Below, piece after piece: positions 1 to 64,000 of a stretch of 64,000 nucleotides of DNA. The DNA is taken from the NCBI RefSeq assembly GCF_030651915.1, contig NZ_JAUSBV010000005.1:558001-622000 (forward strand). Reading direction: 5' to 3'. The position numbers and the translations under genes are program-made. Origin of the DNA: Parvibaculum sp. GTDB taxonomy: Bacteria; Pseudomonadota; Alphaproteobacteria; Parvibaculales; Parvibaculaceae. Numbering within the stretch: the stretch's first letter is position 1; each line of letters begins with the position of its first letter. Below the pieces are notes generated by a model. It saw only the letters and a program-made list of their open reading frames with translations, was not told where the DNA came from and did no database searches.

Positions 1-225
1 GCCGGTATTTCCGCCCTGGGGGACGATGGCCGTTCCCGTCTCATGGGCGATTTTCAGGATTGCCGAAACTTCCTGCGTGGTGGCCGGCCGGAGCACCGCC
101 GCCGCGCGGCCGACATACAACTCGCGGCGCTCGGCGAGATAGGGCGCCGCGTCGCCGTCCGCGACAACGCCCTTCGCGCCGACGACAGCTTGCATGCGGG
201 CGAGTGTTTGGGGCGTGGGTTTCAT
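1..225 (-). CDS. FAD-binding oxidoreductase (GlcD-like), N-terminal part only
   Basis: Only the first 75 codons are in the window; the gene continues past base 1. The reading begins MKPTPQTLARMQ and runs into VPQGGNTG at residues 68-75. That string is the start of the FAD-binding PCMH fold seen in GlcD-type D-2-hydroxyacid dehydrogenases and D-2-hydroxyglutarate dehydrogenases. Such enzymes oxidise a D-2-hydroxyacid and pass electrons to an electron-transfer flavoprotein or the quinone pool; an ETF-ubiquinone oxidoreductase gene is present elsewhere in the window (51.9-53.5 kb). The substrate cannot be told from this fragment. The ATG has only a weak ribosome site. Confidence 0.75.
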   Translation of the reverse strand, partial: MKPTPQTLARMQAVVGAKGVVADGDAAPYLAERRELYVGRAAAVLRPATTQEVSAILKIAHETGTAIVPQGGNTG

Positions 226-353
226 TACGACGCTGCTTCAGATTGCCTGCATGCCCACCCCCTTACTTCAACGGAGGGCGGGCCGGTCCCGTCTTTTATC
301 ACCGTCAATGCCTGTGAGGCGAAGCAATCCGTTCTCTCAAGGTAGGAAAATAT

Positions 354-507
354 GCACGCAGAGGCGCAGAGACGCAGAGAAGTGGAAGCAATCAGCATTC
401 ATTTATGTGCGGCGATGCCGGGTATTGTTGGCGGCTTCGCCGCCGGAAGTGTCTTTCGCGCCGAAGGCGCCATCAAATCTTCTCTGCGTCTCTGCGCCTC
501 TGCGTGA
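354..507. repeat. Family A palindromic element, full copy 1
   Basis: A roughly 154-bp element fills most of the 294-base gap between the oxidase and the serine hydrolase. Its ends are a perfect 28-bp inverted repeat (355-382 and 479-506) built from CACGCAGAGG-like units. The centre (about 431-470) holds GGCGGCTTCGCCGCC followed by a second small dyad. The same plan, ends and core recur at 62060-62265. Short protein-like readings across it (Arg/Ala-rich) are spurious. Nothing else is visible between 226 and 519. Confidence 0.85.
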
Positions 508-519
508 ACAACTCCTACT

Positions 520-1893
520 TCACTCCGCCCGCCGATGCGCCCGGGCGCCTTGATGCAGCCAGCGGGCGCGGCCTTGGGCGTCGCTGCCGAGGAAGTGCCA
601 GGTCTGCGGCAGCGTCATGCCGGGGGCGGTGCCGAGGAAGAGTTCGGCGTCGACCGCTTCGAGCGGCACGCGCTTCGGCCCGCCGGCGATTACCGCATAG
701 TCGGGCGCGGGATGGCTCGTCGCGACCAGCCTGCCCTCCTCCACCGTCACTTCGATCGTTTCCATCGTGTTCGCATAGCGGCCTTCATAGCGTGCGGGAT
801 CGGCGCGGAAGGCCGGATCGACGGCGGGCAATTCGGGCGGCGCGATGCCGGCGGCTTCGGAAAACACCGCGCGGATCAGACTGTCGGCCATCGCCTTGCC
901 GTTGCCGCCATTGGTCAGCAGGCAAAAGGCCGTGCCGCTGGCCGGGTGATAGCGCAGCCACGCCGCCTGGCCGATGGTCGATCCGTCATGGCCGAAGACT
1001 TCGTATGCGCCGTCGCCGTCCCAGTCCCACATGAAGGTCGCGAGGCCGATGGCGTCGATGTTCAGGTGGCGCGGGCAGACGGTGTTGACGGTTTGCATCG
1101 CGGCGACGCTTTCGGGCGCAAGCAGGCGCGTGCCGTCCGGTGCGGTGCCGCCGGCCATCAGCATGCGGGCGAAAGCGACGACGTCGCGCGCCTTGGCCAT
1201 CGGCGTCGAGCCGACCGGCGCGTTCGACTGCGCCAGATAGGCGATCGGCGTCACGAAGAGTTTGCCGGGCTGGCCGAGATGACCGATCGCCGTTTGATAG
1301 CGCATCGCCTGTTCAGGCAGGGTCGAGAAAGCGGGCGTGCCCAGCGGCTTGGCGATGCGGGCGCGCACCGCCTTGTCCCAGATGCGGCCATCGGCCACCT
1401 CGATCATGCGACCGGCGGCGACAAAGCCGGTGTTGCAGTAGGAAAACATTTCGCCGGGCGCATGGACCTGGCCCAGCGCCGACATCATCGCCACGAATTT
1501 CTCGATGCGGTCCTCGCCGCGCCCGGCGTCGCGGAAATAATCGCCTTCGATGCCGCTGCGGTGCGAGAGCAGATCGCGAAGGGTCACTTCGGCCGTGACT
1601 GTCTCATCGGCGACGCGGAAACCCGGCAGCGTGGCGCGCACGGGCGCGTCGAGCGCGAGCTTGCCTTGCTCGACAAGCTGCAGGCAGAGCGTGGATGTGT
1701 AGAGCTTGGTGATCGAGCCGATCTGGAAGAGCGTTTCGGACGTGACCGGCACCTGCGTTTCGAGATTGCAGACACCGGTGGCGGCTTCGGCGAGCGCGCC
1801 GCCCGCCCACACCGCCAGCGACGCGCCGGGCACGCCGCATTGGCGCGTCAGCGTGTCGAGCGTTTCCTTCAGATGCGCGGGAGAGAGGGTCAT
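520..1893 (-). CDS. Serine hydrolase, beta-lactamase/penicillin-binding-protein-like
   Basis: A 457-residue class C beta-lactamase-fold hydrolase (Beta-lactamase domain, about residues 8-370) with a C-terminal extension. The nucleophile motif S60-I-T-K63 follows FQIG, the second motif Y152-C-N154 follows EMFS, and an HDG motif near residue 330 stands in for the KTG triad. Family members act as esterases, D-aminopeptidases or peptidoglycan-related hydrolases; no substrate can be assigned. There is no signal peptide, so it is probably cytoplasmic. I chose the ATG at 1893 (MTLSPAHLKE). An upstream in-frame ATG would add an Arg-rich leader (MARHSPRRRK) with no homology feel, and neither start has a strong ribosome site. 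It stands alone between repeat-filled gaps. Confidence 0.85.
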   Translation of the reverse strand: MTLSPAHLKETLDTLTRQCGVPGASLAVWAGGALAEAATGVCNLETQVPVTSETLFQIGSITKLYTSTLCLQLVEQGKLALDAPVRATLPGFRVADETVTAEVTLRDLLSHRSGIEGDYFRDAGRGEDRIEKFVAMMSALGQVHAPGEMFSYCNTGFVAAGRMIEVADGRIWDKAVRARIAKPLGTPAFSTLPEQAMRYQTAIGHLGQPGKLFVTPIAYLAQSNAPVGSTPMAKARDVVAFARMLMAGGTAPDGTRLLAPESVAAMQTVNTVCPRHLNIDAIGLATFMWDWDGDGAYEVFGHDGSTIGQAAWLRYHPASGTAFCLLTNGGNGKAMADSLIRAVFSEAAGIAPPELPAVDPAFRADPARYEGRYANTMETIEVTVEEGRLVATSHPAPDYAVIAGGPKRVPLEAVDAELFLGTAPGMTLPQTWHFLGSDAQGRARWLHQGARAHRRAE

Positions 1894-1977
1894 GGGTGGT
1901 CTGGCTTTGCGTCTGCGGGGCGAATGGCGGGCCATCATATACATCTGTGCGGCGGCGGCGAAAGAGAGGGAAGGATT

Positions 1978-2073
1978 TTCACGCGGAGGCGCGGAGAAGA
2001 GAAGAATTGGTCACGCGAAGACGCGAAGGCGCGAAGGAAGAATTGTTCACGCAGAGGCGCAGAGACGCAGAGG
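1978..2073. repeat. Family A arms, three tandem partial copies
   Basis: Three direct copies of one family A arm lie in a row (about 1978-2001, 2010-2040, 2046-2073). Each starts TCACGC or TTCACGC and repeats a GxGRCGC-type unit with different A/G choices. No opposing arm is present, so these look like solo ends or remnants. They occupy the first part of the 493-base gap between the serine hydrolase and the CorC-like gene. Confidence 0.75.
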
Positions 2074-2101
2074 TGCTGCGGGTGGCGCGGGCGTCGATTT
2101 C

Positions 2102-2275
2102 CCACCCGCCCCTGGGGGGCGGGTCGAAAAATTCGAAGAATTTTTCGGGGCGGGGGCGCTGAAGCGCGTCAGCGCATCCTCTATCGTTTTTTTATGCCGC
2201 CACTGCCGTGACCCCGCCCCGAAATTTGTTCGCTCACGCTCACAAATTGTCGACCCTCCCCCAAGGGGAGGGTGG
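2102..2275. repeat. Family B palindromic element, copy 1
   Basis: A 174-bp unit bordered by two short GC-rich hairpins: CCCGCCCCTGGGGGGCGGG at the left and CCCTCCCCCAAGGGGAGGG at the right. The outer ends read CCACCC/GGGTGG. The interior has its own inverted repeats (AAAAATTCGAAGAATTTTT; CACAAATT/AATTTGT type) and an inner GGGGCGGGG / CCCCGCCCC pair. A second copy of nearly the same length is at 59657-59836 with the same ends but a different middle. The remainder of the gap (2276-2386) shows nothing I recognise. Confidence 0.75.
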
Positions 2276-2386
2276 AAGGAAAGGATCTGGCCGCCTGCTT
2301 GCAAGATGTGTGAATCTCGCGAGGCTTTCGCCGGGGTGACACTGAATTTGTGTCGACTCCCCAAGCCAGCGGCAGGGCTGAAGAAA

Positions 2387-3727
2387 TCAATCCGCGCTTC
2401 TGGCCAGCGCGTTGCCGATGGGGAGGTTTTGCGCCGGGACGATCAGGACCTTGTCGATGCGGGGGCCGTCCATGTCGACGACTTCGAAGCGGTAGCCGTT
2501 CCAGCCGAAATAATCGCCTTCGCGCGGCAGGCGGCCGAACCAGTTGAACATCACGCCGGCCAGCGTGTTGACCTCGCCGCTTTCATCGCCGGGGAGCTTG
2601 GCGAGTTTCAGCAGGCGGCGCACTTCCTCGACCGAGACGACGCCGTCGATGATGTAGGAGCCGTCGTCGCGGATGGTGACGGCGGGGTTGCGGTCGACGG
2701 CGTGGTCGGAGAGGTCGCCGATCATGGCAAAGAAGACTTCCGACATGGTGAGTGTGCCGACGACATCGGCATATTCGTCGATGACGAAAGCCATGAACAT
2801 GTTTTCGGACTGCAGAATGCTCAAGGCCTTCAAGACCGACGCGGTGCGCGGGATATAGAGCGGCGGCGACATGCGGGCCAGCAATTCATCGTTCGATTTC
2901 GGATCGAGGAAGAGTTCCTCGAGCCGGACCATGCCGATGAAGGGGCCGTTGGCGCCGCGGCGGACCGGATAGCGCATCTTCTGTTCGCGGCGGACCATGG
3001 CGAGGTTCGCTTCGACCGATTGTTCGGTGTCGAGCCAGACAAGCTGCAGGCGCGGCGTCATGATTTCGCTGATGCGGGTGTCGCCGAGGCGGAAGACGCG
3101 GTTGACGATGTCGCGCTCGACGCTTTCGATGGCGCCGGCGGCGGCGCCCTCCTCGATCAGATGCTTGATCTCGTCTTCGGTGACCTGCGGCACCTCAAGG
3201 CCGGTGATGCCGTAGAGCTTCAGCACCCATTCGGTCGAGTGGGAGAGAAAGGTGACGGCGGGCGCCAGCAGGCGGGCAAAGCCGCGCATCGGCCGGGCGA
3301 CGGCCGAAGCGATGCCTTCGGGGTTCGATAGCGCGATGCGCTTGGGCACCAGCTCGCCGAGGATCAGCGTCAGATAGGTCAGCACGATGACGACGAAGCC
3401 GAAGGCGACGGGCTGGGCGTAGGGGCCGATCCACGGCCAATCGACCATGAAGGCCGAAACGGGCCCGGCCAGCACCGCGCCGCCAAAGGCGCCGGTGAAG
3501 ACGCCGACCATGGTGATGCCGATCTGCACCGAGGAAAGGAAGCGGCCGGGCTCGGCCTGGAGCTTGAGCGCCGATTCAACCGGGGCGGTGGCGGCGCCCG
3601 TGCGCTTGCGCGCGGTCAGCAGCGCCTGCAGACGCTGACGCCGCGCCGAGACCAATGCCATTTCGGACATCGAGAAAAACCCGTTCACGAGGATCAGAAC
3701 GAGCAGGATGACGATGTTCGAAAGCAT
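2387..3727 (-). CDS. CNNM/CorC-type (hemolysin-like) membrane protein with CBS pair
   Basis: This 446-residue protein has the HlyC/CorC layout: an N-terminal CNNM (DUF21) membrane domain of about four helices (residues 1-190, starting MLSNIVILLVLILVNGFFS), a CBS-domain pair (about 205-335), and a C-terminal CorC_HlyC transporter-associated domain (about 350-435). Relatives are inner-membrane proteins linked to Mg2+/Co2+ efflux or resistance, with the CBS pair sensing a nucleotide. The first ATG of the open frame lies 41 codons upstream, but the chosen ATG at 3727 has GGGGAG six bases before it and begins exactly at the first membrane helix. It is divergent from the acetyltransferase gene, with 121 bases between the starts. 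Confidence 0.92.
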   Translation of the reverse strand: MLSNIVILLVLILVNGFFSMSEMALVSARRQRLQALLTARKRTGAATAPVESALKLQAEPGRFLSSVQIGITMVGVFTGAFGGAVLAGPVSAFMVDWPWIGPYAQPVAFGFVVIVLTYLTLILGELVPKRIALSNPEGIASAVARPMRGFARLLAPAVTFLSHSTEWVLKLYGITGLEVPQVTEDEIKHLIEEGAAAGAIESVERDIVNRVFRLGDTRISEIMTPRLQLVWLDTEQSVEANLAMVRREQKMRYPVRRGANGPFIGMVRLEELFLDPKSNDELLARMSPPLYIPRTASVLKALSILQSENMFMAFVIDEYADVVGTLTMSEVFFAMIGDLSDHAVDRNPAVTIRDDGSYIIDGVVSVEEVRRLLKLAKLPGDESGEVNTLAGVMFNWFGRLPREGDYFGWNGYRFEVVDMDGPRIDKVLIVPAQNLPIGNALARSAD

Positions 3728-3848
3728 GGGCTCCCCGGGGGCTGGAGGGAAAGTATAGAGGAGAGCGGGGGCGCGCGCGACGGGGTAGCGCGGAGGGCCG
3801 GAACGCGGCAGGATTGGCCGCTTTCTCAGGGGGACACGGAGAAGGCAC

Positions 3849-4307
3849 ATGCCTCACAGGGACAACGAATCAACGGCGGCGCGGGCGGCGCGGGACGGCG
3901 AGGCGCCGGCGCTGGCGGCGCTGTGGGAAGCTTGCGGGCTGACCCGGCCCTGGAACGACCCGGCCAGGGACTTTGCCTTTGCGCTGGCGGGGCCGGCATC
4001 GGAGGTGCTGGTGATCGAGCGGGAGGGGCGGATCGCGGCCAGCGTGATGGTCGGCCATGACGGGCACCGGGGCGCGGTCTATTACGTCGCGGTCGATCCG
4101 GCGCTCAGGGGACAGGGTCTGGGACGCGCGATCATGGCGGCGGCGGAGCACTGGCTTCGCGAACGCGGCGTCTGGAAACTCAACCTGATGGTGCGGACGG
4201 GGAACGAGGGCGCGACGGGGTTCTATGCGGCGCTTGGCTACGGGACGGATGCGGTCAGCGTGATGTCGAAGCGGCTGACGCCGGCGCCGCATGCAGTGGC
4301 GGATTGA
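3849..4307 (+). CDS. GNAT-family acetyltransferase (YpeA-like)
   Basis: A 152-residue single-domain N-acetyltransferase. The acetyl-CoA pyrophosphate-binding loop is plain: R87-G-Q-G-L-G92, preceded by the strand VYYVAVDP. The C-terminal GNEGATGFYAALGYG is the usual GNAT motif B. The overall pattern (WNDP near residue 35, VMVGHDGHRG, ALGYGTDAV) matches the YpeA group, whose substrate is unknown. The ATG follows GGAGAAGGCAC. It is transcribed away from the CorC-like gene and is followed by repeat DNA. Confidence 0.9.
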   Translation: MPHRDNESTAARAARDGEAPALAALWEACGLTRPWNDPARDFAFALAGPASEVLVIEREGRIAASVMVGHDGHRGAVYYVAVDPALRGQGLGRAIMAAAEHWLRERGVWKLNLMVRTGNEGATGFYAALGYGTDAVSVMSKRLTPAPHAVAD

Positions 4308-4320
4308 AGGAAGGAAGGGA

Positions 4321-4388
4321 TTCACGCGGAGGCGCGGAGAAGAGGAGAAGGCAGGAAGACGGGTTCACGCGAAGACGCGAAGGCGCTC
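4321..4388. repeat. Family A arms, two tandem partial copies
   Basis: Two direct copies of the family A arm (TTCACGCGGAGGCGCGGAG at 4321 and TTCACGCGAAGACGCGAAGG at 4364) follow the acetyltransferase stop by a few bases. No opposing arm is present. Together with the frameshifted reading at 4435-4586, they account for most of the 326-base gap between 4307 and 4634. Confidence 0.75.
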
Positions 4389-4434
4389 CGGGGTGTCGTT
4401 GGAAAGCGTCTGACCTATCGAACAGTTGGTCAAA

Positions 4435-4586
4435 ATGCCTGAGGCGAAAGCGCAAAAAAGAAGCCGCCCAAGAACCGCAGCCATTCTCAAAAGGAGCGGT
4501 TCATTGAGGCTGCGCGGGCTGCTGACGCCGATGAGACGGGCAAAACATTGGAATCTGCATTCAAAAAAATAGTCCCGCCCCAATAA
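4435..4586 (+). pseudogene. Small basic protein with a +1 frame break in an A-run
   Basis: One frame ending in TAA at 4586 reads ...KKPPKNRSHSQKERFIEAAR then AADADETGKTLESAFKKIVPPQ, which looks like the small conserved alphaproteobacterial protein with an SQKERFIEAAR...FKKIVPP pattern. The frame has no start codon: a TGA closes it at 4440-4442. An ATG at 4435 in the neighbouring frame reads MPEAKAQK and would join it if the run of six A at 4454-4459 had seven. So it is a frameshifted gene, a homopolymer sequencing error, or a slippage site. The complete product would be about 50 residues, Lys-rich and soluble. No function is known to me. Confidence 0.6.
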
Positions 4587-4633
4587 TCCGACCGCGAAAA
4601 TTAATGGCCGTTTCCCCCCTAGAGAAAAGACGA

Positions 4634-5335
4634 TTAACCGAAGTGCATGTTACCCGTGTGAATTTCATATGGTCGAATGCGTACCGTTATCACAAGGCGC
4701 ACATCGTTCACATCTGGCTTGGCCGACACGAACTCTAGAAGTTGATCTGTTTCAACGGAAACTTTCGTGATTAGCCTGTCGTTCTCCAACAATACGAAAA
4801 ACGGCGTTTCGTTCCTTTCAGCCGTGCGCGTTTCGTAGTCCTGATTGGCATCTGGGATCGTGAGGGCGTCCAGGAGCGTCTTGAGTCGCCCGTCAATATC
4901 GCCTTGGTGAACAATTCCGCCGGGCTTGTGTGGCCTCAAAAACAGCACGTCTACCGCACAAATTAGATCCAGTTCGCTCGTCACCAACGGCACAAACTGC
5001 CATCCAAAATGAGTATGTCGTTTGGCCAACATTTCCTTTTTGGTTAACGGCGGTGTGTACCCATCTTCTGCCCTGACGGTTATAACCGACGGACCACCGC
5101 CACCCCCCTTTTTCAAGGCCGGAACGACATCCCATAAGCGTTTCAATTGGGGGTGAAACGCACTTCGCAAATTGTGTTTGTGTTCCGAGCGCCTATCCTT
5201 GCCCACACGAGAATCATTGCCGGTAGAAAGCAGACAGCCCTGATAAGTCAGCCGGAATTCCATGTACGGCGCGTCCTCCACACGGTGATACGGATTATCA
5301 TCAAAAACAGTCCGCCTTTCGCAAATATTTAACAT
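4634..5335 (-). CDS. RusA-like hypothetical protein in an AT-rich insert
   Basis: A 233-residue protein of unknown role. Residues 145-158 read QGDIDGRLKTLLDA. D146, D148 and K152 have the spacing of the acidic/lysine active-site residues in RusA Holliday-junction resolvase (D-x-D-N-x-x-K), and the following DAL matches RusA too. A conserved N-terminal segment (STGNDSRVGKDRRSEHKHNL) precedes it. A resolvase or structure-specific nuclease role is therefore plausible but inferred. Base composition is clearly lower in GC than its neighbours, and it lies between blocks of family A repeat, so it was probably acquired. I placed the start at MLNICERR; the longer open frame runs into repeat DNA. Confidence 0.7.
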   Translation of the reverse strand: MLNICERRTVFDDNPYHRVEDAPYMEFRLTYQGCLLSTGNDSRVGKDRRSEHKHNLRSAFHPQLKRLWDVVPALKKGGGGGPSVITVRAEDGYTPPLTKKEMLAKRHTHFGWQFVPLVTSELDLICAVDVLFLRPHKPGGIVHQGDIDGRLKTLLDALTIPDANQDYETRTAERNETPFFVLLENDRLITKVSVETDQLLEFVSAKPDVNDVRLVITVRIRPYEIHTGNMHFG

Positions 5336-5388
5336 ACTAGCGCCCTCCCGCTCGGGTGGGTACGGGAAGTGTAATATTGGGAAAAAAT

Positions 5389-5475
5389 TCTCACGCGAAG
5401 GCGCGAAGAAGGTTTGATGGCGCTTCCGCCTCCGCCAAGAGCTTCCGCCTTCGCCAAAGGCTTCGGCGGACAGGC
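5389..5475. repeat. Family A arm plus CTTCCGCC(T/C)-type tandem block
   Basis: A single family A arm (CTCACGCGAAGGCGCGAAG) is followed by a short tandem array in which GCTTCCGCC(T/C)(C/T)CGCCAA recurs about every 20 bases, ending in an inverted version GGCTTCGGCGG. This lies just upstream of the RusA-like gene, mirroring the repeat block at its other end. With family D it fills the 377-base gap 5336-5712. Confidence 0.6.
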
Positions 5476-5541
5476 CTGCGGACAAGACGGCGGACATGTC
5501 GCGCCGGGAAAATGTGGTTGTCCAATCCCTTTTTCCACACT

Positions 5542-5685
5542 CGTCATTGCGAGCGAAGCGAAGCAACCCAGAAGCCGCGAGCACTGAATTTGCCGCTTCT
5601 GGGTTGCTTCGCGTTCGGCGCTCGAAAAGGTCCACCGGACCTTTTCGTTTGCTGACGCAAAACGCGCCTCACCCTCGCAATGACG
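5542..5685. repeat. Family D palindromic element
   Basis: A 144-bp unit with terminal inverted repeats CGTCATTGCGAG / CTCGCAATGACG. Inside are a second inverted pair, AACCCAGAAGC / GCTTCTGGGTT, around 5565-5606 and a small hairpin AAAAGGTCCACCGGACCTTTT. The phrase CATTGCGAGCGAAGCGAAGC is a widely scattered bacterial intergenic repeat. Only one copy is in this window. Confidence 0.75.
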
Positions 5686-5712
5686 CGTCAGGGGTTGTGC
5701 TGCAACCCTCCC

Positions 5713-6444
5713 TCAGAACAAGCCTAGCTGTTTCGTGTCGGGCTGCTTTTTCGGGCGGGCGGGTTTTTCGGGGTCGGGTTCGATCGTGGCCGGCTCGAGC
5801 AACGAGGGATCGTCGTTGGCGACGCGGTTGATCCGTGTGCTGACGGGGGTGGCGTCGAGGAGGTCGTCGGGTGCGGGGCGCAGCAGGGCCTGGGCTTCCT
5901 TCAGCGGCGTCGCCGGGTCGAGCCAGGCGTCCCAATCCTTCTCGTCGAGGATCACCGGCATGCGGTGATGGATGGGGGCGAGCGTTGCATTGGCTTCGCA
6001 GGTGACGACGGCGCAACTATCGATTTCGCTGCCTTCGGCGGTTGCCCAGGTTTCCCAGAGGGCGGCCATGGCGAAGGGGGCGCGGTCCCTGCGGCGGATG
6101 ACATAGGGCTGTTTGACGCCCTTCCCCTCCGCCTTCCATTCATAGAAGCCGTCGGCCGGCATCAGGGCGCGGCGGTGGCGGAAGGCGGCGCGGAAAGAGG
6201 GTTTCTCCGCGATGGTTTCGGCGCGGGCGTTGATCAGCAGCGACGCCGGCACTTCCTTCGCCCATGAAGGGATCAGGCCCCAGCGGACCAGCAGGAAATG
6301 CCGCTGCGCGCCGTCGCGGAAGACGATGGGCACCGGCTGGGTCGGCGCGATGTTGTGGCGCGGCGGGAAATTCGGCTGCTCGCCGAAGCCGAAAAGCTCG
6401 CGCATCACGTCGGGGGGCGCGGTGATGGTGTAGCGTCCGCACAT
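5713..6444 (-). CDS. yedK: SRAP / YedK abasic-site processing protein
   Basis: A 243-residue SOS response-associated peptidase family protein (HMCES/YedK). The family forms a thiazolidine cross-link through its N-terminal cysteine to abasic sites in single-stranded DNA and so shields them during replication. The required residues are present: C2 after the removed Met (MCGRYT), N72 in INARAET, E102 in GFYEW, and H160 in IHHRMP. The whole SRAP fold is covered and the length is normal, with an Arg/Pro/Lys-rich tail. I found no GTTC-N7-GTTC SOS box upstream, so SOS control is not evident here. It is divergent from the Zur-type gene across 136 bases containing the family F repeat. Confidence 0.95.
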   Translation of the reverse strand: MCGRYTITAPPDVMRELFGFGEQPNFPPRHNIAPTQPVPIVFRDGAQRHFLLVRWGLIPSWAKEVPASLLINARAETIAEKPSFRAAFRHRRALMPADGFYEWKAEGKGVKQPYVIRRRDRAPFAMAALWETWATAEGSEIDSCAVVTCEANATLAPIHHRMPVILDEKDWDAWLDPATPLKEAQALLRPAPDDLLDATPVSTRINRVANDDPSLLEPATIEPDPEKPARPKKQPDTKQLGLF

Positions 6445-6489
6445 GTCCCCTGTTTAATCCGAGTCGGGCGGGCGACAGATTTTTTTCTG

Positions 6490-6537
6490 GAGCGCGTTCG
6501 GACGCAAAACCGGCGTCCACTTTTGCTGAACGCGCTC
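6490..6537. repeat. Family F 48-bp imperfect palindrome
   Basis: GAGCGCGTTCGGACG at the left pairs with CGAACGCGCTC-like sequence at the right (TGAACGCGCTC), with AAAACCGG...CCACTTTT in the centre. This form (AAAGTGGA..CCGGTTTT between GAGCG ends) resembles a scattered repeat of Rhizobiales genomes. It lies between divergent yedK and the Zur-type gene, so it may sit in either 5' region. Confidence 0.6.
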
Positions 6538-6580
6538 TTGTTGTTATGTTGTACCATCCGCATCAACCAGTGGAGACGGC

Positions 6581-7063
6581 ATGACAGCGCGCGCGGCGGC
6601 TCACGCCCATACATCGCATAATCACCGGGCCTGCATCGACGATGCGCTGGCGACGGCGCGGGAGCTGTGCGCCACGCGGGGCGTGCAGCTGACGCCGTTG
6701 CGCGAAAAGGTGCTGCATATCGTCTGGCGCAGCCACAAGCCGATGGGGGCTTACGAGGTGCTGGACGAGCTGGCGCGCAGCCACAAGGCGGCGCGGCCGC
6801 CGACCGTCTACCGGGCGCTCGACTTCCTGATGGCCGAGGGGCTGATCCACAAGATCGAATCGCTGAACGCCTATCTCGGCTGCATCGAGGCCGGCGCGCC
6901 CCATTCGGGGCAATTCCTGATCTGCCAGAAATGCGGGGCGACTGAGGAAATCGTCGATCCGAAGCTCGAAACGGCGCTGGAAGCGGCGGCGCGCCGCGCC
7001 CATTTCCAGCCCGTGCGCAAGGTGGTCGAGATCAGCGGCCTATGCGCCCGCTGCGGAAAATGA
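6581..7063 (+). CDS. zur: Fur-family regulator, Zur type
   Basis: A 160-residue Fur-family repressor. The winged-helix domain spans about residues 20-95 (LTPLREKVLHIVWRS...PPTVYRALDFLMAEGLI), followed by the dimerisation/metal domain. Structural zinc cysteines are paired as C115-x-x-C118 (CQKC) and C155-x-x-C158 (CARC). The N-terminal His-rich stretch (HAHTSHNH) and the HKIESLNAYLGCIE segment are typical of Zur rather than Fur or PerR. Zur represses zinc uptake when zinc is plentiful; no zinc transporter is in the window, so targets must lie elsewhere. An RBS-like TGGAGACGGC precedes the ATG. Confidence 0.88.
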   Translation: MTARAAAHAHTSHNHRACIDDALATARELCATRGVQLTPLREKVLHIVWRSHKPMGAYEVLDELARSHKAARPPTVYRALDFLMAEGLIHKIESLNAYLGCIEAGAPHSGQFLICQKCGATEEIVDPKLETALEAAARRAHFQPVRKVVEISGLCARCGK

Positions 7064-7141
7064 GCCCGCGTTGAAGCTTTGCCGCCTTCGTCTAAACTCG
7101 CGGCCTCATCTGCCCCTCGTTCCAGGAGCTCGTCTGCCATC

Positions 7142-7489
7142 ATGACCCGCCGGACCCTTTCGACCGCTGCGCTTGCCGCCCTCCTTGCGGCGCTGGCGGC
7201 ACCGCCGGCGCTGGCGCAATCGGCCAAGTTTGAGCCCGGTACGCGTTCGGGGCCCTTCGTCGCCACCGACAAGTCGCTGACCGACCTGCTGGCCGACGAA
7301 TACGAGATCCGCGGCAATCTCGGCACGGCGCTGATCCTGCAGAAGGGCGCCTCGGTTTATTCCTGCCAGATTCCGCCCGATCCCGAGCAACTCGATTTCA
7401 AGCCCTATTTCGTCTGCGCCGAACTCGACGAGGAACCGCGCGCGGCCAAACCCAAAGAGCCGGCGCTCAAACCCCGATCGGGTAATTGA
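7142..7489 (+). CDS. Small exported hypothetical protein
   Basis: A 115-residue protein with a clear Sec signal peptide: MTRRT, a long Ala/Leu hydrophobic stretch, then cleavage after LAQ or ALA near residue 22. The mature part has YSCQIPPDPEQLDF and a second Cys (FVCAELDEE), which could form one disulfide, and ends in a Lys/Pro-rich tail. I do not recognise the family. The start at 7142 is preferred over an upstream ATG because it begins directly with the signal peptide; AGGAG lies 12-16 bases before it. Confidence 0.75.
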   Translation: MTRRTLSTAALAALLAALAAPPALAQSAKFEPGTRSGPFVATDKSLTDLLADEYEIRGNLGTALILQKGASVYSCQIPPDPEQLDFKPYFVCAELDEEPRAAKPKEPALKPRSGN

Positions 7490-7555
7490 CCGGCGCGGCT
7501 CCTGCCATTGCCATCCGCATCGTCAAAACCAGAAACCAGATCAGGGAGAAACCCC

Positions 7556-8338
7556 ATGGCCTACAAACCCTTCGACCTCTCGGGCAAGGTCGCGCTCATC
7601 ACCGGCGGCAATGGCGGCATCGGCCTCGGCATGGCCGATGCGCTGGCGCAATCGGGCGCCGATATCGCGATCTGGGGCACCAATGAGGACAAGAACAAGC
7701 GCGCCGCCGAGCAGCTGCGCGCGCATGGCGTGAAGGTCTATGCGCGGAAAGTCGACGTGTCGGACGAGAAACAGGTGGTCGACGGGATCGGCGCGACGGT
7801 GAAGGATCTCGGCCGGATCGATGCGGTGTTTGCCAATGCCGGTGTCGGCTTCGGCGCGCCGTCCTTTATCGGCATGACGACCGAGACCTATCGCAAGACG
7901 CTGGCGGTCAATCTCGACGGCGTGTTCTTCACGCTGCGCGAGAGCGCGCGGCACATGGTCGACCGCGCCAAGTCGGGCGATGCCGGCGGCTCGCTGGTCG
8001 GAATCGCGAGCCTTGCGGCCATCGAAGGCGCGGCGCGCAACGAGGCCTATGCGGCGACCAAGGGCGGCGTCATTTCGATGATCAAGAGCATCGCGGTCGA
8101 ACATGCGCGTTACGGGATGCGGGCGAACGCCATTCTGCCGGGCTGGATCGCCACCGACATGACCGCGCAGGCGCAAGCCGCGCCCGCCTTTGCCGAAAAG
8201 GTCATTCCGCGCGTGCCGGCACGGCGCTGGGGCGAGCCGGAAGATTTCGGCGGCGTGGCGGTTTACCTGACCTCGGATGCGTCGTCCTATCATTCGGGTG
8301 ATACTTTCGTTGTGGACGGCGGCTACGCGATTTTCTGA
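7556..8338 (+). CDS. SDR-family NAD(P)-dependent oxidoreductase
   Basis: A 260-residue classical short-chain dehydrogenase. The cofactor loop is G17-G-N-G-G-I-G23, the structural NAG motif reads FANAGVG (92-98), and the catalytic residues are S152, Y165 and K169 (YAATKGG). The C-terminal PARRWGEPEDFGGVAVYLTS and the VVDGGYAIF end are typical of the glucose 1-dehydrogenase/3-oxoacyl-ACP-reductase-like branch. Substrate unknown. The ATG at 7556 is chosen because GGGAG stands eight bases before it. Six bases separate its stop from the MarR gene, so the two are likely one transcript and the regulator may control it. Confidence 0.92.
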   Translation: MAYKPFDLSGKVALITGGNGGIGLGMADALAQSGADIAIWGTNEDKNKRAAEQLRAHGVKVYARKVDVSDEKQVVDGIGATVKDLGRIDAVFANAGVGFGAPSFIGMTTETYRKTLAVNLDGVFFTLRESARHMVDRAKSGDAGGSLVGIASLAAIEGAARNEAYAATKGGVISMIKSIAVEHARYGMRANAILPGWIATDMTAQAQAAPAFAEKVIPRVPARRWGEPEDFGGVAVYLTSDASSYHSGDTFVVDGGYAIF

Positions 8339-8344
8339 GGACAG

Positions 8345-8815
8345 ATGACGAACAAGCGGAACGGCACCACGGAAGAGATCGACCGGCGGCTTATTCTTAT
8401 GGCGCGCACGGTGGTGGTGCTGTTCCGCCAGTTCGAACAGATCGCGCGGGAAATGGAGATCACCATCCCGCAATACCGTTTCCTGCTGTTCCTGAAGCGC
8501 GGGCCGAAGCGGGCCGGCGAGCTGGCGGTGGAAGCGGCGATCCGCAAGCCGACCGCGTCGGGCCTGATCGCCGATATGGAGAAGCGCGGGCTGATCGCGC
8601 GGGCGCCCGACAAGGATGACGGGCGCAGCGTGCGGCTGACGCTGACCAAGAAGGGCCTCACCAAGCATCGCGAATTCGAAGAGGCGCTGGCGCGCTATCT
8701 GCCGTCGCTGCTGGATGAGGGCGACGCCGACGCCATGCTCGATGCGTTTTCGGAGCTTGCCTATATCATCGACAGCAAACGTGAAGGCGCGGGGCCGCTG
8801 GAGGTGGAGGATTGA
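8345..8815 (+). CDS. MarR-family transcriptional regulator
   Basis: A 156-residue MarR-type repressor or sensor. The winged helix-turn-helix is seen at about residues 38-100: ITIPQYRFLLFLKR, the recognition helix RKPTASGLIADMEKRGLI, and the wing RAPDKDDGRSVRLTLTKKG with the conserved DxR (D-G-R-S). A C-terminal dimerisation helix follows. It sits six bases downstream of the SDR gene and probably responds to a small aromatic or lipid-like ligand, but the effector is unknown. Confidence 0.9.
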   Translation: MTNKRNGTTEEIDRRLILMARTVVVLFRQFEQIAREMEITIPQYRFLLFLKRGPKRAGELAVEAAIRKPTASGLIADMEKRGLIARAPDKDDGRSVRLTLTKKGLTKHREFEEALARYLPSLLDEGDADAMLDAFSELAYIIDSKREGAGPLEVED

Positions 8816-8830
8816 GATGTGCCTGTGGCA

Positions 8831-8980
8831 CCCCCTCACCCTTCCCAACGCAGCGTTGCTGCGTTGGGCCCCTTCCCTCTCCCCGATGGGGAGAGGGAGA
8901 TTAAGGTGTCGACACTTCTATCCCTCTCCCCATCGGGGAGAGGGAGGGAGCCGTCGTCAGACGGCGGAAGGGTGAGGGGG
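8831..8980. repeat. Family C palindromic element, copy 1
   Basis: A 150-bp unit with outer inverted repeats CCCCCTCACCCTTCC / GGAAGGGTGAGGGGG. Inside are two copies of the hairpin CCCTCTCCCC-GATG-GGGAGAGGG (one with TCGG in the loop) and a CAACGCAGC-GTTGCTGCGTTG hairpin. It fills the gap between the MarR and lactate dehydrogenase genes and recurs at 60603-60762. Such units are common scattered repeats in proteobacterial genomes. Confidence 0.85.
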
Positions 8981-9011
8981 CGCGCGGAAATGCAGAGGGG
9001 GAGATGAACCA

Positions 9012-10166
9012 ATGAGCCTCGATCTCAATCCGGTTTCGGTGTCGGACTACCGGGAACTGGCAAGGCGGCGGCTGCCGACGCAGCTCTTCGACTATATCGA
9101 TGGCGGCTCCTATGCCGAGGCGACGCTTGGCGACAATGTGGCGGCGTTTCAGCGGCTGAAGCTGCGGCAGCGGGTGCTGCGCGACGTTTCGAGCATCGAC
9201 ACCGGCACCGAGATTTTCGGCACGCGCTGGAAAATTCCGGCGGCGCTGGGGCCGGTCGGTTTTGCCGGCATGTATGCACGGCGCGGCGAAGTGCAGGCGG
9301 CGAAGGCGGCCGAAAGTTTCGGTGTGCCGTTCACGCTGTCGACGGTGGGCATCTGTTCGATCGAGGAAGTGGCCGCGGCGACGACGCAGCCTTTCTGGTT
9401 TCAATTGTATGTGATCAAGGATCGCGGCTATGCGCGGTCGCTGATGCAACGCGCGCATGAAGCGGGCTGTCCGGTGCTGGTGTTCACGGTCGATCTGGCG
9501 GTGCTGGGGGCGCGCTACCGCGACACGCGCAACGGCATGAACACCGCGATGTCGCTCGGCAAGCGGCTGAAGGTTGCCGCCGATTTCGCGCGGCGGCCGG
9601 GCTGGATCCGCGATGTGGCGCTGGGCGGAAAGCCGCTCGATTTCGGCAATTTGCGCGAAGCGGTGCCGGATGCGAAGGGCTTCGGCGAATTCGGCATGTG
9701 GGTCGCCCAGAACCTCGATCCGGCGATGACCTGGAAAGACCTCGAATGGGTGCGCGCCAACTGGCCGGGCAAGATCGTCATCAAGGGGGTGATGGACCCG
9801 GAGGATGCGCGGATCGCGATGAAGGAAGTGGCGCCGGAGGGGATCGTCGTTTCCAATCATGGCGGGCGGCAGCTCGACGGCACGCCGGCGACGCTCGACG
9901 CGCTGCCGGCGATCCGCGAAGCGGTGGGCGATGCCACGACGCTGTTCGTCGATGGCGGCATCCGCAGCGGGCTCGACGTGGTGAAGGCGGTGGCGCAGGG
10001 GGCCGATGCCTGCCTGCTGGGCCGCGCCTGGGCCTTTGCGCTGGCGGCGCGCGGCGAGGCCGGCGTCAAGGCGATGCTCGGGACGATGCGCAGCGAAATG
10101 AATGTCGCGATGGCGCTGACCGGGCACACGAAAGTTTCGGAGATCGGGCGGGCGACGATTGCGTGA
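9012..10166 (+). CDS. lldD: FMN-dependent L-lactate dehydrogenase
   Basis: A 384-residue FMN-dependent alpha-hydroxyacid dehydrogenase, best matched to LldD, which oxidises L-lactate to pyruvate at the inner membrane and feeds the quinone pool. The (beta/alpha)8 barrel is complete. The active-site signature SNHGGRQLDG carries the base H283 and the substrate-binding R286. FDYIDGGSYAE at the N-terminus and VLGARYRDTRNGMN near residue 165-177 are typical of LldD rather than glycolate oxidase. It sits alone behind a family C element, with no lactate permease or regulator next to it. Confidence 0.87.
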   Translation: MSLDLNPVSVSDYRELARRRLPTQLFDYIDGGSYAEATLGDNVAAFQRLKLRQRVLRDVSSIDTGTEIFGTRWKIPAALGPVGFAGMYARRGEVQAAKAAESFGVPFTLSTVGICSIEEVAAATTQPFWFQLYVIKDRGYARSLMQRAHEAGCPVLVFTVDLAVLGARYRDTRNGMNTAMSLGKRLKVAADFARRPGWIRDVALGGKPLDFGNLREAVPDAKGFGEFGMWVAQNLDPAMTWKDLEWVRANWPGKIVIKGVMDPEDARIAMKEVAPEGIVVSNHGGRQLDGTPATLDALPAIREAVGDATTLFVDGGIRSGLDVVKAVAQGADACLLGRAWAFALAARGEAGVKAMLGTMRSEMNVAMALTGHTKVSEIGRATIA

Positions 10167-10172
10167 GGGGCC

Positions 10173-11330
10173 CTACTCCGCCCTGGTGATGCGGATCAGT
10201 TCGCCGTTGGCGGCATCGGTGAGGAGGTAGAGGGCACCGTCGGGGCCGGCGCGGACGTCGCGGATGCGCTTGCCCATGGCGGCCAGCAGCACTTCCTCGC
10301 CCGCGACCTTGTCGCCGTCGAGCGTCAGGCGGTAGAGGCCGGGGCGGGCCAGGCCGCCGACGAAGAGATTGCCTTGCCATCCGGGAATCTCATCCGATGT
10401 ATAGAAGGCCATGCCGGAGACGCCGATCGAGGGCGTCCAGTGATGGATCGGGTCTTCGATGCCGGGCGCCGATTTCTCACCCGCGCCGACGGGCGAGAAG
10501 TCGTAGTTGACGCCGTGAGAGACCAGCGGCCAGCCGTAATTCTTGCCGGCTTCGGCGATGTTCAGTTCGTCGCCACCGCGCGGCCCGTGTTCGTTGGTCC
10601 AGAGCATGCCGGTTTCGGGATGAAGTGCGGCGCCCTGCTGGTTGCGGTGGCCGTATGACCAGATTTCGGGCTGTGCGCCGTCCTGGTTGACGAAGGGATT
10701 GTCCTCCGGCACCGAACCGTCGGGCATGATGCGCACCACCTTGCCGAGATGCGAGGCGAGGTCCTGCGCCTCCTCGCGCATGCCGACGCGCGAGCGCTCG
10801 CCCAGCGCGATGAAGAGATGACCGTCCTTGTCGAAGACCAGGCGCGAACCGAAATGGAGATGGCTGTCCTTTTTCGGCTGCTGGCGGAAGATCACCTCGA
10901 CATCCTTCAGCTGGAAGGTGCTGTCGCCTTCGAGGCGGCCGCGGGCGACCGCGGTGCCGTTGAGGCGTCCTTCGCCGGCTTCGGCATAGCTCAGATAGAC
11001 GAGGCGGTTTGCTTCGAAGTCCGGATCGAGTGCGACATCGAGCAGACCGCCCTGCCCGCGCGCCACGACTTCGGGCACGCCATAGATGGCGTCGGAAATG
11101 TTGCCGTCGGGCGTCACCACACGCAGCAGGCCCCGGCGCTCGCTGACCAGCATGCGGCCGTCGGGCAGGAAGGCGAGGCCCCAGGGATGGTGGAGGCCCG
11201 CGGCGAGTGTTTCGACATGGATTGTCGCCTTTTCGGTTTCCCAGCTCTTGCCGGCGGCCAGGGCGGGGCTCGCCAGAAGGGCGGCGGCGAGCATTGCGGG
11301 GAGGCGTGTGGCGGCGCGGCGGTCGGTCAT
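10173..11330 (-). CDS. Soluble PQQ-dependent aldose sugar dehydrogenase (YliI/GDH-B type)
   Basis: A 385-residue six-bladed beta-propeller of the soluble glucose/sorbosone dehydrogenase family (GSDH domain, about residues 35-380). The Sec signal peptide is MTDRRAATRLPAMLAAALLA with cleavage after ALA-A near residue 26, so it acts in the periplasm. Family features seen: HHPWGLAFLPDGRMLVSER, the HLHFGSRLVFD and ALGERSR segments, GHRNQQGAALHP, and NEHGPRGGDELN. Known relatives use PQQ and calcium to oxidise aldoses. PQQ synthesis genes are not in the window. Its 3' end faces lldD with only six bases between stops. Confidence 0.9.
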   Translation of the reverse strand: MTDRRAATRLPAMLAAALLASPALAAGKSWETEKATIHVETLAAGLHHPWGLAFLPDGRMLVSERRGLLRVVTPDGNISDAIYGVPEVVARGQGGLLDVALDPDFEANRLVYLSYAEAGEGRLNGTAVARGRLEGDSTFQLKDVEVIFRQQPKKDSHLHFGSRLVFDKDGHLFIALGERSRVGMREEAQDLASHLGKVVRIMPDGSVPEDNPFVNQDGAQPEIWSYGHRNQQGAALHPETGMLWTNEHGPRGGDELNIAEAGKNYGWPLVSHGVNYDFSPVGAGEKSAPGIEDPIHHWTPSIGVSGMAFYTSDEIPGWQGNLFVGGLARPGLYRLTLDGDKVAGEEVLLAAMGKRIRDVRAGPDGALYLLTDAANGELIRITRAE

Positions 11331-11412
11331 GGGTCACCCGGGATATGGAAAGGTCAGCGCCGAGCCTCGCCGCCGGAGGGGACGAAAATGTGGCAGGGCG
11401 CCAATTGGCGGA

Positions 11413-11441
11413 TTGACAGCGGCGGAGGCGCGGGTTTTAGT
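11413..11441 (+). promoter_or_regulatory. Sigma70-like promoter for the nitronate monooxygenase gene
   Basis: A perfect -35 TTGACA (11413-11418), 17 bases of spacing, and a -10 TTTAGT (11436-11441) lie about 75 bases before the nitronate monooxygenase ATG. The -10 region is the left arm of the 23-bp palindrome at 11436-11458, so a bound repressor would block the polymerase. Confidence 0.55.
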
Positions 11442-11458
11442 TAGGTATCCGAACTAAA
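11436..11458. promoter_or_regulatory. 23-bp palindromic operator before the nitronate monooxygenase gene
   Basis: TTTAGTT and AACTAAA are perfect 7-bp arms around AGGTATCCG, with two further inner pairs (GG/CC). The symmetry and size fit a MarR- or TetR-family dimer site. No regulator gene adjoins, so the binding protein is unknown; the MarR gene at 8345 is one candidate. Confidence 0.6.
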
Positions 11459-11517
11459 TAACCGGGCCGCCGACGCACCTTCCGTTTCCTGGCGGCCGCG
11501 CCACAGGGAGAGACCCC

Positions 11518-12483
11518 ATGTCCATCCGTACGCCGCTTTGCGACCTTCTCGGCATCAAATATCCGATCATGCTGGCCGGCATGGGCGGGGTTTCCTATGC
11601 CGAACTTGTCGCCGCCGTTTCGAATGCCGGCGGCTTCGGCACGCTGGGGATGGCCGGGCGACAGCCGGAGCAGATCCGCGAAGAGATGAAGAAGGTCAAG
11701 GACCTGACCGACAAGCCGTTCGGCGTCGACCTTCTGGCGGCGGTGCCGGAATCGCTGGAACGCACCGCCGACATCATGATCGAGGAAGGCGCCACCGCCT
11801 TCATTTCCGGTCTCGGCGTGCCGACCAACATTCTCGAAAAGCTGCATGGCGCGGGCATGAAGGTGATGAATGTCTGCGGCACGGTCAAACATGCGGTGGC
11901 CGGCGAAAAGGCCGGTCTCGACGGCGTGATCGCGCAAGGCACCGAAGGCGGCGGCCATACGGGCAAGGTTGCCGGTATGGCGCTGATCCCGCAGATCGTC
12001 GATGCGGTGAAGAGCATTCCGGTGATCGCGGCCGGTTCGATCATCGACGGGCGCGGGCTGGCGGCGGCGCTGGCCTTCGGCGCGCAGGGCGTTTGGATGG
12101 GCACGCGCTTCATCGCAGCGAAGGAAAGCCATGCGGGCGACATGTACCGGCAGGTGATTGTGGACGCGAAGGACACCGACACGATCGTCACGCGCTGCTA
12201 TTCGGGCAAGACGATGCGCGTCTTCAACAATCCCTACGTGCAGGACTGGGAGAGCCGTCCGGCCGAGATCCAGCCCTTCCCGCAACAGGCGATCCTGTCG
12301 CATCAGAACAATGTGATGGGCGGCATTGGCGGGCAGATCGAAGGGCTTGAGCGCGACCGCTCCTGCTTTGCGATGGGCCAGGGTGCCGGCGGCATTCACG
12401 AGGTGCTGAGCGCGGCCGAAATCGTCGAGAAGACGATGGCGGAAGCGGAGGCCGTGCTCGAGCGGCTGAAGAAATACGCCTGA
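11518..12483 (+). CDS. Nitronate monooxygenase (2-nitropropane dioxygenase family)
   Basis: A 321-residue FMN TIM-barrel enzyme of the NMO/2-nitropropane dioxygenase family, which oxidises alkyl nitronates such as the toxin propionate-3-nitronate; some relatives are enoyl reductases. Seen are the N-terminal PIMLAGMGGVSYAELVAAVS and GGFGTLGM, the FMN phosphate-binding GTEGGGHTG, and PVIAAGSIIDGRGLAAAL followed by GAQGVWMGTRFIA. GGGAGAGACCCC precedes the ATG. It is a single-gene unit with its own promoter and palindrome. Confidence 0.88.
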   Translation: MSIRTPLCDLLGIKYPIMLAGMGGVSYAELVAAVSNAGGFGTLGMAGRQPEQIREEMKKVKDLTDKPFGVDLLAAVPESLERTADIMIEEGATAFISGLGVPTNILEKLHGAGMKVMNVCGTVKHAVAGEKAGLDGVIAQGTEGGGHTGKVAGMALIPQIVDAVKSIPVIAAGSIIDGRGLAAALAFGAQGVWMGTRFIAAKESHAGDMYRQVIVDAKDTDTIVTRCYSGKTMRVFNNPYVQDWESRPAEIQPFPQQAILSHQNNVMGGIGGQIEGLERDRSCFAMGQGAGGIHEVLSAAEIVEKTMAEAEAVLERLKKYA

Positions 12484-12584
12484 GCAAACGCCCTGTTTTT
12501 CAGGCCCGCTTCCTGCAGCGAATCCGGCGGACCCGCCCGAAAGGCGGGGCCAGGCGCTAATTCCGGCGCGGAACGGGACGTTGC

Positions 12585-12989
12585 ATGTCCAGATTTGGGA
12601 CAAATCCGACGGCTGAATGGAAGTGCCGGGCCGGCGCGGTGCTGATGGCTGCGCTGTTGGCGCTGCCGCCCCTGCCCGCCGCCGCGCAGACCGTGCCGGC
12701 CGAAATGTTCCGGCTGGCCGAGGTGCTGGGCGCCGTTCACCATCTGCGGACCGTTTGCGGTACCCGCGAGGGGCAGCTCTGGCGCAACAAGATGATCGAG
12801 ATGCTGGGCGCGGTCGGCCCGGGCGACGAAGACCGGCAGAAGCTGATCGCGCGCTTCAATGAGGCCTTTCACAGCACGCGCAGCCGCCATGCGGCCTGCT
12901 CGCGCGGCGCGGCGGCACAATCGGACAAGCTGTTCGAGGAAGGGCAGCGCATCGCCCGGGAACTGGCCGTCAAAGGCTATGGCCGGTAG
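12585..12989 (+). CDS. TIGR02301-family exported protein
   Basis: A 134-residue protein with a Sec signal peptide (hydrophobic run AVLMAALLALPPLPAAAQ, cleavage after AAA-Q near residue 35). The mature part has LAEVLGAVHHLRTVCG, a QLWRNKMIEML segment and a second Cys in HAACSRGAA. This is the conserved pattern of TIGR02301, an alphaproteobacteria-restricted family of unknown function. The two cysteines could form a disulfide in the periplasm. Confidence 0.78.
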   Translation: MSRFGTNPTAEWKCRAGAVLMAALLALPPLPAAAQTVPAEMFRLAEVLGAVHHLRTVCGTREGQLWRNKMIEMLGAVGPGDEDRQKLIARFNEAFHSTRSRHAACSRGAAAQSDKLFEEGQRIARELAVKGYGR

Positions 12990-13200
12990 GCCGCCAGCCG
13001 CCGCAGACGACAAATCCGGCAACGCGGCAACAGGTCCCGTTGCTAGGCAGGCGTTTCATTCCGCCAGCCATTGTTAACCTGTCTTTCACGAATGGGGAGA
13101 CATTCGGCGCGGGTGTGTTACAAATGCCCCCGTGTATTCCAACCACGTGAGGCCTGTTTCCGGCGGCAAAAAGCCCCGAAAACAGCCGGATCGAGGACAT

Positions 13201-13497
13201 ATGGCCGAAGATTTTCCTGGCGACGCGACCTTCCGTTCTCTCGATGAAGACGGACACGACGTTTCGCCGCTTTCCGAAACCGAGCAGCGCCGGGTCGCGC
13301 TCCAGAACATTCTGGACGCGTGGGACGAGGCGCTGGGCGAAGGCGTCGACGCCGATATTCTGGCGACGACGGCGATATTCGCCGCGCTCTCCGACATGGT
13401 CGAAGCCTATGGCGAGGAAGCCGTGGCCGACATGGCCGACGGTCTCTCCGACCGTGTGCGGCAAGGCGAATTCACGCTCAACCGGACGATGAATTGA
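13201..13497 (+). CDS. Conserved acidic hypothetical protein
   Basis: A 98-residue acidic, helical protein with no signal peptide or membrane segment. The core LQNILDAWDEALGEGVDADI followed by YGEEAVADMADGLSDRVRQG looks conserved, but I cannot name a family. I prefer the ATG at 13201, with GAGGA seven bases ahead, over one at 13132 that adds a basic leader (MYSNHVRPVSGGKKPRKQ). It is followed at once by a strong intrinsic terminator. Confidence 0.7.
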   Translation: MAEDFPGDATFRSLDEDGHDVSPLSETEQRRVALQNILDAWDEALGEGVDADILATTAIFAALSDMVEAYGEEAVADMADGLSDRVRQGEFTLNRTMN

Positions 13498-13521
13498 ATT
13501 ATCGCGATGGCGATACGAAAA

Positions 13522-13547
13522 GGCGGGCCCGAAAGCCCGCCTTTTTT
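13522..13547. terminator. Bidirectional Rho-independent terminator
   Basis: GGCGGGC-CCGAAA-GCCCGCC (13522-13541) is a 7-bp GC stem followed by TTTTTT. The stem is preceded by AAAA, so it also works for the minus-strand gene that ends at 13568. It separates two convergent units. Confidence 0.9.
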
Positions 13548-13567
13548 ATTGCCGGGCCAATGCCGCC

Positions 13568-15112
13568 TTACAGCATCACTTCAATCAGGCGCGGGCCCTT
13601 CTGCTTCATTGCCGACGCAAAGGCCTCGGCAAATTCCTCCGCCGTTTCGACGCGGACGGATTCCACGCCCATGCCCTGCCCCAGTTGCACCCAGTTCAGT
13701 TCCGGATTGTGCAGATCGAGCATCGAGAGCGCCTTCGGTCCCGGATTTTCGGCGCCGACGCGCATCAGCTCGATGTTGAGGATCGCATAGGAGCGGTTGG
13801 CGAAAATCACATTGGTCACATCGAGTTTCTCGCGCGCCTGTGTCCAGAGTGCCTGCAGCGTGTACATCGCGCCGCCGTCGCCATGGAGACAAACAACCTT
13901 GCGATCGGGACAGGCAACCGCGGCGCCGGTGGCGAGCGGCAGGCCCTGACCGATGGCGCCGCCGGTCAGCGAGAGATGATCGTGCGGCGCAGCGGTTGCC
14001 GTCGCGATCGCCGAACCGATGCCCGAGGTTGCCGCTTCGTCGGAGACGATCGCATTGTCGGGCATGTAGTGCGCGATAATGGCGCCGGCCGTGAACTGAT
14101 CGAGATTGCCTTTTGGCAGATCGGGCTTCTGGAGCGGCGCGACATTGGCCGGGTCCTTCGGCGCACCGATGGCGGAGGCGACCGCTTCAAGCGCGGCGAC
14201 GCCGTCTTCATGCGGATGCGCCAGATAGAGAATGTCGGCGCTGTCCGGCGTGCACCAGCTCGGCTTGCCCGGATAGGCGAAGAAGGAGACCGGCGGCTTC
14301 GAGCCGACGAGAATCAATTGCTCGACGTTCGCCAGCGTCTCGACCATCTGTTCGGCAAAATAGGGAATGCGCTCGATGACGACGCGGCCCGCACCGCGCT
14401 GGAGGCGCGGTGTGAAGGTGTCGCACATGATACGCGCGCCGGACGCGGCGGCGATGCGACCGGCGGCGACGAGGCCCTGTTCCTTCAACGCCGCACCGCG
14501 CACGAGAATTGCTGTCTTCTTGCCGTTCTTCAGCGCCTTCGCGGCGGCATCGACGGCGGCGGACGAGACCGTGGCCGGCGCCGTCTGGGGCAGCTTCGGC
14601 GCGGGATGTTCGGCGTCGAGCCAGGCGGTGTCGGCGGGCAGGATCAGCGTCGCGATCTGACCGGGCGGCTGCATGGCGGCGTGGACGGCGCGGGCGCCAT
14701 CGGCGGCGACCGTTTTCGGACTGGTGGACGAATGCACCCAGCCGGAGACGGGGCGCGCAAAGCCGACAATGTCGGAGGCCAGCGGCGCGTCATATTGCGC
14801 GTGATAGGTGGCATGGTCGCCGACAATGTTGACGATCGGCGTCGAGGCGCGGCGCGCATTGTGGAGATTGGCCAGGCCATTGGCGAGGCCCGGTCCGAGA
14901 TGCAGGAGCGTGGCGGCCGGCTTCTCGGCCATGCGGCCGTAACCGTCGGCCATGCCGGTGACCGCGCCTTCGAAGAGACCCAGGATCGCGCGCATGCCGT
15001 CGACCTTGTCGAGCGCGGCAACGAAGTGCATTTCCGAGGTGCCGGGATTGGAGAAACAGACCTCGACGCCCGATCCCACCAGCGTTCGCACCAGACTTTC
15101 CGCACCGTTCAT
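13568..15112 (-). CDS. ThDP-dependent acetolactate-synthase-like enzyme
   Basis: A 514-residue three-domain thiamine-diphosphate enzyme (Pyr, central, PP domains) of the acetolactate synthase/benzoylformate decarboxylase superfamily. Seen are SNPGTSEMHFVAALD, the catalytic Glu in GLFEGAVTGMADGYGRM, and the Mg-ThDP motif GDGGAMYTLQALWTQAREK ending with the Asn of IFANRSY. Its shortness (true IlvB is about 570) and lack of a neighbouring IlvN small subunit argue against branched-chain synthesis; it may be a 2-oxoacid decarboxylase. A GTG six bases upstream is possible, but the ATG at 15112 has better spacing from GGGAG. It is last in the minus-strand group with lysE and the CoA ligase. Confidence 0.82.
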   Translation of the reverse strand: MNGAESLVRTLVGSGVEVCFSNPGTSEMHFVAALDKVDGMRAILGLFEGAVTGMADGYGRMAEKPAATLLHLGPGLANGLANLHNARRASTPIVNIVGDHATYHAQYDAPLASDIVGFARPVSGWVHSSTSPKTVAADGARAVHAAMQPPGQIATLILPADTAWLDAEHPAPKLPQTAPATVSSAAVDAAAKALKNGKKTAILVRGAALKEQGLVAAGRIAAASGARIMCDTFTPRLQRGAGRVVIERIPYFAEQMVETLANVEQLILVGSKPPVSFFAYPGKPSWCTPDSADILYLAHPHEDGVAALEAVASAIGAPKDPANVAPLQKPDLPKGNLDQFTAGAIIAHYMPDNAIVSDEAATSGIGSAIATATAAPHDHLSLTGGAIGQGLPLATGAAVACPDRKVVCLHGDGGAMYTLQALWTQAREKLDVTNVIFANRSYAILNIELMRVGAENPGPKALSMLDLHNPELNWVQLGQGMGVESVRVETAEEFAEAFASAMKQKGPRLIEVML

Positions 15113-15152
15113 TTGCACTCTCCCTGTATTCGTTTTCCTGCAATCTAGACCA

Positions 15153-15818
15153 TCAGAAGAGATGCGTCACCGCCACGCGGATCAGCACCACGGCGCCAAA
15201 GACAACGATCAGCCCGCCCGAGACGCGATTGACCAGCGCGAGCAAGCGGTCGGTCATGCGGTGACGGAACAGGCTGACGAAACCCGAGACACTGGCCCAC
15301 CAGAGCAGCGAGCCGACGGCAACGGCAACGACGACCGTCGCCGCATGGACATAGTCGTCGCCCGCCGAAGCAAGACCCGCAACGCCGCCAAAAATGGCGA
15401 GAAAGCCCAGCATGGTCGCCGGGTTGGTGACCGTCAGCACGAAGGTCGTGGCAAAGACCTTCGCCGTTGCCGCCGCCATGGCCGCCGAGACGTTCGCATT
15501 CTCGTTCTCATTGGAGCCTACAGCCGCATGCGGACGCGCAAACCATGTGCGCAAGCCGAGGCCGAGGAGAAAGCAACCGCCGACGATCTGCAGCAGGGTT
15601 TCAATCCGGAAAACAAAATCGATCGCCTGGGTGATGCCGAATGCCGCGATGACGGCAAACAATGCGTCGCCGGCCGCCGCCCCGCAACCGGACAGGAAAC
15701 CATTGATCTGGCCGTAGCGCAGCGTGCGGCGAATGACGATCAGATTGACCGGTCCGATGGGCGCGGCGACCGCCAGTCCGATCGCCACGCCATTTACCAC
15801 CAGACCGAGATCGATCAT
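15153..15818 (-). CDS. LysE-family amino-acid exporter
   Basis: A 221-residue inner-membrane protein with six predicted helices. The LysE/RhtB signature is at the start: GLAVAAPIGPVNLIVIRRTLRYG, with the P-I-G-P loop, then GCGAAAGDALFAV, and TVTNPATMLGFLAIF in the second half. The family exports amino acids or related metabolites. A low-complexity loop (GSNENENAN) lies between helices 3 and 4. It is between the CoA ligase and ThDP enzyme genes on the same strand, with short gaps. Confidence 0.88.
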   Translation of the reverse strand: MIDLGLVVNGVAIGLAVAAPIGPVNLIVIRRTLRYGQINGFLSGCGAAAGDALFAVIAAFGITQAIDFVFRIETLLQIVGGCFLLGLGLRTWFARPHAAVGSNENENANVSAAMAAATAKVFATTFVLTVTNPATMLGFLAIFGGVAGLASAGDDYVHAATVVVAVAVGSLLWWASVSGFVSLFRHRMTDRLLALVNRVSGGLIVVFGAVVLIRVAVTHLF

Positions 15819-15839
15819 TCCAGGTTCCGTTCTCGTTGC

Positions 15840-17699
15840 TCAGGCAACGACAATGTCGTTGCCCGGCGGATCAGCATAGAGTTTTTCGACCAGCGCGGCG
15901 CGGCGGCCGAGCGCCACGGCCTGATTGATATAACCCTTGTCGGTGAGTTCGCCGGCATCGACGCTTGGCGGCTCGGTCATCAGCAACGCGCGGACAACGC
16001 GCGTGCTCGATCCGGGGTTGCCCTTGTTGTGGGCGCGCAACCCTTCGGCCAGACGTTCCAGCACCGCCGGATGATGCACAATGTCCTCGACCGCCAGCGC
16101 CTGATCGCCGGCAATGTTGCGGCAGGCCGGAATGTTCGGGAAGCCGAGCAGACCGATATATTCGCGATCGAGGCCGGCAACCAGCGCATCGGCCAGCACG
16201 CCGTTCGAGGCCGCGACCGCGTCGACGCGCAGCTTGCCGGCGCTGACCCAGGTGCCGGTCGAGAGTTTGAAGTCCTCGGCCACACGGCCATCGAACACAA
16301 GCCCTTCCAGCGGATTGTCGGGATTGACGAAGCGGGCGCCGTCGCCGAGGCAATAGAAGCCTTCCGCGTCATAGGCTTCGGCCGTCTTTTCCGGGTTCTT
16401 GTAGTAGCCGGGCGTGATGCAGGCACCGCGCACGCGCACTTCCATTTTCTGGCCGACGGGCGCGAGCTTCAATTCAATGCCGGGAAGCGGCAGGCCAAGG
16501 AGGCCCATGCGCTCGGTCGGCCAGTGGACGTTGCAGATGGTGGGTGCGGTTTCGGTGGCGCCATAGCCCGACGAAAAGACGATACGCTCGCCGACGGTGC
16601 GTATCGCCACACGCTGGACGCGCTCATAGAGATCCTGGCTCAGCGCCGCGCCGCCATAGGCCAGCGAGCGAAGACGCGAGAAAAAGTTTTCCGCCAGGGC
16701 CGCGTCGCGTTCCAGTTCGTCGGCCAGCATGGTGTAGGCGGCCGGCACATTGGAATAGGCGGTCGGCGCGATTTCGCGCAGATTGGCCACGGTTTCGGCA
16801 AAGCCGCCGGGAACCGGACGGCCGCCGTCGATATAGAGCGTGCCGCCGGCGACCAGCAGGTTGTTGAGGATCGCGTTGCCGCCGAAGCAGTGGTTCCAGG
16901 GCAGCCAGTTCAGCAGCACCGGCGGCTCTTCGCCGTCCTGATCGACGGTGACGCTTTTCGGCATCACCGAATTGACGCACATCATCTGCTGCGTCGTGAT
17001 GACGGCCTTCGGCATGCCGGTGGAGCCGGAGGTGAAGAGATATTTGGCGACCATCTCACCCGACAGCCGCGCATAGCTTTCCTCGACGGCGGCGCCCGGC
17101 GCCGTGTCCGTGAGGTCGGCGAATGATGTGCCGCGCGAACCGTCGACCGTCACCAGTTCGACGGTTTCATTGAAATCGGGATTGGCGAGAGCGAGCGCCG
17201 CGAGACCGCGGGCGAAAGGCGCGCTCTCCTGCATGAAGATCAGCTTCGGCTGGATGAGATCGACGACGTAACGCAGCTTGTCGAAATCGGAGCTCATGGT
17301 GCTGTAGGAGGGCGAAACCGGGGCAACGGGAACGCCGGCCAGGATGGCGCCATAGGTCATCAGCGCGTGTTCGATCGAATTGCCGGAGAGGATCATCACC
17401 GGCGTCTGCTGCGTGAAACCGCGATCGAGCAGCGCCTGCGCGATGGCGTTGACCTTGCGGTTCGCATCCGCGTAGGTCAGCAGTTCCCAGCTGCCGAGGC
17501 CTTCATTGACGACACGCCGCTTGCCGAGCCAGACGCGGTCTGGCGCTTCGGCCGCCCATTTGCGGATCGGTTCGATCAGATTGGCAGGCGTGGGCCGCAG
17601 CGGATGCGGATTGCGCAGGACGATCGAGCCGTCGGCGCGGCGCTCGACCTCGACTTTCGGTTCGACATAGTTGGCGTCGCGAAAGGGCGGGAGATTCAT
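15840..17699 (-). CDS. Feruloyl-CoA-synthase-like AMP-forming ligase
   Basis: A 619-residue ANL-superfamily acyl/aryl-CoA ligase. Motifs include the P-loop TSGSTGMPKAV, the A5 motif YGATE, and the C-terminal hinge region FDGRVAEDFKLSTGTWVS. This last motif (EDFKLSTGTWV) is characteristic of the feruloyl-CoA synthase group rather than long-chain fatty acyl-CoA synthetases. The reaction would be acid + ATP + CoA to acyl-CoA, but the real substrate is not shown; no feruloyl-CoA hydratase/lyase is next to it. I chose the ATG at 17699 over a TTG two codons upstream. It lies 23 bases after the acuI-like gene in one minus-strand group. Confidence 0.8.
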   Translation of the reverse strand: MNLPPFRDANYVEPKVEVERRADGSIVLRNPHPLRPTPANLIEPIRKWAAEAPDRVWLGKRRVVNEGLGSWELLTYADANRKVNAIAQALLDRGFTQQTPVMILSGNSIEHALMTYGAILAGVPVAPVSPSYSTMSSDFDKLRYVVDLIQPKLIFMQESAPFARGLAALALANPDFNETVELVTVDGSRGTSFADLTDTAPGAAVEESYARLSGEMVAKYLFTSGSTGMPKAVITTQQMMCVNSVMPKSVTVDQDGEEPPVLLNWLPWNHCFGGNAILNNLLVAGGTLYIDGGRPVPGGFAETVANLREIAPTAYSNVPAAYTMLADELERDAALAENFFSRLRSLAYGGAALSQDLYERVQRVAIRTVGERIVFSSGYGATETAPTICNVHWPTERMGLLGLPLPGIELKLAPVGQKMEVRVRGACITPGYYKNPEKTAEAYDAEGFYCLGDGARFVNPDNPLEGLVFDGRVAEDFKLSTGTWVSAGKLRVDAVAASNGVLADALVAGLDREYIGLLGFPNIPACRNIAGDQALAVEDIVHHPAVLERLAEGLRAHNKGNPGSSTRVVRALLMTEPPSVDAGELTDKGYINQAVALGRRAALVEKLYADPPGNDIVVA

Positions 17700-17722
17700 G
17701 TCCAAGGCTCTCGCGCTCCCGC

Positions 17723-18715
<993 letters not shown>

Positions 18716-18977
18716 GTGGAGATATCCTTCCCTGAGAACCTGGCAGCTTCTTGCGGGCCGGTTTTGCCGATTTCCAGCCTCTTGCGGCGACAAACGAACC
18801 CAAATCGGAGGCCGGGTCAAGCCGCCGCCACGGCGCTGGCACTCACCTGGCATCGCGAGTGACAAGCATATGATTTTATTGAACGAATCGGTTTGTAGGG
18901 GATTTGTCAATATCGACGGGTGGAAAATTGCCGCCTAGGATTCTGATGTGATTTGCGTCGTTATCCGGAGGTGTCGC

Positions 18978-19250
18978 GTGAGACAGGTTTCCGAATTCAA
19001 GAAGTTGCTCGACGGCTACCGGCTGGTGACAGCCGAAATTCTCTACCGGATGCCCGACCATCCGAAGCTGCTGCAGAGCTATATCTGGCAGGATCTGGAC
19101 ATGGCGCCGAAATATCCGGTGCTCGGAAAGTTCCTCGATTTCTGGAACCGCGAGCTCGACGGGCCGATCCATTCAGTCACGGTCGGGACAAGGCGGGTGA
19201 TCCATCCGAGCGAGTTCATCCGGGCGGATTTCGTGGCGACGATTCACTGA
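18978..19250 (+). CDS. Usg-like family protein
   Basis: A 90-residue protein matching the Usg family (named from a gene near trp genes in Caulobacter; function unknown). Conserved features are LLDGYRLVTAEILYRMPDHP, LLQSYIWQDLDMAPKYP, and FLDFWNRELDGPIHSV. The start is GTG at 18978 with CCGGAGGT five bases before it; an upstream ATG would add a Cys/Arg-rich leader. No trp gene is nearby. Confidence 0.88.
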   Translation: MRQVSEFKKLLDGYRLVTAEILYRMPDHPKLLQSYIWQDLDMAPKYPVLGKFLDFWNRELDGPIHSVTVGTRRVIHPSEFIRADFVATIH

Positions 19251-19317
19251 GGCTTCGGGCCCGGGTCCACCTAGGATCAATTCACATTGCAATTTATATT
19301 CTGAAGGAATGGCTAGG

Positions 19318-21012
19318 TTAAACACCCAGTCGAGATTCCAACTCTTCAGTCAGCGCAACTATCGGACCAGAACGATGGGCGTTGATCGCCATTCCCGGAT
19401 TTGCCGCCACCAGCTTCGAAATCTTTTGTTTAACTGAAGATGCCGTTGCGTCGTCCCATCTTCTGCCTTGTTTCTTAAACGCCAACTCCATCCGAGCAGA
19501 CCACTTACCTTTACCTTTAAAACTAGCCCCCTCCAGAGAGGGTCCAAAATCCGTCTTGATCATCTCAGCGTAAAAGTCGACATCGAAAAGATCCTCAAGC
19601 TCGCTCTCCGGCTTACCGAGAGCTGTTGCAAAAATGATATCCGCTACACTTAATATTCCCGACTTAATTGCAACATCAGCTCCCCGTCGCCCCGCTGCAT
19701 CATCATCCATAAACGCGAGCACATTGCACAGTGCGCTCACATGTAATGATGCGAAATAGGACAGATTAGTACCTCCCCCCAAGTGCTCGACAACCAAAGC
19801 ACCCGACGCCAAAGCACCCCGACATTTTTGTGATTTACTTCTCAAGATAGCAGTAAGCGACACTTTGTCATCCGATCCCTCCACAAGCAAAACCAGCTCT
19901 GCATTTCTCAAATTATCGGAGGCTCGCACGCCAAGAATCTCGCGCAACTGCTCTACGGAGGTTGCGGTCTGCGCCTGATTGTCGGCAACAATAATGTTGC
20001 GACTAATATCCGTTCTATCCACAAATAGCGGATTGTGGGTGGTGATAATCACTTGATGAAGCCTTGCAAGGTCGGAAACTACATCTCGAATTTCGTGCAT
20101 CGCTCCGGGGTGCAAATGCGATTCCGGTTCCTCAATAGCGATTATCAAGTTTCTGCCACTCGAACTTCCATCCGATGCATGTCGCATCAATGCCAATGCC
20201 GCGAGACTTTGCACACCATCACCCTTTTGCTCCAAAGGCGTGGCCAAGCCATCATCGACGATAATTTCACAACCTCGGCGAAAGGATCGATTTCCAAAAT
20301 CGCTCGGTATCTCAACAGATACTGACGTGACGTTCGGAAGAAATTTGACCAACGTGTCTTTGATACTGTCGGAAAGATCTTGCAAAACGGGCTGATGCAG
20401 AGCTTCGACCACAGCCATTGCTTGTTTGTAGTCGTCCCTCTCCTGCAATGCGGCCAGTTCGCGTGCTACGAGAGTTTCAACTATATTTTTTGCACTGCTT
20501 GCGGTTCTAATTGCTGGAATATGCTCAAAGTTCAATCGATTTGATACGAAGAGAGCGATTGTATCTGACTTTGCAGTTAACGCTTTTCCACCTTTCCCCT
20601 TCTTTCTCACCTTGATATCGAATTTATTGTTGCTATCGAGATAAACCGTAAGCGGAAGTGTCTCGTTTAGGTTGCTCCTAACCTCCCTTTTAAAGTCCAC
20701 AATTTCTTCTGGCGACAAATTGAATTCCAGAGTGATTTCAGTTTTCCCGCTTGGGGAACGCTGCTGTAGATCGACCGGAAAATCTCTTTCCCAATCATAC
20801 GACGCGAGATTTGATCTAAGAGTTCTTGACCTACTCACCCGGGACACATAGCGAAAGTCTGACAAAATACGCATTCCGGCGGCGAGAGCATTCAGCAAAT
20901 TAGACTTGCCCTCGTTGTTGGGGCCCACTATTACCGCCTTTTGACCCAAGCTAATTTTGCGAGCATTTTTGATGCTGCGATACGACTTAACCGTAAATGA
21001 AACGAGCCTCAT
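19318..21012 (-). CDS. OLD-family ATPase/TOPRIM nuclease
   Basis: A 564-residue OLD (overcoming lysogenization defect)-type protein: an N-terminal ABC-like ATPase (residues 1-350) and a C-terminal TOPRIM domain (about 380-480). Walker A is GPNNEGKS at 30-37; Walker B with the switch is IAIEEPESHLHPGAM, followed by QVIITTHNPLFVDR. TOPRIM acidic residues lie in LLVEGSDDKVSL and LAFMDDDAAGRRG. OLD nucleases cut DNA using metal ions and often act in phage defence. It is much more AT-rich than its neighbours and stands alone, so it resembles a one-gene defence island. No GajB-like helicase or other partner adjoins, so Gabija is not indicated. Confidence 0.88.
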   Translation of the reverse strand: MRLVSFTVKSYRSIKNARKISLGQKAVIVGPNNEGKSNLLNALAAGMRILSDFRYVSRVSRSRTLRSNLASYDWERDFPVDLQQRSPSGKTEITLEFNLSPEEIVDFKREVRSNLNETLPLTVYLDSNNKFDIKVRKKGKGGKALTAKSDTIALFVSNRLNFEHIPAIRTASSAKNIVETLVARELAALQERDDYKQAMAVVEALHQPVLQDLSDSIKDTLVKFLPNVTSVSVEIPSDFGNRSFRRGCEIIVDDGLATPLEQKGDGVQSLAALALMRHASDGSSSGRNLIIAIEEPESHLHPGAMHEIRDVVSDLARLHQVIITTHNPLFVDRTDISRNIIVADNQAQTATSVEQLREILGVRASDNLRNAELVLLVEGSDDKVSLTAILRSKSQKCRGALASGALVVEHLGGGTNLSYFASLHVSALCNVLAFMDDDAAGRRGADVAIKSGILSVADIIFATALGKPESELEDLFDVDFYAEMIKTDFGPSLEGASFKGKGKWSARMELAFKKQGRRWDDATASSVKQKISKLVAANPGMAINAHRSGPIVALTEELESRLGV

Positions 21013-21141
21013 ACCGCACCCCCAATAGCGTCACACCATGCTTGCCACTCTTACACTTTATTGTGGATCATCAAGAAAAATCCGTCTGCTGATAGAAACA
21101 ACGAAGACGCTCTTAACAGTCATCCAATAAATACTACACCT

Positions 21142-22479
21142 TCAGTGATGCGGCAGGTTCTCGACGAAGAGGATCGGCTCGCCGGTGGCCGCGCCCTGCA
21201 GCTCATCGTCCCACATGACGCGGCGGCCGCGCACGACGGTGCCGATGGGCCAGCCTTTCACCTTCATGCCGTTATAAGGCGTCCAGCCGCATTTCGAGGC
21301 GATCCACTTGTCCTCGATGGTACGCGTCGCGCGCATGTCGACCACGGTGATGTCGGCGTCGTAGCCGACCGCAAGGCGGCCCTTGCGCGCCATGCCAAAA
21401 ATGCGTTGCGGGCCGGCGGATGTCAGGTCGACGAAACGCTGCAGGCTCAGGCGGCCTTCATTGACGTGATTGAGCATAATGGGCACCAGCGTCTGCACGC
21501 CGGGCATGCCGGAAGGCGATTTCGGATAGGTCAGTTCCTTTTCCTCGATGGTATGCGGGGCGTGGTCGGAGCCCAGCACGTCGACGACGCCCGAGGCGAT
21601 GCCCGCCCATAATCCGTCGCGATGTTCGTGGCCGCGGATCGGCGGGTTCATCTGCGCCAGCGTGCCAAGCGCCTCGTAGCATTCGGGGGCGGCAAGCGTC
21701 AGATGCTGCGGCGTCACCTCGACGGTGGCGATGTCCTTGGCGGCCGCAAGGATCGGGATTTCGTCGGCGGTCGAGACATGCAGCACATGGATGCGCTTGC
21801 CGGCGTCACGCGCGAGGCGCAGCAGGCGCGTCGTGCAGAGAACGGCGGCCTCGGCGTCGCGCCAGACATGATGCGTGTCGACATGGCCGAGCAGCGCCAG
21901 CTCGCGGCGCTCGCGCAGGCGGAACTCGTCTTCGGAATGAACGGCGGCGCGGCGGCGGATCGCCTTCAGCACGCGCAACACGTCCTCGTCCTTCTCGACC
22001 AGCAGGTTGCCGGTGGAGGAGCCCATGAAAATCTTGATGCCGCAGCAGCCCGGCTCGCGCTCGATGTCGGCCAGGATGTCGACATTCTCGGTCGTGGCGC
22101 CGCCGTAAAAGGCGAAATCGCAATACATGCGGTGGCGGGCGCGGGCGACCTTGTCGGCGAGTGCATCCGGGCTCGTCGTCGGCGGTTTCGTGTTCGGCAT
22201 TTCGAAGACGGCGGTGACGCCGCCCAGCGCCGCGGCCCGGCCGCCCGATTCGAGGTCTTCCTTGTGTTCGTTGCCGGGCTCGCGCAGATGAACCTGGCTG
22301 TCGACGACACCGGGCAGCAGGTGCAGGCCCCGCACATCGACCGTTTCGGCGGCAATGGCGCGGGAGAGGTCGCCAATGGCGGCGATGCGGCCATCCTTGA
22401 TGGCCAGATCGGCCGTGCCCATGCCATCCTGATTGACGACGGTGCCGCCGCGGAAAACGAGATCGTAGGTCTGGCTCAC
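21142..22479 (-). CDS. pyrC: Dihydroorotase (class I PyrC-like)
   Basis: A 445-residue amidohydrolase that interconverts carbamoyl-aspartate and dihydroorotate in pyrimidine synthesis. The bridging carbamylated lysine is K149 in GCCGIKIFMGSSTG, followed by AAVHSEDE, HVLHVSTADE and the catalytic Asp in LGSDHAPHT. The N-terminal metal motif reads D60-S-Q62-V-H64-L-R-E-P-G, so the usual first His of D-x-H-x-H is Gln; this variant occurs in some alphaproteobacterial DHOases. Start is GTG at 22479 with AGGAG upstream. It is monocistronic here; no pyrB is adjacent. Confidence 0.85.
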   Translation of the reverse strand: MSQTYDLVFRGGTVVNQDGMGTADLAIKDGRIAAIGDLSRAIAAETVDVRGLHLLPGVVDSQVHLREPGNEHKEDLESGGRAAALGGVTAVFEMPNTKPPTTSPDALADKVARARHRMYCDFAFYGGATTENVDILADIEREPGCCGIKIFMGSSTGNLLVEKDEDVLRVLKAIRRRAAVHSEDEFRLRERRELALLGHVDTHHVWRDAEAAVLCTTRLLRLARDAGKRIHVLHVSTADEIPILAAAKDIATVEVTPQHLTLAAPECYEALGTLAQMNPPIRGHEHRDGLWAGIASGVVDVLGSDHAPHTIEEKELTYPKSPSGMPGVQTLVPIMLNHVNEGRLSLQRFVDLTSAGPQRIFGMARKGRLAVGYDADITVVDMRATRTIEDKWIASKCGWTPYNGMKVKGWPIGTVVRGRRVMWDDELQGAATGEPILFVENLPHH

Positions 22480-22640
22480 AGCGGGCTCCTCTCAGGTCTG
22501 GGAGCGGCAATGCCGCCACGTGCGGCCGTTCGCGTCTCCTGCGGGTTATAAGTGGCGGGGTGACCGAAGCCAAGCCGGGCGCTTGCGGGCGCGGGCCGGC
22601 GGGCCTACATCTTGGGCACCATGAAACGGGGCAAGACGCC

Positions 22641-23516
22641 ATGAATGCGGTGAAGGCCTGTGCGCTGCCAGAACGCGGGGTGCTGAGGGTCCGGGGACCC
22701 GAGGCGCGGAGCTTCCTGCAGGGGCTCATCACCAACAATGTCGATCTCGCCCGCGGGAGCCAAGCCGTCTATGCGGCGCTGCTGACGCCGCAGGGCAAGT
22801 TCCTGTTCGATTTCTTCCTCTCGGCCGATCCCGACGACAGCGAGGCGTTGTGGCTCGATTGCGACGGCACGCGCGCCGCCGATCTCGTCAAGCGCCTCGG
22901 CATGTACAAGCTCCGCGCGAAGGTCGAGATCGAGGATCTGAGCCCGACGCATGGCGTCGCCGTCTATTGGCGCAACGACGGTGCGCCGGTGGCGGCGGAG
23001 GGCGCGCGTCTTGCCGACCCGCGTCTTGCCGCAATGGGCGCCCGCGCCATACTGCCCGAAGCCGCGCTTGCGGCGCTCGATGGCAAGGCGGAAGACTGGC
23101 ATCGTCACCGGATCGGCCTCGGCGTCGGCGATGCCGCCGAAGATTTCGAACCCGACCGTACCTTTCCGCTGGAGGTCAATCTCGATGCCCTTCAGGGCAT
23201 CGACTTCCACAAGGGCTGCTTTGTGGGACAGGAAGTGACGTCGCGCACCAAGCGGCGCGGCAGCGTGCGCAAACGGCTTCTGCCCTGCAATGTCGAGGGC
23301 GACCTGCCGGCATCCGGCACGCCGGTGAAGGCGATCATGCGCGAAGTCGGCACAGTACTTTCCGGCGACGCCGAGACGGCGCGCGTGCTGGCGCTGCTCC
23401 GGCTCGACCTCATAAGAGACGCGACGCTCGAAGCGGGTCCGTCGGGCCTTGTGCCCGATATCCCGGACTGGCTGCGGGCCGAGGTCGAAACGGAAGGAGA
23501 AGGTAATGGCGAATAA
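22641..23516 (+). CDS. ygfZ: YgfZ/GcvT-domain iron-sulfur cluster assembly protein
   Basis: A 291-residue folate-binding YgfZ family protein, which assists repair or assembly of certain Fe-S enzymes. The signature K191-G-C193-F-V-G-Q-E is present, and the N-terminal GVLRVRGPEARSFLQGLITN with LTPQGKFLFDFFL is typical of the family. The ATG at 22641 begins with MNAVKACALPER; the frame is open further up without conserved sequence. Its last 11 bases overlap the start of tag, so the two are translationally coupled. Confidence 0.92.
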   Translation: MNAVKACALPERGVLRVRGPEARSFLQGLITNNVDLARGSQAVYAALLTPQGKFLFDFFLSADPDDSEALWLDCDGTRAADLVKRLGMYKLRAKVEIEDLSPTHGVAVYWRNDGAPVAAEGARLADPRLAAMGARAILPEAALAALDGKAEDWHRHRIGLGVGDAAEDFEPDRTFPLEVNLDALQGIDFHKGCFVGQEVTSRTKRRGSVRKRLLPCNVEGDLPASGTPVKAIMREVGTVLSGDAETARVLALLRLDLIRDATLEAGPSGLVPDIPDWLRAEVETEGEGNGE

Positions 23517-24102
23517 GGCGGAGCGCTGCCCGTGGCCCGGCGAAGATCCGTTTTATGTCGCCTATCACGACGAAGAATGGGGCGTGCCCGAATATGACGA
23601 CCGGGCGCTCTTTGAAAAGCTGGTGCTGGACGGGTTTCAGGCCGGGCTCTCCTGGATCACGATCCTCAGGAAGCGGGAGAGCTTTCGCGAGGCCTTTGAC
23701 GGCTTCGCACCCGAACGCATCGTCCGCTACAAACCTGCGAAGATCGAGAAACTTCTCCAGAACCCCGGCATCATCCGCCATCGCGGCAAGATCGAAGCGA
23801 CGATCGGTAATGCGCGCGCCTGGCTCGACATCATGGAGGAGGATGGCGGTTTCTCGGGCTTCCTGTGGGAGATCGCCGGCGGCGTGCCGAAACAGAACAA
23901 ATGGAAGCGCATCGGCGATGTGCCGGCCGAAACGCCGATGAGCATCGCCATGTCGAAGGCGCTGAAGGCACGCGGCTTCAAATTCTGCGGACCGACGATC
24001 GTCTATGCCTTCGCGCAAGCGGTGGGCATGGTCAACGATCATCTCGTCGGCTGCCCGCGCCACGCCGATTGTTCCGCATTGGCGCACGCTCGAAAGCCGT
24101 AA
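23506..24102 (+). CDS. tag: DNA-3-methyladenine glycosylase I
   Basis: A 198-residue Tag glycosylase that removes 3-methyladenine from alkylated DNA. The zinc-site residues are in ERCPWP (C8), YHDEEWG (H21) and the C-terminal NDHLVGCPRH. The core FEKLVLDGFQAGLSWITILRKRE and the FKFCGPTIVYAFAQA segment are diagnostic. ATG at 23506 follows GGAGAAGGTA inside the end of ygfZ. Co-transcription with ygfZ is likely. Confidence 0.95.
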   Translation: MANKAERCPWPGEDPFYVAYHDEEWGVPEYDDRALFEKLVLDGFQAGLSWITILRKRESFREAFDGFAPERIVRYKPAKIEKLLQNPGIIRHRGKIEATIGNARAWLDIMEEDGGFSGFLWEIAGGVPKQNKWKRIGDVPAETPMSIAMSKALKARGFKFCGPTIVYAFAQAVGMVNDHLVGCPRHADCSALAHARKP

Positions 24103-24226
24103 TCGATCGTTGCGACGGGCGTTTTTTAGTTTCGACGCCAACATTCTTCCGCCACAATGTCGGCACATGCGGGCCACGTTGCACGAATAGGTTTTCCGCC
24201 TTCTCGATCAGCGGAGGGAACTCAAC

Positions 24227-24850
24227 ATGTTCAAACGCCCCAAAGGGGTCTCGGAGTCCGATCAGCCGGCGGCGCCCGGCGATCAAAGACACGCGGCGCC
24301 ATCGCCGAACGCAGGTAGCGAAACAACAGATGACGGCGGCGGCGAAGCCGGAACCCGCGTCTTCACCCCGTCCTATCAAGCGAGGAAACCGACCGTGCGC
24401 ACGCTCAACACACATGCCGGGCAGCAGCCCACGACACCAGCCGTCCCGGTCGCCAATCTGCATGTCGGCCGCGGTCTCAAGCTCGAGGGCAAGATTCAGT
24501 CCTGCGACTCGCTCGTTATCGAGGGCGATGTGCAGGCAACCATCGAGAGTGGAACGCTGACGATCACCGAAACCGGCGAAGTGCGCGGCGACGCGACGGT
24601 GGACGAAGCCGAAGTCAATGGCCGGTTCGACGGCTCGCTGGTGGTGCGCAAGTGCCTGACCATCAACGCGACCGGGCGCGTGACCGGCACGGTTCGCTAT
24701 GGCGAACTCCGCATCGAGCAAGGCGGGCAGATCAGCGGCGAGATTCAGGCCGAAGACGCCAAGCCGGCGTCGCGACCGGCGGTCAAGGCGCCGGAGAGTA
24801 TCGAGACCCGGGACCTGACCGGCAGCGAACGCGCCGCTTCGATCCGCTGA
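24227..24850 (+). CDS. Bactofilin-family cytoskeletal protein
   Basis: A 207-residue bactofilin. A disordered N-terminus (1-85) leads into a beta-helix domain, about residues 86-175, made of short hydrophobic repeats: LKLEGKIQSCDSLVIEGDVQ, GTLTITETGEVRGDATV, LTINATGRVTGTVRYGELRI. Bactofilins polymerise without nucleotide and localise cell-wall or stalk machinery. The Pro/Ala-rich ends are normal. GGAGGGAACTCAAC precedes the ATG. No M23 peptidase partner, often linked to bactofilin, is adjacent. Confidence 0.92.
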   Translation: MFKRPKGVSESDQPAAPGDQRHAAPSPNAGSETTDDGGGEAGTRVFTPSYQARKPTVRTLNTHAGQQPTTPAVPVANLHVGRGLKLEGKIQSCDSLVIEGDVQATIESGTLTITETGEVRGDATVDEAEVNGRFDGSLVVRKCLTINATGRVTGTVRYGELRIEQGGQISGEIQAEDAKPASRPAVKAPESIETRDLTGSERAASIR

Positions 24851-24856
24851 AGCCGG

Positions 24857-25510
24857 TCAGGGCACCAGCCACTCCATGGCCGCCACATCCGCCGGCCAAC
24901 GGATGCGTGCGCGGCGATGGCCGCTGCGACTGAGCACCACCATGTCGGCCTCATCGAAACCGAAACGCAGCAATGCAAAATTGGCGCGCCCTTCTTCCAG
25001 CTTGTCGACCGAAGGGATGAGGCCCTCGACTTCGGCGGGCAGGCCGGAGGTCGGTGCCGGACTGATTGAGCCCGGCGCCGTGACGGCCAGATAGGCACGG
25101 CGGCTTGGCAGGCCCGCCGCCGCCCATGCATCTTCGGCGGCGGCGCCGGTGAGCGGCACGGCCTGCCCCGCCAGCCGCAGCTGCACATCGCGCCGCGGGT
25201 CGTAGAAAAGCATCGACGCACGGGGCTCGCGTTCCAGCTCCGCCACCTTGGCCGAACGGGCATCGGTGAAGAGCTCGAGAATGCGGCCCGGCCGGTCGAA
25301 ATTACGCAGAATCACTGTTCTGACCGCCGGCGCGCCAGAGGCCGAAACGGTCGCCAGCACCGGTTTACGCAGGGGCGAGCTTGCATCCCCCGCCCCTTCC
25401 GCCAAAAGGACAAAGGCCAGCGCAGCCATGTCCTCAAGGGTCAGCCGCCGCAGCGCCTCGCCCTCAAAGGGTGCCGGCACGGCGCGCCCGGACATCGTCT
25501 CGTTAGCCAT
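24857..25510 (-). CDS. Pyridoxamine-5'-phosphate-oxidase-like flavoprotein
   Basis: A 217-residue PPOX-class split-barrel protein. FMN-binding features resemble PdxH: PVLATVSASGAPAVRTVILR, LELFTDARSAKVAEL and ASMLFYDPRRDVQLRLAG. The C-terminal PdxH-specific RLSP...W motif is not evident; the end reads RARIRWPADVAAMEWLVP. It is therefore better called PPOX-family than PdxH itself. ATG at 25510 is preferred over a TTG four codons upstream. Convergent with bactofilin, six bases between stops. Confidence 0.8.
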   Translation of the reverse strand: MANETMSGRAVPAPFEGEALRRLTLEDMAALAFVLLAEGAGDASSPLRKPVLATVSASGAPAVRTVILRNFDRPGRILELFTDARSAKVAELEREPRASMLFYDPRRDVQLRLAGQAVPLTGAAAEDAWAAAGLPSRRAYLAVTAPGSISPAPTSGLPAEVEGLIPSVDKLEEGRANFALLRFGFDEADMVVLSRSGHRRARIRWPADVAAMEWLVP

Positions 25511-25691
25511 ATCCCGTTCCAATCAATCTATTCGGCCGCACAGCAGTGGAAACGTCCGCTGGCCTGCTCTAATTTAGCCCGGCGGTTGGGGGAGAGCCGC
25601 ATGCTTCTTCGGGGATATCGCCCCCGGGAGGCACACGACAAGGAATATCCGGACTTACCGGCAAAGCAGATCAAGAAGAATCGGGTGGACA

Positions 25692-26816
25692 TTGACCAAA
25701 GTCGTCATCAGCGGGACAGGTGTTTTCACACCCTCCCAATCCGTCAGCAACGCTGAACTCGTCGAAACATTCAATACTTATGTGCGCCGTCATAACGAGG
25801 CAAACGCCGCCGCCATCGCGCGCGGCGAGATGGAGCCGCTGGCGGAGTCGAGTGTCGAGTTCATCGTCAAGGCATCGGGTATCGAGTCGCGCTATGTGAT
25901 GGACAAGTCGGGCATCGTCGATCCGGAGGTCATGGCACCGCGGCTCAGGCAGCGTTCCAACGACGAACCGTCGATCCTTGCCGAAATGGCGGTCGATGCG
26001 GCGCACAAAGCGATGAAGCGCGCCAACAAGACTGCCGCTGACATCGATGCGGTGATCGTCGCCTGCTCGAATCTCGAACGCCCCTACCCGGCCATTGCCG
26101 TCGAGGTTCAGGAACTGCTGGGCGTCGAAGGCTTCGGTTTCGACATGAATGTCGCCTGTTCATCGGCGACCTTCGGCATCCAGGCCGCCTACGACATGCT
26201 GCGTTCCGGCTCTGTCGGTTGCGTGCTGATCGTCGATCCCGAAATCTGTTCGGGGCATCTCAATTTCCGCGACCGCGATAGCCACTTCATCTTCGGCGAT
26301 GTCTGCACCGCGATCATCCTCGAGCGCGAGGAAACCTGCACAGCCAAAGGTGCCTGGGAAGTTCTCGGGACCCGGCTGCTGACGAAATTCTCCAACAATA
26401 TCCGCAACAATTTCGGCTTCCTCAATCGCGCGACGCCTGAAGGCATCGGGGCGAAGGACAAGCTCTTCGTGCAGGAAGGCCGCAAGGTCTTCAAGGAAGT
26501 CGTGCCGATGGTTTCGGCGCTGATCCTCGAACACATGGCGGATGCGGGGCTCGACCCGAAAGACCTGAAGCGGATGTGGCTGCATCAGGCCAACAAGAGC
26601 ATGAACGACATGATCGGCCGGAAGGTGTTGGGCCGCGATCCGGAACCCGGCGAGCAGCCCAACATCCTGCAGGAATATGCCAATACAAGTTCCGCCGGCT
26701 CGATCATCGCCTTCAGCAAGTACAGCGAGGACCTGAAGCCCGGCGATCTCGGCCTGATCTGCAGCTTCGGCGCCGGCTATTCGGCCGGCAACGTGCTTGT
26801 GCGCAAGCGCGCCTGA
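25692..26816 (+). CDS. 3-oxoacyl-ACP synthase III-like enzyme
   Basis: A 374-residue thiolase-fold KAS III enzyme. The catalytic triad is C156 (NVACSSATFG), H298 (WLHQAN) and N331 (YANTSSAGS). It is longer than canonical FabH (about 320) because of an inserted N-terminal region (residues 27-55), as in the FabH-like group that condenses longer or unusual acyl groups. It could start fatty-acid or secondary lipid synthesis; the exact substrate is unknown. The start codon is TTG at 25692, preceded by GGGTGG; no in-frame ATG is close. No ACP or other fab genes adjoin, so it is not the main fabH cluster. Confidence 0.85.
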   Translation: MTKVVISGTGVFTPSQSVSNAELVETFNTYVRRHNEANAAAIARGEMEPLAESSVEFIVKASGIESRYVMDKSGIVDPEVMAPRLRQRSNDEPSILAEMAVDAAHKAMKRANKTAADIDAVIVACSNLERPYPAIAVEVQELLGVEGFGFDMNVACSSATFGIQAAYDMLRSGSVGCVLIVDPEICSGHLNFRDRDSHFIFGDVCTAIILEREETCTAKGAWEVLGTRLLTKFSNNIRNNFGFLNRATPEGIGAKDKLFVQEGRKVFKEVVPMVSALILEHMADAGLDPKDLKRMWLHQANKSMNDMIGRKVLGRDPEPGEQPNILQEYANTSSAGSIIAFSKYSEDLKPGDLGLICSFGAGYSAGNVLVRKRA

Positions 26817-26825
26817 GCCTGAGCC

Positions 26826-27197
26826 TCAGCCTTTCAATGGCTCCACCGTGACGATGCGGAACGTCTGCATCTCGCCGTCCCGTTCCGCAACGGAGAGATA
26901 TTCGCCCGACTTGAATTCGTGACGGTCGAGCTTGAAAAAAGGCTCATCGGCTTCCGGCGTCGACAGATCGTAGTCGATCGCCCAGCCGCGGCCGATATGC
27001 CGCAGCAGGCCCTTTTCATCAGGCTCGCCCTGCCAGAAGCGGCGCACGACGCATTCCTTGGCATGCTCCTTCCACGCCACAGGATCGAGTTTCATCGACG
27101 CATCGAGCGGCACGACGAGGTCGTAGCCATGTGCGGGCGAGCCATTGGGATGGTCTTCGTTGCGGGCGAGTGTCATGTGGACGCGATAAAGTGTCAT
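26826..27197 (-). CDS. Conserved hypothetical protein
   Basis: A 123-residue soluble protein beginning MTLYRVHMTLARNEDHP. It has GYDLVVPLDASMKLDP, a Cys in KECVVRRFW, and the C-terminal RDGEMQTFRIVTVEPL. I cannot assign a function. It sits 40 bases upstream of the universal stress protein genes on the same strand and convergent with the KAS III gene. Confidence 0.75.
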   Translation of the reverse strand: MTLYRVHMTLARNEDHPNGSPAHGYDLVVPLDASMKLDPVAWKEHAKECVVRRFWQGEPDEKGLLRHIGRGWAIDYDLSTPEADEPFFKLDRHEFKSGEYLSVAERDGEMQTFRIVTVEPLKG

Positions 27198-27237
27198 GGG
27201 ACTTCCGTTTTTCTTTCTTGCGATTCCGCGGGGATAT

Positions 27238-28098
27238 CTAGTGTGCCATCAGCACCGGGATGGTGGCGTGAGACCTGATGTGCTGCGTCACGCCGCCGAT
27301 GATGAATTCAAGCAGACGGCTGTGACTATAGCCACCCATGACGAGAAGATCGGCTTTCGATTTCTCGGCCGTTTCGAGCAGCACCTCGCCGGCCGCACGG
27401 CCCTGCGCATCGATCAGATGCACATCGGCAACGACACCATGCAGCGCCAGATAGTCGGCGAGCGTCGAGCCGGGGCCGGGATCGAGCTCCTTGTTGCCGA
27501 TGCAGAGGACGGTGACCTTTCGCGCTTTTTCGAGGAAGGGAATGGCCGCCGTGACGGCGCGCGCGGCTTCCGCGCTCTCGTCCCATCCGATGGCGACCGA
27601 GCCGCCGACCGGCGCCCAGGCTTTTTTCGGTGCGATCAGCACCGGACGACCGGCGCTCATCATTGCCGCTTCGAGCGCGGTTCCGCCGGCGATGCCGGTC
27701 GCACTTTCGCCGAAGACGATCAGATCGGAGAGGCGGCTATGGGCGGCGACCACCTCATCGCGGCGGCCGGTCACATCGAGGAAGCGAACGGAGGGCAAAG
27801 GCGGTTCGGCGCCCTTGCCGACCAGCGGAAGGCCCGCTTTCGCTGCCGCATCCTTCAGCGTCTTGAGGACACGGGCCGAGGCCTCATCGGCGCCTTCGCG
27901 CGCCGCCTGCAGCAAATCCTCGATGACCTGACCCGAGACACCGTCGCCAAGATAGGGCAAGGCTTCGGTTGGATCGGGCCGCGCGAACAGCGCCACGATC
28001 TGCGCACCGAAATCTCCCGCGATGGAAAGCGCCGTGCCAAGCACCTCGTTGTCCGACGGGCGGCCGGCAAGCGGCACCAGAATTTTTTTCACGGACAT
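27238..28098 (-). CDS. Universal stress protein, two-domain
   Basis: A 286-residue UspA-family protein. The N-terminal half starts MSVKKILVPLAGRPSDNEVL. The C-terminal Usp domain has the nucleotide-binding loop GGYSHSRLLEFIIGG (G-x2-G-x9-G-type pattern, somewhat altered) ending IPVLMAH. Universal stress proteins bind ATP or AMP and help survival under stress. It lies three bases after the second Usp-like gene, in a minus-strand operon led by the Lon-like protease. Confidence 0.9.
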   Translation of the reverse strand: MSVKKILVPLAGRPSDNEVLGTALSIAGDFGAQIVALFARPDPTEALPYLGDGVSGQVIEDLLQAAREGADEASARVLKTLKDAAAKAGLPLVGKGAEPPLPSVRFLDVTGRRDEVVAAHSRLSDLIVFGESATGIAGGTALEAAMMSAGRPVLIAPKKAWAPVGGSVAIGWDESAEAARAVTAAIPFLEKARKVTVLCIGNKELDPGPGSTLADYLALHGVVADVHLIDAQGRAAGEVLLETAEKSKADLLVMGGYSHSRLLEFIIGGVTQHIRSHATIPVLMAH

Positions 28099-28101
28099 GG
28101 A

Positions 28102-28968
28102 TCAGTCTCCCTTTTCCGCGGGTGAAGATACCGGGCGCGGTTCGCGCTCGGCACCGAGAAGAAGTATTGGACATCCGGCGGCGGCCGAAAGACGCGCGGC
28201 ATCCTCGTCGTCGCCGAACCATCCCGCATTGACGATCAGCAAACCCACGCCGGCCGCCCTTGCTGCGGTGGCGATGTCGGCCGGGCTGCGGCCACGGGCG
28301 TCAAGGCGACGAAACGGCATACCGATGCGGGCGGCAAGCGTTTCGGCAAAGGCGGTGCAGCTCTCCGCCATGCTCGACCCTTCGTCCACCGACGCGACGC
28401 CGCGGCCGGCCATGCCCATCGGCGCAGCAGCAGTTCCAAAGGCGCTTTTCAGACCGACGCCGCGTGCCACCAGCAAGACGTCGGCATGTGCATCCAACGT
28501 TGCCGCGCGTACCGTGCGCCCGACCTCGTGCGCAGAAGCTGACGCCGAGCGGATGACCAAAGTGTCGTCGGCATTCGCGCTGGCCGCGATCGAAGATAGC
28601 GGGCGGCCGCGCTTCACATCGAAACTCCAGTCGACATGCGCATCGGCAGCGACACGGGCCAGCACGCGGCGCGCGCTTTCGGCCTGGGCGCGCATCGCGC
28701 GAAGCATGCGCTCGGGATCCAGTTCGCGCACCTGCCCGGAAAAAGAAACCTCGCACGCAAAGGGGAGACCTGAAAGCGCCAGCAGATTCTCGTCCTCGAC
28801 GAAAATGCCTTTAAGACGCGCATCCATGGAAGCCGCCAGCCGCGCCGCCATCGACAAAGCTTCACGCGTCAGGAATGAGGTATCGAGCCCGATGACGATT
28901 CGCGTGACGTCGGCGTCTTCCGTTTGCGCCGTCGCGTGAGATTGCCGATCGTCGCGGGTGGCCATCAT
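28102..28968 (-). CDS. Universal-stress-like protein, divergent
   Basis: A 288-residue protein with a Usp-like N-terminal fold (VTRIVIGLDTSFLTREALSM, ARLKGIFVEDENLLALSGLP). The family is seen beside Lon-like proteases in alphaproteobacteria and is less conserved than UspA; a clear ATP-loop is not visible, so it may not bind ATP. Its ATG overlaps the end of the protease gene by four bases, and its stop is three bases before the next usp, so these are one transcript. Confidence 0.78.
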   Translation of the reverse strand: MMATRDDRQSHATAQTEDADVTRIVIGLDTSFLTREALSMAARLAASMDARLKGIFVEDENLLALSGLPFACEVSFSGQVRELDPERMLRAMRAQAESARRVLARVAADAHVDWSFDVKRGRPLSSIAASANADDTLVIRSASASAHEVGRTVRAATLDAHADVLLVARGVGLKSAFGTAAAPMGMAGRGVASVDEGSSMAESCTAFAETLAARIGMPFRRLDARGRSPADIATAARAAGVGLLIVNAGWFGDDEDAARLSAAAGCPILLLGAEREPRPVSSPAEKGD

Positions 28969-31487
28969 GCCCCCTTCCTGCCGTTGTCGTCGGAACGCTG
29001 GGCGAAGCGCCGCTGATTGTCTGCAAAGGCCGCAAGCCGGTCTTCGGTGCGGGCATAGATTGTGCCCGACGGAAAGTTTCCGTCGGGACCGCGCACCCCT
29101 GCAGGCGCGCCCATCAGAAGCTCGACGCCTTCCTCGACATGCTCGATAGGATAGATCGCAAACATGCCGCGTTCCACCGCGTCGACGACGTCCTGACGCA
29201 CCATCAGATGTTTCACATTTGCGGCCGGGATCAGAACGCCCTGGTCGCCGGTCAGGCCACGGCGCATGCAGATGTCAAAAAAGCCTTCAATCTTGTCGTT
29301 GACACCGCCGATCGCCTGCACTTCTCCCAACTGGTTGACCGAGCCGGTGACGGCGATGCCTTGGGTAATCGGCGCCTCGGCCAATGCGGAGATCAGCGCA
29401 TAAAGCTCGGCGGAAGAGGCGCTGTCGCCATCGATGCCGCCATAGGATTGTTCGAAAACGATACTGGCACTCATTGACAGCGGTATTTCCGGCAGAAACT
29501 GGCCGGACAGGTAACCCGACAGGATCAGCACACCCTTGGTGTGGATGGGGCCGCCCAGCGCGACCTCGCGCTCGATATCCATGACACGGGCACTACCGAG
29601 GCCCATGCGCACGCGCGCCGTGATACGGCTCGGCCGCCCGAAGGAAACGCTGCCCATCGACAACACCGACAGGCCGTTGACCTGGCCGATGCGTTCGCCC
29701 TCGGTATCGATCATCACGATGTCACGTGTGATCATTTCAAGGCTGCGTTCGCGCATACGGTCGGCGCGCCCGATTTGCGCATCGATAGCGCTGTCAATGT
29801 GGCCGGCGGAGATCGCAATCGCGCCTTCGCTTCGGGCGATATGATCGGCCTCGCGCAAAAGATCGACGATAGGCCGCAGGACGGTGGTGAGCTTTTCTGC
29901 ATCCTCGGCCATACGCGACGAGCGTTCGATGACCCGGCCGACGCCAGAGCGGTCGAGCGGCAACAGGTTTTCCTCGCGACAGAAACCTGCCAGCAACCGC
30001 GCATAAAGCAATTCATTGTCCGGCTCGCGGTCGATCTCATCTTCGAAATCGGCGGCAACCTTGAACAGTTCGCCGAAATCCGGATCGAGCTCACTCAGCA
30101 TGTAGTAGAGATAGCGATCGCCGAGCAGGACGATCTTGATATCGAGCGGGATTGGATCGGGTTCCAGCGTCACGGTACTGATAAGGCTCAGATATTCGCC
30201 GGCGCTTTCAATCACGACCTTGCGGCGGCGCATGGCACGCTTCAAAGCCTCCCAGGCCAGCGGCTCGCGCAACAGCTTCAAGGCATCGATCAACAGGTAG
30301 CCGCCATTCGCGCGGTGCAACGAGCCGGATTTGATCAGCATGAAGTCGGTGACCAGCGCGCCCATTTGCGGCATGTGCTCGACGCGGCCGAGCAGATTGG
30401 CCATGGTCGGGTGATCTTCATAGAGGATCGGTGCGCCGCCGCCAATATAGCCGCCGGCGTCGGCAAGATCCTGTGCCTTGAGCGACGCCGAACCGTGCTG
30501 ACGGGCGACCTCGCTGTTTTCGACGACGATGTTGACGTCGTAGCGGCGGAACATGTCTGCCGACGAGAAACCTGCTCCCTGACCCTGCGCCATAGCCTGC
30601 ATGGCGAGCATCGCCTGCGGCGGCTGGGCCGACGCGTCGGTCCCCGCGAAAAGACCGATGTTCTCGATCAGGTCGCCCTTCACCGCGTCGAGCCAGGTCT
30701 TGGCCGGTATTACGCCATCGAAAAAGACACGTAGCTCGCGCATGACGCGCTCCACTTCGCGTTCGGCGACCTCGCGATTGAGCGACTGGATGCGCTGGCG
30801 GTGCTCCTTCTGCCAGCCGGGAATATGTTCGATGGTGTCGGCGAGTTCTCTTTGCAGGCCCTGTATGATGTTTTCGATGCGCTTGCGTTCGTCTTCGGGT
30901 AGCTTGTTGAATTCCTCGGGTTTCAGCACATTTCCTTCATGCAACGGCGCCAACGCGAAGCCCGCTGGCGTGCGCAACAGCGCAATGCTTTCCGCCTCGG
31001 CATGGGTGCGCAGTTCCTCGAAGGCCTGTTCCTGTTTTTCCTGATATTCCTCGTCGATCGACTGACGACGGTTCTGATATTCCTCGCTTTCGATGATCGC
31101 CGGCATCGTCGCCTTCAGATCGTCGACCAGTCGGGCCATGCCCTCTTTCAGCGTGTGGCCCGTGCCGGCGCCGAGTTCCAGAGCGACCGGCTTGTGGGGT
31201 GTCTCGAAATTGTTGACATAGACCCAATCGGACGGCACGCGCTGGCTCAGCGCCACGCCCGACAGAAAACGGAGCACCGCCTCGTGTTTGCCGGCGCCGT
31301 CGGGGCCCAGCACAAAGAGGTTGTAGCCTTGATGGCGGATGCTCGCGCCGAAGCTCAATGCCTCCAGCACCCGCTCCTGACCGACAAGGCCGCCGTGATC
31401 CTCCAGCCCGGCCGTGGTCGCAAAGTCAAATTGTGCCAAGTCGCAAGCGCGATAGAGAAGGTCCGCCGGAACGGGATCTACTGCCAT
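28965..31487 (-). CDS. Lon-related ATP-dependent protease (YcbZ/LonH-like)
   Basis: An 840-residue Lon-family protein of the AAA_32 type. The C-terminal S16 protease domain has catalytic S689 (GGIDGDSASSAEL) and K732 (GVNDKIEGFF), 43 residues apart as in Lon. The N-terminal P-loop reads LGPDGAGKHE, with His where Ser/Thr is usual. It lacks the N-terminal Lon substrate domain, as in E. coli YcbZ. A coiled-coil (about 190-260) interrupts the ATPase region. Start is ATG 31487 (MAVDPVPADLLYR), the conserved beginning; a longer frame exists. It heads a stress operon with two Usp genes. Confidence 0.9.
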   Translation of the reverse strand: MAVDPVPADLLYRACDLAQFDFATTAGLEDHGGLVGQERVLEALSFGASIRHQGYNLFVLGPDGAGKHEAVLRFLSGVALSQRVPSDWVYVNNFETPHKPVALELGAGTGHTLKEGMARLVDDLKATMPAIIESEEYQNRRQSIDEEYQEKQEQAFEELRTHAEAESIALLRTPAGFALAPLHEGNVLKPEEFNKLPEDERKRIENIIQGLQRELADTIEHIPGWQKEHRQRIQSLNREVAEREVERVMRELRVFFDGVIPAKTWLDAVKGDLIENIGLFAGTDASAQPPQAMLAMQAMAQGQGAGFSSADMFRRYDVNIVVENSEVARQHGSASLKAQDLADAGGYIGGGAPILYEDHPTMANLLGRVEHMPQMGALVTDFMLIKSGSLHRANGGYLLIDALKLLREPLAWEALKRAMRRRKVVIESAGEYLSLISTVTLEPDPIPLDIKIVLLGDRYLYYMLSELDPDFGELFKVAADFEDEIDREPDNELLYARLLAGFCREENLLPLDRSGVGRVIERSSRMAEDAEKLTTVLRPIVDLLREADHIARSEGAIAISAGHIDSAIDAQIGRADRMRERSLEMITRDIVMIDTEGERIGQVNGLSVLSMGSVSFGRPSRITARVRMGLGSARVMDIEREVALGGPIHTKGVLILSGYLSGQFLPEIPLSMSASIVFEQSYGGIDGDSASSAELYALISALAEAPITQGIAVTGSVNQLGEVQAIGGVNDKIEGFFDICMRRGLTGDQGVLIPAANVKHLMVRQDVVDAVERGMFAIYPIEHVEEGVELLMGAPAGVRGPDGNFPSGTIYARTEDRLAAFADNQRRFAQRSDDNGRKGA

Positions 31488-31703
31488 ACTTCTGTGCTTT
31501 TCCCTCACCGCGTCATTTGGTGCCGCCGCGCGGTCATTCCGGAGCATATCCGCACTTGGATCATGGACAAAGCCCCGAGCCGCACAACCGGGCATCGCTG
31601 CACGGGGGTGCGGCAGATGCGCCCGGCCCCTACACTCGCCCTTGTCGACAAGGGGAATGGCGCGCCCTAAGTTTCGCCTCCCCTCTCATGACGGCAAGAT
31701 CGC

Positions 31704-32327
31704 ATGGCCACCTCCCGACACAGGCATGAAAACGACCGGACCGGTGCCGCATCGCGTGCGTGGCAGCGGATGTTGAGCGGCCGCCGGCTCGATCTGCTCG
31801 ATCCCTCTCCGCTCGACATCGAGATCGAGGACATTGCGCATGGATTGGCGCGTGTTGCGCGGTGGAACGGGCAGACGGACGGCGATCATGCCTTCACCGT
31901 CGCCGAGCATTGTGTGCTGGTCGATGACATCTGTGCCCGCTTCCGGCCCGGCTGGCCGGCGAAGTGGCGGCTGGCGGCACTGCTGCACGACGCGCCCGAA
32001 TATGTGATCGGCGACATGATCAGCCCGTTCAAGGCGGCACTCGGCATCGACTACAAGGCATTCGAACATCGTCTCGCTGCCGCTATTCATATCCGTTTCG
32101 GTTTGCCAAAGGACCTGCCACAGAGCGTCGAAGAGCTGATCAAACGCGCCGACAAGGCGTCCGCCTTCCTCGAGGCAACGCAGATCGCCGGCTTTTCCGA
32201 TGAGGAGGCGGCGCGGATATTCGGGCGGCCGCGCGGCCTCACGCCGATCCCGATTGAGCCCCTGTCGACGAAGAAGGCGCAAGCGCGCTTCCTCGCTCGT
32301 TTCCGTCTGCTGACCGACGACAACTGA
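31704..32327 (+). CDS. HD-domain hydrolase (YfbR-like)
   Basis: A 207-residue metal-dependent HD phosphohydrolase. The metal ligands are H69 (AEHCVLV) and H95-D96 (LLHDAPEYVIGDM), followed by an Asp in IKRADKASAFLEAT. The HDAPEYVIGD phrase is close to YfbR-type 5'-deoxynucleotidases. A nucleotide substrate is likely but unproven. Gene order HD hydrolase, phosphatase, nadQ suggests one operon in front of nadABC. Confidence 0.87.
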   Translation: MATSRHRHENDRTGAASRAWQRMLSGRRLDLLDPSPLDIEIEDIAHGLARVARWNGQTDGDHAFTVAEHCVLVDDICARFRPGWPAKWRLAALLHDAPEYVIGDMISPFKAALGIDYKAFEHRLAAAIHIRFGLPKDLPQSVEELIKRADKASAFLEATQIAGFSDEEAARIFGRPRGLTPIPIEPLSTKKAQARFLARFRLLTDDN

Positions 32328-32435
32328 CGGCCTAAACACCCGCGGCGCTTCAATTTAAGCCCGAGTTTGCACAAATCTGTGTTATTCAGTTCCTATGATC
32401 GATTCAGGCCGATTTCGTCACGTGGCGAGCTACCG

Positions 32436-32954
32436 ATGATCTATGTCAGTCCCCTCAGCGCCGTCGAAGATGCGATCCAGACGCTGAAGCCGTCGCACCT
32501 TGTCAGCTTGCTCGATCCCGAAACCATGATCGGAACACCGCAAGGCATTGCGCCGACGCGACACCTCCGGCTCGCCGTCAACGATATTGCCGAACCACTT
32601 CACGATCTCGTGCCGCCGGGCGCGGCGCATGTATCGGCGTTGATCGATTTCGTGCGCGGTTGGGACCAGCAAAGCCCATTGCTGGTTCACTGCTGGGCCG
32701 GGATCAGCCGGTCGTCGGCGGCCGCCTTCATCGCGCTCTGCACGCTCAACGAGGGGCATCCCGAGGCCGAACTTGCGCGGCTGATCCGTGCGCGCGGCGC
32801 CCATGCGCATCCCAACCGGCTGATGGTGCGTATCGCCGACGAGTTGCTGGCACGGCAAGGCCGCATGTCGGCGGCGGTTGATGCCCTTGGACCGGGCCGC
32901 GCCGTCTGGGAAGGCGAGATTTTCTCGGTACCCCTCCGGCCAGGTGCGGATTGA
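32436..32954 (+). CDS. Tyrosine/dual-specificity phosphatase-like protein
   Basis: A 172-residue small phosphatase of the cysteine-dependent PTP fold. The P-loop is H85-C86-W-A-G-I-S-R92 (C-x5-R), preceded by LLV and followed by SSAAAFIAL. The general acid is probably D50 (AVNDIAEP). The natural substrate is unknown. I chose the ATG at 32436 (MIYVSPLSA). The stop overlaps a possible TTG start of nadQ by two bases; the nadQ ATG is 11 bases on. Confidence 0.82.
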   Translation: MIYVSPLSAVEDAIQTLKPSHLVSLLDPETMIGTPQGIAPTRHLRLAVNDIAEPLHDLVPPGAAHVSALIDFVRGWDQQSPLLVHCWAGISRSSAAAFIALCTLNEGHPEAELARLIRARGAHAHPNRLMVRIADELLARQGRMSAAVDALGPGRAVWEGEIFSVPLRPGAD

Positions 32955-32965
32955 CGGCCTCGCAT

Positions 32966-34018
32966 ATGGCGAAAACACCGGGCAAAAGCACCACCCAACA
33001 AGCCGAAGCAACCATGCACGCCGACAAGGCGGTGGTGATCGGCCTCAATGCGGCCATCGTCACGGTGTCGGACGACCAACCGAAAATCCTTGTGGTGCCG
33101 CATGAAGAGACCGACGGCGCCAGCGGCTGGGACGCGCTGCCTTTCGGTCCCTTCAATCCGGTGCGGCACCGGACGCTCGAAATCGGCCTGCGCTCATGGG
33201 TGCAGGAACAGACGCAGCTCGAACTCGGTTACGTCGAACAGCTTTATACCTTCGGTGACCGCGGGCGGCATTCGCTTGAAACCGACGCGCCGGGCGAACA
33301 TGTCGTCTCGGTCGGTTATCTCGCCCTGACACGCGGATATGACGAAACGCTGAAAGGGGCGGCGTGGTGTGACTGGTACCGCTATTTTCCGTGGGAGGAC
33401 TGGCGCGAGGGCAAGCCGCCGATCATCGACCAGGCGATTGTGCCGCTGTTGCGCGAATGGGCCGGGCGGCAATCGGAGGCGCCGCCCGAAGAACTTGCTC
33501 GCGGCAAGCGGCGCGATCGGATGCGGCTCTGCTTCGGCGTCGATGACGTCGCATGGGACGATGAAAAGGCGCTGGAGCGCTATGAACTTCTCTACAGTGC
33601 CGGTTTGCTGCTGGAAGCGGCGCGAGACGGCCGCCCCAACGCGCGCGGCCTTACCGGCAAGCATGCGCCCAATCTCGGGCGGCCGATGCAGTTCGACCAT
33701 CGGCGCATCCTGGCGACCGCCATGAGTCGATTGCGCGCCAAAATAAAATACCGCCCGGTCGCCTTCGAGTTGATGCCACCCAGCTTCACACTGTACGAAC
33801 TGCAGAAGACGGTTGAAGCATTGCTCGGGCTTCACGTTCACAAACAGAATTTCCGCCGCCTGGTCGAGAATGCCGGGCTGGTGGAACGCACCGGCCGCAT
33901 GTCAACGCGGACCGGCGGCCGGCCCGCCGAACAGTTTCGCTTCCGCCGCGAGGTACTGAACGAACGTCCCGCGCCCGGGCTCAAACTGGCGCCCTCGCGC
34001 AGCCGCGCCAACAGCTGA
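32966..34018 (+). CDS. nadQ: NadQ-type NAD biosynthesis regulator (Nudix-HTH)
   Basis: A 350-residue protein joining an N-terminal Nudix-like domain (about 15-170) to a C-terminal winged-HTH domain (about 255-330). The Nudix box is degenerate, as expected for a ligand sensor. The HTH region reads FTLYELQKTVEALLGLHVHK then FRRLVENAGLVERTGRMST. This layout matches the alphaproteobacterial NAD regulator NadQ, which represses nadABC. It stands just before nadABC, and a 31-bp palindrome precedes nadA. Start is ambiguous (TTG 32951, ATG 32966, ATG 33014); none has a good ribosome site. Confidence 0.88.
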   Translation: MAKTPGKSTTQQAEATMHADKAVVIGLNAAIVTVSDDQPKILVVPHEETDGASGWDALPFGPFNPVRHRTLEIGLRSWVQEQTQLELGYVEQLYTFGDRGRHSLETDAPGEHVVSVGYLALTRGYDETLKGAAWCDWYRYFPWEDWREGKPPIIDQAIVPLLREWAGRQSEAPPEELARGKRRDRMRLCFGVDDVAWDDEKALERYELLYSAGLLLEAARDGRPNARGLTGKHAPNLGRPMQFDHRRILATAMSRLRAKIKYRPVAFELMPPSFTLYELQKTVEALLGLHVHKQNFRRLVENAGLVERTGRMSTRTGGRPAEQFRFRREVLNERPAPGLKLAPSRSRANS

Positions 34019-34099
34019 CGGCACGTCTCCGACGCGAGGCGGCCATAAACCTCCCTCTTTCTGCCGAATTTTCGTGCCTCGACGCCGCTCCGAAAGCTG

Positions 34100-34128
34100 T
34101 TGACGTGCCTAATGCTCAGTTGTAGCAT
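34100..34128 (+). promoter_or_regulatory. Sigma70-like promoter upstream of nadA
   Basis: TTGACG at 34100-34105, a 17-base spacer, and TAGCAT at 34123-34128. The spacer includes an imperfect TGCT...AGCA dyad. A start near 34135 would put the palindrome at 34202-34232 about 70 bases downstream, in the leader. Confidence 0.45.
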
Positions 34129-34201
34129 AAGTTCAATTGAGAGCCCGGCTTCCTTTCCGGTCCGTTCGCGACATGAAAATGGATGCCGGTGTTTTTGGTA
34201 C

Positions 34202-34232
34202 CTTATATATACTCATTATGAGTATATATAAG
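34202..34232. promoter_or_regulatory. 31-bp perfect palindrome, probable NadQ operator of nadABC
   Basis: CTTATATATACTCAT and its exact complement flank a single central T. The symmetric core TACTCAT-T-ATGAGTA ends 19 bases before the nadA ATG, so a bound dimer would cover the ribosome-site region or block transcription. NadQ lies directly upstream and is the likely ligand-responsive repressor. Confidence 0.8.
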
Positions 34233-34251
34233 CAGCAAGATGGAGGCCGAC

Positions 34252-35322
34252 ATGGCCCTTGCAGGCGAGATGCAGAAGACAGGCGCGGCGCAACCGGCAG
34301 GGCGCGCGTTCAAGCCGCTTGAGATGCCCGAGCTTGAATATACGCCGGGCCTGGCGAAGGAAATGGCGCCACTTTACGAGAAAGTGAAGAAGGTCATTCC
34401 GTCGATCGAGTGGCCCTTCTTCGCGCCCTATATCCATGCGATCAACCGCCTCAAGAAAGAGCGCAATGCGGTTGTGCTCGCGCATAACTACCAGACGCCG
34501 GAAATCTTCCACGGCGTCGCCGACATCGCCGGCGACAGCCTGCAGCTTGCCAAGGAAGCGGCCAAGGTCGACGCCGATGTGATCGTGCAGTGCGGCGTCC
34601 ATTTCATGGCCGAGACGTCGAAGCTCCTGAACCCGCACAAAACCGTACTCATTCCGGATGTGAAAGCCGGCTGCTCGCTGGCCGACTCGATCACTGGTGC
34701 CGATGTGCGCCTGCTGCGCGAGACCTATCCGGGCGTTCCGGTCGTCACTTACGTCAACACTTCGGCCGAAGTGAAGGCCGAGAGCGACATCTGCTGCACC
34801 TCGTCCAACGCGCTGCAGATCGTCGAGAGCTTCGGCACGGACCGCGTGCTCTGCATTCCTGACGAGTTCCTCGCCAAGAACATCGCCAAGCAGACGAAGG
34901 TGAAAATCCTCACCTGGAAAGGCCATTGCGAGGTACATGAGCGCTTTACGGCGGAGGAGTTGCGCCAGTATCGCCGCGACGATCCCAACATCGTCATCAT
35001 CGCGCATCCCGAATGCCCGCCCGAAGTTGTGGCCGAAGCCGACTTCTCCGGCTCGACCTCCGGCATGATCAAGTGGGTGAAGGACAATCAGCCCAAGCGT
35101 GTCGTCATGGTGACGGAATGTTCGATGAGCGACAATGTGGCGGTCGAGAACCCCAATGTCGAGTTTGTGCGTCCCTGCAATCTCTGCCCGCACATGAAGC
35201 GCATCTCGCTGAAGAACATTCTCGAAAGCCTCGTCTATATGCGTGAAGAAGTGACGGTCGATCCGGCGATTGCGGCGCGGGCGCGCCTTGCGGTCGAGCG
35301 GATGATCAATCTCGGCAACTGA
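34252..35322 (+). CDS. nadA: Quinolinate synthase
   Basis: A 356-residue NadA, which condenses iminoaspartate with dihydroxyacetone phosphate to make quinolinate. The [4Fe-4S] cysteines fit [24 protein letters not shown] and the C-terminal [19 protein letters not shown] and the STSGMIKWV loop are conserved. Two ATGs are possible: 34240 and 34252. The latter is preferred because GGAGG lies five bases before it. First gene of the nadABC operon; nadB follows after 18 bases. Confidence 0.96.
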
Positions 35323-35340
35323 TCCTTTCGGGAGAGCCAA

Positions 35341-36954
35341 ATGGCTCACGGCAATATTGTCGATGCCGGCGACGTTCTGATCGTCGGCGCGGGGCTTGCG
35401 GGCCTCTTCACGGCGCTGAAGCTCGCGCCCCGTCCGGTTACCGTGCTGGCAAGCGCCCCGATCGGCGATGGCGCTTCGAGCGCCTGGGCGCAGGGCGGGA
35501 TCGCAGCCGCCATCGAGCCGGGCGACACACCGGAGTCCCATGCCGCTGACACGATCGCGGCCGGCGCGGGCACCGTCGACGAAGAGGCCGCTCTTTCGAT
35601 TGCGCGCGAGGCCGCCATTCGCATCGAGGACCTGCTCAGGCTCGGCGTGCCTTTTGACCGCAATATCGAAGGCAAGCTGGCGGTCGGACGCGAGGCCGCG
35701 CACAGCCAGCGCCGCATCGTCCATGTGAAGGGCGACCAGGCGGGCAAGGCGATCATGCAGGCGCTTGTCGCCGCCGTGCGTGCGACGCCCTCGATCCGCG
35801 TGATGGAAGGCCTGTCGGCTTATGAGCTCGCCATCGAGGACGGGCGCGCTGTCGGTATTTTCGCGCGGCCGGCCCATGCCGCGACCGCGCCCGTGCCGCT
35901 CCTCATCAAGGCGCGGGCGCTGGTGCTGGCGAGCGGCGGGGTCGGCCAGCTTTTCGCCGTGACCACCAATCCGCTGCAGGCGCGGGGCGAAGGCGTTGCC
36001 ATGGCGGCGCGCGCCGGTGCGCTGATCGCCGATCCCGAATTCGTGCAGTTCCACCCGACCGCGATTGCCGGACAACACGACCCGGCGCCGCTGGTCACAG
36101 AGGCGTTGCGCGGCGAAGGCGCGATCCTTGTCGATAGCGCCGGCCGGCGCTTCATGCCCGCAATCCATCATGACGCCGAACTCGGGCCCCGTGACATCGT
36201 GGCGCGCGCCATCTTCCGCGAGATCGAGGCGGGGCGCGGCGCCTTTCTCGATACGCGCGTGGCGCTGGGGACACGGTTCCCGGAAGCGTTCCCCACCGTC
36301 TACAAGAGTTGTCTCGCGCTTGGCATCGATCCTGTACATCAGCCGATCCCCGTGGCGCCGGCGGCGCATTATCACATGGGCGGCATTCATGTGGATATGC
36401 GCGGCCGCAGTAGCATCGAAGGCTTGTGGGCCTGTGGCGAGGTCGCGTGCACGGGCATGCATGGCGCCAACCGGCTTGCCAGCAATTCGCTGCTTGAGGC
36501 CATCGTCTTCGGCGCACGGATCGCGACCGATATCGACGGCTCCGTGCCAGGCGCGCGGGCGGGCCGCGAAGTCGCGCCGCCCGTGCTTGCCTCCGCATAT
36601 GCGCTCGATGCACCGATGGTGGCGCAATTGCGCCAGATCATGACGGCACATGTCGGTGTCGAACGCGACGCGAACGGCCTTGCTTTCGCGCTTGGCGAAA
36701 TCGCGCGCCTCGAACGCGCAGCGGGCCCTGCCAGCCTTTTCGGCAATATTGCAACCACTGCAAAGCTGATTGCGGCGGCGGCCTTCGCACGCGAGGAAAG
36801 CCGCGGCGGGCACTACCGCAGCGACTTCACGCGCACCCGTGCGCCGTGGCGTCACCGGACTTTCATCACGCTGAAGGAGGCCTCGCGCATCGCGGATGCC
36901 GCCATTGCCGAAGCGCCTGCCACCGGCGAGATTGCCGCGCAGGCCGGCGCATGA
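35341..36954 (+). CDS. nadB: L-aspartate oxidase
   Basis: A 537-residue flavoenzyme that oxidises aspartate to iminoaspartate, the substrate of NadA. The FAD-binding [19 protein letters not shown] is at the N-terminus; [13 protein letters not shown], the substrate-loop [10 protein letters not shown] and [21 protein letters not shown] are diagnostic of NadB versus succinate dehydrogenase. GGGAGAGCCAA precedes the ATG. Its stop overlaps the nadC start (ATGA). Confidence 0.96.
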
Positions 36955-37820
36955 GCCTGCCTCTCGAGCCCCTGTCGGCGCTTCTGATCGAACCGGCGGT
37001 GCGCGCGGCACTGGCCGAAGATCTCGGCCGTGCCGGCGATATCACCACCTTGGCAACGGTGCCGGCGGCAGCAAAAGCGCGCGTGCTTCTCAACGCGCGG
37101 CAGTCCGGCCGCATCGCGGGGCTCGATTGCGCGCGCATGGCGTTCCGGCTCGTCGAACCGGCACTGAAGGTCGCGGTTTTGAAAGGCGACGGCTCGGATG
37201 TCGAGCCGGGCGATAGCATTGCTGCCATCGAGGGGCCGGCGCGCGGTATTCTCACCGCCGAGCGCGTCGCATTGAATTTCCTCGGCCACATGTCGGGCAT
37301 CGCGACGGCGACGCGCGAGATCGCGCAGGCCATCGAAGGCACGCGTGCGCATGTCTGTTGCACGCGCAAGACGACGCCAGGCCTGCGGATTTTCGAGAAG
37401 TACGCCGTGCGCGCCGGCGGCGGCATGAACCATCGCTTCGGGCTCGACGATGCCGTGCTGATCAAGGACAACCATATCGCCATGTCAGGCGGCATCGCCG
37501 CCGCGATCCGGCGCGCCAAGGCCGCCAGCGGCCACATGGTCAAGATCGAGATTGAGGTCGATACGCTCGACCAGCTTGATGAGGCGCTGGCGGAGGGCGT
37601 CGACGCGGTGCTGCTCGACAACATGATGCCGGCGATGCTTGCCGATGCCGTGCGCCGCATCGGCGGGCGGGCCATCGCCGAAGCATCCGGCCGAATCACC
37701 GCCGAAACGGCAGCCGCTATCGCCGCCTCAGGTGTCGATCTGATCTCCTGCGGCTGGATCACCCATTCCGCACCCTGCCTCGATATCGGCCTCGACTTCG
37801 ATTCCCTTACGGCATCGTAA
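36951..37820 (+). CDS. nadC: Nicotinate-nucleotide pyrophosphorylase (quinolinate phosphoribosyltransferase)
   Basis: A 289-residue type II phosphoribosyltransferase that turns quinolinate and PRPP into nicotinate mononucleotide. The active-site sequence [20 protein letters not shown] and [15 protein letters not shown] are diagnostic. It starts at ATG 36951, overlapping the nadB stop by four bases. It completes the de novo route to NAD in this operon. Confidence 0.96.
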
Positions 37821-37900
37821 GCGCTCAACGATCGTCCTTCCCCGCACGCTGAGACTGGACTACGGTCCATAAAATCAGAACAGCATCAGCGGGAAGCATC

Positions 37901-38722
37901 ATGGGACAGGCGAACGGGCGGCAGAGCATTTTCATCACCGGCGCAGCTTCGGGCATGGGGCTCGAAACGGCGCGACTTTTCCATTCGAAAGGCTGGTTCG
38001 TCGGCGGCTATGACGTCAACGGCGTCGGCCTCGTTGCCCTCGAAAAGGAACTCAGGCCGGAGAACTGCATCGTCCGCAAACTCGATGTCACCGACAAGGC
38101 GGCCTATGACGATGCCGTCGCCGCGTTCGGCGACGTCACCGGCGGCCATATGGACATCCTTTTCAACAATGCCGGCATCGGCAAGGGCGGGTTGTTCGAA
38201 CAGATGCCGTTCGAGGACATCATGGCCGTCGTGCAGGTCAATTTTGTCGGCGTGCTGAACGGCATTCACACGGCGCTGCCGCTCTTGAAGGCGACGAAGA
38301 ATTCGCTCTGCTTCACGACCTCGTCCTCCTCCGCCACCTACGGCATGCCGGGCATTGCCGTCTACTCGGCAACCAAACATGCGGTGAAGGGGCTGACCGA
38401 AGCGCTCTCGATCGAGTTCCGGCTGATCGGCGTGCGTGCCGCGGATGTGCTGCCGGGACTGATCGACACGCCGATCCTGCCTGAAGGCACGGCCGCGAAT
38501 GCGCCCAAGGAAGGCATGTTCCGCGCCATACCGCCGGTCGAGGTCGCCAAAGTGGTGTGGGAGGCCTATGGCTCGGACAAGCTGCACTGGTATGTGCCGC
38601 CGGAGCTTGTGGAACTCGACAAGATGGCCGGCAATGCACCCGAGCTGGTGCGCGATCAGATTGCCAATTCGGGGCCGCTGGCGCCGCTCCTCAAGGCGAT
38701 GGAAGAAGCAGCGAAGGGCTGA
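37901..38722 (+). CDS. SDR-family oxidoreductase
   Basis: A 273-residue short-chain dehydrogenase. The cofactor loop is FITGAASGMGLET, the NNAGIGKGG motif is near residue 90, and the active site is SSSSATYG with YSATKHAVKG. The C-terminus ends in a long helical tail. Substrate unknown. GGGAAGCATC precedes the ATG. Its 3' end faces sleB, three bases apart. Confidence 0.9.
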   Translation: MGQANGRQSIFITGAASGMGLETARLFHSKGWFVGGYDVNGVGLVALEKELRPENCIVRKLDVTDKAAYDDAVAAFGDVTGGHMDILFNNAGIGKGGLFEQMPFEDIMAVVQVNFVGVLNGIHTALPLLKATKNSLCFTTSSSSATYGMPGIAVYSATKHAVKGLTEALSIEFRLIGVRAADVLPGLIDTPILPEGTAANAPKEGMFRAIPPVEVAKVVWEAYGSDKLHWYVPPELVELDKMAGNAPELVRDQIANSGPLAPLLKAMEEAAKG

Positions 38723-38725
38723 GCC

Positions 38726-39463
38726 TTACGAGCGCTTTTCGCGGTTGGGCTTGCTGTAGAAGATGTGACGGCCGATCTTCGCCACTTCGACCATGCTCGA
38801 CGCCCAATAGGGCTGCACATAGTCGGCGTGGTAGAACATCGCCGGGCCAACATCCGCCTCGTCGAGACGGCCCATCGTCACAAATTCCGCCGTGCGCATC
38901 GATTTGGCCCAGGCGCGGCGCTCATTCGGCACCTTGCTGAGCGAACGGTCGCAGGTAAACGAGAACTGGCAGCCCGTGCTGCGGCTGGCGCCCTGATAGA
39001 CGACGCCGCAAATCGTATCCGGGTAGTTTTTCGAACCGACGCGATTGAGGATCACGCGCGCCACGGCTTGCTGGCCGCGCGCGCTCTCGCCGCGTGCTTC
39101 GAAATAGATGCCGACGGCAAGACAACGACGCTCCTCTTCGAGCATGCGCGCTTTCACCTGCAGCAACGGCGTATCGACATCCATCGGACGGCCGTTCGCC
39201 GGCAGGATCAGGCTCGCCTGCTGGAACTCGGCATCGAAGAAAAGCGTATCGTCGCTGAAGGCGCCGGCAAGGTCGCGGCCATGAACCGGCGCGAAAGCCA
39301 GCATCGGCGCGTCATCGGCACGCGCCTCGATCACGGGCGTGGGGGTCGCCATTGCGTTCAGCACAGTCGCCGAGACGGCGCCAAGGCACACAATACCGAA
39401 TGCCGAATAGGCAGCCCCGGAAAAGATGTGGCCCAGATCGAGCCAATCGAAGAGTTTACGCAT
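38726..39463 (-). CDS. SleB-like cell wall hydrolase
   Basis: A 245-residue protein with one N-terminal membrane anchor (AAYSAFGIVCLGAVSATVL, about 18-37) and a Hydrolase_2 (SleB) domain at about 108-240. The catalytic Glu is in GIYFEARGES; the rest of the fold follows as QQAVARVILNRVGS, CGVVYQGASRSTGCQFSFTC and ADYVQPYWA. Homologues are lytic transglycosylase-like enzymes acting on peptidoglycan; outside spore formers the role is growth or division. Its upstream gap is long and structured, with several GANTC sites. Confidence 0.9.
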   Translation of the reverse strand: MRKLFDWLDLGHIFSGAAYSAFGIVCLGAVSATVLNAMATPTPVIEARADDAPMLAFAPVHGRDLAGAFSDDTLFFDAEFQQASLILPANGRPMDVDTPLLQVKARMLEEERRCLAVGIYFEARGESARGQQAVARVILNRVGSKNYPDTICGVVYQGASRSTGCQFSFTCDRSLSKVPNERRAWAKSMRTAEFVTMGRLDEADVGPAMFYHADYVQPYWASSMVEVAKIGRHIFYSKPNREKRS

Positions 39464-39913
39464 CGTTCTCTAAACCGTCTGCTTTGTTGTTCATTCAGAT
39501 CCTGGGACTGCGCCCCTCTGATCGGGGGCTTCGATCCGGTTCCTTTTCGGGAACCTTGCAAGATCCACGGACAGCACCGCTATACGTGCCAGAGCCCGAT
39601 GCCGCTTCGACACCTGGGCAATTTCCTAACGCATTCATCAGCTGACGGGAGGTAACATGCTGATTCAGGGGTCACAATGTCATAGTTGCCACATCGTTAG
39701 TGGAAACGCCTATGTCATTGGCTGCAAAAGAGTTTTCAGGTGCGACAAATCGCACCGCAGCATGATTTCCGGTCAGCGTGATTCCATAATCGCGGTAAAG
39801 ACAGACATTCCACCGCGACTCAATGCTTAACAAAACTGTCGCAATTTCGACACAGTTGTTAATCGTCTGTACACGCTTGAATCCCAAAACGGGATCGTCC
39901 GTTTACGGAATTC
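39464..39913. other. 450-base structured, relatively AT-rich intergenic region upstream of sleB
   Basis: No gene fits here. It holds several stem-loops: GGTTCC-TTTTCG-GGAACC near 39538, GGTGCGA-CAAA-TCGCACC (39739-39756), CGCGGT/ACCGCG (39791-39817), and a 36-bp inverted repeat TTAACAA...TTGTTAA (39827-39862). Four GANTC sites occur (39662, 39780, 39817, 39879). None of the hairpins has a T-run, so they are not ordinary terminators. It should hold the end of the ppdK transcript and the sleB promoter. Confidence 0.5.
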
Positions 39914-42613
<2,700 letters not shown>

Positions 42614-42647
42614 CGCACTTGCCTTTGTTGAGGCCTTCGATGAGGGG

Positions 42648-44687
42648 CTAGCCCTCGACCTTCGAAAAATCCGCGACCTCGTGCAAGGCCGCGCGAATCT
42701 GTGCCAGGAGCTTCAGGCGGTTGGCGCGAAGCTTCGAATCGTCCGCATTCACTGTCACGTGTTCGAAAAAGGCATCGACCGGCACACGCAATTTCGCCAG
42801 CGCCGACATGGCGGCGGCAAAGTCCTCACGGGCAATCGCATGGCTCGCCTCGGCACGCGCCTCTTCGATACGGTCGAACAGCGCGCGCTCCTCGTCTTGC
42901 GCAAAGCACGCCGGATCGGGCAGACCGCCATAAGTCGCCTTGTCCTTCTTTTCCTCGATATTGAGGATGTTGTTGGCGCGCTTGTAGCCCGCCAGAAGGT
43001 TCTTGCCGTCCTCAGTGCCGAGAAAATCCGACAGCGCCTCGACGCGCTTGACGATCAGGACGAGATCGTCCTGAACCTGCCCCATCTCATTGAGCGCAAA
43101 AACCGCATCGACCAGGTCGTGGCGCGCGCCGCGATCGCGCAGATGGACTTTCATGCGGTCGGCAAAGAAGGAGAGAAGATCCTTTCCCTTTCCTTCGACC
43201 AGAGTCAGCAGATTGATGCGGATGCCGCTCTCGAGAATAATCCGGATGACGCCCAGCGCTGCACGACGCAGCGCAAAGGGATCCTTCGAGCCGGTCGGCT
43301 TTTCATCGATGGCCCAGAAGCCCCACAGCGTGTCGATCTTGTCTGCAAGTGCGACGACCCTACCCAGCGGCGACGACGGGACATCATCGGAGGGCCCGAG
43401 CGGCGCGTAATGTTCAGCAATCGCCTGCGCGATGTCGTCGCCGAGGCCGTCGTTTCGCGCGTAATAGGCGCCCATCAGGCCCTGCAGCTCGGGAAACTCG
43501 CCGACCATGCCCGAAGTGAGATCGGCTTTGGCGAGCCGGCCGGCCAGTTCAGCCTTGTTCGGATCGACACCCGGCACCAGCGCCGCCATTTCGCGTGCGA
43601 GGTCCGCAATCCGCTCGGCCTTCTGGCGCACGGTACCAAGCTTTGCGTGAAAGACGACGTCTTCGAGTTTCGGCAGACGGCTTTCGAGCGTTGCCTTGCA
43701 ATCCTGATCCCACAGAAATCGTGCATCGGCGAAGCGGGCACGCAGCACGCGTTCATTGCCGTTGACGATGGCCTTGCCGCCGTCTTCCGCTTCGAGATTG
43801 GCGATCACGATGAAGCGGTTGCTGAGCTTGCCCGCCTTGTCGTGGAGCGCGAAATATTTCTGGTTGGCGCGCATGGTCGAGGTCAGCACTTCCTGCGGCA
43901 CCGACATGAAATCGTCGTCGATACGGCCGATCAGCGGCACCGGCCATTCGACAAGCCCGGCCACTTCATGCAGCAGCGCTTCATCTTCCTTGAGCACCAG
44001 CCCTTCGGCTTCCGCCAGCGCTTTCGCGCCGTCATGAATGAAATGTGCGCGCTTGCTCGCGTCGAGAACGACCTTCGCGTCGAGCAGTTTCATCTCGTAA
44101 TCGGCGAAGTCCTTCACCGCGAATGTGGCCGGGGCCATGAAGCGGTGGCCGCGCGTCATGTTGCCGGAATTGATGCCGTCCACTTCGAACAAAACCGTCT
44201 TTCCGCCGAAAATGCAGAGCAGGGAATGCAGCGGCCGCACCCAGCGCAGGCTGCCTGCGCCCCAACGCATCGATTTCGGCCAGGGGAAGGCGCGGATGCC
44301 GGCGGGCACAATTTCGGCGATCAACGCGCCCGTGTCGCGGCCCTTTTTTTCGGTGACGGCAACATAGAAAGCGCCCTTCTTGTCTTCCTGTACCGTCGCC
44401 TGATCGATCGAGGAGAGACCGGCGGCACGCAAAAAGCCGTCGATTGCCTGTTGTGGCGCACCCACCTTCGGGCCCTTGCGCTCTTCCTTCACGTCGGGCG
44501 TCTTGTCCGGCAGCCCATCGATGACGAGCGTCAGACGGCGCGGCGTCGCATAGGCGCGCGCGTTTTTGCCCTCGACACCCGCCTCCTTCAGCGCGTCGGT
44601 CACAAGACGCACAAGGTCCTCGCCCGCGCGCTTCTGCATCCGCGCCGGGATTTCCTCGGAGAAGAGTTCGAGAAGCAACTCGCTCAT
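42648..44687 (-). CDS. glyS: Glycyl-tRNA synthetase, beta subunit
   Basis: A 679-residue GlyS with the typical N-terminus [25 protein letters not shown]-like segment ([20 protein letters not shown]), the HD-like central region and a C-terminal anticodon/DALR-like domain ending in [14 protein letters not shown]. With GlyQ it forms the alpha2beta2 glycyl-tRNA synthetase. Its ATG overlaps the glyQ stop by four bases. Confidence 0.96.
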
Positions 44688-45577
44688 GCCGCGCCCCCGG
44701 CCGGCGTTTTCAGCCAGGCTTCGGCGCAGGCTTTCGACAACGCGCGCACGCGGCCGATATAGGCCTGACGTTCGGTGACGGAAATCACGCCGCGCGCATC
44801 GAGCAGATTGAAATTGTGGCTGGCCTTGATGACCTGGTCATAGGCCGGCAGCGGCAGCGGCTTGTCGCGTTCCAGCAGCGCCTGACACTCCTTCTCGGCA
44901 TCCTCGAAATGGCGGAACAGCATTTCGGTGTTTGCCGCTTCGAAGTTGTGCGCCGAGAACTCGACTTCGGCCTGATGGAAGACATCGCCATAGGTGACAC
45001 GGTCGGCGCCCTTGGCACCGTTGAAGTCGAGTTCGTAGCCGTTGTCGACGCCTTGAATATACATCGCCAGGCGTTCAAGGCCGTAGGTCAGCTCGCCCGA
45101 GACCGGATTGCAGTCGAAGCCGCCGACCTGCTGGAAATAGGTGAACTGCGAAACCTCCATGCCGTCGCACCAGACTTCCCAGCCGAGCCCCCAGGCGCCC
45201 AGCGTCGGGCTCTCCCAATCGTCCTCGACGAAGCGGATGTCGTGGTTCTTCGCGTCGATGCCGAGCTCCGCCAGGCTTTCGAGATAAAGCTCCTGCAGAT
45301 TGTCGGGGTTCGGCTTCAGGATTACCTGAAACTGATAATAGTGCTGGAAGCGGTTGGGATTCTCGCCATAGCGGCCGTCGGTCGGGCGGCGCGAGGGTTG
45401 CACATAAGCCGCCTTCCAAGGCTTCGGCCCCAGCGCGCGCAGCGTGGTCGCCGGGTGAAACGTGCCCGCGCCCATCGACATGTCATAGGGCTGCAGAATG
45501 ACGCAGCCCTGACGCGCCCAGAAGGACTGGAGCTTCAGGATCAGGGACTGGAAGGACTGGTCGGGCTTCGCCGTCAT
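44684..45577 (-). CDS. glyQ: Glycyl-tRNA synthetase, alpha subunit
   Basis: A 297-residue class II synthetase catalytic subunit. Diagnostic segments are [59 protein letters not shown] and [20 protein letters not shown]. Directly precedes glyS with a four-base overlap. A 159-base gap separates it from the small membrane protein gene upstream. Confidence 0.97.
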
Positions 45578-45736
45578 TTTGGCCTGTCGCGTGTCGCGCT
45601 TTTCGCCCCTTGCGGGCGGCGCGCTCCGCCGCTCAAAGGCGCGCGCAAGTTAGCCGCGCGCCCCCGGAGGGTCAAGCAAACGGACGGGTGCCGCCAGTAT
45701 GCGACCGGCGGTCAAGTTCCGGGAATCACTCGAAAA

Positions 45737-45937
45737 TCAGATGTCGCGGCGGCTGTGGTCGGGCACATAGGTGCCATCGCCCCGGTCGCGCAGCGTGCCG
45801 AGATCGCGCGGTTCGACGCGCGTGCGCGATTGCGTGCGCGCAAAGGCTGCCCGCTGGCGCTCGACCGAGCGCTGCAGCGCCTTGTAGGCAGCGTAGAAGG
45901 CCAGAATGAAAACGGCCGCGAAGACGATCTTGGTCAT
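45737..45937 (-). CDS. Small single-span membrane protein
   Basis: A 66-residue protein with one N-terminal transmembrane helix (MTKIVFAAVFILAFYAAYKAL) and a basic cytoplasmic tail ending in LRDRGDGTYVPDHSRRDI. It is preserved as a separate reading between sppA and glyQ and has GAGAGGGTCTCGCCC-type spacing upstream. I do not know its function. The helix, its position in a same-strand gene run, and the D-G-T-Y-x-P-x-H end make it a credible gene. Confidence 0.65.
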   Translation of the reverse strand: MTKIVFAAVFILAFYAAYKALQRSVERQRAAFARTQSRTRVEPRDLGTLRDRGDGTYVPDHSRRDI

Positions 45938-45985
45938 GGGCGAGACCCTCTCGAATCCACCGGGAAACGGCCCCGGCTTTCTGCA

Positions 45986-46897
45986 TTAAAGGCCAAAACG
46001 ACTCCAAAGGGAACGCTTCTCGGCCGCGGCAATCAGTCCGTCGACCAGCCCCGCCCCCATTTCGGCGGCAAATCCGCCCCCAATGGCGGGAAACGAGGCC
46101 CCGAACCGGCTCGCCATGCCGCCGCCGGGACGCCACCAAGGGGCCCGTGAGGCGACCAGGCGCAACTTCACCGTGTCACCATAGAGGCCGCGCATATGGG
46201 AGCGCAAATCGGCCAGACCGTCGATCAGGCCGCGCGCCTGCGCGCCCTCACCGGCCCAGAACGCACCGGAGAAAATTTCCGGATCGTCGGTTTTCAGCCG
46301 CGCGCCGCGCGCCTTCGTGACCAGCGATTTGAAATTCTCGTGCACTTCTTCCTGCAGCGCCTTGAGGCGCGCCACGTCATCCGGCTTTTCGGGCTGGAAA
46401 GGATCGAGCATGGCCTTGCTCTCGCCCGATGTGTGCACACGGCGTTCGACGCCCAGCTTTTCGATCAGCCCGGTAAAGCCGAAGCCGGCCGAGACGACGC
46501 CGATCGAACCGATCACGGAGCTTTCATCCGCATATATCTCGTCGGCCGCGCAGGCGATCATGTAGCCGCCCGACGCCGCCACATCCTCGGCGAAGGCATA
46601 GACCGGCAGGCTTTTCTCTTTCGCCAGTGCGCGGATGCGCTTGTAGATCAACGAGGATTGCACCGGCGAGCCGCCCGGCGAATTGACGATCAGGGCCACG
46701 GCCTTGACGTGTTTCATCGTGAAGGCCGCTTCGAGCGCCGGCGCAACGGCGGCGAGGTTCAGCCCGCCACGAATGGGCTGGGTCGGGCCAATGATGCCGG
46801 CAAGCCGCACCACGGCAACGACCGGCTTCGGTGTCCAGTCGGGCGCAACATGCTTGCGAAGAGGCGCGGGGAGAAAAGGCGCAATGAGGTTTTTCAT
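45986..46897 (-). CDS. sppA: S49 signal peptide peptidase (SppA-like)
   Basis: A 303-residue S49 peptidase, the short 36K type. The NSPGGSPVQSSLIYKRI segment and the nucleophile region AEDVAASGGYMIACAADEI (Ser in ASGG) with SVIGSIGV are diagnostic. No clear N-terminal membrane helix is seen, so membrane attachment would be weak or indirect. It degrades cleaved signal peptides or other membrane fragments. Start at MKNLIAPFLPAP. Confidence 0.9.
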   Translation of the reverse strand: MKNLIAPFLPAPLRKHVAPDWTPKPVVAVVRLAGIIGPTQPIRGGLNLAAVAPALEAAFTMKHVKAVALIVNSPGGSPVQSSLIYKRIRALAKEKSLPVYAFAEDVAASGGYMIACAADEIYADESSVIGSIGVVSAGFGFTGLIEKLGVERRVHTSGESKAMLDPFQPEKPDDVARLKALQEEVHENFKSLVTKARGARLKTDDPEIFSGAFWAGEGAQARGLIDGLADLRSHMRGLYGDTVKLRLVASRAPWWRPGGGMASRFGASFPAIGGGFAAEMGAGLVDGLIAAAEKRSLWSRFGL

Positions 46898-46946
46898 GAA
46901 ATTCCAGATAGGAACACTTTGCGGCGACAGCAAGGCATGGCGCGGC

Positions 46947-47738
46947 CTATCCCGGCTGGTCGAGCAGCAATGCCTCGCCGCTGCGCAGGATCGTTTCGGC
47001 GCGCTCGGTAAACCGGCCGTCGCGGCCATGCAGCACCAGACCCGGACGGATAACAAGCGGCGCCTTCGAATCGCGCTGGCCACGGATGATGATCCGCGAG
47101 GCCGGCTTGCCGGTGGCCGGCCAGAGCGGGAATACCTCGATACCGCCAAGATGCCCTGTCATCGCCGCCAGAAGCTCGGCCAGCGCATCGGCGCGGTGGA
47201 TGAAGGTGACGGTACCTTTGGGCCGCGCCATGGTGCAGCAGAAGCGCACCCAGTCGTCCAGATCGGAGCCAAGCGTCAGATGCGCCTGCGCCTTGCCTGC
47301 ATCGGGCGGTGCGGGGCTGTTCACAGGATCGTGATAGGGCGGATTGGCAAAGACATGGTGCCAGCCATTGGGCTCGAGACCCAGCGCCGCAAGGTCGCGC
47401 GGTGTGAAACCGATATTGCCTTCGAGAATCGAAACGCGCCCGGCCATGCCGTTGCGCTCGATATTGCGCTCGGCAAGGGCGACAAGTTCGGGCTGCAATT
47501 CGAGTCCCGCGACTTCAAGACCCGGCACGCGCGCGGCAAGGCAAAGGCTAGCCGCGCCGACGCCGGCGCCCGCATCCAGCGCCCGTTCACCGTCGCGCGC
47601 CGGCACCGAAGCTGCCAGCAGCACCGCGTCGAGCCCGGCGCGGTAACCTTTTTCCGGCTGCAGCAGTTTCAGCCGGTTGCCGAGAAAACCGTCATCCGTG
47701 GTGTTCTGTGGAATGTCGTCTGCCGTGCTGCCGCTCAT
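46947..47738 (-). CDS. TrmN6-like tRNA1(Val) A37 N6-methyltransferase
   Basis: A 263-residue class I SAM methyltransferase. Motif I is ALDAGAGVGAASLCLAAR; the N6-adenine catalytic motif is FANPPYHDP. The N-terminus FLGNRLKLLQPEKGYRAGLD (F-x-x-x-x-x-x-x-Q-x-x-x-G-Y-R) is typical of TrmN6/YfiC, which methylates adenine 37 of tRNA-Val. The start at 47738 overlaps the DUF2007 stop by four bases (ATGA). Confidence 0.87.
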   Translation of the reverse strand: MSGSTADDIPQNTTDDGFLGNRLKLLQPEKGYRAGLDAVLLAASVPARDGERALDAGAGVGAASLCLAARVPGLEVAGLELQPELVALAERNIERNGMAGRVSILEGNIGFTPRDLAALGLEPNGWHHVFANPPYHDPVNSPAPPDAGKAQAHLTLGSDLDDWVRFCCTMARPKGTVTFIHRADALAELLAAMTGHLGGIEVFPLWPATGKPASRIIIRGQRDSKAPLVIRPGLVLHGRDGRFTERAETILRSGEALLLDQPG

Positions 47739-47935
47739 CCTTCCCGCCTCACCTCGTCGAGAATCCGCTGCGCCGCGCCATAGTCCTCGTCGACCACCAT
47801 GATACGCTGCGGCAGGATGCCGAGCGAGTTTTGCATATGGGCATCCATGCCGAAGCTTTCGATGCCGGCCTCGGAAAGCCGGTATGTCAGATAGGAGATA
47901 AAGACCCGGTCTCCCGTTCTGATCAGCTCTTTCAT
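47735..47935 (-). CDS. DUF2007-domain protein
   Basis: A 66-residue protein of the DUF2007 (putative signal-transducing) family: MKELIRTGDRVFISYLTYRL, then EAGIESFGMDAHMQNSLG and IMVVDEDYGAAQRILDEVR. The family is small, ferredoxin-like and of unknown function. It heads a run of minus-strand genes and is translationally coupled to the methyltransferase. It is divergent from the polyprenyl synthase gene. Confidence 0.88.
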   Translation of the reverse strand: MKELIRTGDRVFISYLTYRLSEAGIESFGMDAHMQNSLGILPQRIMVVDEDYGAAQRILDEVRREG

Positions 47936-48061
47936 GCCACCTCCGTTGCATGCCGGTCGCGTTGCGACAAATGGCCCCCGGCACTTGCCGCTCTGCGGCT
48001 GCCAACCTATGCTCCCTCCTGCGACAGCATATCACATGCAGGCCTTGGAGATTCAGCCTGC

Positions 48062-49105
48062 ATGTCGAATTTTGAGGAGTGGATATTGGGCGTTGTTGTT
48101 CCCCTTGAGGAAGAGCGCGGGCGCGATCAGAACGCGGTCAAGCAACTTCAGGCGCTGGTGGCCCGGGACATGGAGGCCGTCAACGAATTCATCCGTGAAC
48201 GGATGGCATCCGACGTGCCGATGGTGCCCGAACTTGCCAGCCACCTCATCAATTCGGGTGGCAAGCGTCTGCGGCCCATGCTCACCATCGCCGCCTCCCG
48301 GATGTGCGGTTACAACGGTGACGACCACATCAAGCTCGCCGCGACCGTCGAATTCATGCACACAGCCACGCTGCTTCACGACGATGTGGTCGACGAGAGC
48401 GACATGCGCCGCGGCACCAAGACGGCGCGAATGCTCTGGGGCAACCAGGCGAGCGTTCTCGTCGGCGACTTCCTGCTCGGCCGCGCCTTCAAGCTGATGG
48501 TCGAAACAAAGTCGCTCCGGGCCCTTGAAATCCTGTCCAATGCCGCTTCTGTCATCGCCGAGGGTGAGGTCATGCAGCTGGCCGCGGCCAAGGATACCGG
48601 CACCACGGAAGATGCCTATCTGCGGGTGATCCAGGCAAAAACAGCTGCGCTTTTTTCGGCCGCCACAGAGGTCGGTGCCGTTATTGCCGGCCGGAACGGC
48701 ACCGAGGCTGCGGCGCTCGAATCCTACGGGCGCAATCTCGGCATCGCCTTCCAGCTCGTCGACGACGCGCTCGATTATGGCGGCCGCGCGGCATCGCTCG
48801 GCAAGAATGTCGGCGACGATTTCCGCGAAGGCAAGATCACGCTGCCTGTCGTGCTCGCCTTCCGGCGCGGGTCGGCGGACGAGCGCGCTTTCTGGCAACG
48901 CACGCTGCAGGAGGGCGAGCGGAGCGAGAGCGATCTCGAAAAAGCGATCGATATGATGCAGAAGCACGATGCGCTGGCCGATACGATCCTCCGGGCACGC
49001 CATTACGGCGCCATCGCTATCGATGCGCTGGCGATCTTTCCCGAGAGCGACTACCGGCAAGCCCTCACCGATCTGGTCGAGTTCTGCATCAACCGCAATC
49101 ACTGA
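48062..49105 (+). CDS. ispB: Polyprenyl (octaprenyl-type) diphosphate synthase
   Basis: A 347-residue trans-prenyltransferase. The first Asp-rich motif is LLHDDVVDESDMRRG and the second FQLVDDALDYGG; GGKRLRPML is also conserved. It makes the long side chain for ubiquinone; exact length is not visible from sequence. Start at ATG 48062 with GGAG 11 bases ahead. Its stop and the ispE stop overlap tail-to-tail by 17 bases. Confidence 0.9.
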   Translation: MSNFEEWILGVVVPLEEERGRDQNAVKQLQALVARDMEAVNEFIRERMASDVPMVPELASHLINSGGKRLRPMLTIAASRMCGYNGDDHIKLAATVEFMHTATLLHDDVVDESDMRRGTKTARMLWGNQASVLVGDFLLGRAFKLMVETKSLRALEILSNAASVIAEGEVMQLAAAKDTGTTEDAYLRVIQAKTAALFSAATEVGAVIAGRNGTEAAALESYGRNLGIAFQLVDDALDYGGRAASLGKNVGDDFREGKITLPVVLAFRRGSADERAFWQRTLQEGERSESDLEKAIDMMQKHDALADTILRARHYGAIAIDALAIFPESDYRQALTDLVEFCINRNH

Positions 49106-49979
49106 CGCCGCAGGCAACCACCCACCAGCCCGAATGTGCCCGCGCAACAGCGGCGGCCGCGCTGCGTGCCGCGGCCTCCTGCTCATAGATACCGAAACAG
49201 GTTGCGCCTGAGCCCGACATGCGGGCCAGCCGGCAATCCTTGCTGTCGGCGAGCGCGGCCTGTGCCGCGCCGATTTCCGGTGCGAGGCGCGTTGCAGGTG
49301 CCTGGAGGTCGTTCGTCTCGCCGGCAAGCCAGCTGGTGAGATCGTCGAGCGAGTCGAACACCGGAACGTCCGGCGCCGCTGGCTCGGTTTCCAGTGCCGG
49401 CGCGGCGAGCGCCCGGAACACATCGCCGGTCGGCAGCGCCAGGCCGGGATTGACCAACACCAGATGGAAGTGCGGCAGTGCCGCGAGCCGGGCCAGTTTC
49501 GCGCCTGTGCCCCACATCAGGGCCGGACGCGCATCGAGACAGACCGGCACATCGGCGCCGAGCGATGCAGCCATCTCGGTCAGCGCCGCCCGGCCGGGAT
49601 CGACATCCCAGAGCTGCGTCAACGCGCGCAAGGTCGCCGCAGCATCGGCCGAACCGCCACCGATGCCGGAGGCGACCGGCAGGTTCTTTTCCAGCGTCAG
49701 GCGGGCGCCGGCCGTCACGCCGGTCCGTTCCCGCAACAGACGCGCGGCGCGCAACACCAGATTGTCGGGATCGCCGGCCAGCGCCGCTGCAAAGGAACCA
49801 CGTGTTTCCAGCGTCAGATCGTCAGCCGCTTCGGCGACAATCCGATCGCCGGCTTGTGCAAAGACGACGAGGCTCCGCAATTCGTGGTAGCCGTCGGCGC
49901 GGCGTCCGATGATCCGCAGGCTCAGATTGATCTTGGCGGACGCTTTTTCGACGATCTGACGGCTCTCCGCGCCCGGCAC
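49089..49979 (-). CDS. ispE: 4-diphosphocytidyl-2-C-methyl-D-erythritol kinase
   Basis: A 296-residue GHMP kinase of the MEP isoprenoid pathway. Seen are KASAKINLSLRIIGRRADGY near the N-terminus, the ATP loop LPVASGIGGGSADAAATLR, and the C-terminal MSGSGATCFGIY. I chose GTG at 49979, four bases beyond the upstream TPR gene stop; a TTG at 50048 would add a basic leader overlapping that gene. No ATG is in reach. Convergent overlap with the polyprenyl synthase. Confidence 0.9.
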   Translation of the reverse strand: MPGAESRQIVEKASAKINLSLRIIGRRADGYHELRSLVVFAQAGDRIVAEAADDLTLETRGSFAAALAGDPDNLVLRAARLLRERTGVTAGARLTLEKNLPVASGIGGGSADAAATLRALTQLWDVDPGRAALTEMAASLGADVPVCLDARPALMWGTGAKLARLAALPHFHLVLVNPGLALPTGDVFRALAAPALETEPAAPDVPVFDSLDDLTSWLAGETNDLQAPATRLAPEIGAAQAALADSKDCRLARMSGSGATCFGIYEQEAAARSAAAAVARAHSGWWVVACGVSDCG

Positions 49980-49983
49980 CGCG

Positions 49984-51756
49984 TCAGGATCCCGCAGCGC
50001 CCGCGCTGGATTCCTCACGCTCGGCGCTTTCGGCCGCTTCGAGGCCAAGGTCGAGCTTGGTCCGCAGCAACTTGATCCGCTTTTCCTCGGGATTCATCGC
50101 CAGAGCGTGATTCCACTGGAAGCGCGCCTCGATTTTTCGACCGACCTTCCAGAAGGCGTCGCCCAGATGTTCGTTGATGGTCGGATCGTCGGGCTGCAAC
50201 TCAACCGCGCGTTCGAGATATTTGACCGCAAGGTCGTATTCGCCGAGCCGGTAACGCGCCCAGCCGAGGCTGTCGACAATGAAGCCGTCATTCGGACGCC
50301 GTTCCACCGCCTTCTCGATCATCGCCAGCGCCTCATCAAGGCGGTGATGCTGTTCGATCCAGGAATAGCCAAGATAGTTCAGCACCAGCGGATGATCGTC
50401 GGAGAGTTTCAGCGCCAGCTTCAGGTCCTTTTCGGCCTTCTCCCATTCGCCAAGACGCTCGAAGCAGATGCCGCGCGCATAATAGAGCGTCCAGTCGCGC
50501 TCCGACGGCGCACCCGAAAGCGCAATGGCGCGCTCATAAAAGACGACGGCTTCGGCATAGTTTTCCTTGGCGCGGTAAATGTCGCCAATGGCAACCACCG
50601 GATCGATGCTGTCGGGCTTCTCGCGTGCGAGACGCTTCAACACCGTGATCGCTTCGGCCTCGCGCTCAAGCCGGTTGAGCGCCATCGCGGTCTGGATCCG
50701 TGCGTTCATGTAGAGCGACGACTTGCGGTCGATCTTGCTGTAGGCGTCGATGGCATCTTGCCAGCGCTTGCGGTTCTCATAGGTGCCGGCCAGCAGCGAA
50801 CGGGCAATATCGAAATCGGGACGCAGGTAAAGCGCCAGATAAAGATAGACATCCGACAGGTCGCTCGACGTGTCCTGCATCAAGGCGCTTCCGAGTCCGT
50901 AAAGCGCCTCGGCTGCACCGTCGGCGGCATTGCGCACATGGACCGGCAGCGCCTCGCCGCGCGACAGGCGCGCCAGATGATCGCGCACGAGCGGGTGATC
51001 GGGTGCAAAAGCGAGGAAACCTTCCAGTGCCGCGCGTGCCTCATCGGTGCGGCCCTCGCGCTGCAGGAACGTCGCATAGGCCTCGACGACGCGCACGCTG
51101 CTGCCGCCGCTGGCGCTCATTGCCTCGGCGAAGGCCGCGTCGGCGCCGGCGGTGTCGCCCAGCAGGTCGAGCATCAAGCCCTGATGATAGGAGCGGAAGA
51201 GCGCAAAAGCCGTGCGTCCTTCGAAGGCGCCGATCTTTTCGAGCATCAATTCCTTGTTGCGTTCGCCGGTCGCCGCCCAGGCGGATGTCAGCGTGCCGAC
51301 AAGGGCCGTGAAGGGTCCCGGCGCCGAGGCCGCGATTTCTTCGCGCGCACCGGCAAAATCGCCGCTCTTCATGTCCGCCAGCGCCAGCGTCAGCCGCGCC
51401 ATGCGCTGGCCGGGTTCGATCGCGGTCAGGCGCTCGGCCAGCCGGACAGCGCGGTCGACATCGCCGGCCGACAAGGCGGCCATGAAGGCCCGGTCGAGTA
51501 CCAGCGCATCGTTCGGTTCACCGCGCAGGGCCGCATCGTAATACTCGGCGGCCTTCCGGGGGTCGTTGACCGAGGCCGCATAACGGCCGGCCAGATAGGC
51601 GCCATAGGGCGTCTCGCCGCGCTTTGCACCTGTGTTGGCGAACGATCCAAGCGACGCACAGCCGCCCAGCAGCGCCAGCGCCGCGATCAACGCGACGCGC
51701 TTCAATGCAGACGGGAGGATCGTTTCGCCGTTCGGCGCGATAGCTGTAACGGCCAT
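49984..51756 (-). CDS. TPR-repeat lipoprotein
   Basis: A 590-residue protein with an N-terminal lipoprotein signal (hydrophobic AALALLGG then C33 in LLGGCASLG) and about ten tetratricopeptide repeats across residues 55-570, strongest at the C-terminal end (AEKDLKLALKLSDDHPLVLN, DLAVKYLERAVELQPDDPTI). TPR domains bind proteins, so it may be an outer-membrane or periplasmic assembly factor. The ATG at 51756 follows AGGCAGGGG. ispE comes next. Confidence 0.88.
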   Translation of the reverse strand: MAVTAIAPNGETILPSALKRVALIAALALLGGCASLGSFANTGAKRGETPYGAYLAGRYAASVNDPRKAAEYYDAALRGEPNDALVLDRAFMAALSAGDVDRAVRLAERLTAIEPGQRMARLTLALADMKSGDFAGAREEIAASAPGPFTALVGTLTSAWAATGERNKELMLEKIGAFEGRTAFALFRSYHQGLMLDLLGDTAGADAAFAEAMSASGGSSVRVVEAYATFLQREGRTDEARAALEGFLAFAPDHPLVRDHLARLSRGEALPVHVRNAADGAAEALYGLGSALMQDTSSDLSDVYLYLALYLRPDFDIARSLLAGTYENRKRWQDAIDAYSKIDRKSSLYMNARIQTAMALNRLEREAEAITVLKRLAREKPDSIDPVVAIGDIYRAKENYAEAVVFYERAIALSGAPSERDWTLYYARGICFERLGEWEKAEKDLKLALKLSDDHPLVLNYLGYSWIEQHHRLDEALAMIEKAVERRPNDGFIVDSLGWARYRLGEYDLAVKYLERAVELQPDDPTINEHLGDAFWKVGRKIEARFQWNHALAMNPEEKRIKLLRTKLDLGLEAAESAEREESSAGAAGS

Positions 51757-51863
51757 AGGGGCCCTGCCTCCGGGAGTGACATGGTCGGCCGCCGCTGCGG
51801 CGCCGCCGCCGCCAAGCCTACAGGAGCAGACGCGCCGGATACAGGCGTGTTGGCGGCGCGCGC

Positions 51864-53531
51864 TCACATATTCGGGTAATTCGGCCCGCCCGCGCCTTCC
51901 GGCACGGTCCAGTTGATGTTCTGCGCCGGATCCTTGATGTCGCAGGTTTTGCAGTGGACGCAATTCTGCGCATTGATCTGGAAGCGCGGATTGGCGCCAT
52001 CGGCGTCGCGGATCACCTCATAGACGCCGGCCGGGCAATAACGCTGCGCCGGTTCGTCGTAATTCGGCAAATTGTAGGCGATCGGAATGGCCGGGTCCTT
52101 CAGCTTCAGGTGGACCGGCTGGTCTTCCTCGTGATTGGTCGCCGAGATGAAGACCGAGGAAAGCTTGTCGAAGGAAATCCTGCCGTCAGGCTTCGGATAG
52201 ACGATCGGCTTGCAGGCGCTCGCCTTCTTCAGCGTCGCGTGGTCGGGCTTCTTGTGCTTCAGCGTGAAGGGCAGGCCGAGACCGAGATTGTTCATCCACA
52301 TGTCGACCGCACCCAGGCCGATGCCGAAGAAGGTGCCGAGCCGCGACCAGAGCGGCTTGACGTTACGCACGCGCTTCAGGTCCTTGTAGACCGCGCTCGT
52401 CTCATAGGCTTGCGTATAGGCCACGAGTTCGTCGGCCTGGCGCCCGTCCTTCACCGCCTCGAAGGCGGCTTCGGCGGCCATGATGCCGGTCAGCATCGCA
52501 TTGTGGCTGCCCTTGATGCGCGGCACGTTGACGAAACCGGCCGAGCAGCCGATCAGCGCGCCGCCGGGGAAGGTCAGCTTGGGCACCGACTGGAAACCGC
52601 CCTCGGTGATGGCGCGCGCGCCATAAGCGATGCGCTTGCCGCCCTCGAAGGTCTCGACGATCGAGGGATGATGCTTGAAGCGCTGGAACTCGTCGAAGGG
52701 CGAGAGATAGGGGTTGCTGTAGTTCAGGTGAACCACGAAGCCGACCGAAACGAGATTGTCGCCGAAGTGGTAGAGGAACGAACCGCCGCCGGTCGAATTG
52801 TCGAGCGGCCAGCCCATCGTGTGCTGCACCAGGCCCTTGCGGTGTTTCGCCGGATCGATCTGCCAGAGCTCCTTGAGGCCGATGCCGTATTTCTGCGGCT
52901 CCCGGCCCTCGTCGAGCTTGAACTTGCGGATCAGCTCCTTCGACAGCGAACCGCGCACGCCTTCGGCAAAGAAGGTGTACTTGCCGCGCAGCTCCATGCC
53001 GGGCGTGTAGCTGTCCTTGTGGCTGCCGTCCTTCGCCACACCCATGTCGCCGGTGACGACGCCGCGCACCGCGCCGTCCTCGCCGTAAAGCACCTCGGCG
53101 CCGGCGAAGCCCGGATAGATCTCGACGCCAAGCCCTTCGGCCTGTTCGGCGAGCCAGCGGCAGACATTGCCGAGGCTGGCAATGTAGTTGCCGTGATTGT
53201 TCATCAGCGGCGGAAAGAGGAAATTCGGCACGCGCAAACCGCCCGCCGGCCCCAGATAGATGAAATGATCGGCCGTCACTTCGGTGTCGATCGGCGCGCC
53301 CATGTCGCGCCAGTCCGGCAGCAGCGTGTCGAGGCCGATCGGATCGATCACCGCGCCCGAGAGAATATGCGCGCCGACCTCGGAACCTTTTTCGATCACG
53401 CAGACCGAGAGGTCGAAATCTTCCGAGGCCGCGAGCTGGCGCAGCCGGATCGCCGCCGACAGCCCGGCCGGGCCGCCGCCGACGACCACAACGTCATATT
53501 CCATATATTCGCGTTCGCCCTGCTCGCTCAT
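51864..53531 (-). CDS. Electron transfer flavoprotein-ubiquinone oxidoreductase
   Basis: A 555-residue ETF-QO that passes electrons from reduced ETF (fatty acid and amino acid oxidation) to ubiquinone at the inner membrane. FAD-binding VVVVGGGPAGLSAAIRLRQL, the membrane-associated region PGLYKGFRE-like (here GCSAGFVNVPRIKGSHNAML), and the C-terminal [4Fe-4S] cluster NCVHCKTCDIKDPAQNINW with GPNYPNM are diagnostic. AGGAGAGGCTGA precedes the ATG. Divergent from the uracil-DNA glycosylase gene. Confidence 0.96.
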   Translation of the reverse strand: MSEQGEREYMEYDVVVVGGGPAGLSAAIRLRQLAASEDFDLSVCVIEKGSEVGAHILSGAVIDPIGLDTLLPDWRDMGAPIDTEVTADHFIYLGPAGGLRVPNFLFPPLMNNHGNYIASLGNVCRWLAEQAEGLGVEIYPGFAGAEVLYGEDGAVRGVVTGDMGVAKDGSHKDSYTPGMELRGKYTFFAEGVRGSLSKELIRKFKLDEGREPQKYGIGLKELWQIDPAKHRKGLVQHTMGWPLDNSTGGGSFLYHFGDNLVSVGFVVHLNYSNPYLSPFDEFQRFKHHPSIVETFEGGKRIAYGARAITEGGFQSVPKLTFPGGALIGCSAGFVNVPRIKGSHNAMLTGIMAAEAAFEAVKDGRQADELVAYTQAYETSAVYKDLKRVRNVKPLWSRLGTFFGIGLGAVDMWMNNLGLGLPFTLKHKKPDHATLKKASACKPIVYPKPDGRISFDKLSSVFISATNHEEDQPVHLKLKDPAIPIAYNLPNYDEPAQRYCPAGVYEVIRDADGANPRFQINAQNCVHCKTCDIKDPAQNINWTVPEGAGGPNYPNM

Positions 53532-53754
53532 TCAGCCTCTCCTCGTCCGGCCGCCCGGCGCTGCCTCCCGCGCCGCGGCCCTCGCAAAATCGGGGTCCGT
53601 TATGGTGCGTATGGCCCCGTTGGTCAATATATCGGGCCGGTGGTCCACGGCGGCGTGAATTGCATGTTACTCTCGACCCGGCCGCCGCCGCGATTGAGTG
53701 TAGGTGGCCGCCCAACCGCGTCAAACCCGAGACCCGTCTCCCGCAAGGCGACCC

Positions 53755-54630
53755 ATGAACCGATCCGGCCCCGCCGCAGAACCCCTGACGCCCGACGAAG
53801 CGGCGGCGCTGCTCGCCTTTTACCTCGAGGCCGGCGTCACCGAGGCGCTTTGCGAGGCGCCGGTCGACCGCTACATGCTGGACGAGGCGGGCGCGCCGGT
53901 TGTGACAGCGCCGCCTGCCGGCAACGAACCGCGCCACACACCCCGCGCCGATCCGCGCGGCGCGCCTGCGCCCGCCCCACCCCGCGCCACGCCGCCCGCC
54001 GCCCTGCCGCTCGACGATGCGCGCGCGGCCGAAGGGGCGCGCGCGATCGCCGCGGCCTGCAAGACACTTGATGAATTGCGCGCCGCGCTCGAAAGTTTCG
54101 AAGGCTGTCCCTTGCGCTACACGGCGAAGAACCTGGTCTTTGCCGACGGCAATCCGAAAGCCCGGCTGATGCTGATCGGCGAAGCGCCGGGCCGCGACGA
54201 GGATCTGCAGGGCCTGCCATTCGTCGGCCGCGCCGGACAATTGCTCGACCGCATGCTGGCATCGATCGGCCTCGACCGCACATCGGTCTACATCGTCAAC
54301 ACGCTGCCCTGGCGGCCGCCCGGCAACCGCACGCCGACACCGGCCGAACATGCGGTCTGCATGCCCTTTGTCGAGCGCCATATCGAACTGGTGGCGCCGG
54401 AGGTGCTGCTGCTGCTCGGCGGTGTCTCGGCCAAGCAGCTTCTGCACACCGATACCGGCATCACCCGGCTGCGGGGCAAATGGTCGACATATAGTGTCGG
54501 CGGCCGCGACATTCCGGCCCTGCCGACCCTTCATCCGGCCTATCTGCTGCGCCAGCCGGCGCAGAAACGGCTGGCCTGGCGGGACCTTCAGTCGCTGAAG
54601 GCGCGGCTTGAGGCGGGGCCCGCCGGTTAA
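53755..54630 (+). CDS. Uracil-DNA glycosylase, family-4-like without full Fe-S cysteines
   Basis: A 291-residue uracil-DNA glycosylase. A Pro/Ala-rich N-terminus (1-100) precedes the catalytic domain. Motif A is [20 protein letters not shown]; later motifs are [15 protein letters not shown] and [13 protein letters not shown]. Family 4 enzymes hold a [4Fe-4S] cluster with four Cys; here only C in EGCPLR and C in HAVCMPF are kept. The other two positions read Phe and Trp, so a cluster is unlikely. It removes uracil from DNA. ATG at 53755. Confidence 0.88.
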
Positions 54631-54735
54631 CCATTGATGTTTTTAACCGTTGTTCCTGTTCCATTCCGGCACGGCGCGCTTGCCGGACCGGACCTGCCCG
54701 CTAAGATGCGGGCACCAGCAACCGGGGGCAAGCCG

Positions 54736-56535
54736 ATGAGAACCGCAGCCATGCGGCAGGGACAGCTTTTGCGGCCGGCGGCGCTGGCCGGCCTCGCACT
54801 GCTGATGCTGTCCGCCCTGCTCGCCCCGATCTCGACGGCCCATGCCGGGACGTCGGCCGTGCCGGCGGCGCGGATCTGGAGCCCCGAAATCCTGACCGGC
54901 GCCGACCGCGAACTCTACCGCCAGATCTTCGCCGCCACCGAGCGCGGCAATTTCAAGGAAGCCGACAAGCTCACCGCGCAGCTCAAGGACCGGCGCCTGA
55001 CGGGCCATGTGCTCTACGTCAAATATATGGGCCGGCACTACACGACACACTATGCCGAACTGCGCGACTGGATGGCCGCTTATGGCGATCATCCGGGCGC
55101 GGCCGATATTCACAAGCTGGCGCTGCGCAAGCGCCCGGCCTCGGCCGCGCTGCCCGCCCGGCCGGTGGCCCGGCAATGGCGGCAGGCCGCCCATGCGGTC
55201 TATGCGGTCGATGACGGCGAGACCGATATCCGCTCGCCGCGCTTTCGCGAAATCGACAATCAGGTGCGCCGCATGGTGCGCGAGGGCAAGGCCGAAAGCG
55301 CCCATGCCTGGCTGAAGCGCGGCAATGCGCGCGCCGCGCTCAGGCCGGTCGAATATGACCGCGTCATGGAGCGCGTCGTTGCCTCCTATTTCCTCGAAGG
55401 CGAAAACGACAAGGCCTATGTGCTGGCCAGTGAAATCCTGCGCCATCATGCCCGTGAGGTGCCGCGCGCCGACTGGTATGCCGGGCTTGCCGCCTGGCGG
55501 ATGGAGAACTACGGCGCCGCGGCGCGGCATTTCGAACGGCTGGCGCGTTCGACCGCCGCCAATCCCTGGACACGCGCCGCCGGCGGCTTCTGGGCGGCGC
55601 GCGCCTTCCTGGCCGAGAAACAGCCCGAACATGTGGCGCCGATGCTGGAACTGGCGGCCGATACGGGTGCGACCTTCTACGGCTTGCTGGCAACGCGCCA
55701 GCTCGGCCGCGATCTCAGCATCGACTGGCAGGAAGCGCGTCTCGACGCCGCCTCCTTCCGCGCACTGACCGCCAACCAACAGGTGGCGCGCGCCGTCGCA
55801 TTGTTCCAGATCGGCAAGCGCGAGCTCGCCGGCGAGGAACTCATCCGCGCTCATGCCCATGTCGACCCGGCGCTCGATCAGGCGCTGATCGCGCTTGCCA
55901 GCGATTTCAAACTGCCGGCCGTCGAGTTGCAGGTCGCCAATGCGGCGCATCTGCCGCCATCGGCCCGCAAGGGCGGCCGCATCGCACTCAATGCCGGCCT
56001 CTTCCCGGTGCCCGACTACAAGCCTTCGAACGGCTACAAGGTCGACCGCGCACTGCTGCTGGCCTTCATGCGGCAGGAAAGCGCCTTCCGCTCCGACGCC
56101 ATGTCGCATGCCGGCGCGCGCGGGCTGATGCAGATCATGCCGGCAACGGCGAGCCACATCACGCAGGACCGCTCGCTGGCCGCCGGCAATCGCGACAAGC
56201 TGCTCGACCCAACTTTCAATGTCACGCTCGGACAGGAATATCTGGCCGAGCTGATGAGCGCCGGCGAGCCCTACGGCAATCTCTTCATGCTGACGACGGC
56301 CTATAATGGCGGGCCCGGCAATCTCAACCGCTGGCTGGCCAGCATCGACTTCAAGGGCGATCCCTTCCTCTTCATCGAGTCGATCCCGGCCGCCGAAACG
56401 CGCGGCTATATCGAGCGCGTCGTCACCAATTACTGGATCTACAGCGAACGCCTCGGCACGCCGGTCGGTTCGCTGGATGCGTCTGCCGCCGGCACCTGGC
56501 CGGTCTATGAGCAGGCAACGGCGAGCATCCGCTAA
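54736..56535 (+). CDS. Soluble lytic murein transglycosylase (Slt70-like)
   Basis: A 599-residue periplasmic enzyme. A Sec signal peptide (AALAGLALLMLSALLAPIS, cleavage after AHA near residue 37) is followed by a long alpha-helical solenoid (about 55-440), then an SLT domain (about 445-575). The catalytic Glu lies in FMRQESAFRSDAMSHAGARG, with LMQIMPATA and TAYNGGPGNLNRWL. It cleaves peptidoglycan to 1,6-anhydromuropeptides. GGGGGCAAGCCG precedes the ATG. Confidence 0.93.
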   Translation: MRTAAMRQGQLLRPAALAGLALLMLSALLAPISTAHAGTSAVPAARIWSPEILTGADRELYRQIFAATERGNFKEADKLTAQLKDRRLTGHVLYVKYMGRHYTTHYAELRDWMAAYGDHPGAADIHKLALRKRPASAALPARPVARQWRQAAHAVYAVDDGETDIRSPRFREIDNQVRRMVREGKAESAHAWLKRGNARAALRPVEYDRVMERVVASYFLEGENDKAYVLASEILRHHAREVPRADWYAGLAAWRMENYGAAARHFERLARSTAANPWTRAAGGFWAARAFLAEKQPEHVAPMLELAADTGATFYGLLATRQLGRDLSIDWQEARLDAASFRALTANQQVARAVALFQIGKRELAGEELIRAHAHVDPALDQALIALASDFKLPAVELQVANAAHLPPSARKGGRIALNAGLFPVPDYKPSNGYKVDRALLLAFMRQESAFRSDAMSHAGARGLMQIMPATASHITQDRSLAAGNRDKLLDPTFNVTLGQEYLAELMSAGEPYGNLFMLTTAYNGGPGNLNRWLASIDFKGDPFLFIESIPAAETRGYIERVVTNYWIYSERLGTPVGSLDASAAGTWPVYEQATASIR

Positions 56536-56602
56536 CATTGCGACTCTCCGGTCTTTTTCCGCTATAGGAGGCGCTCAGACGCTTCCCGCGAAAGGCCGCC
56601 CC

Positions 56603-57145
56603 ATGCCCGGCATCGACGAGACCCGCGACTTCATCGCCCTCAACATCGCCCTGCTGACGGTGTCGGACAGCCGTACGCCCGAGACCGACACATCGGGCGA
56701 TGTGCTGGCCGAACGGATCGAAAAGGCCGGCCACAAGGTGGCGGCGCGCCGGATCGTGCCCGACGACACGGTGCATATTCGCGGCCAGCTCAAAACCTGG
56801 ATTGCCGATGAGCGGATCGACGTCGTCATCTCGACCGGCGGCACCGGCCTCACCGGCCGCGACGTGACGCCCGAGGCCTTCAAGTCGGTCTATGACAAGG
56901 AGATCGACGGCTTCTCGGCGCTGTTCCACCGCGTCAGCTACGACAAGATCGGCACCTCGACGATCCAGTCGCGGGCCACCGCCGGTGTTGCCGGCGGCAC
57001 CTTCCTCTTTGCCCTGCCGGGCTCGCCAGGCGCCTGCAAGGATGGCTGGGACGAGATCCTCGTCCACCAGCTCGACCATCGCTACCGGCCCTGCAATTTC
57101 GTCGAGATCATGCCCCGGCTCGAGGAACACAAGCGGCGCAAGTAA
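56603..57145 (+). CDS. moaB: Molybdenum cofactor biosynthesis protein B
   Basis: A 180-residue MoaB/MogA-type MPT-binding protein: [38 protein letters not shown] and [18 protein letters not shown] are typical MoaB motifs. It acts in molybdopterin adenylylation. ATG at 56603; the reading upstream overlaps the transglycosylase and is not used. A weak terminator-like hairpin covers its stop. Confidence 0.93.
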
Positions 57146-57158
57146 GCGCCCGGTTTTT
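57135..57158 (+). terminator. Possible weak intrinsic terminator after moaB
   Basis: GGCGC-AAGTAA-GCGCC is a 5-bp stem spanning the moaB stop codon, followed by CGG and TTTTT. The stem is short, so the call is tentative. Confidence 0.35.
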
Positions 57159-57237
57159 GCCGATTGTCTGGGCGCGGCTGCCGCGTCACGCTGGTCCTCG
57201 CGGCGCGAATCGTCCGCGTCATTTGCGAGGGGACCCC

Positions 57238-57666
57238 ATGTTCAAGGAATTTCGCGATTTCGCCCTCAAGGGCAATGTGCTCGACATGGCCGTCGGCATC
57301 ATCATCGGCGCGGCCTTCACCACCATCGTCAAATCGCTGGTCGACGACATCATGATGCCGCCGATCGGCGCCTTGATGGGCGGCGTCGATTTCAGCGACT
57401 ATTTCATCGCGCTGACGCTGGCCGAGAACGGCCCGGCGACCGTCGATGCGGCGAAAGAGGCCGGTGTGCCGGTTATCGCCTATGGCAAGTTCATCAATGC
57501 GCTGCTGCAATTCTCGATCGTCGCCTTCGCGCTCTTCCTGGTCATCAAGCAGATGAACGCGCTGAAAGCCCGCATCGCGCGTGGCGAGGCGCCGGCACCT
57601 TCCGCGCCGCCGCGCCAGGAAGTGCTGCTGGAGGAAATCCGCGACGCGATCCGGGGGAAGGGTTAG
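57238..57666 (+). CDS. mscL: Large-conductance mechanosensitive channel
   Basis: A 142-residue MscL with the N-terminal [20 protein letters not shown] (amphipathic helix and TM1), [20 protein letters not shown], and TM2 ([20 protein letters not shown]). It opens under membrane tension to release solutes on osmotic downshock. GAGGGGACCCC precedes the ATG. Length and order are typical. Confidence 0.96.
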
Positions 57667-57699
57667 GGCTCGCGATCTTTTTTGACGCAGCGATTCAAC

Positions 57700-57863
57700 T
57701 TTTTCGTCATGGCCCGCTTTATGCCACTGCTGTCCGGTTTAATTTTCGAATCCAAATTTAATCGTCATGACCCGGCTTGTCCGGGTCATCCACGTCTTTC
57801 TTTTCCTCTTTCACTTGCCGCCAAGACGTGGATGGCCCGCATAAAGCGGGCCATGACGAAAAA
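57700..57863. repeat. Family E palindromic element
   Basis: A 164-bp unit with perfect 25-bp terminal inverted repeats (57700-57724 and 57839-57863; core CGTCATGGCCCGCTTTATGC). An inner pair, CCACGTCTT / AAGACGTGG, and the hairpin GACCCGGCTTGTCCGGGTC lie between. It is in the gap after mscL, 48 bases from the truncated parE. Such CGTCATGGCCCGC units are scattered in alphaproteobacteria. Confidence 0.85.
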
Positions 57864-57910
57864 GGGGGAAGGCAAAGTGTCAGAGGCGGTTTGGATAAAA
57901 ACCTGCCCCT

Positions 57911-57946
57911 CTAACCGGTAGCGGGCGAGAAAATATAGGCGCTCAT
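57911..57946 (-). pseudogene. parE toxin remnant, first 11 codons
   Basis: An ATG overlapping the parD stop (ATGA) reads [11 protein letters not shown] and then [12 protein letters not shown] is a typical ParE opening. The rest of the toxin is missing; 48 bases further on the family E element begins. The toxin has been lost, leaving parD. Confidence 0.65.
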
Positions 57947-58188
57947 GTCGATCGCGGCTGTCGTTTCTCGCGCAGGAAACCGTCGAAATCGAAAGACGAG
58001 GACGGACCGCTTTCTTCACCGGCGATCAGGGCGGCGCGCAGGGCCTCGACTTTCGTTTCATGTTCTTCGAGCAGGCGCAGGCCGGCGCGCACGACCTCGC
58101 TCGCCGAACCGTAGCGGCCATGCGCCACCCGGCTCTCGACAAAGTCGCTGAAGTGGTCCCCAAGGGAAATGGACGTGTTCTTTGCCAT
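57943..58188 (-). CDS. parD: ParD-type antitoxin (orphan)
   Basis: An 81-residue CopG/ribbon-helix-helix antitoxin: [20 protein letters not shown], then [20 protein letters not shown] and the toxin-binding tail [14 protein letters not shown]. It should bind its own promoter as a dimer. GGAGATTGCC precedes the ATG. The overlapping parE is cut to 11 codons, so it has no partner here; it may still bind DNA or other ParE toxins. Confidence 0.88.
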
Positions 58189-58203
58189 GGCAATCTCCGT
58201 TTC

Positions 58204-58232
58204 AATACCAATATATAATATTTATTGGTATT
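58204..58232. promoter_or_regulatory. parD operator/promoter palindrome
   Basis: AATACCAAT and ATTGGTATT form perfect 9-bp arms around an 11-base AT-only spacer holding -10-like TATATT. It lies 15 bases before the parD ATG (minus strand). The symmetry fits autorepression by ParD. Confidence 0.7.
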
Positions 58233-58263
58233 TTCAACCGGACTGACACCGCGCGCATCGGCT

Positions 58264-59022
58264 TCAATCCAACCGCCTCAACACATAAAACACATAGGAA
58301 TACTGCCCGGGATTGCGCTCGAAGAGTCCGATCTCGGCCTCGACCTCGTCGAGCACCTCCTTCGCCGCCGCGCCATATGTCGCGCGCATCGTCGCGATCC
58401 GGGCCCGCATCGGCGTGTAATATTCCCTCCACCAGTCTTCGGGCGGCAGCGTGAAGGTGCCGACGACTTCATAGCCGGCGCGTTCCGCCGCCGCGCAATT
58501 TTCGGCCGCCGTTCCCATCCCCGGATAGGCAGCGCCCCAGAAGGCCTTCGTCTCCGCCGAGGGCTCATCCGTCAGCCATGTGCATTCGGTGACGGCCATA
58601 TAGCCACCGGGCTTCACGAAGCGCCGCCAGAGCTTCAGCCCGCGCGCAAAACCGAGCAGGTAGATCGCGCCTTCCGACCAGACGAGATCGAATTCGCCGT
58701 CATGAAACGGCAGCGCCGCCATGTCGCCGCGCTTCATCGTCAGACGGTCCTCACTCCAACGTTCGCGTTCGGCGCGGGCCGACATATTTTCGAGAAAAGG
58801 CTCGTAGAGATCGACCGCCGTGACATGACCTTTCGTCAGCTGCAGGAGATCGAATGTCGAGGCGCCCTGCCCGCAGCCGATGTCGAGAATGCGCGGCGCC
58901 TCGGGCAAGCCTGGCAGCATCGCCAGGGCGCGCGCGGTCGAGGCCGCACTTCCCGGCCCGTTGCGCGGCAGGGCAAGCTGCACGTCGAGAAAGACCTTGA
59001 AAGGGTCGAGATCGTCGGTCAT
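58264..59022 (-). CDS. Class I SAM-dependent methyltransferase
   Basis: A 252-residue methyltransferase. Motif I is RILDIGCGQGASTFDLL; acidic motif II is HVTAVDLYEPFLENM; FDLVWSEGAIYLLGF and KPGGYMAVTECTWL follow. The substrate is unknown. Its ATG overlaps the stop of the upstream glycosyltransferase by four bases, so the two are coupled. Confidence 0.85.
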   Translation of the reverse strand: MTDDLDPFKVFLDVQLALPRNGPGSAASTARALAMLPGLPEAPRILDIGCGQGASTFDLLQLTKGHVTAVDLYEPFLENMSARAERERWSEDRLTMKRGDMAALPFHDGEFDLVWSEGAIYLLGFARGLKLWRRFVKPGGYMAVTECTWLTDEPSAETKAFWGAAYPGMGTAAENCAAAERAGYEVVGTFTLPPEDWWREYYTPMRARIATMRATYGAAAKEVLDEVEAEIGLFERNPGQYSYVFYVLRRLD

Positions 59023-59621
59023 GCACGCCTCCGCCAGCGCGCATGATCGGCGCCGGTGTCGATATCGGCGAGGCTTTCGAGCCGCGCCAGGTTCAGTCCC
59101 GCCGCGCGGATGTTCCGCTCCGTGTCTTCCAGCGTATGCACGCTCGACCAGCGCACGCCGTTGAAAATATCGGCGATGCGCGGCCGCCGCTTCAGGCCGA
59201 CCAGCCAGTAGCCGCCATCTTCGGCCGGACCGAGCACCGCGTCGTGACGCCCGAGCGCCGCAAAAGCGGCTGCCACATGGGCGGCCTCGATCGCCGGAAT
59301 ATCGGCGCCGACGATTACCACCGGCCCCGGCGGCAGATCGCGGAACAAGCGCCCCATGCGGGCGCCGAGATCGCCGGAACCTTGCGCGACGCGCGGCAGG
59401 CCGTCCGGCCAGATGCCCGGTTCATGCACCGCGCGGTCGGGCGTCAGCGCCAGCACCGTCTGCCAGCGCGGATCGCGCGCCAGGCGCCGGATCAGCCCCG
59501 CCGACGCCGTCCGGAAAAATCGCACCGCCTCGACGCCACCGATATCGCGCGCCAGCCGCGTCTTGACGCGGCCGATCAGCGGCGTCTTCGCCATGATCAC
59601 GAGCTGCGGATCGAGGGACAT
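59019..59621 (-). CDS. TIGR04282-family glycosyltransferase-like protein
   Basis: A 200-residue protein of the DUF2064/TIGR04282 family, named glycosyltransferase A, rSAM/selenodomain-associated. Seen are VIMAKTPLIGRVKTRLARDI, the acidic site VIVGADIPAIEAAHV, and LGPAEDGGYWLVGLKR. In some genomes these enzymes act with a radical SAM protein in arsenosugar-like synthesis. Start at MSLDPQLVIMA; the longer frame runs into family B DNA. Confidence 0.87.
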   Translation of the reverse strand: MSLDPQLVIMAKTPLIGRVKTRLARDIGGVEAVRFFRTASAGLIRRLARDPRWQTVLALTPDRAVHEPGIWPDGLPRVAQGSGDLGARMGRLFRDLPPGPVVIVGADIPAIEAAHVAAAFAALGRHDAVLGPAEDGGYWLVGLKRRPRIADIFNGVRWSSVHTLEDTERNIRAAGLNLARLESLADIDTGADHARWRRRA

Positions 59622-59656
59622 GCGTGTACGGACTTTTCCGATGAATTTATTTCTTT

Positions 59657-59836
59657 CCACCCGCCCCTGGGGGGCGGGTCAAACGGCGCGGCTTTGGCTT
59701 TGCCAAAGACGTGACGTTTGGGGCGGGGGCGCGGCGGAAATCCAGAATGCAATCGACAGCGGCTTCGCTCGGGAGAGTCAGAGCCCCCGCCCCGAACGAC
59801 CTGCGGCCGTTCGACCCTCCCCCCAGGGGAGGGTGG
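59657..59836. repeat. Family B palindromic element, copy 2
   Basis: A 180-bp unit with the same ends as 2102-2275: CCCGCCCCTGGGGGGCGGG at the left and CCCTCCCCCCAGGGGAGGG at the right, plus the inner GGGGCGGGG / CCCCGCCCC pair. The interior differs, with TTTGGCTTTGCCAAA and ACGACCTGCGGCCGT. It separates two functionally linked glycosyltransferase genes. Confidence 0.8.
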
Positions 59837-59862
59837 CGATGAACGAAGCGTCAACACGCCCC

Positions 59863-60558
59863 TCACCCGTACAACCGCGCAATCACCCTTGGCGGCACGC
59901 GCAGATAGTAAAGTGCGAGGCAGCCGAGATTGCGGAACGAGCGGGCAATGAAGCCTTCTTTCAGATAGCGCGCCGGCGATGTCACCGCCAGCGAACGCAA
60001 CATGACGAGCCGCCGCCGGCCGATGCGGCGCACAAGGTCGACATCTTCCATCAGCGGCAGATCGCGATAACCGCCGATCCGGTCGTAGAGCCGGCGGTTG
60101 ATCAGCAGCCCCTGGTCGCCATAGGGCAGGCGCAGCAGCGCGCAACGCAAGGCGACCATCCATTCGAGAAAACGCGCCCAGCCCGAAAAATCGTCGAGCG
60201 CAAATTTGAACGCCGCCGCCATCTCGTGGTCGCGGAAACGGCCTTCCTCGACCTGCTCGAACAGCTTCTCGACCTCGGCAATCCATGAGGCATCGAGCAC
60301 CGTGTCGGCATGCAGAAACAGCAGCCAGTTGCCGCGCGCCGCCGCCGCGCCGGCCGCCAGCTGCGTGCCGCGTCCGCGCGGCGCCTTGACCAGTTTCGCG
60401 CCGGCCGCCTCGACGATCTCCAGCGTCTCGTCCACCGAGCCGCCATCGGCGACGATCACTTCCTGCACCAGCCCGCGCACCGCCGCCGTCACCAGCGGCG
60501 ACAGCGTCCGGGTCAGGGTCTTCTCGGCATTGAGGGTCGGGATCACCACGCTCAGCAT
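59863..60558 (-). CDS. TIGR04283-family glycosyltransferase 2
   Basis: A 231-residue GT-A glycosyltransferase of the family called transferase 2, rSAM/selenodomain-associated. It begins LSVVIPTLNAEKTLTRTLSP, with EVIVADGGSVDETLEI, LVKAPRGRGTQLAAGA, the metal motif LLFLHADT, and LRLPYGDQGLLINR. A C-terminal amphipathic tail may meet the membrane. Start at MLSVVIP; an ATG four codons earlier is equally possible. Partner of the TIGR04282 gene beyond the family B insert. Confidence 0.85.
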   Translation of the reverse strand: MLSVVIPTLNAEKTLTRTLSPLVTAAVRGLVQEVIVADGGSVDETLEIVEAAGAKLVKAPRGRGTQLAAGAAAARGNWLLFLHADTVLDASWIAEVEKLFEQVEEGRFRDHEMAAAFKFALDDFSGWARFLEWMVALRCALLRLPYGDQGLLINRRLYDRIGGYRDLPLMEDVDLVRRIGRRRLVMLRSLAVTSPARYLKEGFIARSFRNLGCLALYYLRVPPRVIARLYG

Positions 60559-60602
60559 GGGCGGCAACATAGCGGGCGGGTCTTCTTTCGCAAAACGGGG
60601 CG

Positions 60603-60762
60603 CCCCCTCACCCTTCCGCGGGCTGACGCCCGCTCCCTCCCTCTCCCCGCTGGGGAGAGGGATCAGAATGGAATTTGCCTGTGCACTTTAAATTCCCCTC
60701 TCCCCTCCGGGGAGAGGGAAGGGGCCCATCGTCGCGCAGCGACGGTGGGAAGGGTGAGGGGG
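60603..60762. repeat. Family C palindromic element, copy 2
   Basis: A 160-bp unit with outer repeats CCCCCTCACCCTTCC / GGAAGGGTGAGGGGG and two inner CCCTCTCCCC/GGGGAGAGGG hairpins, the same plan as 8831-8980. The side hairpins differ (GCGGGCTGACGCCCGC; CGTCGCGCAGCGACG). It lies between the divergent glycosyltransferase and radical SAM genes. Confidence 0.85.
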
Positions 60763-60784
60763 AGCCACACACCATATCGAAAAT

Positions 60785-60816
60785 GTTCTTGTTATGTTCT
60801 CGCCATCTGCTATCTT
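60785..60816 (+). promoter_or_regulatory. LexA (SOS) box and promoter before the radical SAM gene
   Basis: GTTC-TTGTTAT-GTTC at 60785-60799 is an exact GTTC-N7-GTTC direct repeat, the LexA operator of alphaproteobacteria. Within and beyond it is a -35/-10 pair, TTGTTA (60789-60794) and TATCTT (60811-60816), 16 bases apart. The ATG is at 60823, so the leader would be near zero or short. LexA binding would block the -35. Confidence 0.7.
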
Positions 60817-60822
60817 CCTCGC

Positions 60823-62043
60823 ATGTCTTCGAGTCACGAATCAGTGCGCTCCGGCCGCCCCGCCCCTGCCCCCGCCAATTCCCCGATTGGCCCCGTGGCG
60901 GCAAGCGGCCCGGATGCACGGACCCGGTCCCCGTCCCCCGCGGGGCCCCCCTCGTACCCCCCGAGGGTCCGTGCCACCCCTCTGCCCGAGAACGGCCGCC
61001 GCGGCCGGGGCGCATTGACGAATACCAGCGGCCGCTTCGAGCCACAGGCCCGCGAGCCGCTCGACGACGGCTGGGGCGGGCTCGATGCGCCGCCGCCGCT
61101 GAAAACCCATGTCACCTCGGAAACGGCGCGCGCGGTGCTGACGCGCAATTCCTCGCCCGATCTTCCCTTCGACCGTTCGATCAATCCCTATCGCGGCTGT
61201 GAGCATGGCTGCATCTACTGCTTCGCGCGGCCGACCCATGCCTATATGGGCCTCTCGCCCGGTCTCGATTTCGAGAGCCGGTTGTTTGCCAAGCCCAATG
61301 CCGCCGCGCTGCTGGAGAAGGAACTGGCGCGGGCGAATTACGACCCGGCGCCGATCGCGCTCGGCACCAATACCGATCCCTATCAGCCGATCGAACAGCG
61401 CTACCGCATCACGCGCAGCCTTCTCGAAGTCATGTCGGCCTATAACCACCCCGTCACCATCGTTACCAAATCGGCGCGCGTCACCCGCGATCTCGACATT
61501 CTCTCGTCGATGGCGGAACGCAATCTCGTCAAGGTCTATCTCTCGGTGACGACGCTCGATGCGAAGCTTGCCCGCATGCTGGAGCCGCGCGCCTCGACGC
61601 CGGCGCGCCGCATGGAGGCGATCTCGATGCTGGCGCAAGCCGGCGTGCCCACCGGCGTCATGGTCGCGCCGGTGATTCCGGCGCTGACCGACAGCGAGAT
61701 GGAAAAAATCCTGACCGGTGCGGCCTATGCCGGCGCGAAGGAAGCCGGTTTCATCCTGCTGCGCCTGCCGCTCGAAATCAAAGACCTGTTCCGCGAATGG
61801 CTGGAGGAAAACAAGCCCGACGCCGCCGCCCATGTGATGTCGCTGATCCGCCAGATGCGCGGCGGCAAGGATTACGATGCGGAATGGGGCAAACGCATGC
61901 GCGGCGACGGCCCCTATGCCTGGCAACTCGCGCGGCGCTTCGAACTCGCCACAAAGAAACTCGGCATCGCCAAAAAATCCGGCACCCTCGACTGCACCCG
62001 CTTCCTCGTCCCCGGCCGCGGCAAACAACTGGCCCTGCTTTAA
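60823..62043 (+). CDS. PA0069/Rv2578c-family radical SAM protein
   Basis: A 406-residue radical SAM protein. A Pro/Arg-rich N-terminus (1-65) is followed by the core. The cluster motif is C126-x3-C130-x2-C133 (RGCEHGCIYCFARP), with ALGTNTDPYQPIE next, and KVYLSVTTLD and LARMLEPRASTPARRMEAI. The family is a distant relative of spore photoproduct lyase; its reaction is unknown. An SOS box stands 24 bases before the ATG, which hints at DNA repair. Confidence 0.88.
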   Translation: MSSSHESVRSGRPAPAPANSPIGPVAASGPDARTRSPSPAGPPSYPPRVRATPLPENGRRGRGALTNTSGRFEPQAREPLDDGWGGLDAPPPLKTHVTSETARAVLTRNSSPDLPFDRSINPYRGCEHGCIYCFARPTHAYMGLSPGLDFESRLFAKPNAAALLEKELARANYDPAPIALGTNTDPYQPIEQRYRITRSLLEVMSAYNHPVTIVTKSARVTRDLDILSSMAERNLVKVYLSVTTLDAKLARMLEPRASTPARRMEAISMLAQAGVPTGVMVAPVIPALTDSEMEKILTGAAYAGAKEAGFILLRLPLEIKDLFREWLEENKPDAAAHVMSLIRQMRGGKDYDAEWGKRMRGDGPYAWQLARRFELATKKLGIAKKSGTLDCTRFLVPGRGKQLALL

Positions 62044-62059
62044 GGAAGAAAAGGTTTTT

Positions 62060-62265
62060 GCACGCGGAGACGCGGAGGCGCGGAGAAGAGGAAGCAGCAG
62101 GTGCCGATATATGGGTGGCCATGACCGGATATTGATGGCGGCTTCGCCGCCGAAGGTTTCTTCGCGCCAAAGGCGCAACAATTGAATTTGTTATGACGCC
62201 GCATGGAGAACGAAAGCCCTCGTAACTTCCATATCTCTTCTCCGCGCCTCCGCGTCTCCGCGTGC
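62060..62265. repeat. Family A palindromic element, full copy 2
   Basis: A 206-bp unit with perfect 31-bp terminal inverted repeats (62060-62090 and 62235-62265) built of CGCGGAG-type units. The centre has GGCGGCTTCGCCGCCGAAGG and a following CGCGCCAAAGGCGC dyad, the same core as in copy 1. It ends 38 bases before the GxxExxY gene. It fills the gap after the radical SAM gene. Confidence 0.88.
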
Positions 62266-62303
62266 CAAAAACGACCCTGACCCAGGATTCAGGTATTAAA
62301 GAT

Positions 62304-62744
62304 ATGGCAGTCCAGATCAGAGAACTCGATGAAGTGACCGGCGAAATCGTCGACGCAGCTTACAAGCTGCACAAAGGTCTTGGCCCCGGTCTGCTGGAAT
62401 CTGTCTATGAAGCGGTACTCGAAAAAGACCTTCGGCGTCGCGGTTTGCTCGTGGAGCGGCAGAAGGCCGTGTCATTTGAATATGACGGCATGCGTTTCAC
62501 CGATGGTTTCCGGATCGACCTGCTGGTGGACACTCGGGTCGTGGTTGAGATTAAATCCGTGGAAGTGCTGCTACCGGTTCATTCAAAGCAGGTCTTGACC
62601 TATCTGCGACTTCTGTATCTTCCGGTCGGATTGTTGATCAACTTTGGCGCGCCCACGTTGAAAGAGGGTGTGCGACGGATCGTCAGCGATCTCTCGCCAT
62701 CCGCCTCGTCGCAACTCCGCGTGAACCGGAACAAGGTTTCCTGA
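62304..62744 (+). CDS. GxxExxY-family protein, PD-(D/E)XK-like
   Basis: A 146-residue protein of the GxxExxY family (G29-L-L-E32-S-V-Y35). D72 in GFRIDLLVD and E82-x-K84 in VVVEIKSVE fit a PD-(D/E)XK nuclease core, followed by a Q in SKQVLTYLR; nuclease activity is inferred. Family A repeat lies 38 bases upstream. Its last codons (SASSQLRVNRN) run over a decayed family A arm. ATG 62304 is preferred to a GTG at 62262 that lies in the repeat. Lower GC than neighbours. Confidence 0.85.
   Translation: MAVQIRELDEVTGEIVDAAYKLHKGLGPGLLESVYEAVLEKDLRRRGLLVERQKAVSFEYDGMRFTDGFRIDLLVDTRVVVEIKSVEVLLPVHSKQVLTYLRLLYLPVGLLINFGAPTLKEGVRRIVSDLSPSASSQLRVNRNKVS
62697..62732. repeat. Decayed family A arm at the GxxExxY gene end
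   Basis: CATCCGCCTCGTCGCAACT then CCGCGTGAAC resembles one family A arm (ending CTCCGCGTGAAC exactly) in the same orientation as the arm at 62235. The rest has drifted. It is read as the C-terminus of the GxxExxY protein. Confidence 0.5.
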
Positions 62745-62801
62745 CTCATCGTTTGTTTCACAGCGCGCTTTGTCCTGTACCGACAACCCGAGGAGGTTTT
62801 C

Positions 62802-63206
62802 ATGATGGAGTTTCGTTGCGGGCGGCTGATCGATCATCTGCATCTGGTGGTGCGCGATCTTGAGGCCAGCAAGCGTTTCTACAAGGCGGTGCTCGGCGTT
62901 GTCGGCGTGCCCTTCGGCATGGAGACCGATGATTTCTTCGAGGCCGACGAGCTTTTCGTCAGCCACGGCGAGGCGCTTTCGCATGTTCATCTCGCTTTCC
63001 AGACCAGGGACCGGGCCATGGTCGATGCCTTCCACAAGGCGGCGCTGGCCGCCGGCGGGCGCGACAATGGCGCGCCGGGCGAGCGGCAATATCATCCGGG
63101 CTACTACGCCGCCTTCGTCCTCGACCCCGACGGCAACAATATCGAGGCGGTCTTTCACGGGGCCTCGACGCGCAGCGCCGACGCCGTCGTGGTGACGCCG
63201 GCCTGA
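62802..63206 (+). CDS. VOC-family (glyoxalase-like) protein
   Basis: A 134-residue vicinal-oxygen-chelate protein. It has the N-terminal [20 protein letters not shown] and the C-terminal [21 protein letters not shown]. Metal ligands may be H13, H63 and E127. Substrate unknown. GAGGAGGTTTTC precedes the ATG. Confidence 0.88.
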
Positions 63207-63253
63207 GCGCCGCGCACTGGCATCGCCTCCCCTTTCGCGGCACACTCCGGCCC

Positions 63254-63886
63254 ATGCCGCGCGCCTTGAAAAACCCGCTTCCCGATTTTCGCTTCGAGCT
63301 TGAGGCCGGGCATCCGCGCCTCATCGTCTGCGGCGTCGACGAGGCGGGACGCGGGCCCTGGGCGGGGCCGGTGGTCGCCGCCGCCGTCATTCTCGATGCG
63401 GCCCGCATTCCACCCGGCCTCAACGATTCCAAGAAACTCGATGCGGCGCGGCGCGAAGATCTTTTCGCGCAGCTTCAAAAATCCGCCGCCATCGGCATCG
63501 GCGAGGCCAGCGTCGCCGAAATCGACCGCCTCAACATCCTCAAGGCGACCATGCTCGCCATGTCCCGCGCCGTCGCCGCGCTCGGCACCGCGCCCCACTT
63601 CGCCCTGATCGACGGCAACCGCCTGCCCGATCTCGCCTGCCCGGCGCGGGCGATCGTCAAGGGCGACGCGCTGTCGCTGTCGGTCGCCGCCGCCTCGATC
63701 GCGGCCAAGACCGTCCGTGACCGGACGATGTGCGATCTCGCCCGCGCCCATCCCGGCTACGGCTTCGAGCGCCACAAGGGTTACGGCACGGCTGCGCACC
63801 AGGCAGCGCTTTCCAGCCTCGGGCCCTGCGCGGCGCACCGTTCGAGCTTTGCCCCTATACGCAAGATGTTGAGTCCGGCTGCCTGA
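63254..63886 (+). CDS. rnhB: Ribonuclease HII
   Basis: A 210-residue RNase HII that removes RNA from DNA hybrids and single ribonucleotides. The active site D29-E30 lies in [35 protein letters not shown] and [11 protein letters not shown] are conserved. In many alphaproteobacteria ccrM follows rnhB. Confidence 0.96.
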
Positions 63887-63966
63887 GAGGGACTCGATCT
63901 TGTGTCCCGCGAATCCATTAACCTATTGATTCAAAAAGCTTATTGACCACGATTCCGCGCCGACTC
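63871..63966. promoter_or_regulatory. Cluster of six GANTC sites upstream of the last gene
   Basis: GANTC occurs at 63871, 63891, 63911, 63928, 63951 and 63962, spaced 20, 20, 17, 23 and 11 bases. At this base composition about one per 300 bases is expected. A TTAACC half-site (CtrA-like) is at 63918. GANTC is the CcrM methylation sequence, so this may be a methylation-sensitive, cell-cycle promoter. Confidence 0.6.
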
Positions 63967-63969
63967 ATC

Positions 63970-64000
63970 ATGCCCCCCAATCCGGCGCAGGACCGGAAGC
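63970..64000 (+). CDS. Start of a gene, possibly ccrM (first 10 codons only)
   Basis: ATG at 63970 reads MPPNPAQDRK and leaves the window. Ten residues cannot identify it. Position after rnhB and the GANTC-rich upstream region suggest ccrM, the GANTC adenine methyltransferase. No strong ribosome site is visible. Confidence 0.35.
   Translation, partial: MPPNPAQDRK

Follow-up and report, generated by a model that had tools for sequence, protein, structure and literature searches.

GxxExxY genes and the palindromic repeats that enclose them probably constitute one co-evolving unit, whose gene-less copies are dispersed by protein-driven cutting and repair. The genes are bracketed by inverted arms, the arms are dispersed through genomes, gene and repeat co-occur across genomes, and one arm grammar is common to many phyla. 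Furthermore, the arm type matches the protein subfamily, the element is present or absent at a single site, and its two arms change jointly. From this we infer that the protein recognizes and cleaves the arms and that these spread by repair. The window, i.e. the whole stretch of 64,000 nucleotides from Parvibaculum sp. that was analysed, had been predicted to contain a gene-plus-repeat system. That gene and repeat form one unit is supported by the enrichment and co-occurrence described below, and the further proposal that the protein processes or mobilizes the hairpins is consistent with the data.

The identity of the predicted gene is confirmed by two models, both of which the window protein fits over its full length: it reaches 132 bits against TIGR04256 (GxxExxY, cut-off 35) in a profile search and 131 bits against PF13366 (PDDEXK_3, cut-off 22) in Pfam. 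Besides scoring above the curated cut-offs it contains the G-x-x-E-x-x-Y motif and the D...ExK residues of the family. The names of the two models carry neither a biological role nor a link to repeats. The arrangement of D72 and E82-x-K84 proposed for the protein (numbering from the ATG at 62304) is also found, with all three residues unchanged across 44 aligned sequences; among 12 sequences chosen with greater diversity, D72 and K84 are again unchanged and E82 is nearly so. An AlphaFold2 model based on the 44-sequence alignment is confident (pLDDT 88.9, pTM 0.82). Foldseek searches of the PDB with this model give weak top matches, none of them at E 0.001, mostly to PD-(D/E)XK or tRNA-splicing-type nucleases and including SSO0001 (4ic1, E 5e-3), which we take to be a Cas4 protein, a tRNA-splicing endonuclease, the CinA-CinB complex and LHK-Exo. 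These weak structural matches suggest a PD-(D/E)XK-type fold with predicted nuclease activity. Pfam returned PDDEXK_3 and one sub-threshold Cas4 match and nothing else, neither Pfam nor the PDB fold search revealed a transposase domain, and a PDB sequence search gave a single match at E 0.83. Seven plasmid records and no phage records were obtained by tblastn with the window protein.

The window genome (G000, 3.5 Mb) carries one GxxExxY gene. Of the five genomes of the genus that carry the gene, two have copies containing one in-frame stop each (L034 and L035; TGA and TAG), reflecting either decay or a sequencing fault. Open frames of GxxExxY genes can begin within the adjoining arm, for example at 62262 in the window and in L038, and where this is the case the annotated N-terminus may be translated repeat.

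A full element of the repeat family (family A) was predicted to end shortly before the gene, and it is present there (Table 1). Its 36-nt arms are 97% complementary and 144 nt apart. Folded as single-stranded DNA, positions 62050-62275 give a z-score of -11.3, with 0 of 200 shuffles as good. Depending on the choice of arm end, 33-39 nt separate the right arm from the ATG. The decayed arm proposed for the last codons is equally well supported: the 3' end of the gene scores 15 against the arm consensus, a value that 0 of 500 codon shuffles reach. The match is detected in all four other genus copies, with scores of 14, 13.5, 10 and 11.5 that are reached by 0, 2, 10 and 4 shuffles per 500, respectively, the weakest being L034. 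The unit is present in the window in a worn state, with an intact palindrome of the same family just upstream and a decayed 3' arm. A chance inverted repeat is ruled out by the fold z-score together with the bracketing counts relative to controls (see below). Rfam gave three matches on 61500-63400, all below the gathering score.

Table 1. Positions in the window of the GxxExxY gene, its palindrome and further arms of the same family.
Feature	Position	Strand	Description
GxxExxY / PDDEXK_3 nuclease-fold gene	62304..62744	+	146 aa from ATG 62304; D72, E82, K84 catalytic-type
Left arm, upstream palindrome	62055..62090	+	GG subtype: CACGCGGAG ACGCGGAG GCGCGGAG + purine tail
Loop, upstream palindrome	62091..62234	+	small internal hairpins
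Right arm, upstream palindrome	62235..62270	+	inverted-repeat search, fold
Decayed right arm	62702..62735	+	overlaps last codons of GxxExxY gene
Gene-less palindrome, same family	355..506	.	arms 355-382, 479-506; 100% complementary; AG subtype
Three successive left arms (GG, GA, AG subtypes)	1978..2072	+	no inverted partners; arms ~1978, ~2012, ~2048
Two successive left arms (GG, GA subtypes)	4321..4386	+	second arm ~4366
One lone arm, GA subtype	5389..5412	+	inverted-repeat and pattern search

Solo arms had been listed at about 1978, 4321 and 5389. These are present, but the list was incomplete, as the window also holds the palindrome at 355-506 and arms near 2012, 2048 and 4366. Nor are the arms confined to a few places: exact CACGCRRAGRCGCRRAG is found 131 times in the 3.5-Mb genome, compared to 1 match for the reversed pattern. 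In the relatives G018 and G024 the palindrome at 355-506 is absent from the corresponding place, and a 492-bp stretch surrounding the three successive left arms, behind which lies a C-rich palindrome of a different family, is missing as well. In G018, G024 and G033 the flanks are too diverged to place the insertion ends exactly. A gene at about 4634-5332 on the minus strand, for which Pfam gives no match, is flanked by family A arms that run in direct rather than inverted orientation, and this stretch is missing from G018. The name RusA-like, which the original prediction had used for a gene bordered by solo arms, is unconfirmed, with no Pfam match at E 0.01.

By eye, most arms of G000 belong to three internally uniform subtypes with units GCGGAG, GCGAAG and GCAGAG at a period of 8. 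They are often nested, with GG outermost, GA second and AG innermost, and purine-rich spacers stand opposite pyrimidine-rich ones. Within the examined stretches, 18 of 41 arm clusters contain both orientations by our own count, which used a looser arm pattern so that some single matches are possibly due to chance. Reversing the pattern RCRCRRAGRCRCRRAG does not yield a good null, as arms are picked up by the reversed form too, and stricter patterns were used thereafter. Tandem runs of an 8-nt unit, possibly expanded arms, occur in G421:C29, at the contig start, and in G174:C1.

The relation between gene and arms was then analysed across genomes by aligning the 300 nt in front of each domain to the reverse-complemented 300 nt behind it, with a score of at least 16 called as bracketing. 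Set 1 comprised 80 loci out of a longer match list from a genome contig scan, of which 76 were usable after exclusion of three loci without a regular motif and one with a short flank. By our assignment from the record titles it spans 12 phyla (Pseudomonadota, Verrucomicrobiota, Cyanobacteria, Chloroflexota, Planctomycetota, Bacteroidota, Acidobacteriota, Gemmatimonadota, Desulfobacterota, SAR324, KSB1 and WOR-3). The gene lies between matching inverted arms in 65/76 loci, compared to 2/594 control windows with identical geometry at other positions of these loci. Eleven phyla include scores of at least 16; the one exception is WOR-3, with a locus at 14.5. Set 2 was drawn from a 397-genome sample of the window's phylum (taken as Pseudomonadota); 55 of 69 profile matches were used, the others being 12 fragments, a locus that could not be placed and the gene of the window itself. 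Here bracketing is seen in 42/55 loci and 0/200 controls, while 13 loci score below 16. Set 3, from 219 genomes of family f6 (taken as Sphingomonadaceae), used 64 of 67 matches and shows bracketing in 56/64 loci, with eight below 16, and in 0/222 controls. Sets 2 and 3 share six genes. The enrichment of arms near GxxExxY genes that had been put forward as a check is thus observed.

As the arms share one grammar, mismatched flank pairs (left of one gene, right of another) also score, and part of each bracketing score reflects this common grammar: values of at least 16 were obtained for 128 of 760 such pairs in set 1 and for 11 of 432 and 71 of 502 in sets 2 and 3, respectively. An arm consists of a few units of about 7-11 nt with the pattern RCRCNNAG, or CRCNNAT/AA in a second protein subfamily. 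Unit type follows the protein: elements with GLLE proteins have AG units in 139 cases and AT or AA units in 3, whereas the corresponding numbers for GFLE are 0 and 9 (p 2.5e-12, uncorrected for ancestry). Outside this comparison are 15 elements with other or unparsed proteins (12 AG, 3 AT) and two without countable units.

Co-occurrence of arms and gene was assessed with a strict 24-mer arm in the 219 f6 genomes, 45 of which have the gene above the cut-off and 174 do not. At least one arm is present in 34/45 genomes with the gene versus 23/174 without (Fisher 1.5e-15), and at least five arms in 22/45 versus 11/174 (p 2e-10); some 24-mer counts (G421, G174, G168, G267) represent tandem runs and not dispersed arms. 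The threshold of five rules out that the counts merely reflect the gene's own two arms. When labels are permuted within genera the association persists (p = 5e-5), and among 26 mixed genera the arm number is higher with the gene in 19, lower in 3 and tied in 4. An equal frequency of arms in genomes lacking the gene, which would have spoken against a link, is therefore not observed. The within-genus test and the bracketing in many phyla also rule out that the link is an accident of one clade. Eleven of the 45 gene-bearing f6 genomes have zero 24-mer arms. Among 40 genomes of the window's family, the top five places in arm number (228, 138, 59, 54 and 35) are taken by the five with GxxExxY, and the next counts are 27, 25 and 19; within the window's genus the five genes reside at one locus, so that the correlation there amounts to roughly one evolutionary event.

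Solo arms resemble the gene arms of their own genome more than those of other genomes (19.3 versus 18.0 of 24, p = 0.006); in this comparison of a subset of arms from 10 genomes, the own gene ranks first in 4/10 and 7th to 9th in another four. There are up to eight GxxExxY copies per genome (G523). Over the well-aligned parts of their DNA these eight share 64-76% identity, a short exact match being the one exception, and this indicates that the gene has not recently been jumping and that the numerous form is the gene-less palindrome.

The same correlations bear on the possibility that GxxExxY is a passenger, i.e. that another enzyme, a RAYT/Y1 or IS transposase, spreads the palindromes and the gene inserts into them or survives best inside them. 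Arm-rich f6 genomes without a detected gene do exist (G495 with 23 arms, G228 with 21, G492 with 17, G603 with 14, G334 with 12, G511 and G612 with 11 each), and the same intergenic sites, between rSAM and RNase HII genes and between fabD and fabG, accept unrelated palindromes, some with unrelated genes. We nevertheless regard this explanation as unlikely, since arm type follows the GxxExxY subfamily, a single arm grammar accompanies the gene in many phyla, and arm number follows the gene within genera. In addition, the arms do not carry the tag of REP sequences: in the examined G000 regions GTAG lies at most 12 nt before the arm in 1/105 cases and CGTC in none, which also rules out a known REP family with a GTAG tag.

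The fabD/fabG site in f6 allows the element to be followed at a fixed position. Among 57 distinct junctions, 37 hold distinct elements, with a spacing of 462-1281 bp. For comparison, 20 distinct junctions were readable in 22 chosen f6 genomes without the gene. Nine of them are clean and empty (5-25 bp), and in G228 a lone right arm remains, which we interpret as a loss of the gene. Unrelated sequence or different palindromes fill the remaining ten. Unrelated palindromes or a lone arm are seen by eye at fabD/fabG in L376, L384, L387, L391 and L392, as if such intergenic sites were common landing places. A Sphingomonas-like fabD/fabG locus is found in a record titled Arthrobacter sp. TPD3018 (L189), a label that is probably wrong. 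Distances between GxxExxY proteins at this site track those between fabD (r 0.38) and fabG (r 0.44), with 0.61 for fabD versus fabG, suggesting that inheritance may be largely vertical. As intergenic lengths vary, the insertion ends at fabD/fabG are not placed exactly.

Presence and absence at one site is reminiscent of homing endonuclease genes, families of which have GIY-YIG, PD-(D/E)XK and Vsr-like folds. In common with these, GxxExxY is a small nuclease-type gene with filled and empty alleles at a fixed site (37 and nine clean ones at fabD/fabG) and no transposase. In contrast to homing genes it is wrapped in inverted arms that are also found gene-less at many unrelated sites, and no intron or intein is seen. 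A selfish gene of the homing type, with the nuclease cutting the empty intergenic site, homologous repair copying in the element and solo palindromes being dead remnants, would explain the clean presence or absence in many genomes, the lone arm in the gene-less G228 and the nuclease-type fold. It is nonetheless improbable in our view, considering that G000 has 131 arms for one gene, far above one remnant per lost gene, that the G000 palindromes examined are gene-less and several share loop motifs of their own (by eye), and that the empty fabD/fabG sites have no evident common target sequence, again by eye.

The two arms of an element change together. Within one fabD/fabG element the arms are 0.933 identical, compared to 0.797-0.805 between different elements (p = 5e-5; 29 of 37 elements parsed, eight skipped). 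One arm position illustrates this, with G/G in 15, A/A in 13 and a mismatch in 1 of the 29 elements. Selection on an mRNA hairpin, with the arms regulating the gene or operon and the protein acting elsewhere, for instance as a defence nuclease, would agree with the frequent co-directionality of neighbours, both of which lie on the strand of the gene for 33/64 GxxExxY genes, and with genes located within gene runs such as fabD-fabG. However, the 306 transition mismatches between arms of 150 elements from all sets comprise 146 G-U pairs on the sense strand and 160 A-C pairs. This lack of a G-U excess shows that complementarity or copying of DNA is maintained rather than an mRNA hairpin, which is thereby ruled out as the chief cause of arm pairing. 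With arms also dispersed without the gene and PADLOC giving only weak matches (E 0.008 or worse), selection on mRNA together with a role such as defence appears very unlikely as an overall explanation.

Joint change might also arise with the protein uninvolved, from replication-slippage repair of quasi-palindromes alone. Repair by template switching can hold palindromes perfect with no dedicated enzyme, which favours this explanation for the joint change of the arms. It leaves unexplained, however, the co-occurrence of arms and gene across genomes, the common arm grammar across phyla and the match of the arms to the protein subfamily, and we give it a low probability as a full account.

Among known systems, RAYT (TnpA-REP)/REPIN is closest in organization. 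Excerpts of PMC8049555 describe RAYTs as single-copy and vertically inherited and REPINs as commoner in E. coli genomes having a RAYT, and an excerpt of PMC8266576 describes the HUH chemistry and the GTAG tag. In the GxxExxY unit, too, a gene that is probably inherited vertically at least in part is tied to palindromic repeats and bordered by them according to the bracketing tests, and many dispersed non-autonomous copies, with mosaic arms, are commoner in gene-bearing genomes. Unlike the HUH/Y1 transposase RAYT, the GxxExxY enzyme is of a predicted PD-(D/E)XK-type fold, the arms are periodic units of 7-11 nt with no GTAG tag, the palindrome has the gene as its loop, and in some genomes several diverged genes are present. 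The analogy to REP-associated transposases drawn in the original prediction therefore holds at the level of the system and fails for the enzyme, for which Pfam finds no transposase. Given this lack of a transposase domain and the near absence of GTAG at the arms, the unit is not a RAYT/REPIN member; on the best reading it may work like one, with cutting and movement proposed by analogy. MITEs and IS elements likewise have inverted terminal repeats and gene-bearing and gene-less forms. They differ from GxxExxY, which has no transposase domain and whose two arms change jointly at one fixed position. Inspection by eye of fabD/fabG and of the G000/G018/G024 sites, with their diverged flanks, revealed no target-site duplication.

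In a search of 5.39 million papers, GxxExxY is mentioned in two, PMC8934634 and PMC12085832. A literature search with preprints outside its scope found no mention of PDDEXK_3. Judged by title and the start of the abstract, none of the literature matches listed, preprints again lying outside the scope, reports nuclease genes inside dispersed palindromes. Searches with six arm sequences gave an unrelated match only, and none of the literature matches listed for DUF559 with repeats names DUF559.

Taken together, we favour the reading of gene and palindrome as one unit, for which the following mechanism can be envisaged. In a complete unit a short gene would form the loop, flanked by two inverted arms that each consist of a few units of about 7-11 nt, and palindromes that have arms of this kind and no gene would be dispersed copies that rely on the GxxExxY protein. 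The protein might recognize the arm units, either in duplex DNA or in an extruded hairpin, and nick or cut at the arms. A hydrolytic nuclease has no joining activity itself. Host repair would then take another palindrome as template, such that one site receives the arms and loops of another, and copying may occasionally reach new sites. The GxxExxY gene itself would mostly stay in place and be inherited largely vertically, as is the case for RAYT genes with REPINs.

Other nuclease genes are found in a similar arrangement. GxxExxY resides between rSAM and RNase HII genes in the window, and at this site GIY-YIG genes are present in L100, L103, L108, L109, L111 and L112, one typed example of which reaches 60.9 bits with the GIY-YIG profile. 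Further genus-mates without GxxExxY have, by eye, palindromes alone (L101, L107, L113, L114), a DUF559 gene with C-rich palindromes (L110), another gene (L119) or a nearly empty site (L102, L115-L118). A motif search of ten loci yielded seven GIY-YIG genes, the six at this site and L265, of which 5/7 score at least 23 within their own inverted repeats and 2/7 about 9. The enclosing repeats are of the CCGGCGAAAGCCGG type. DUF559 genes of the genus, which we assume to be Vsr-like, are bracketed by C-rich palindromes in 17/26 usable loci versus 0/94 elsewhere (L152-L181; 30 loci of 36 matches, 26 usable).

The window itself contains palindromes of these kinds. Those at 8824-8983 and 60600-60769 are C-rich, of the CCCTCTCCCC type that encloses DUF559 genes in relatives, and are 82-92% mutually complementary over 64-79 nt. 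Palindromic repeats of the form GTCATGGCCCGC...GCGGGCCATGAC lie at 57699-57864, and in G018 (L262) sequence of this type encloses a GIY-YIG-like gene that was seen by eye and missed by the motif search.

The arrangement of the GIY-YIG and DUF559 genes suggests a class of nuclease-palindrome pairs. It is conceivable, though we put this forward tentatively and with less than even confidence, that they form a separate class of mobile DNA, in which small hydrolytic nucleases of several unrelated folds (the PD-(D/E)XK type of GxxExxY, GIY-YIG and DUF559/Vsr-like) are each the loop of their own palindrome and recognize its arms; with no transposase, cutting followed by host repair would disperse copies lacking the gene through the genome. 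If true, nuclease-palindrome pairs would have produced a large part of the palindromic DNA that is scattered through the genomes of many bacterial phyla.

For GxxExxY, a widespread family to which neither the libraries nor the papers found assign a role, the palindrome enclosing its own gene now provides a testable partner, and with 37 distinct elements at fabD/fabG and the same site empty in relatives of the family the question is directly testable. The unit is also a candidate source of the large palindrome families that are scattered through bacterial genomes. Should the nuclease be what makes these spread, it would represent a second, independently evolved answer to the task of RAYT/REP systems, achieved by an enzyme that is unable to join DNA.
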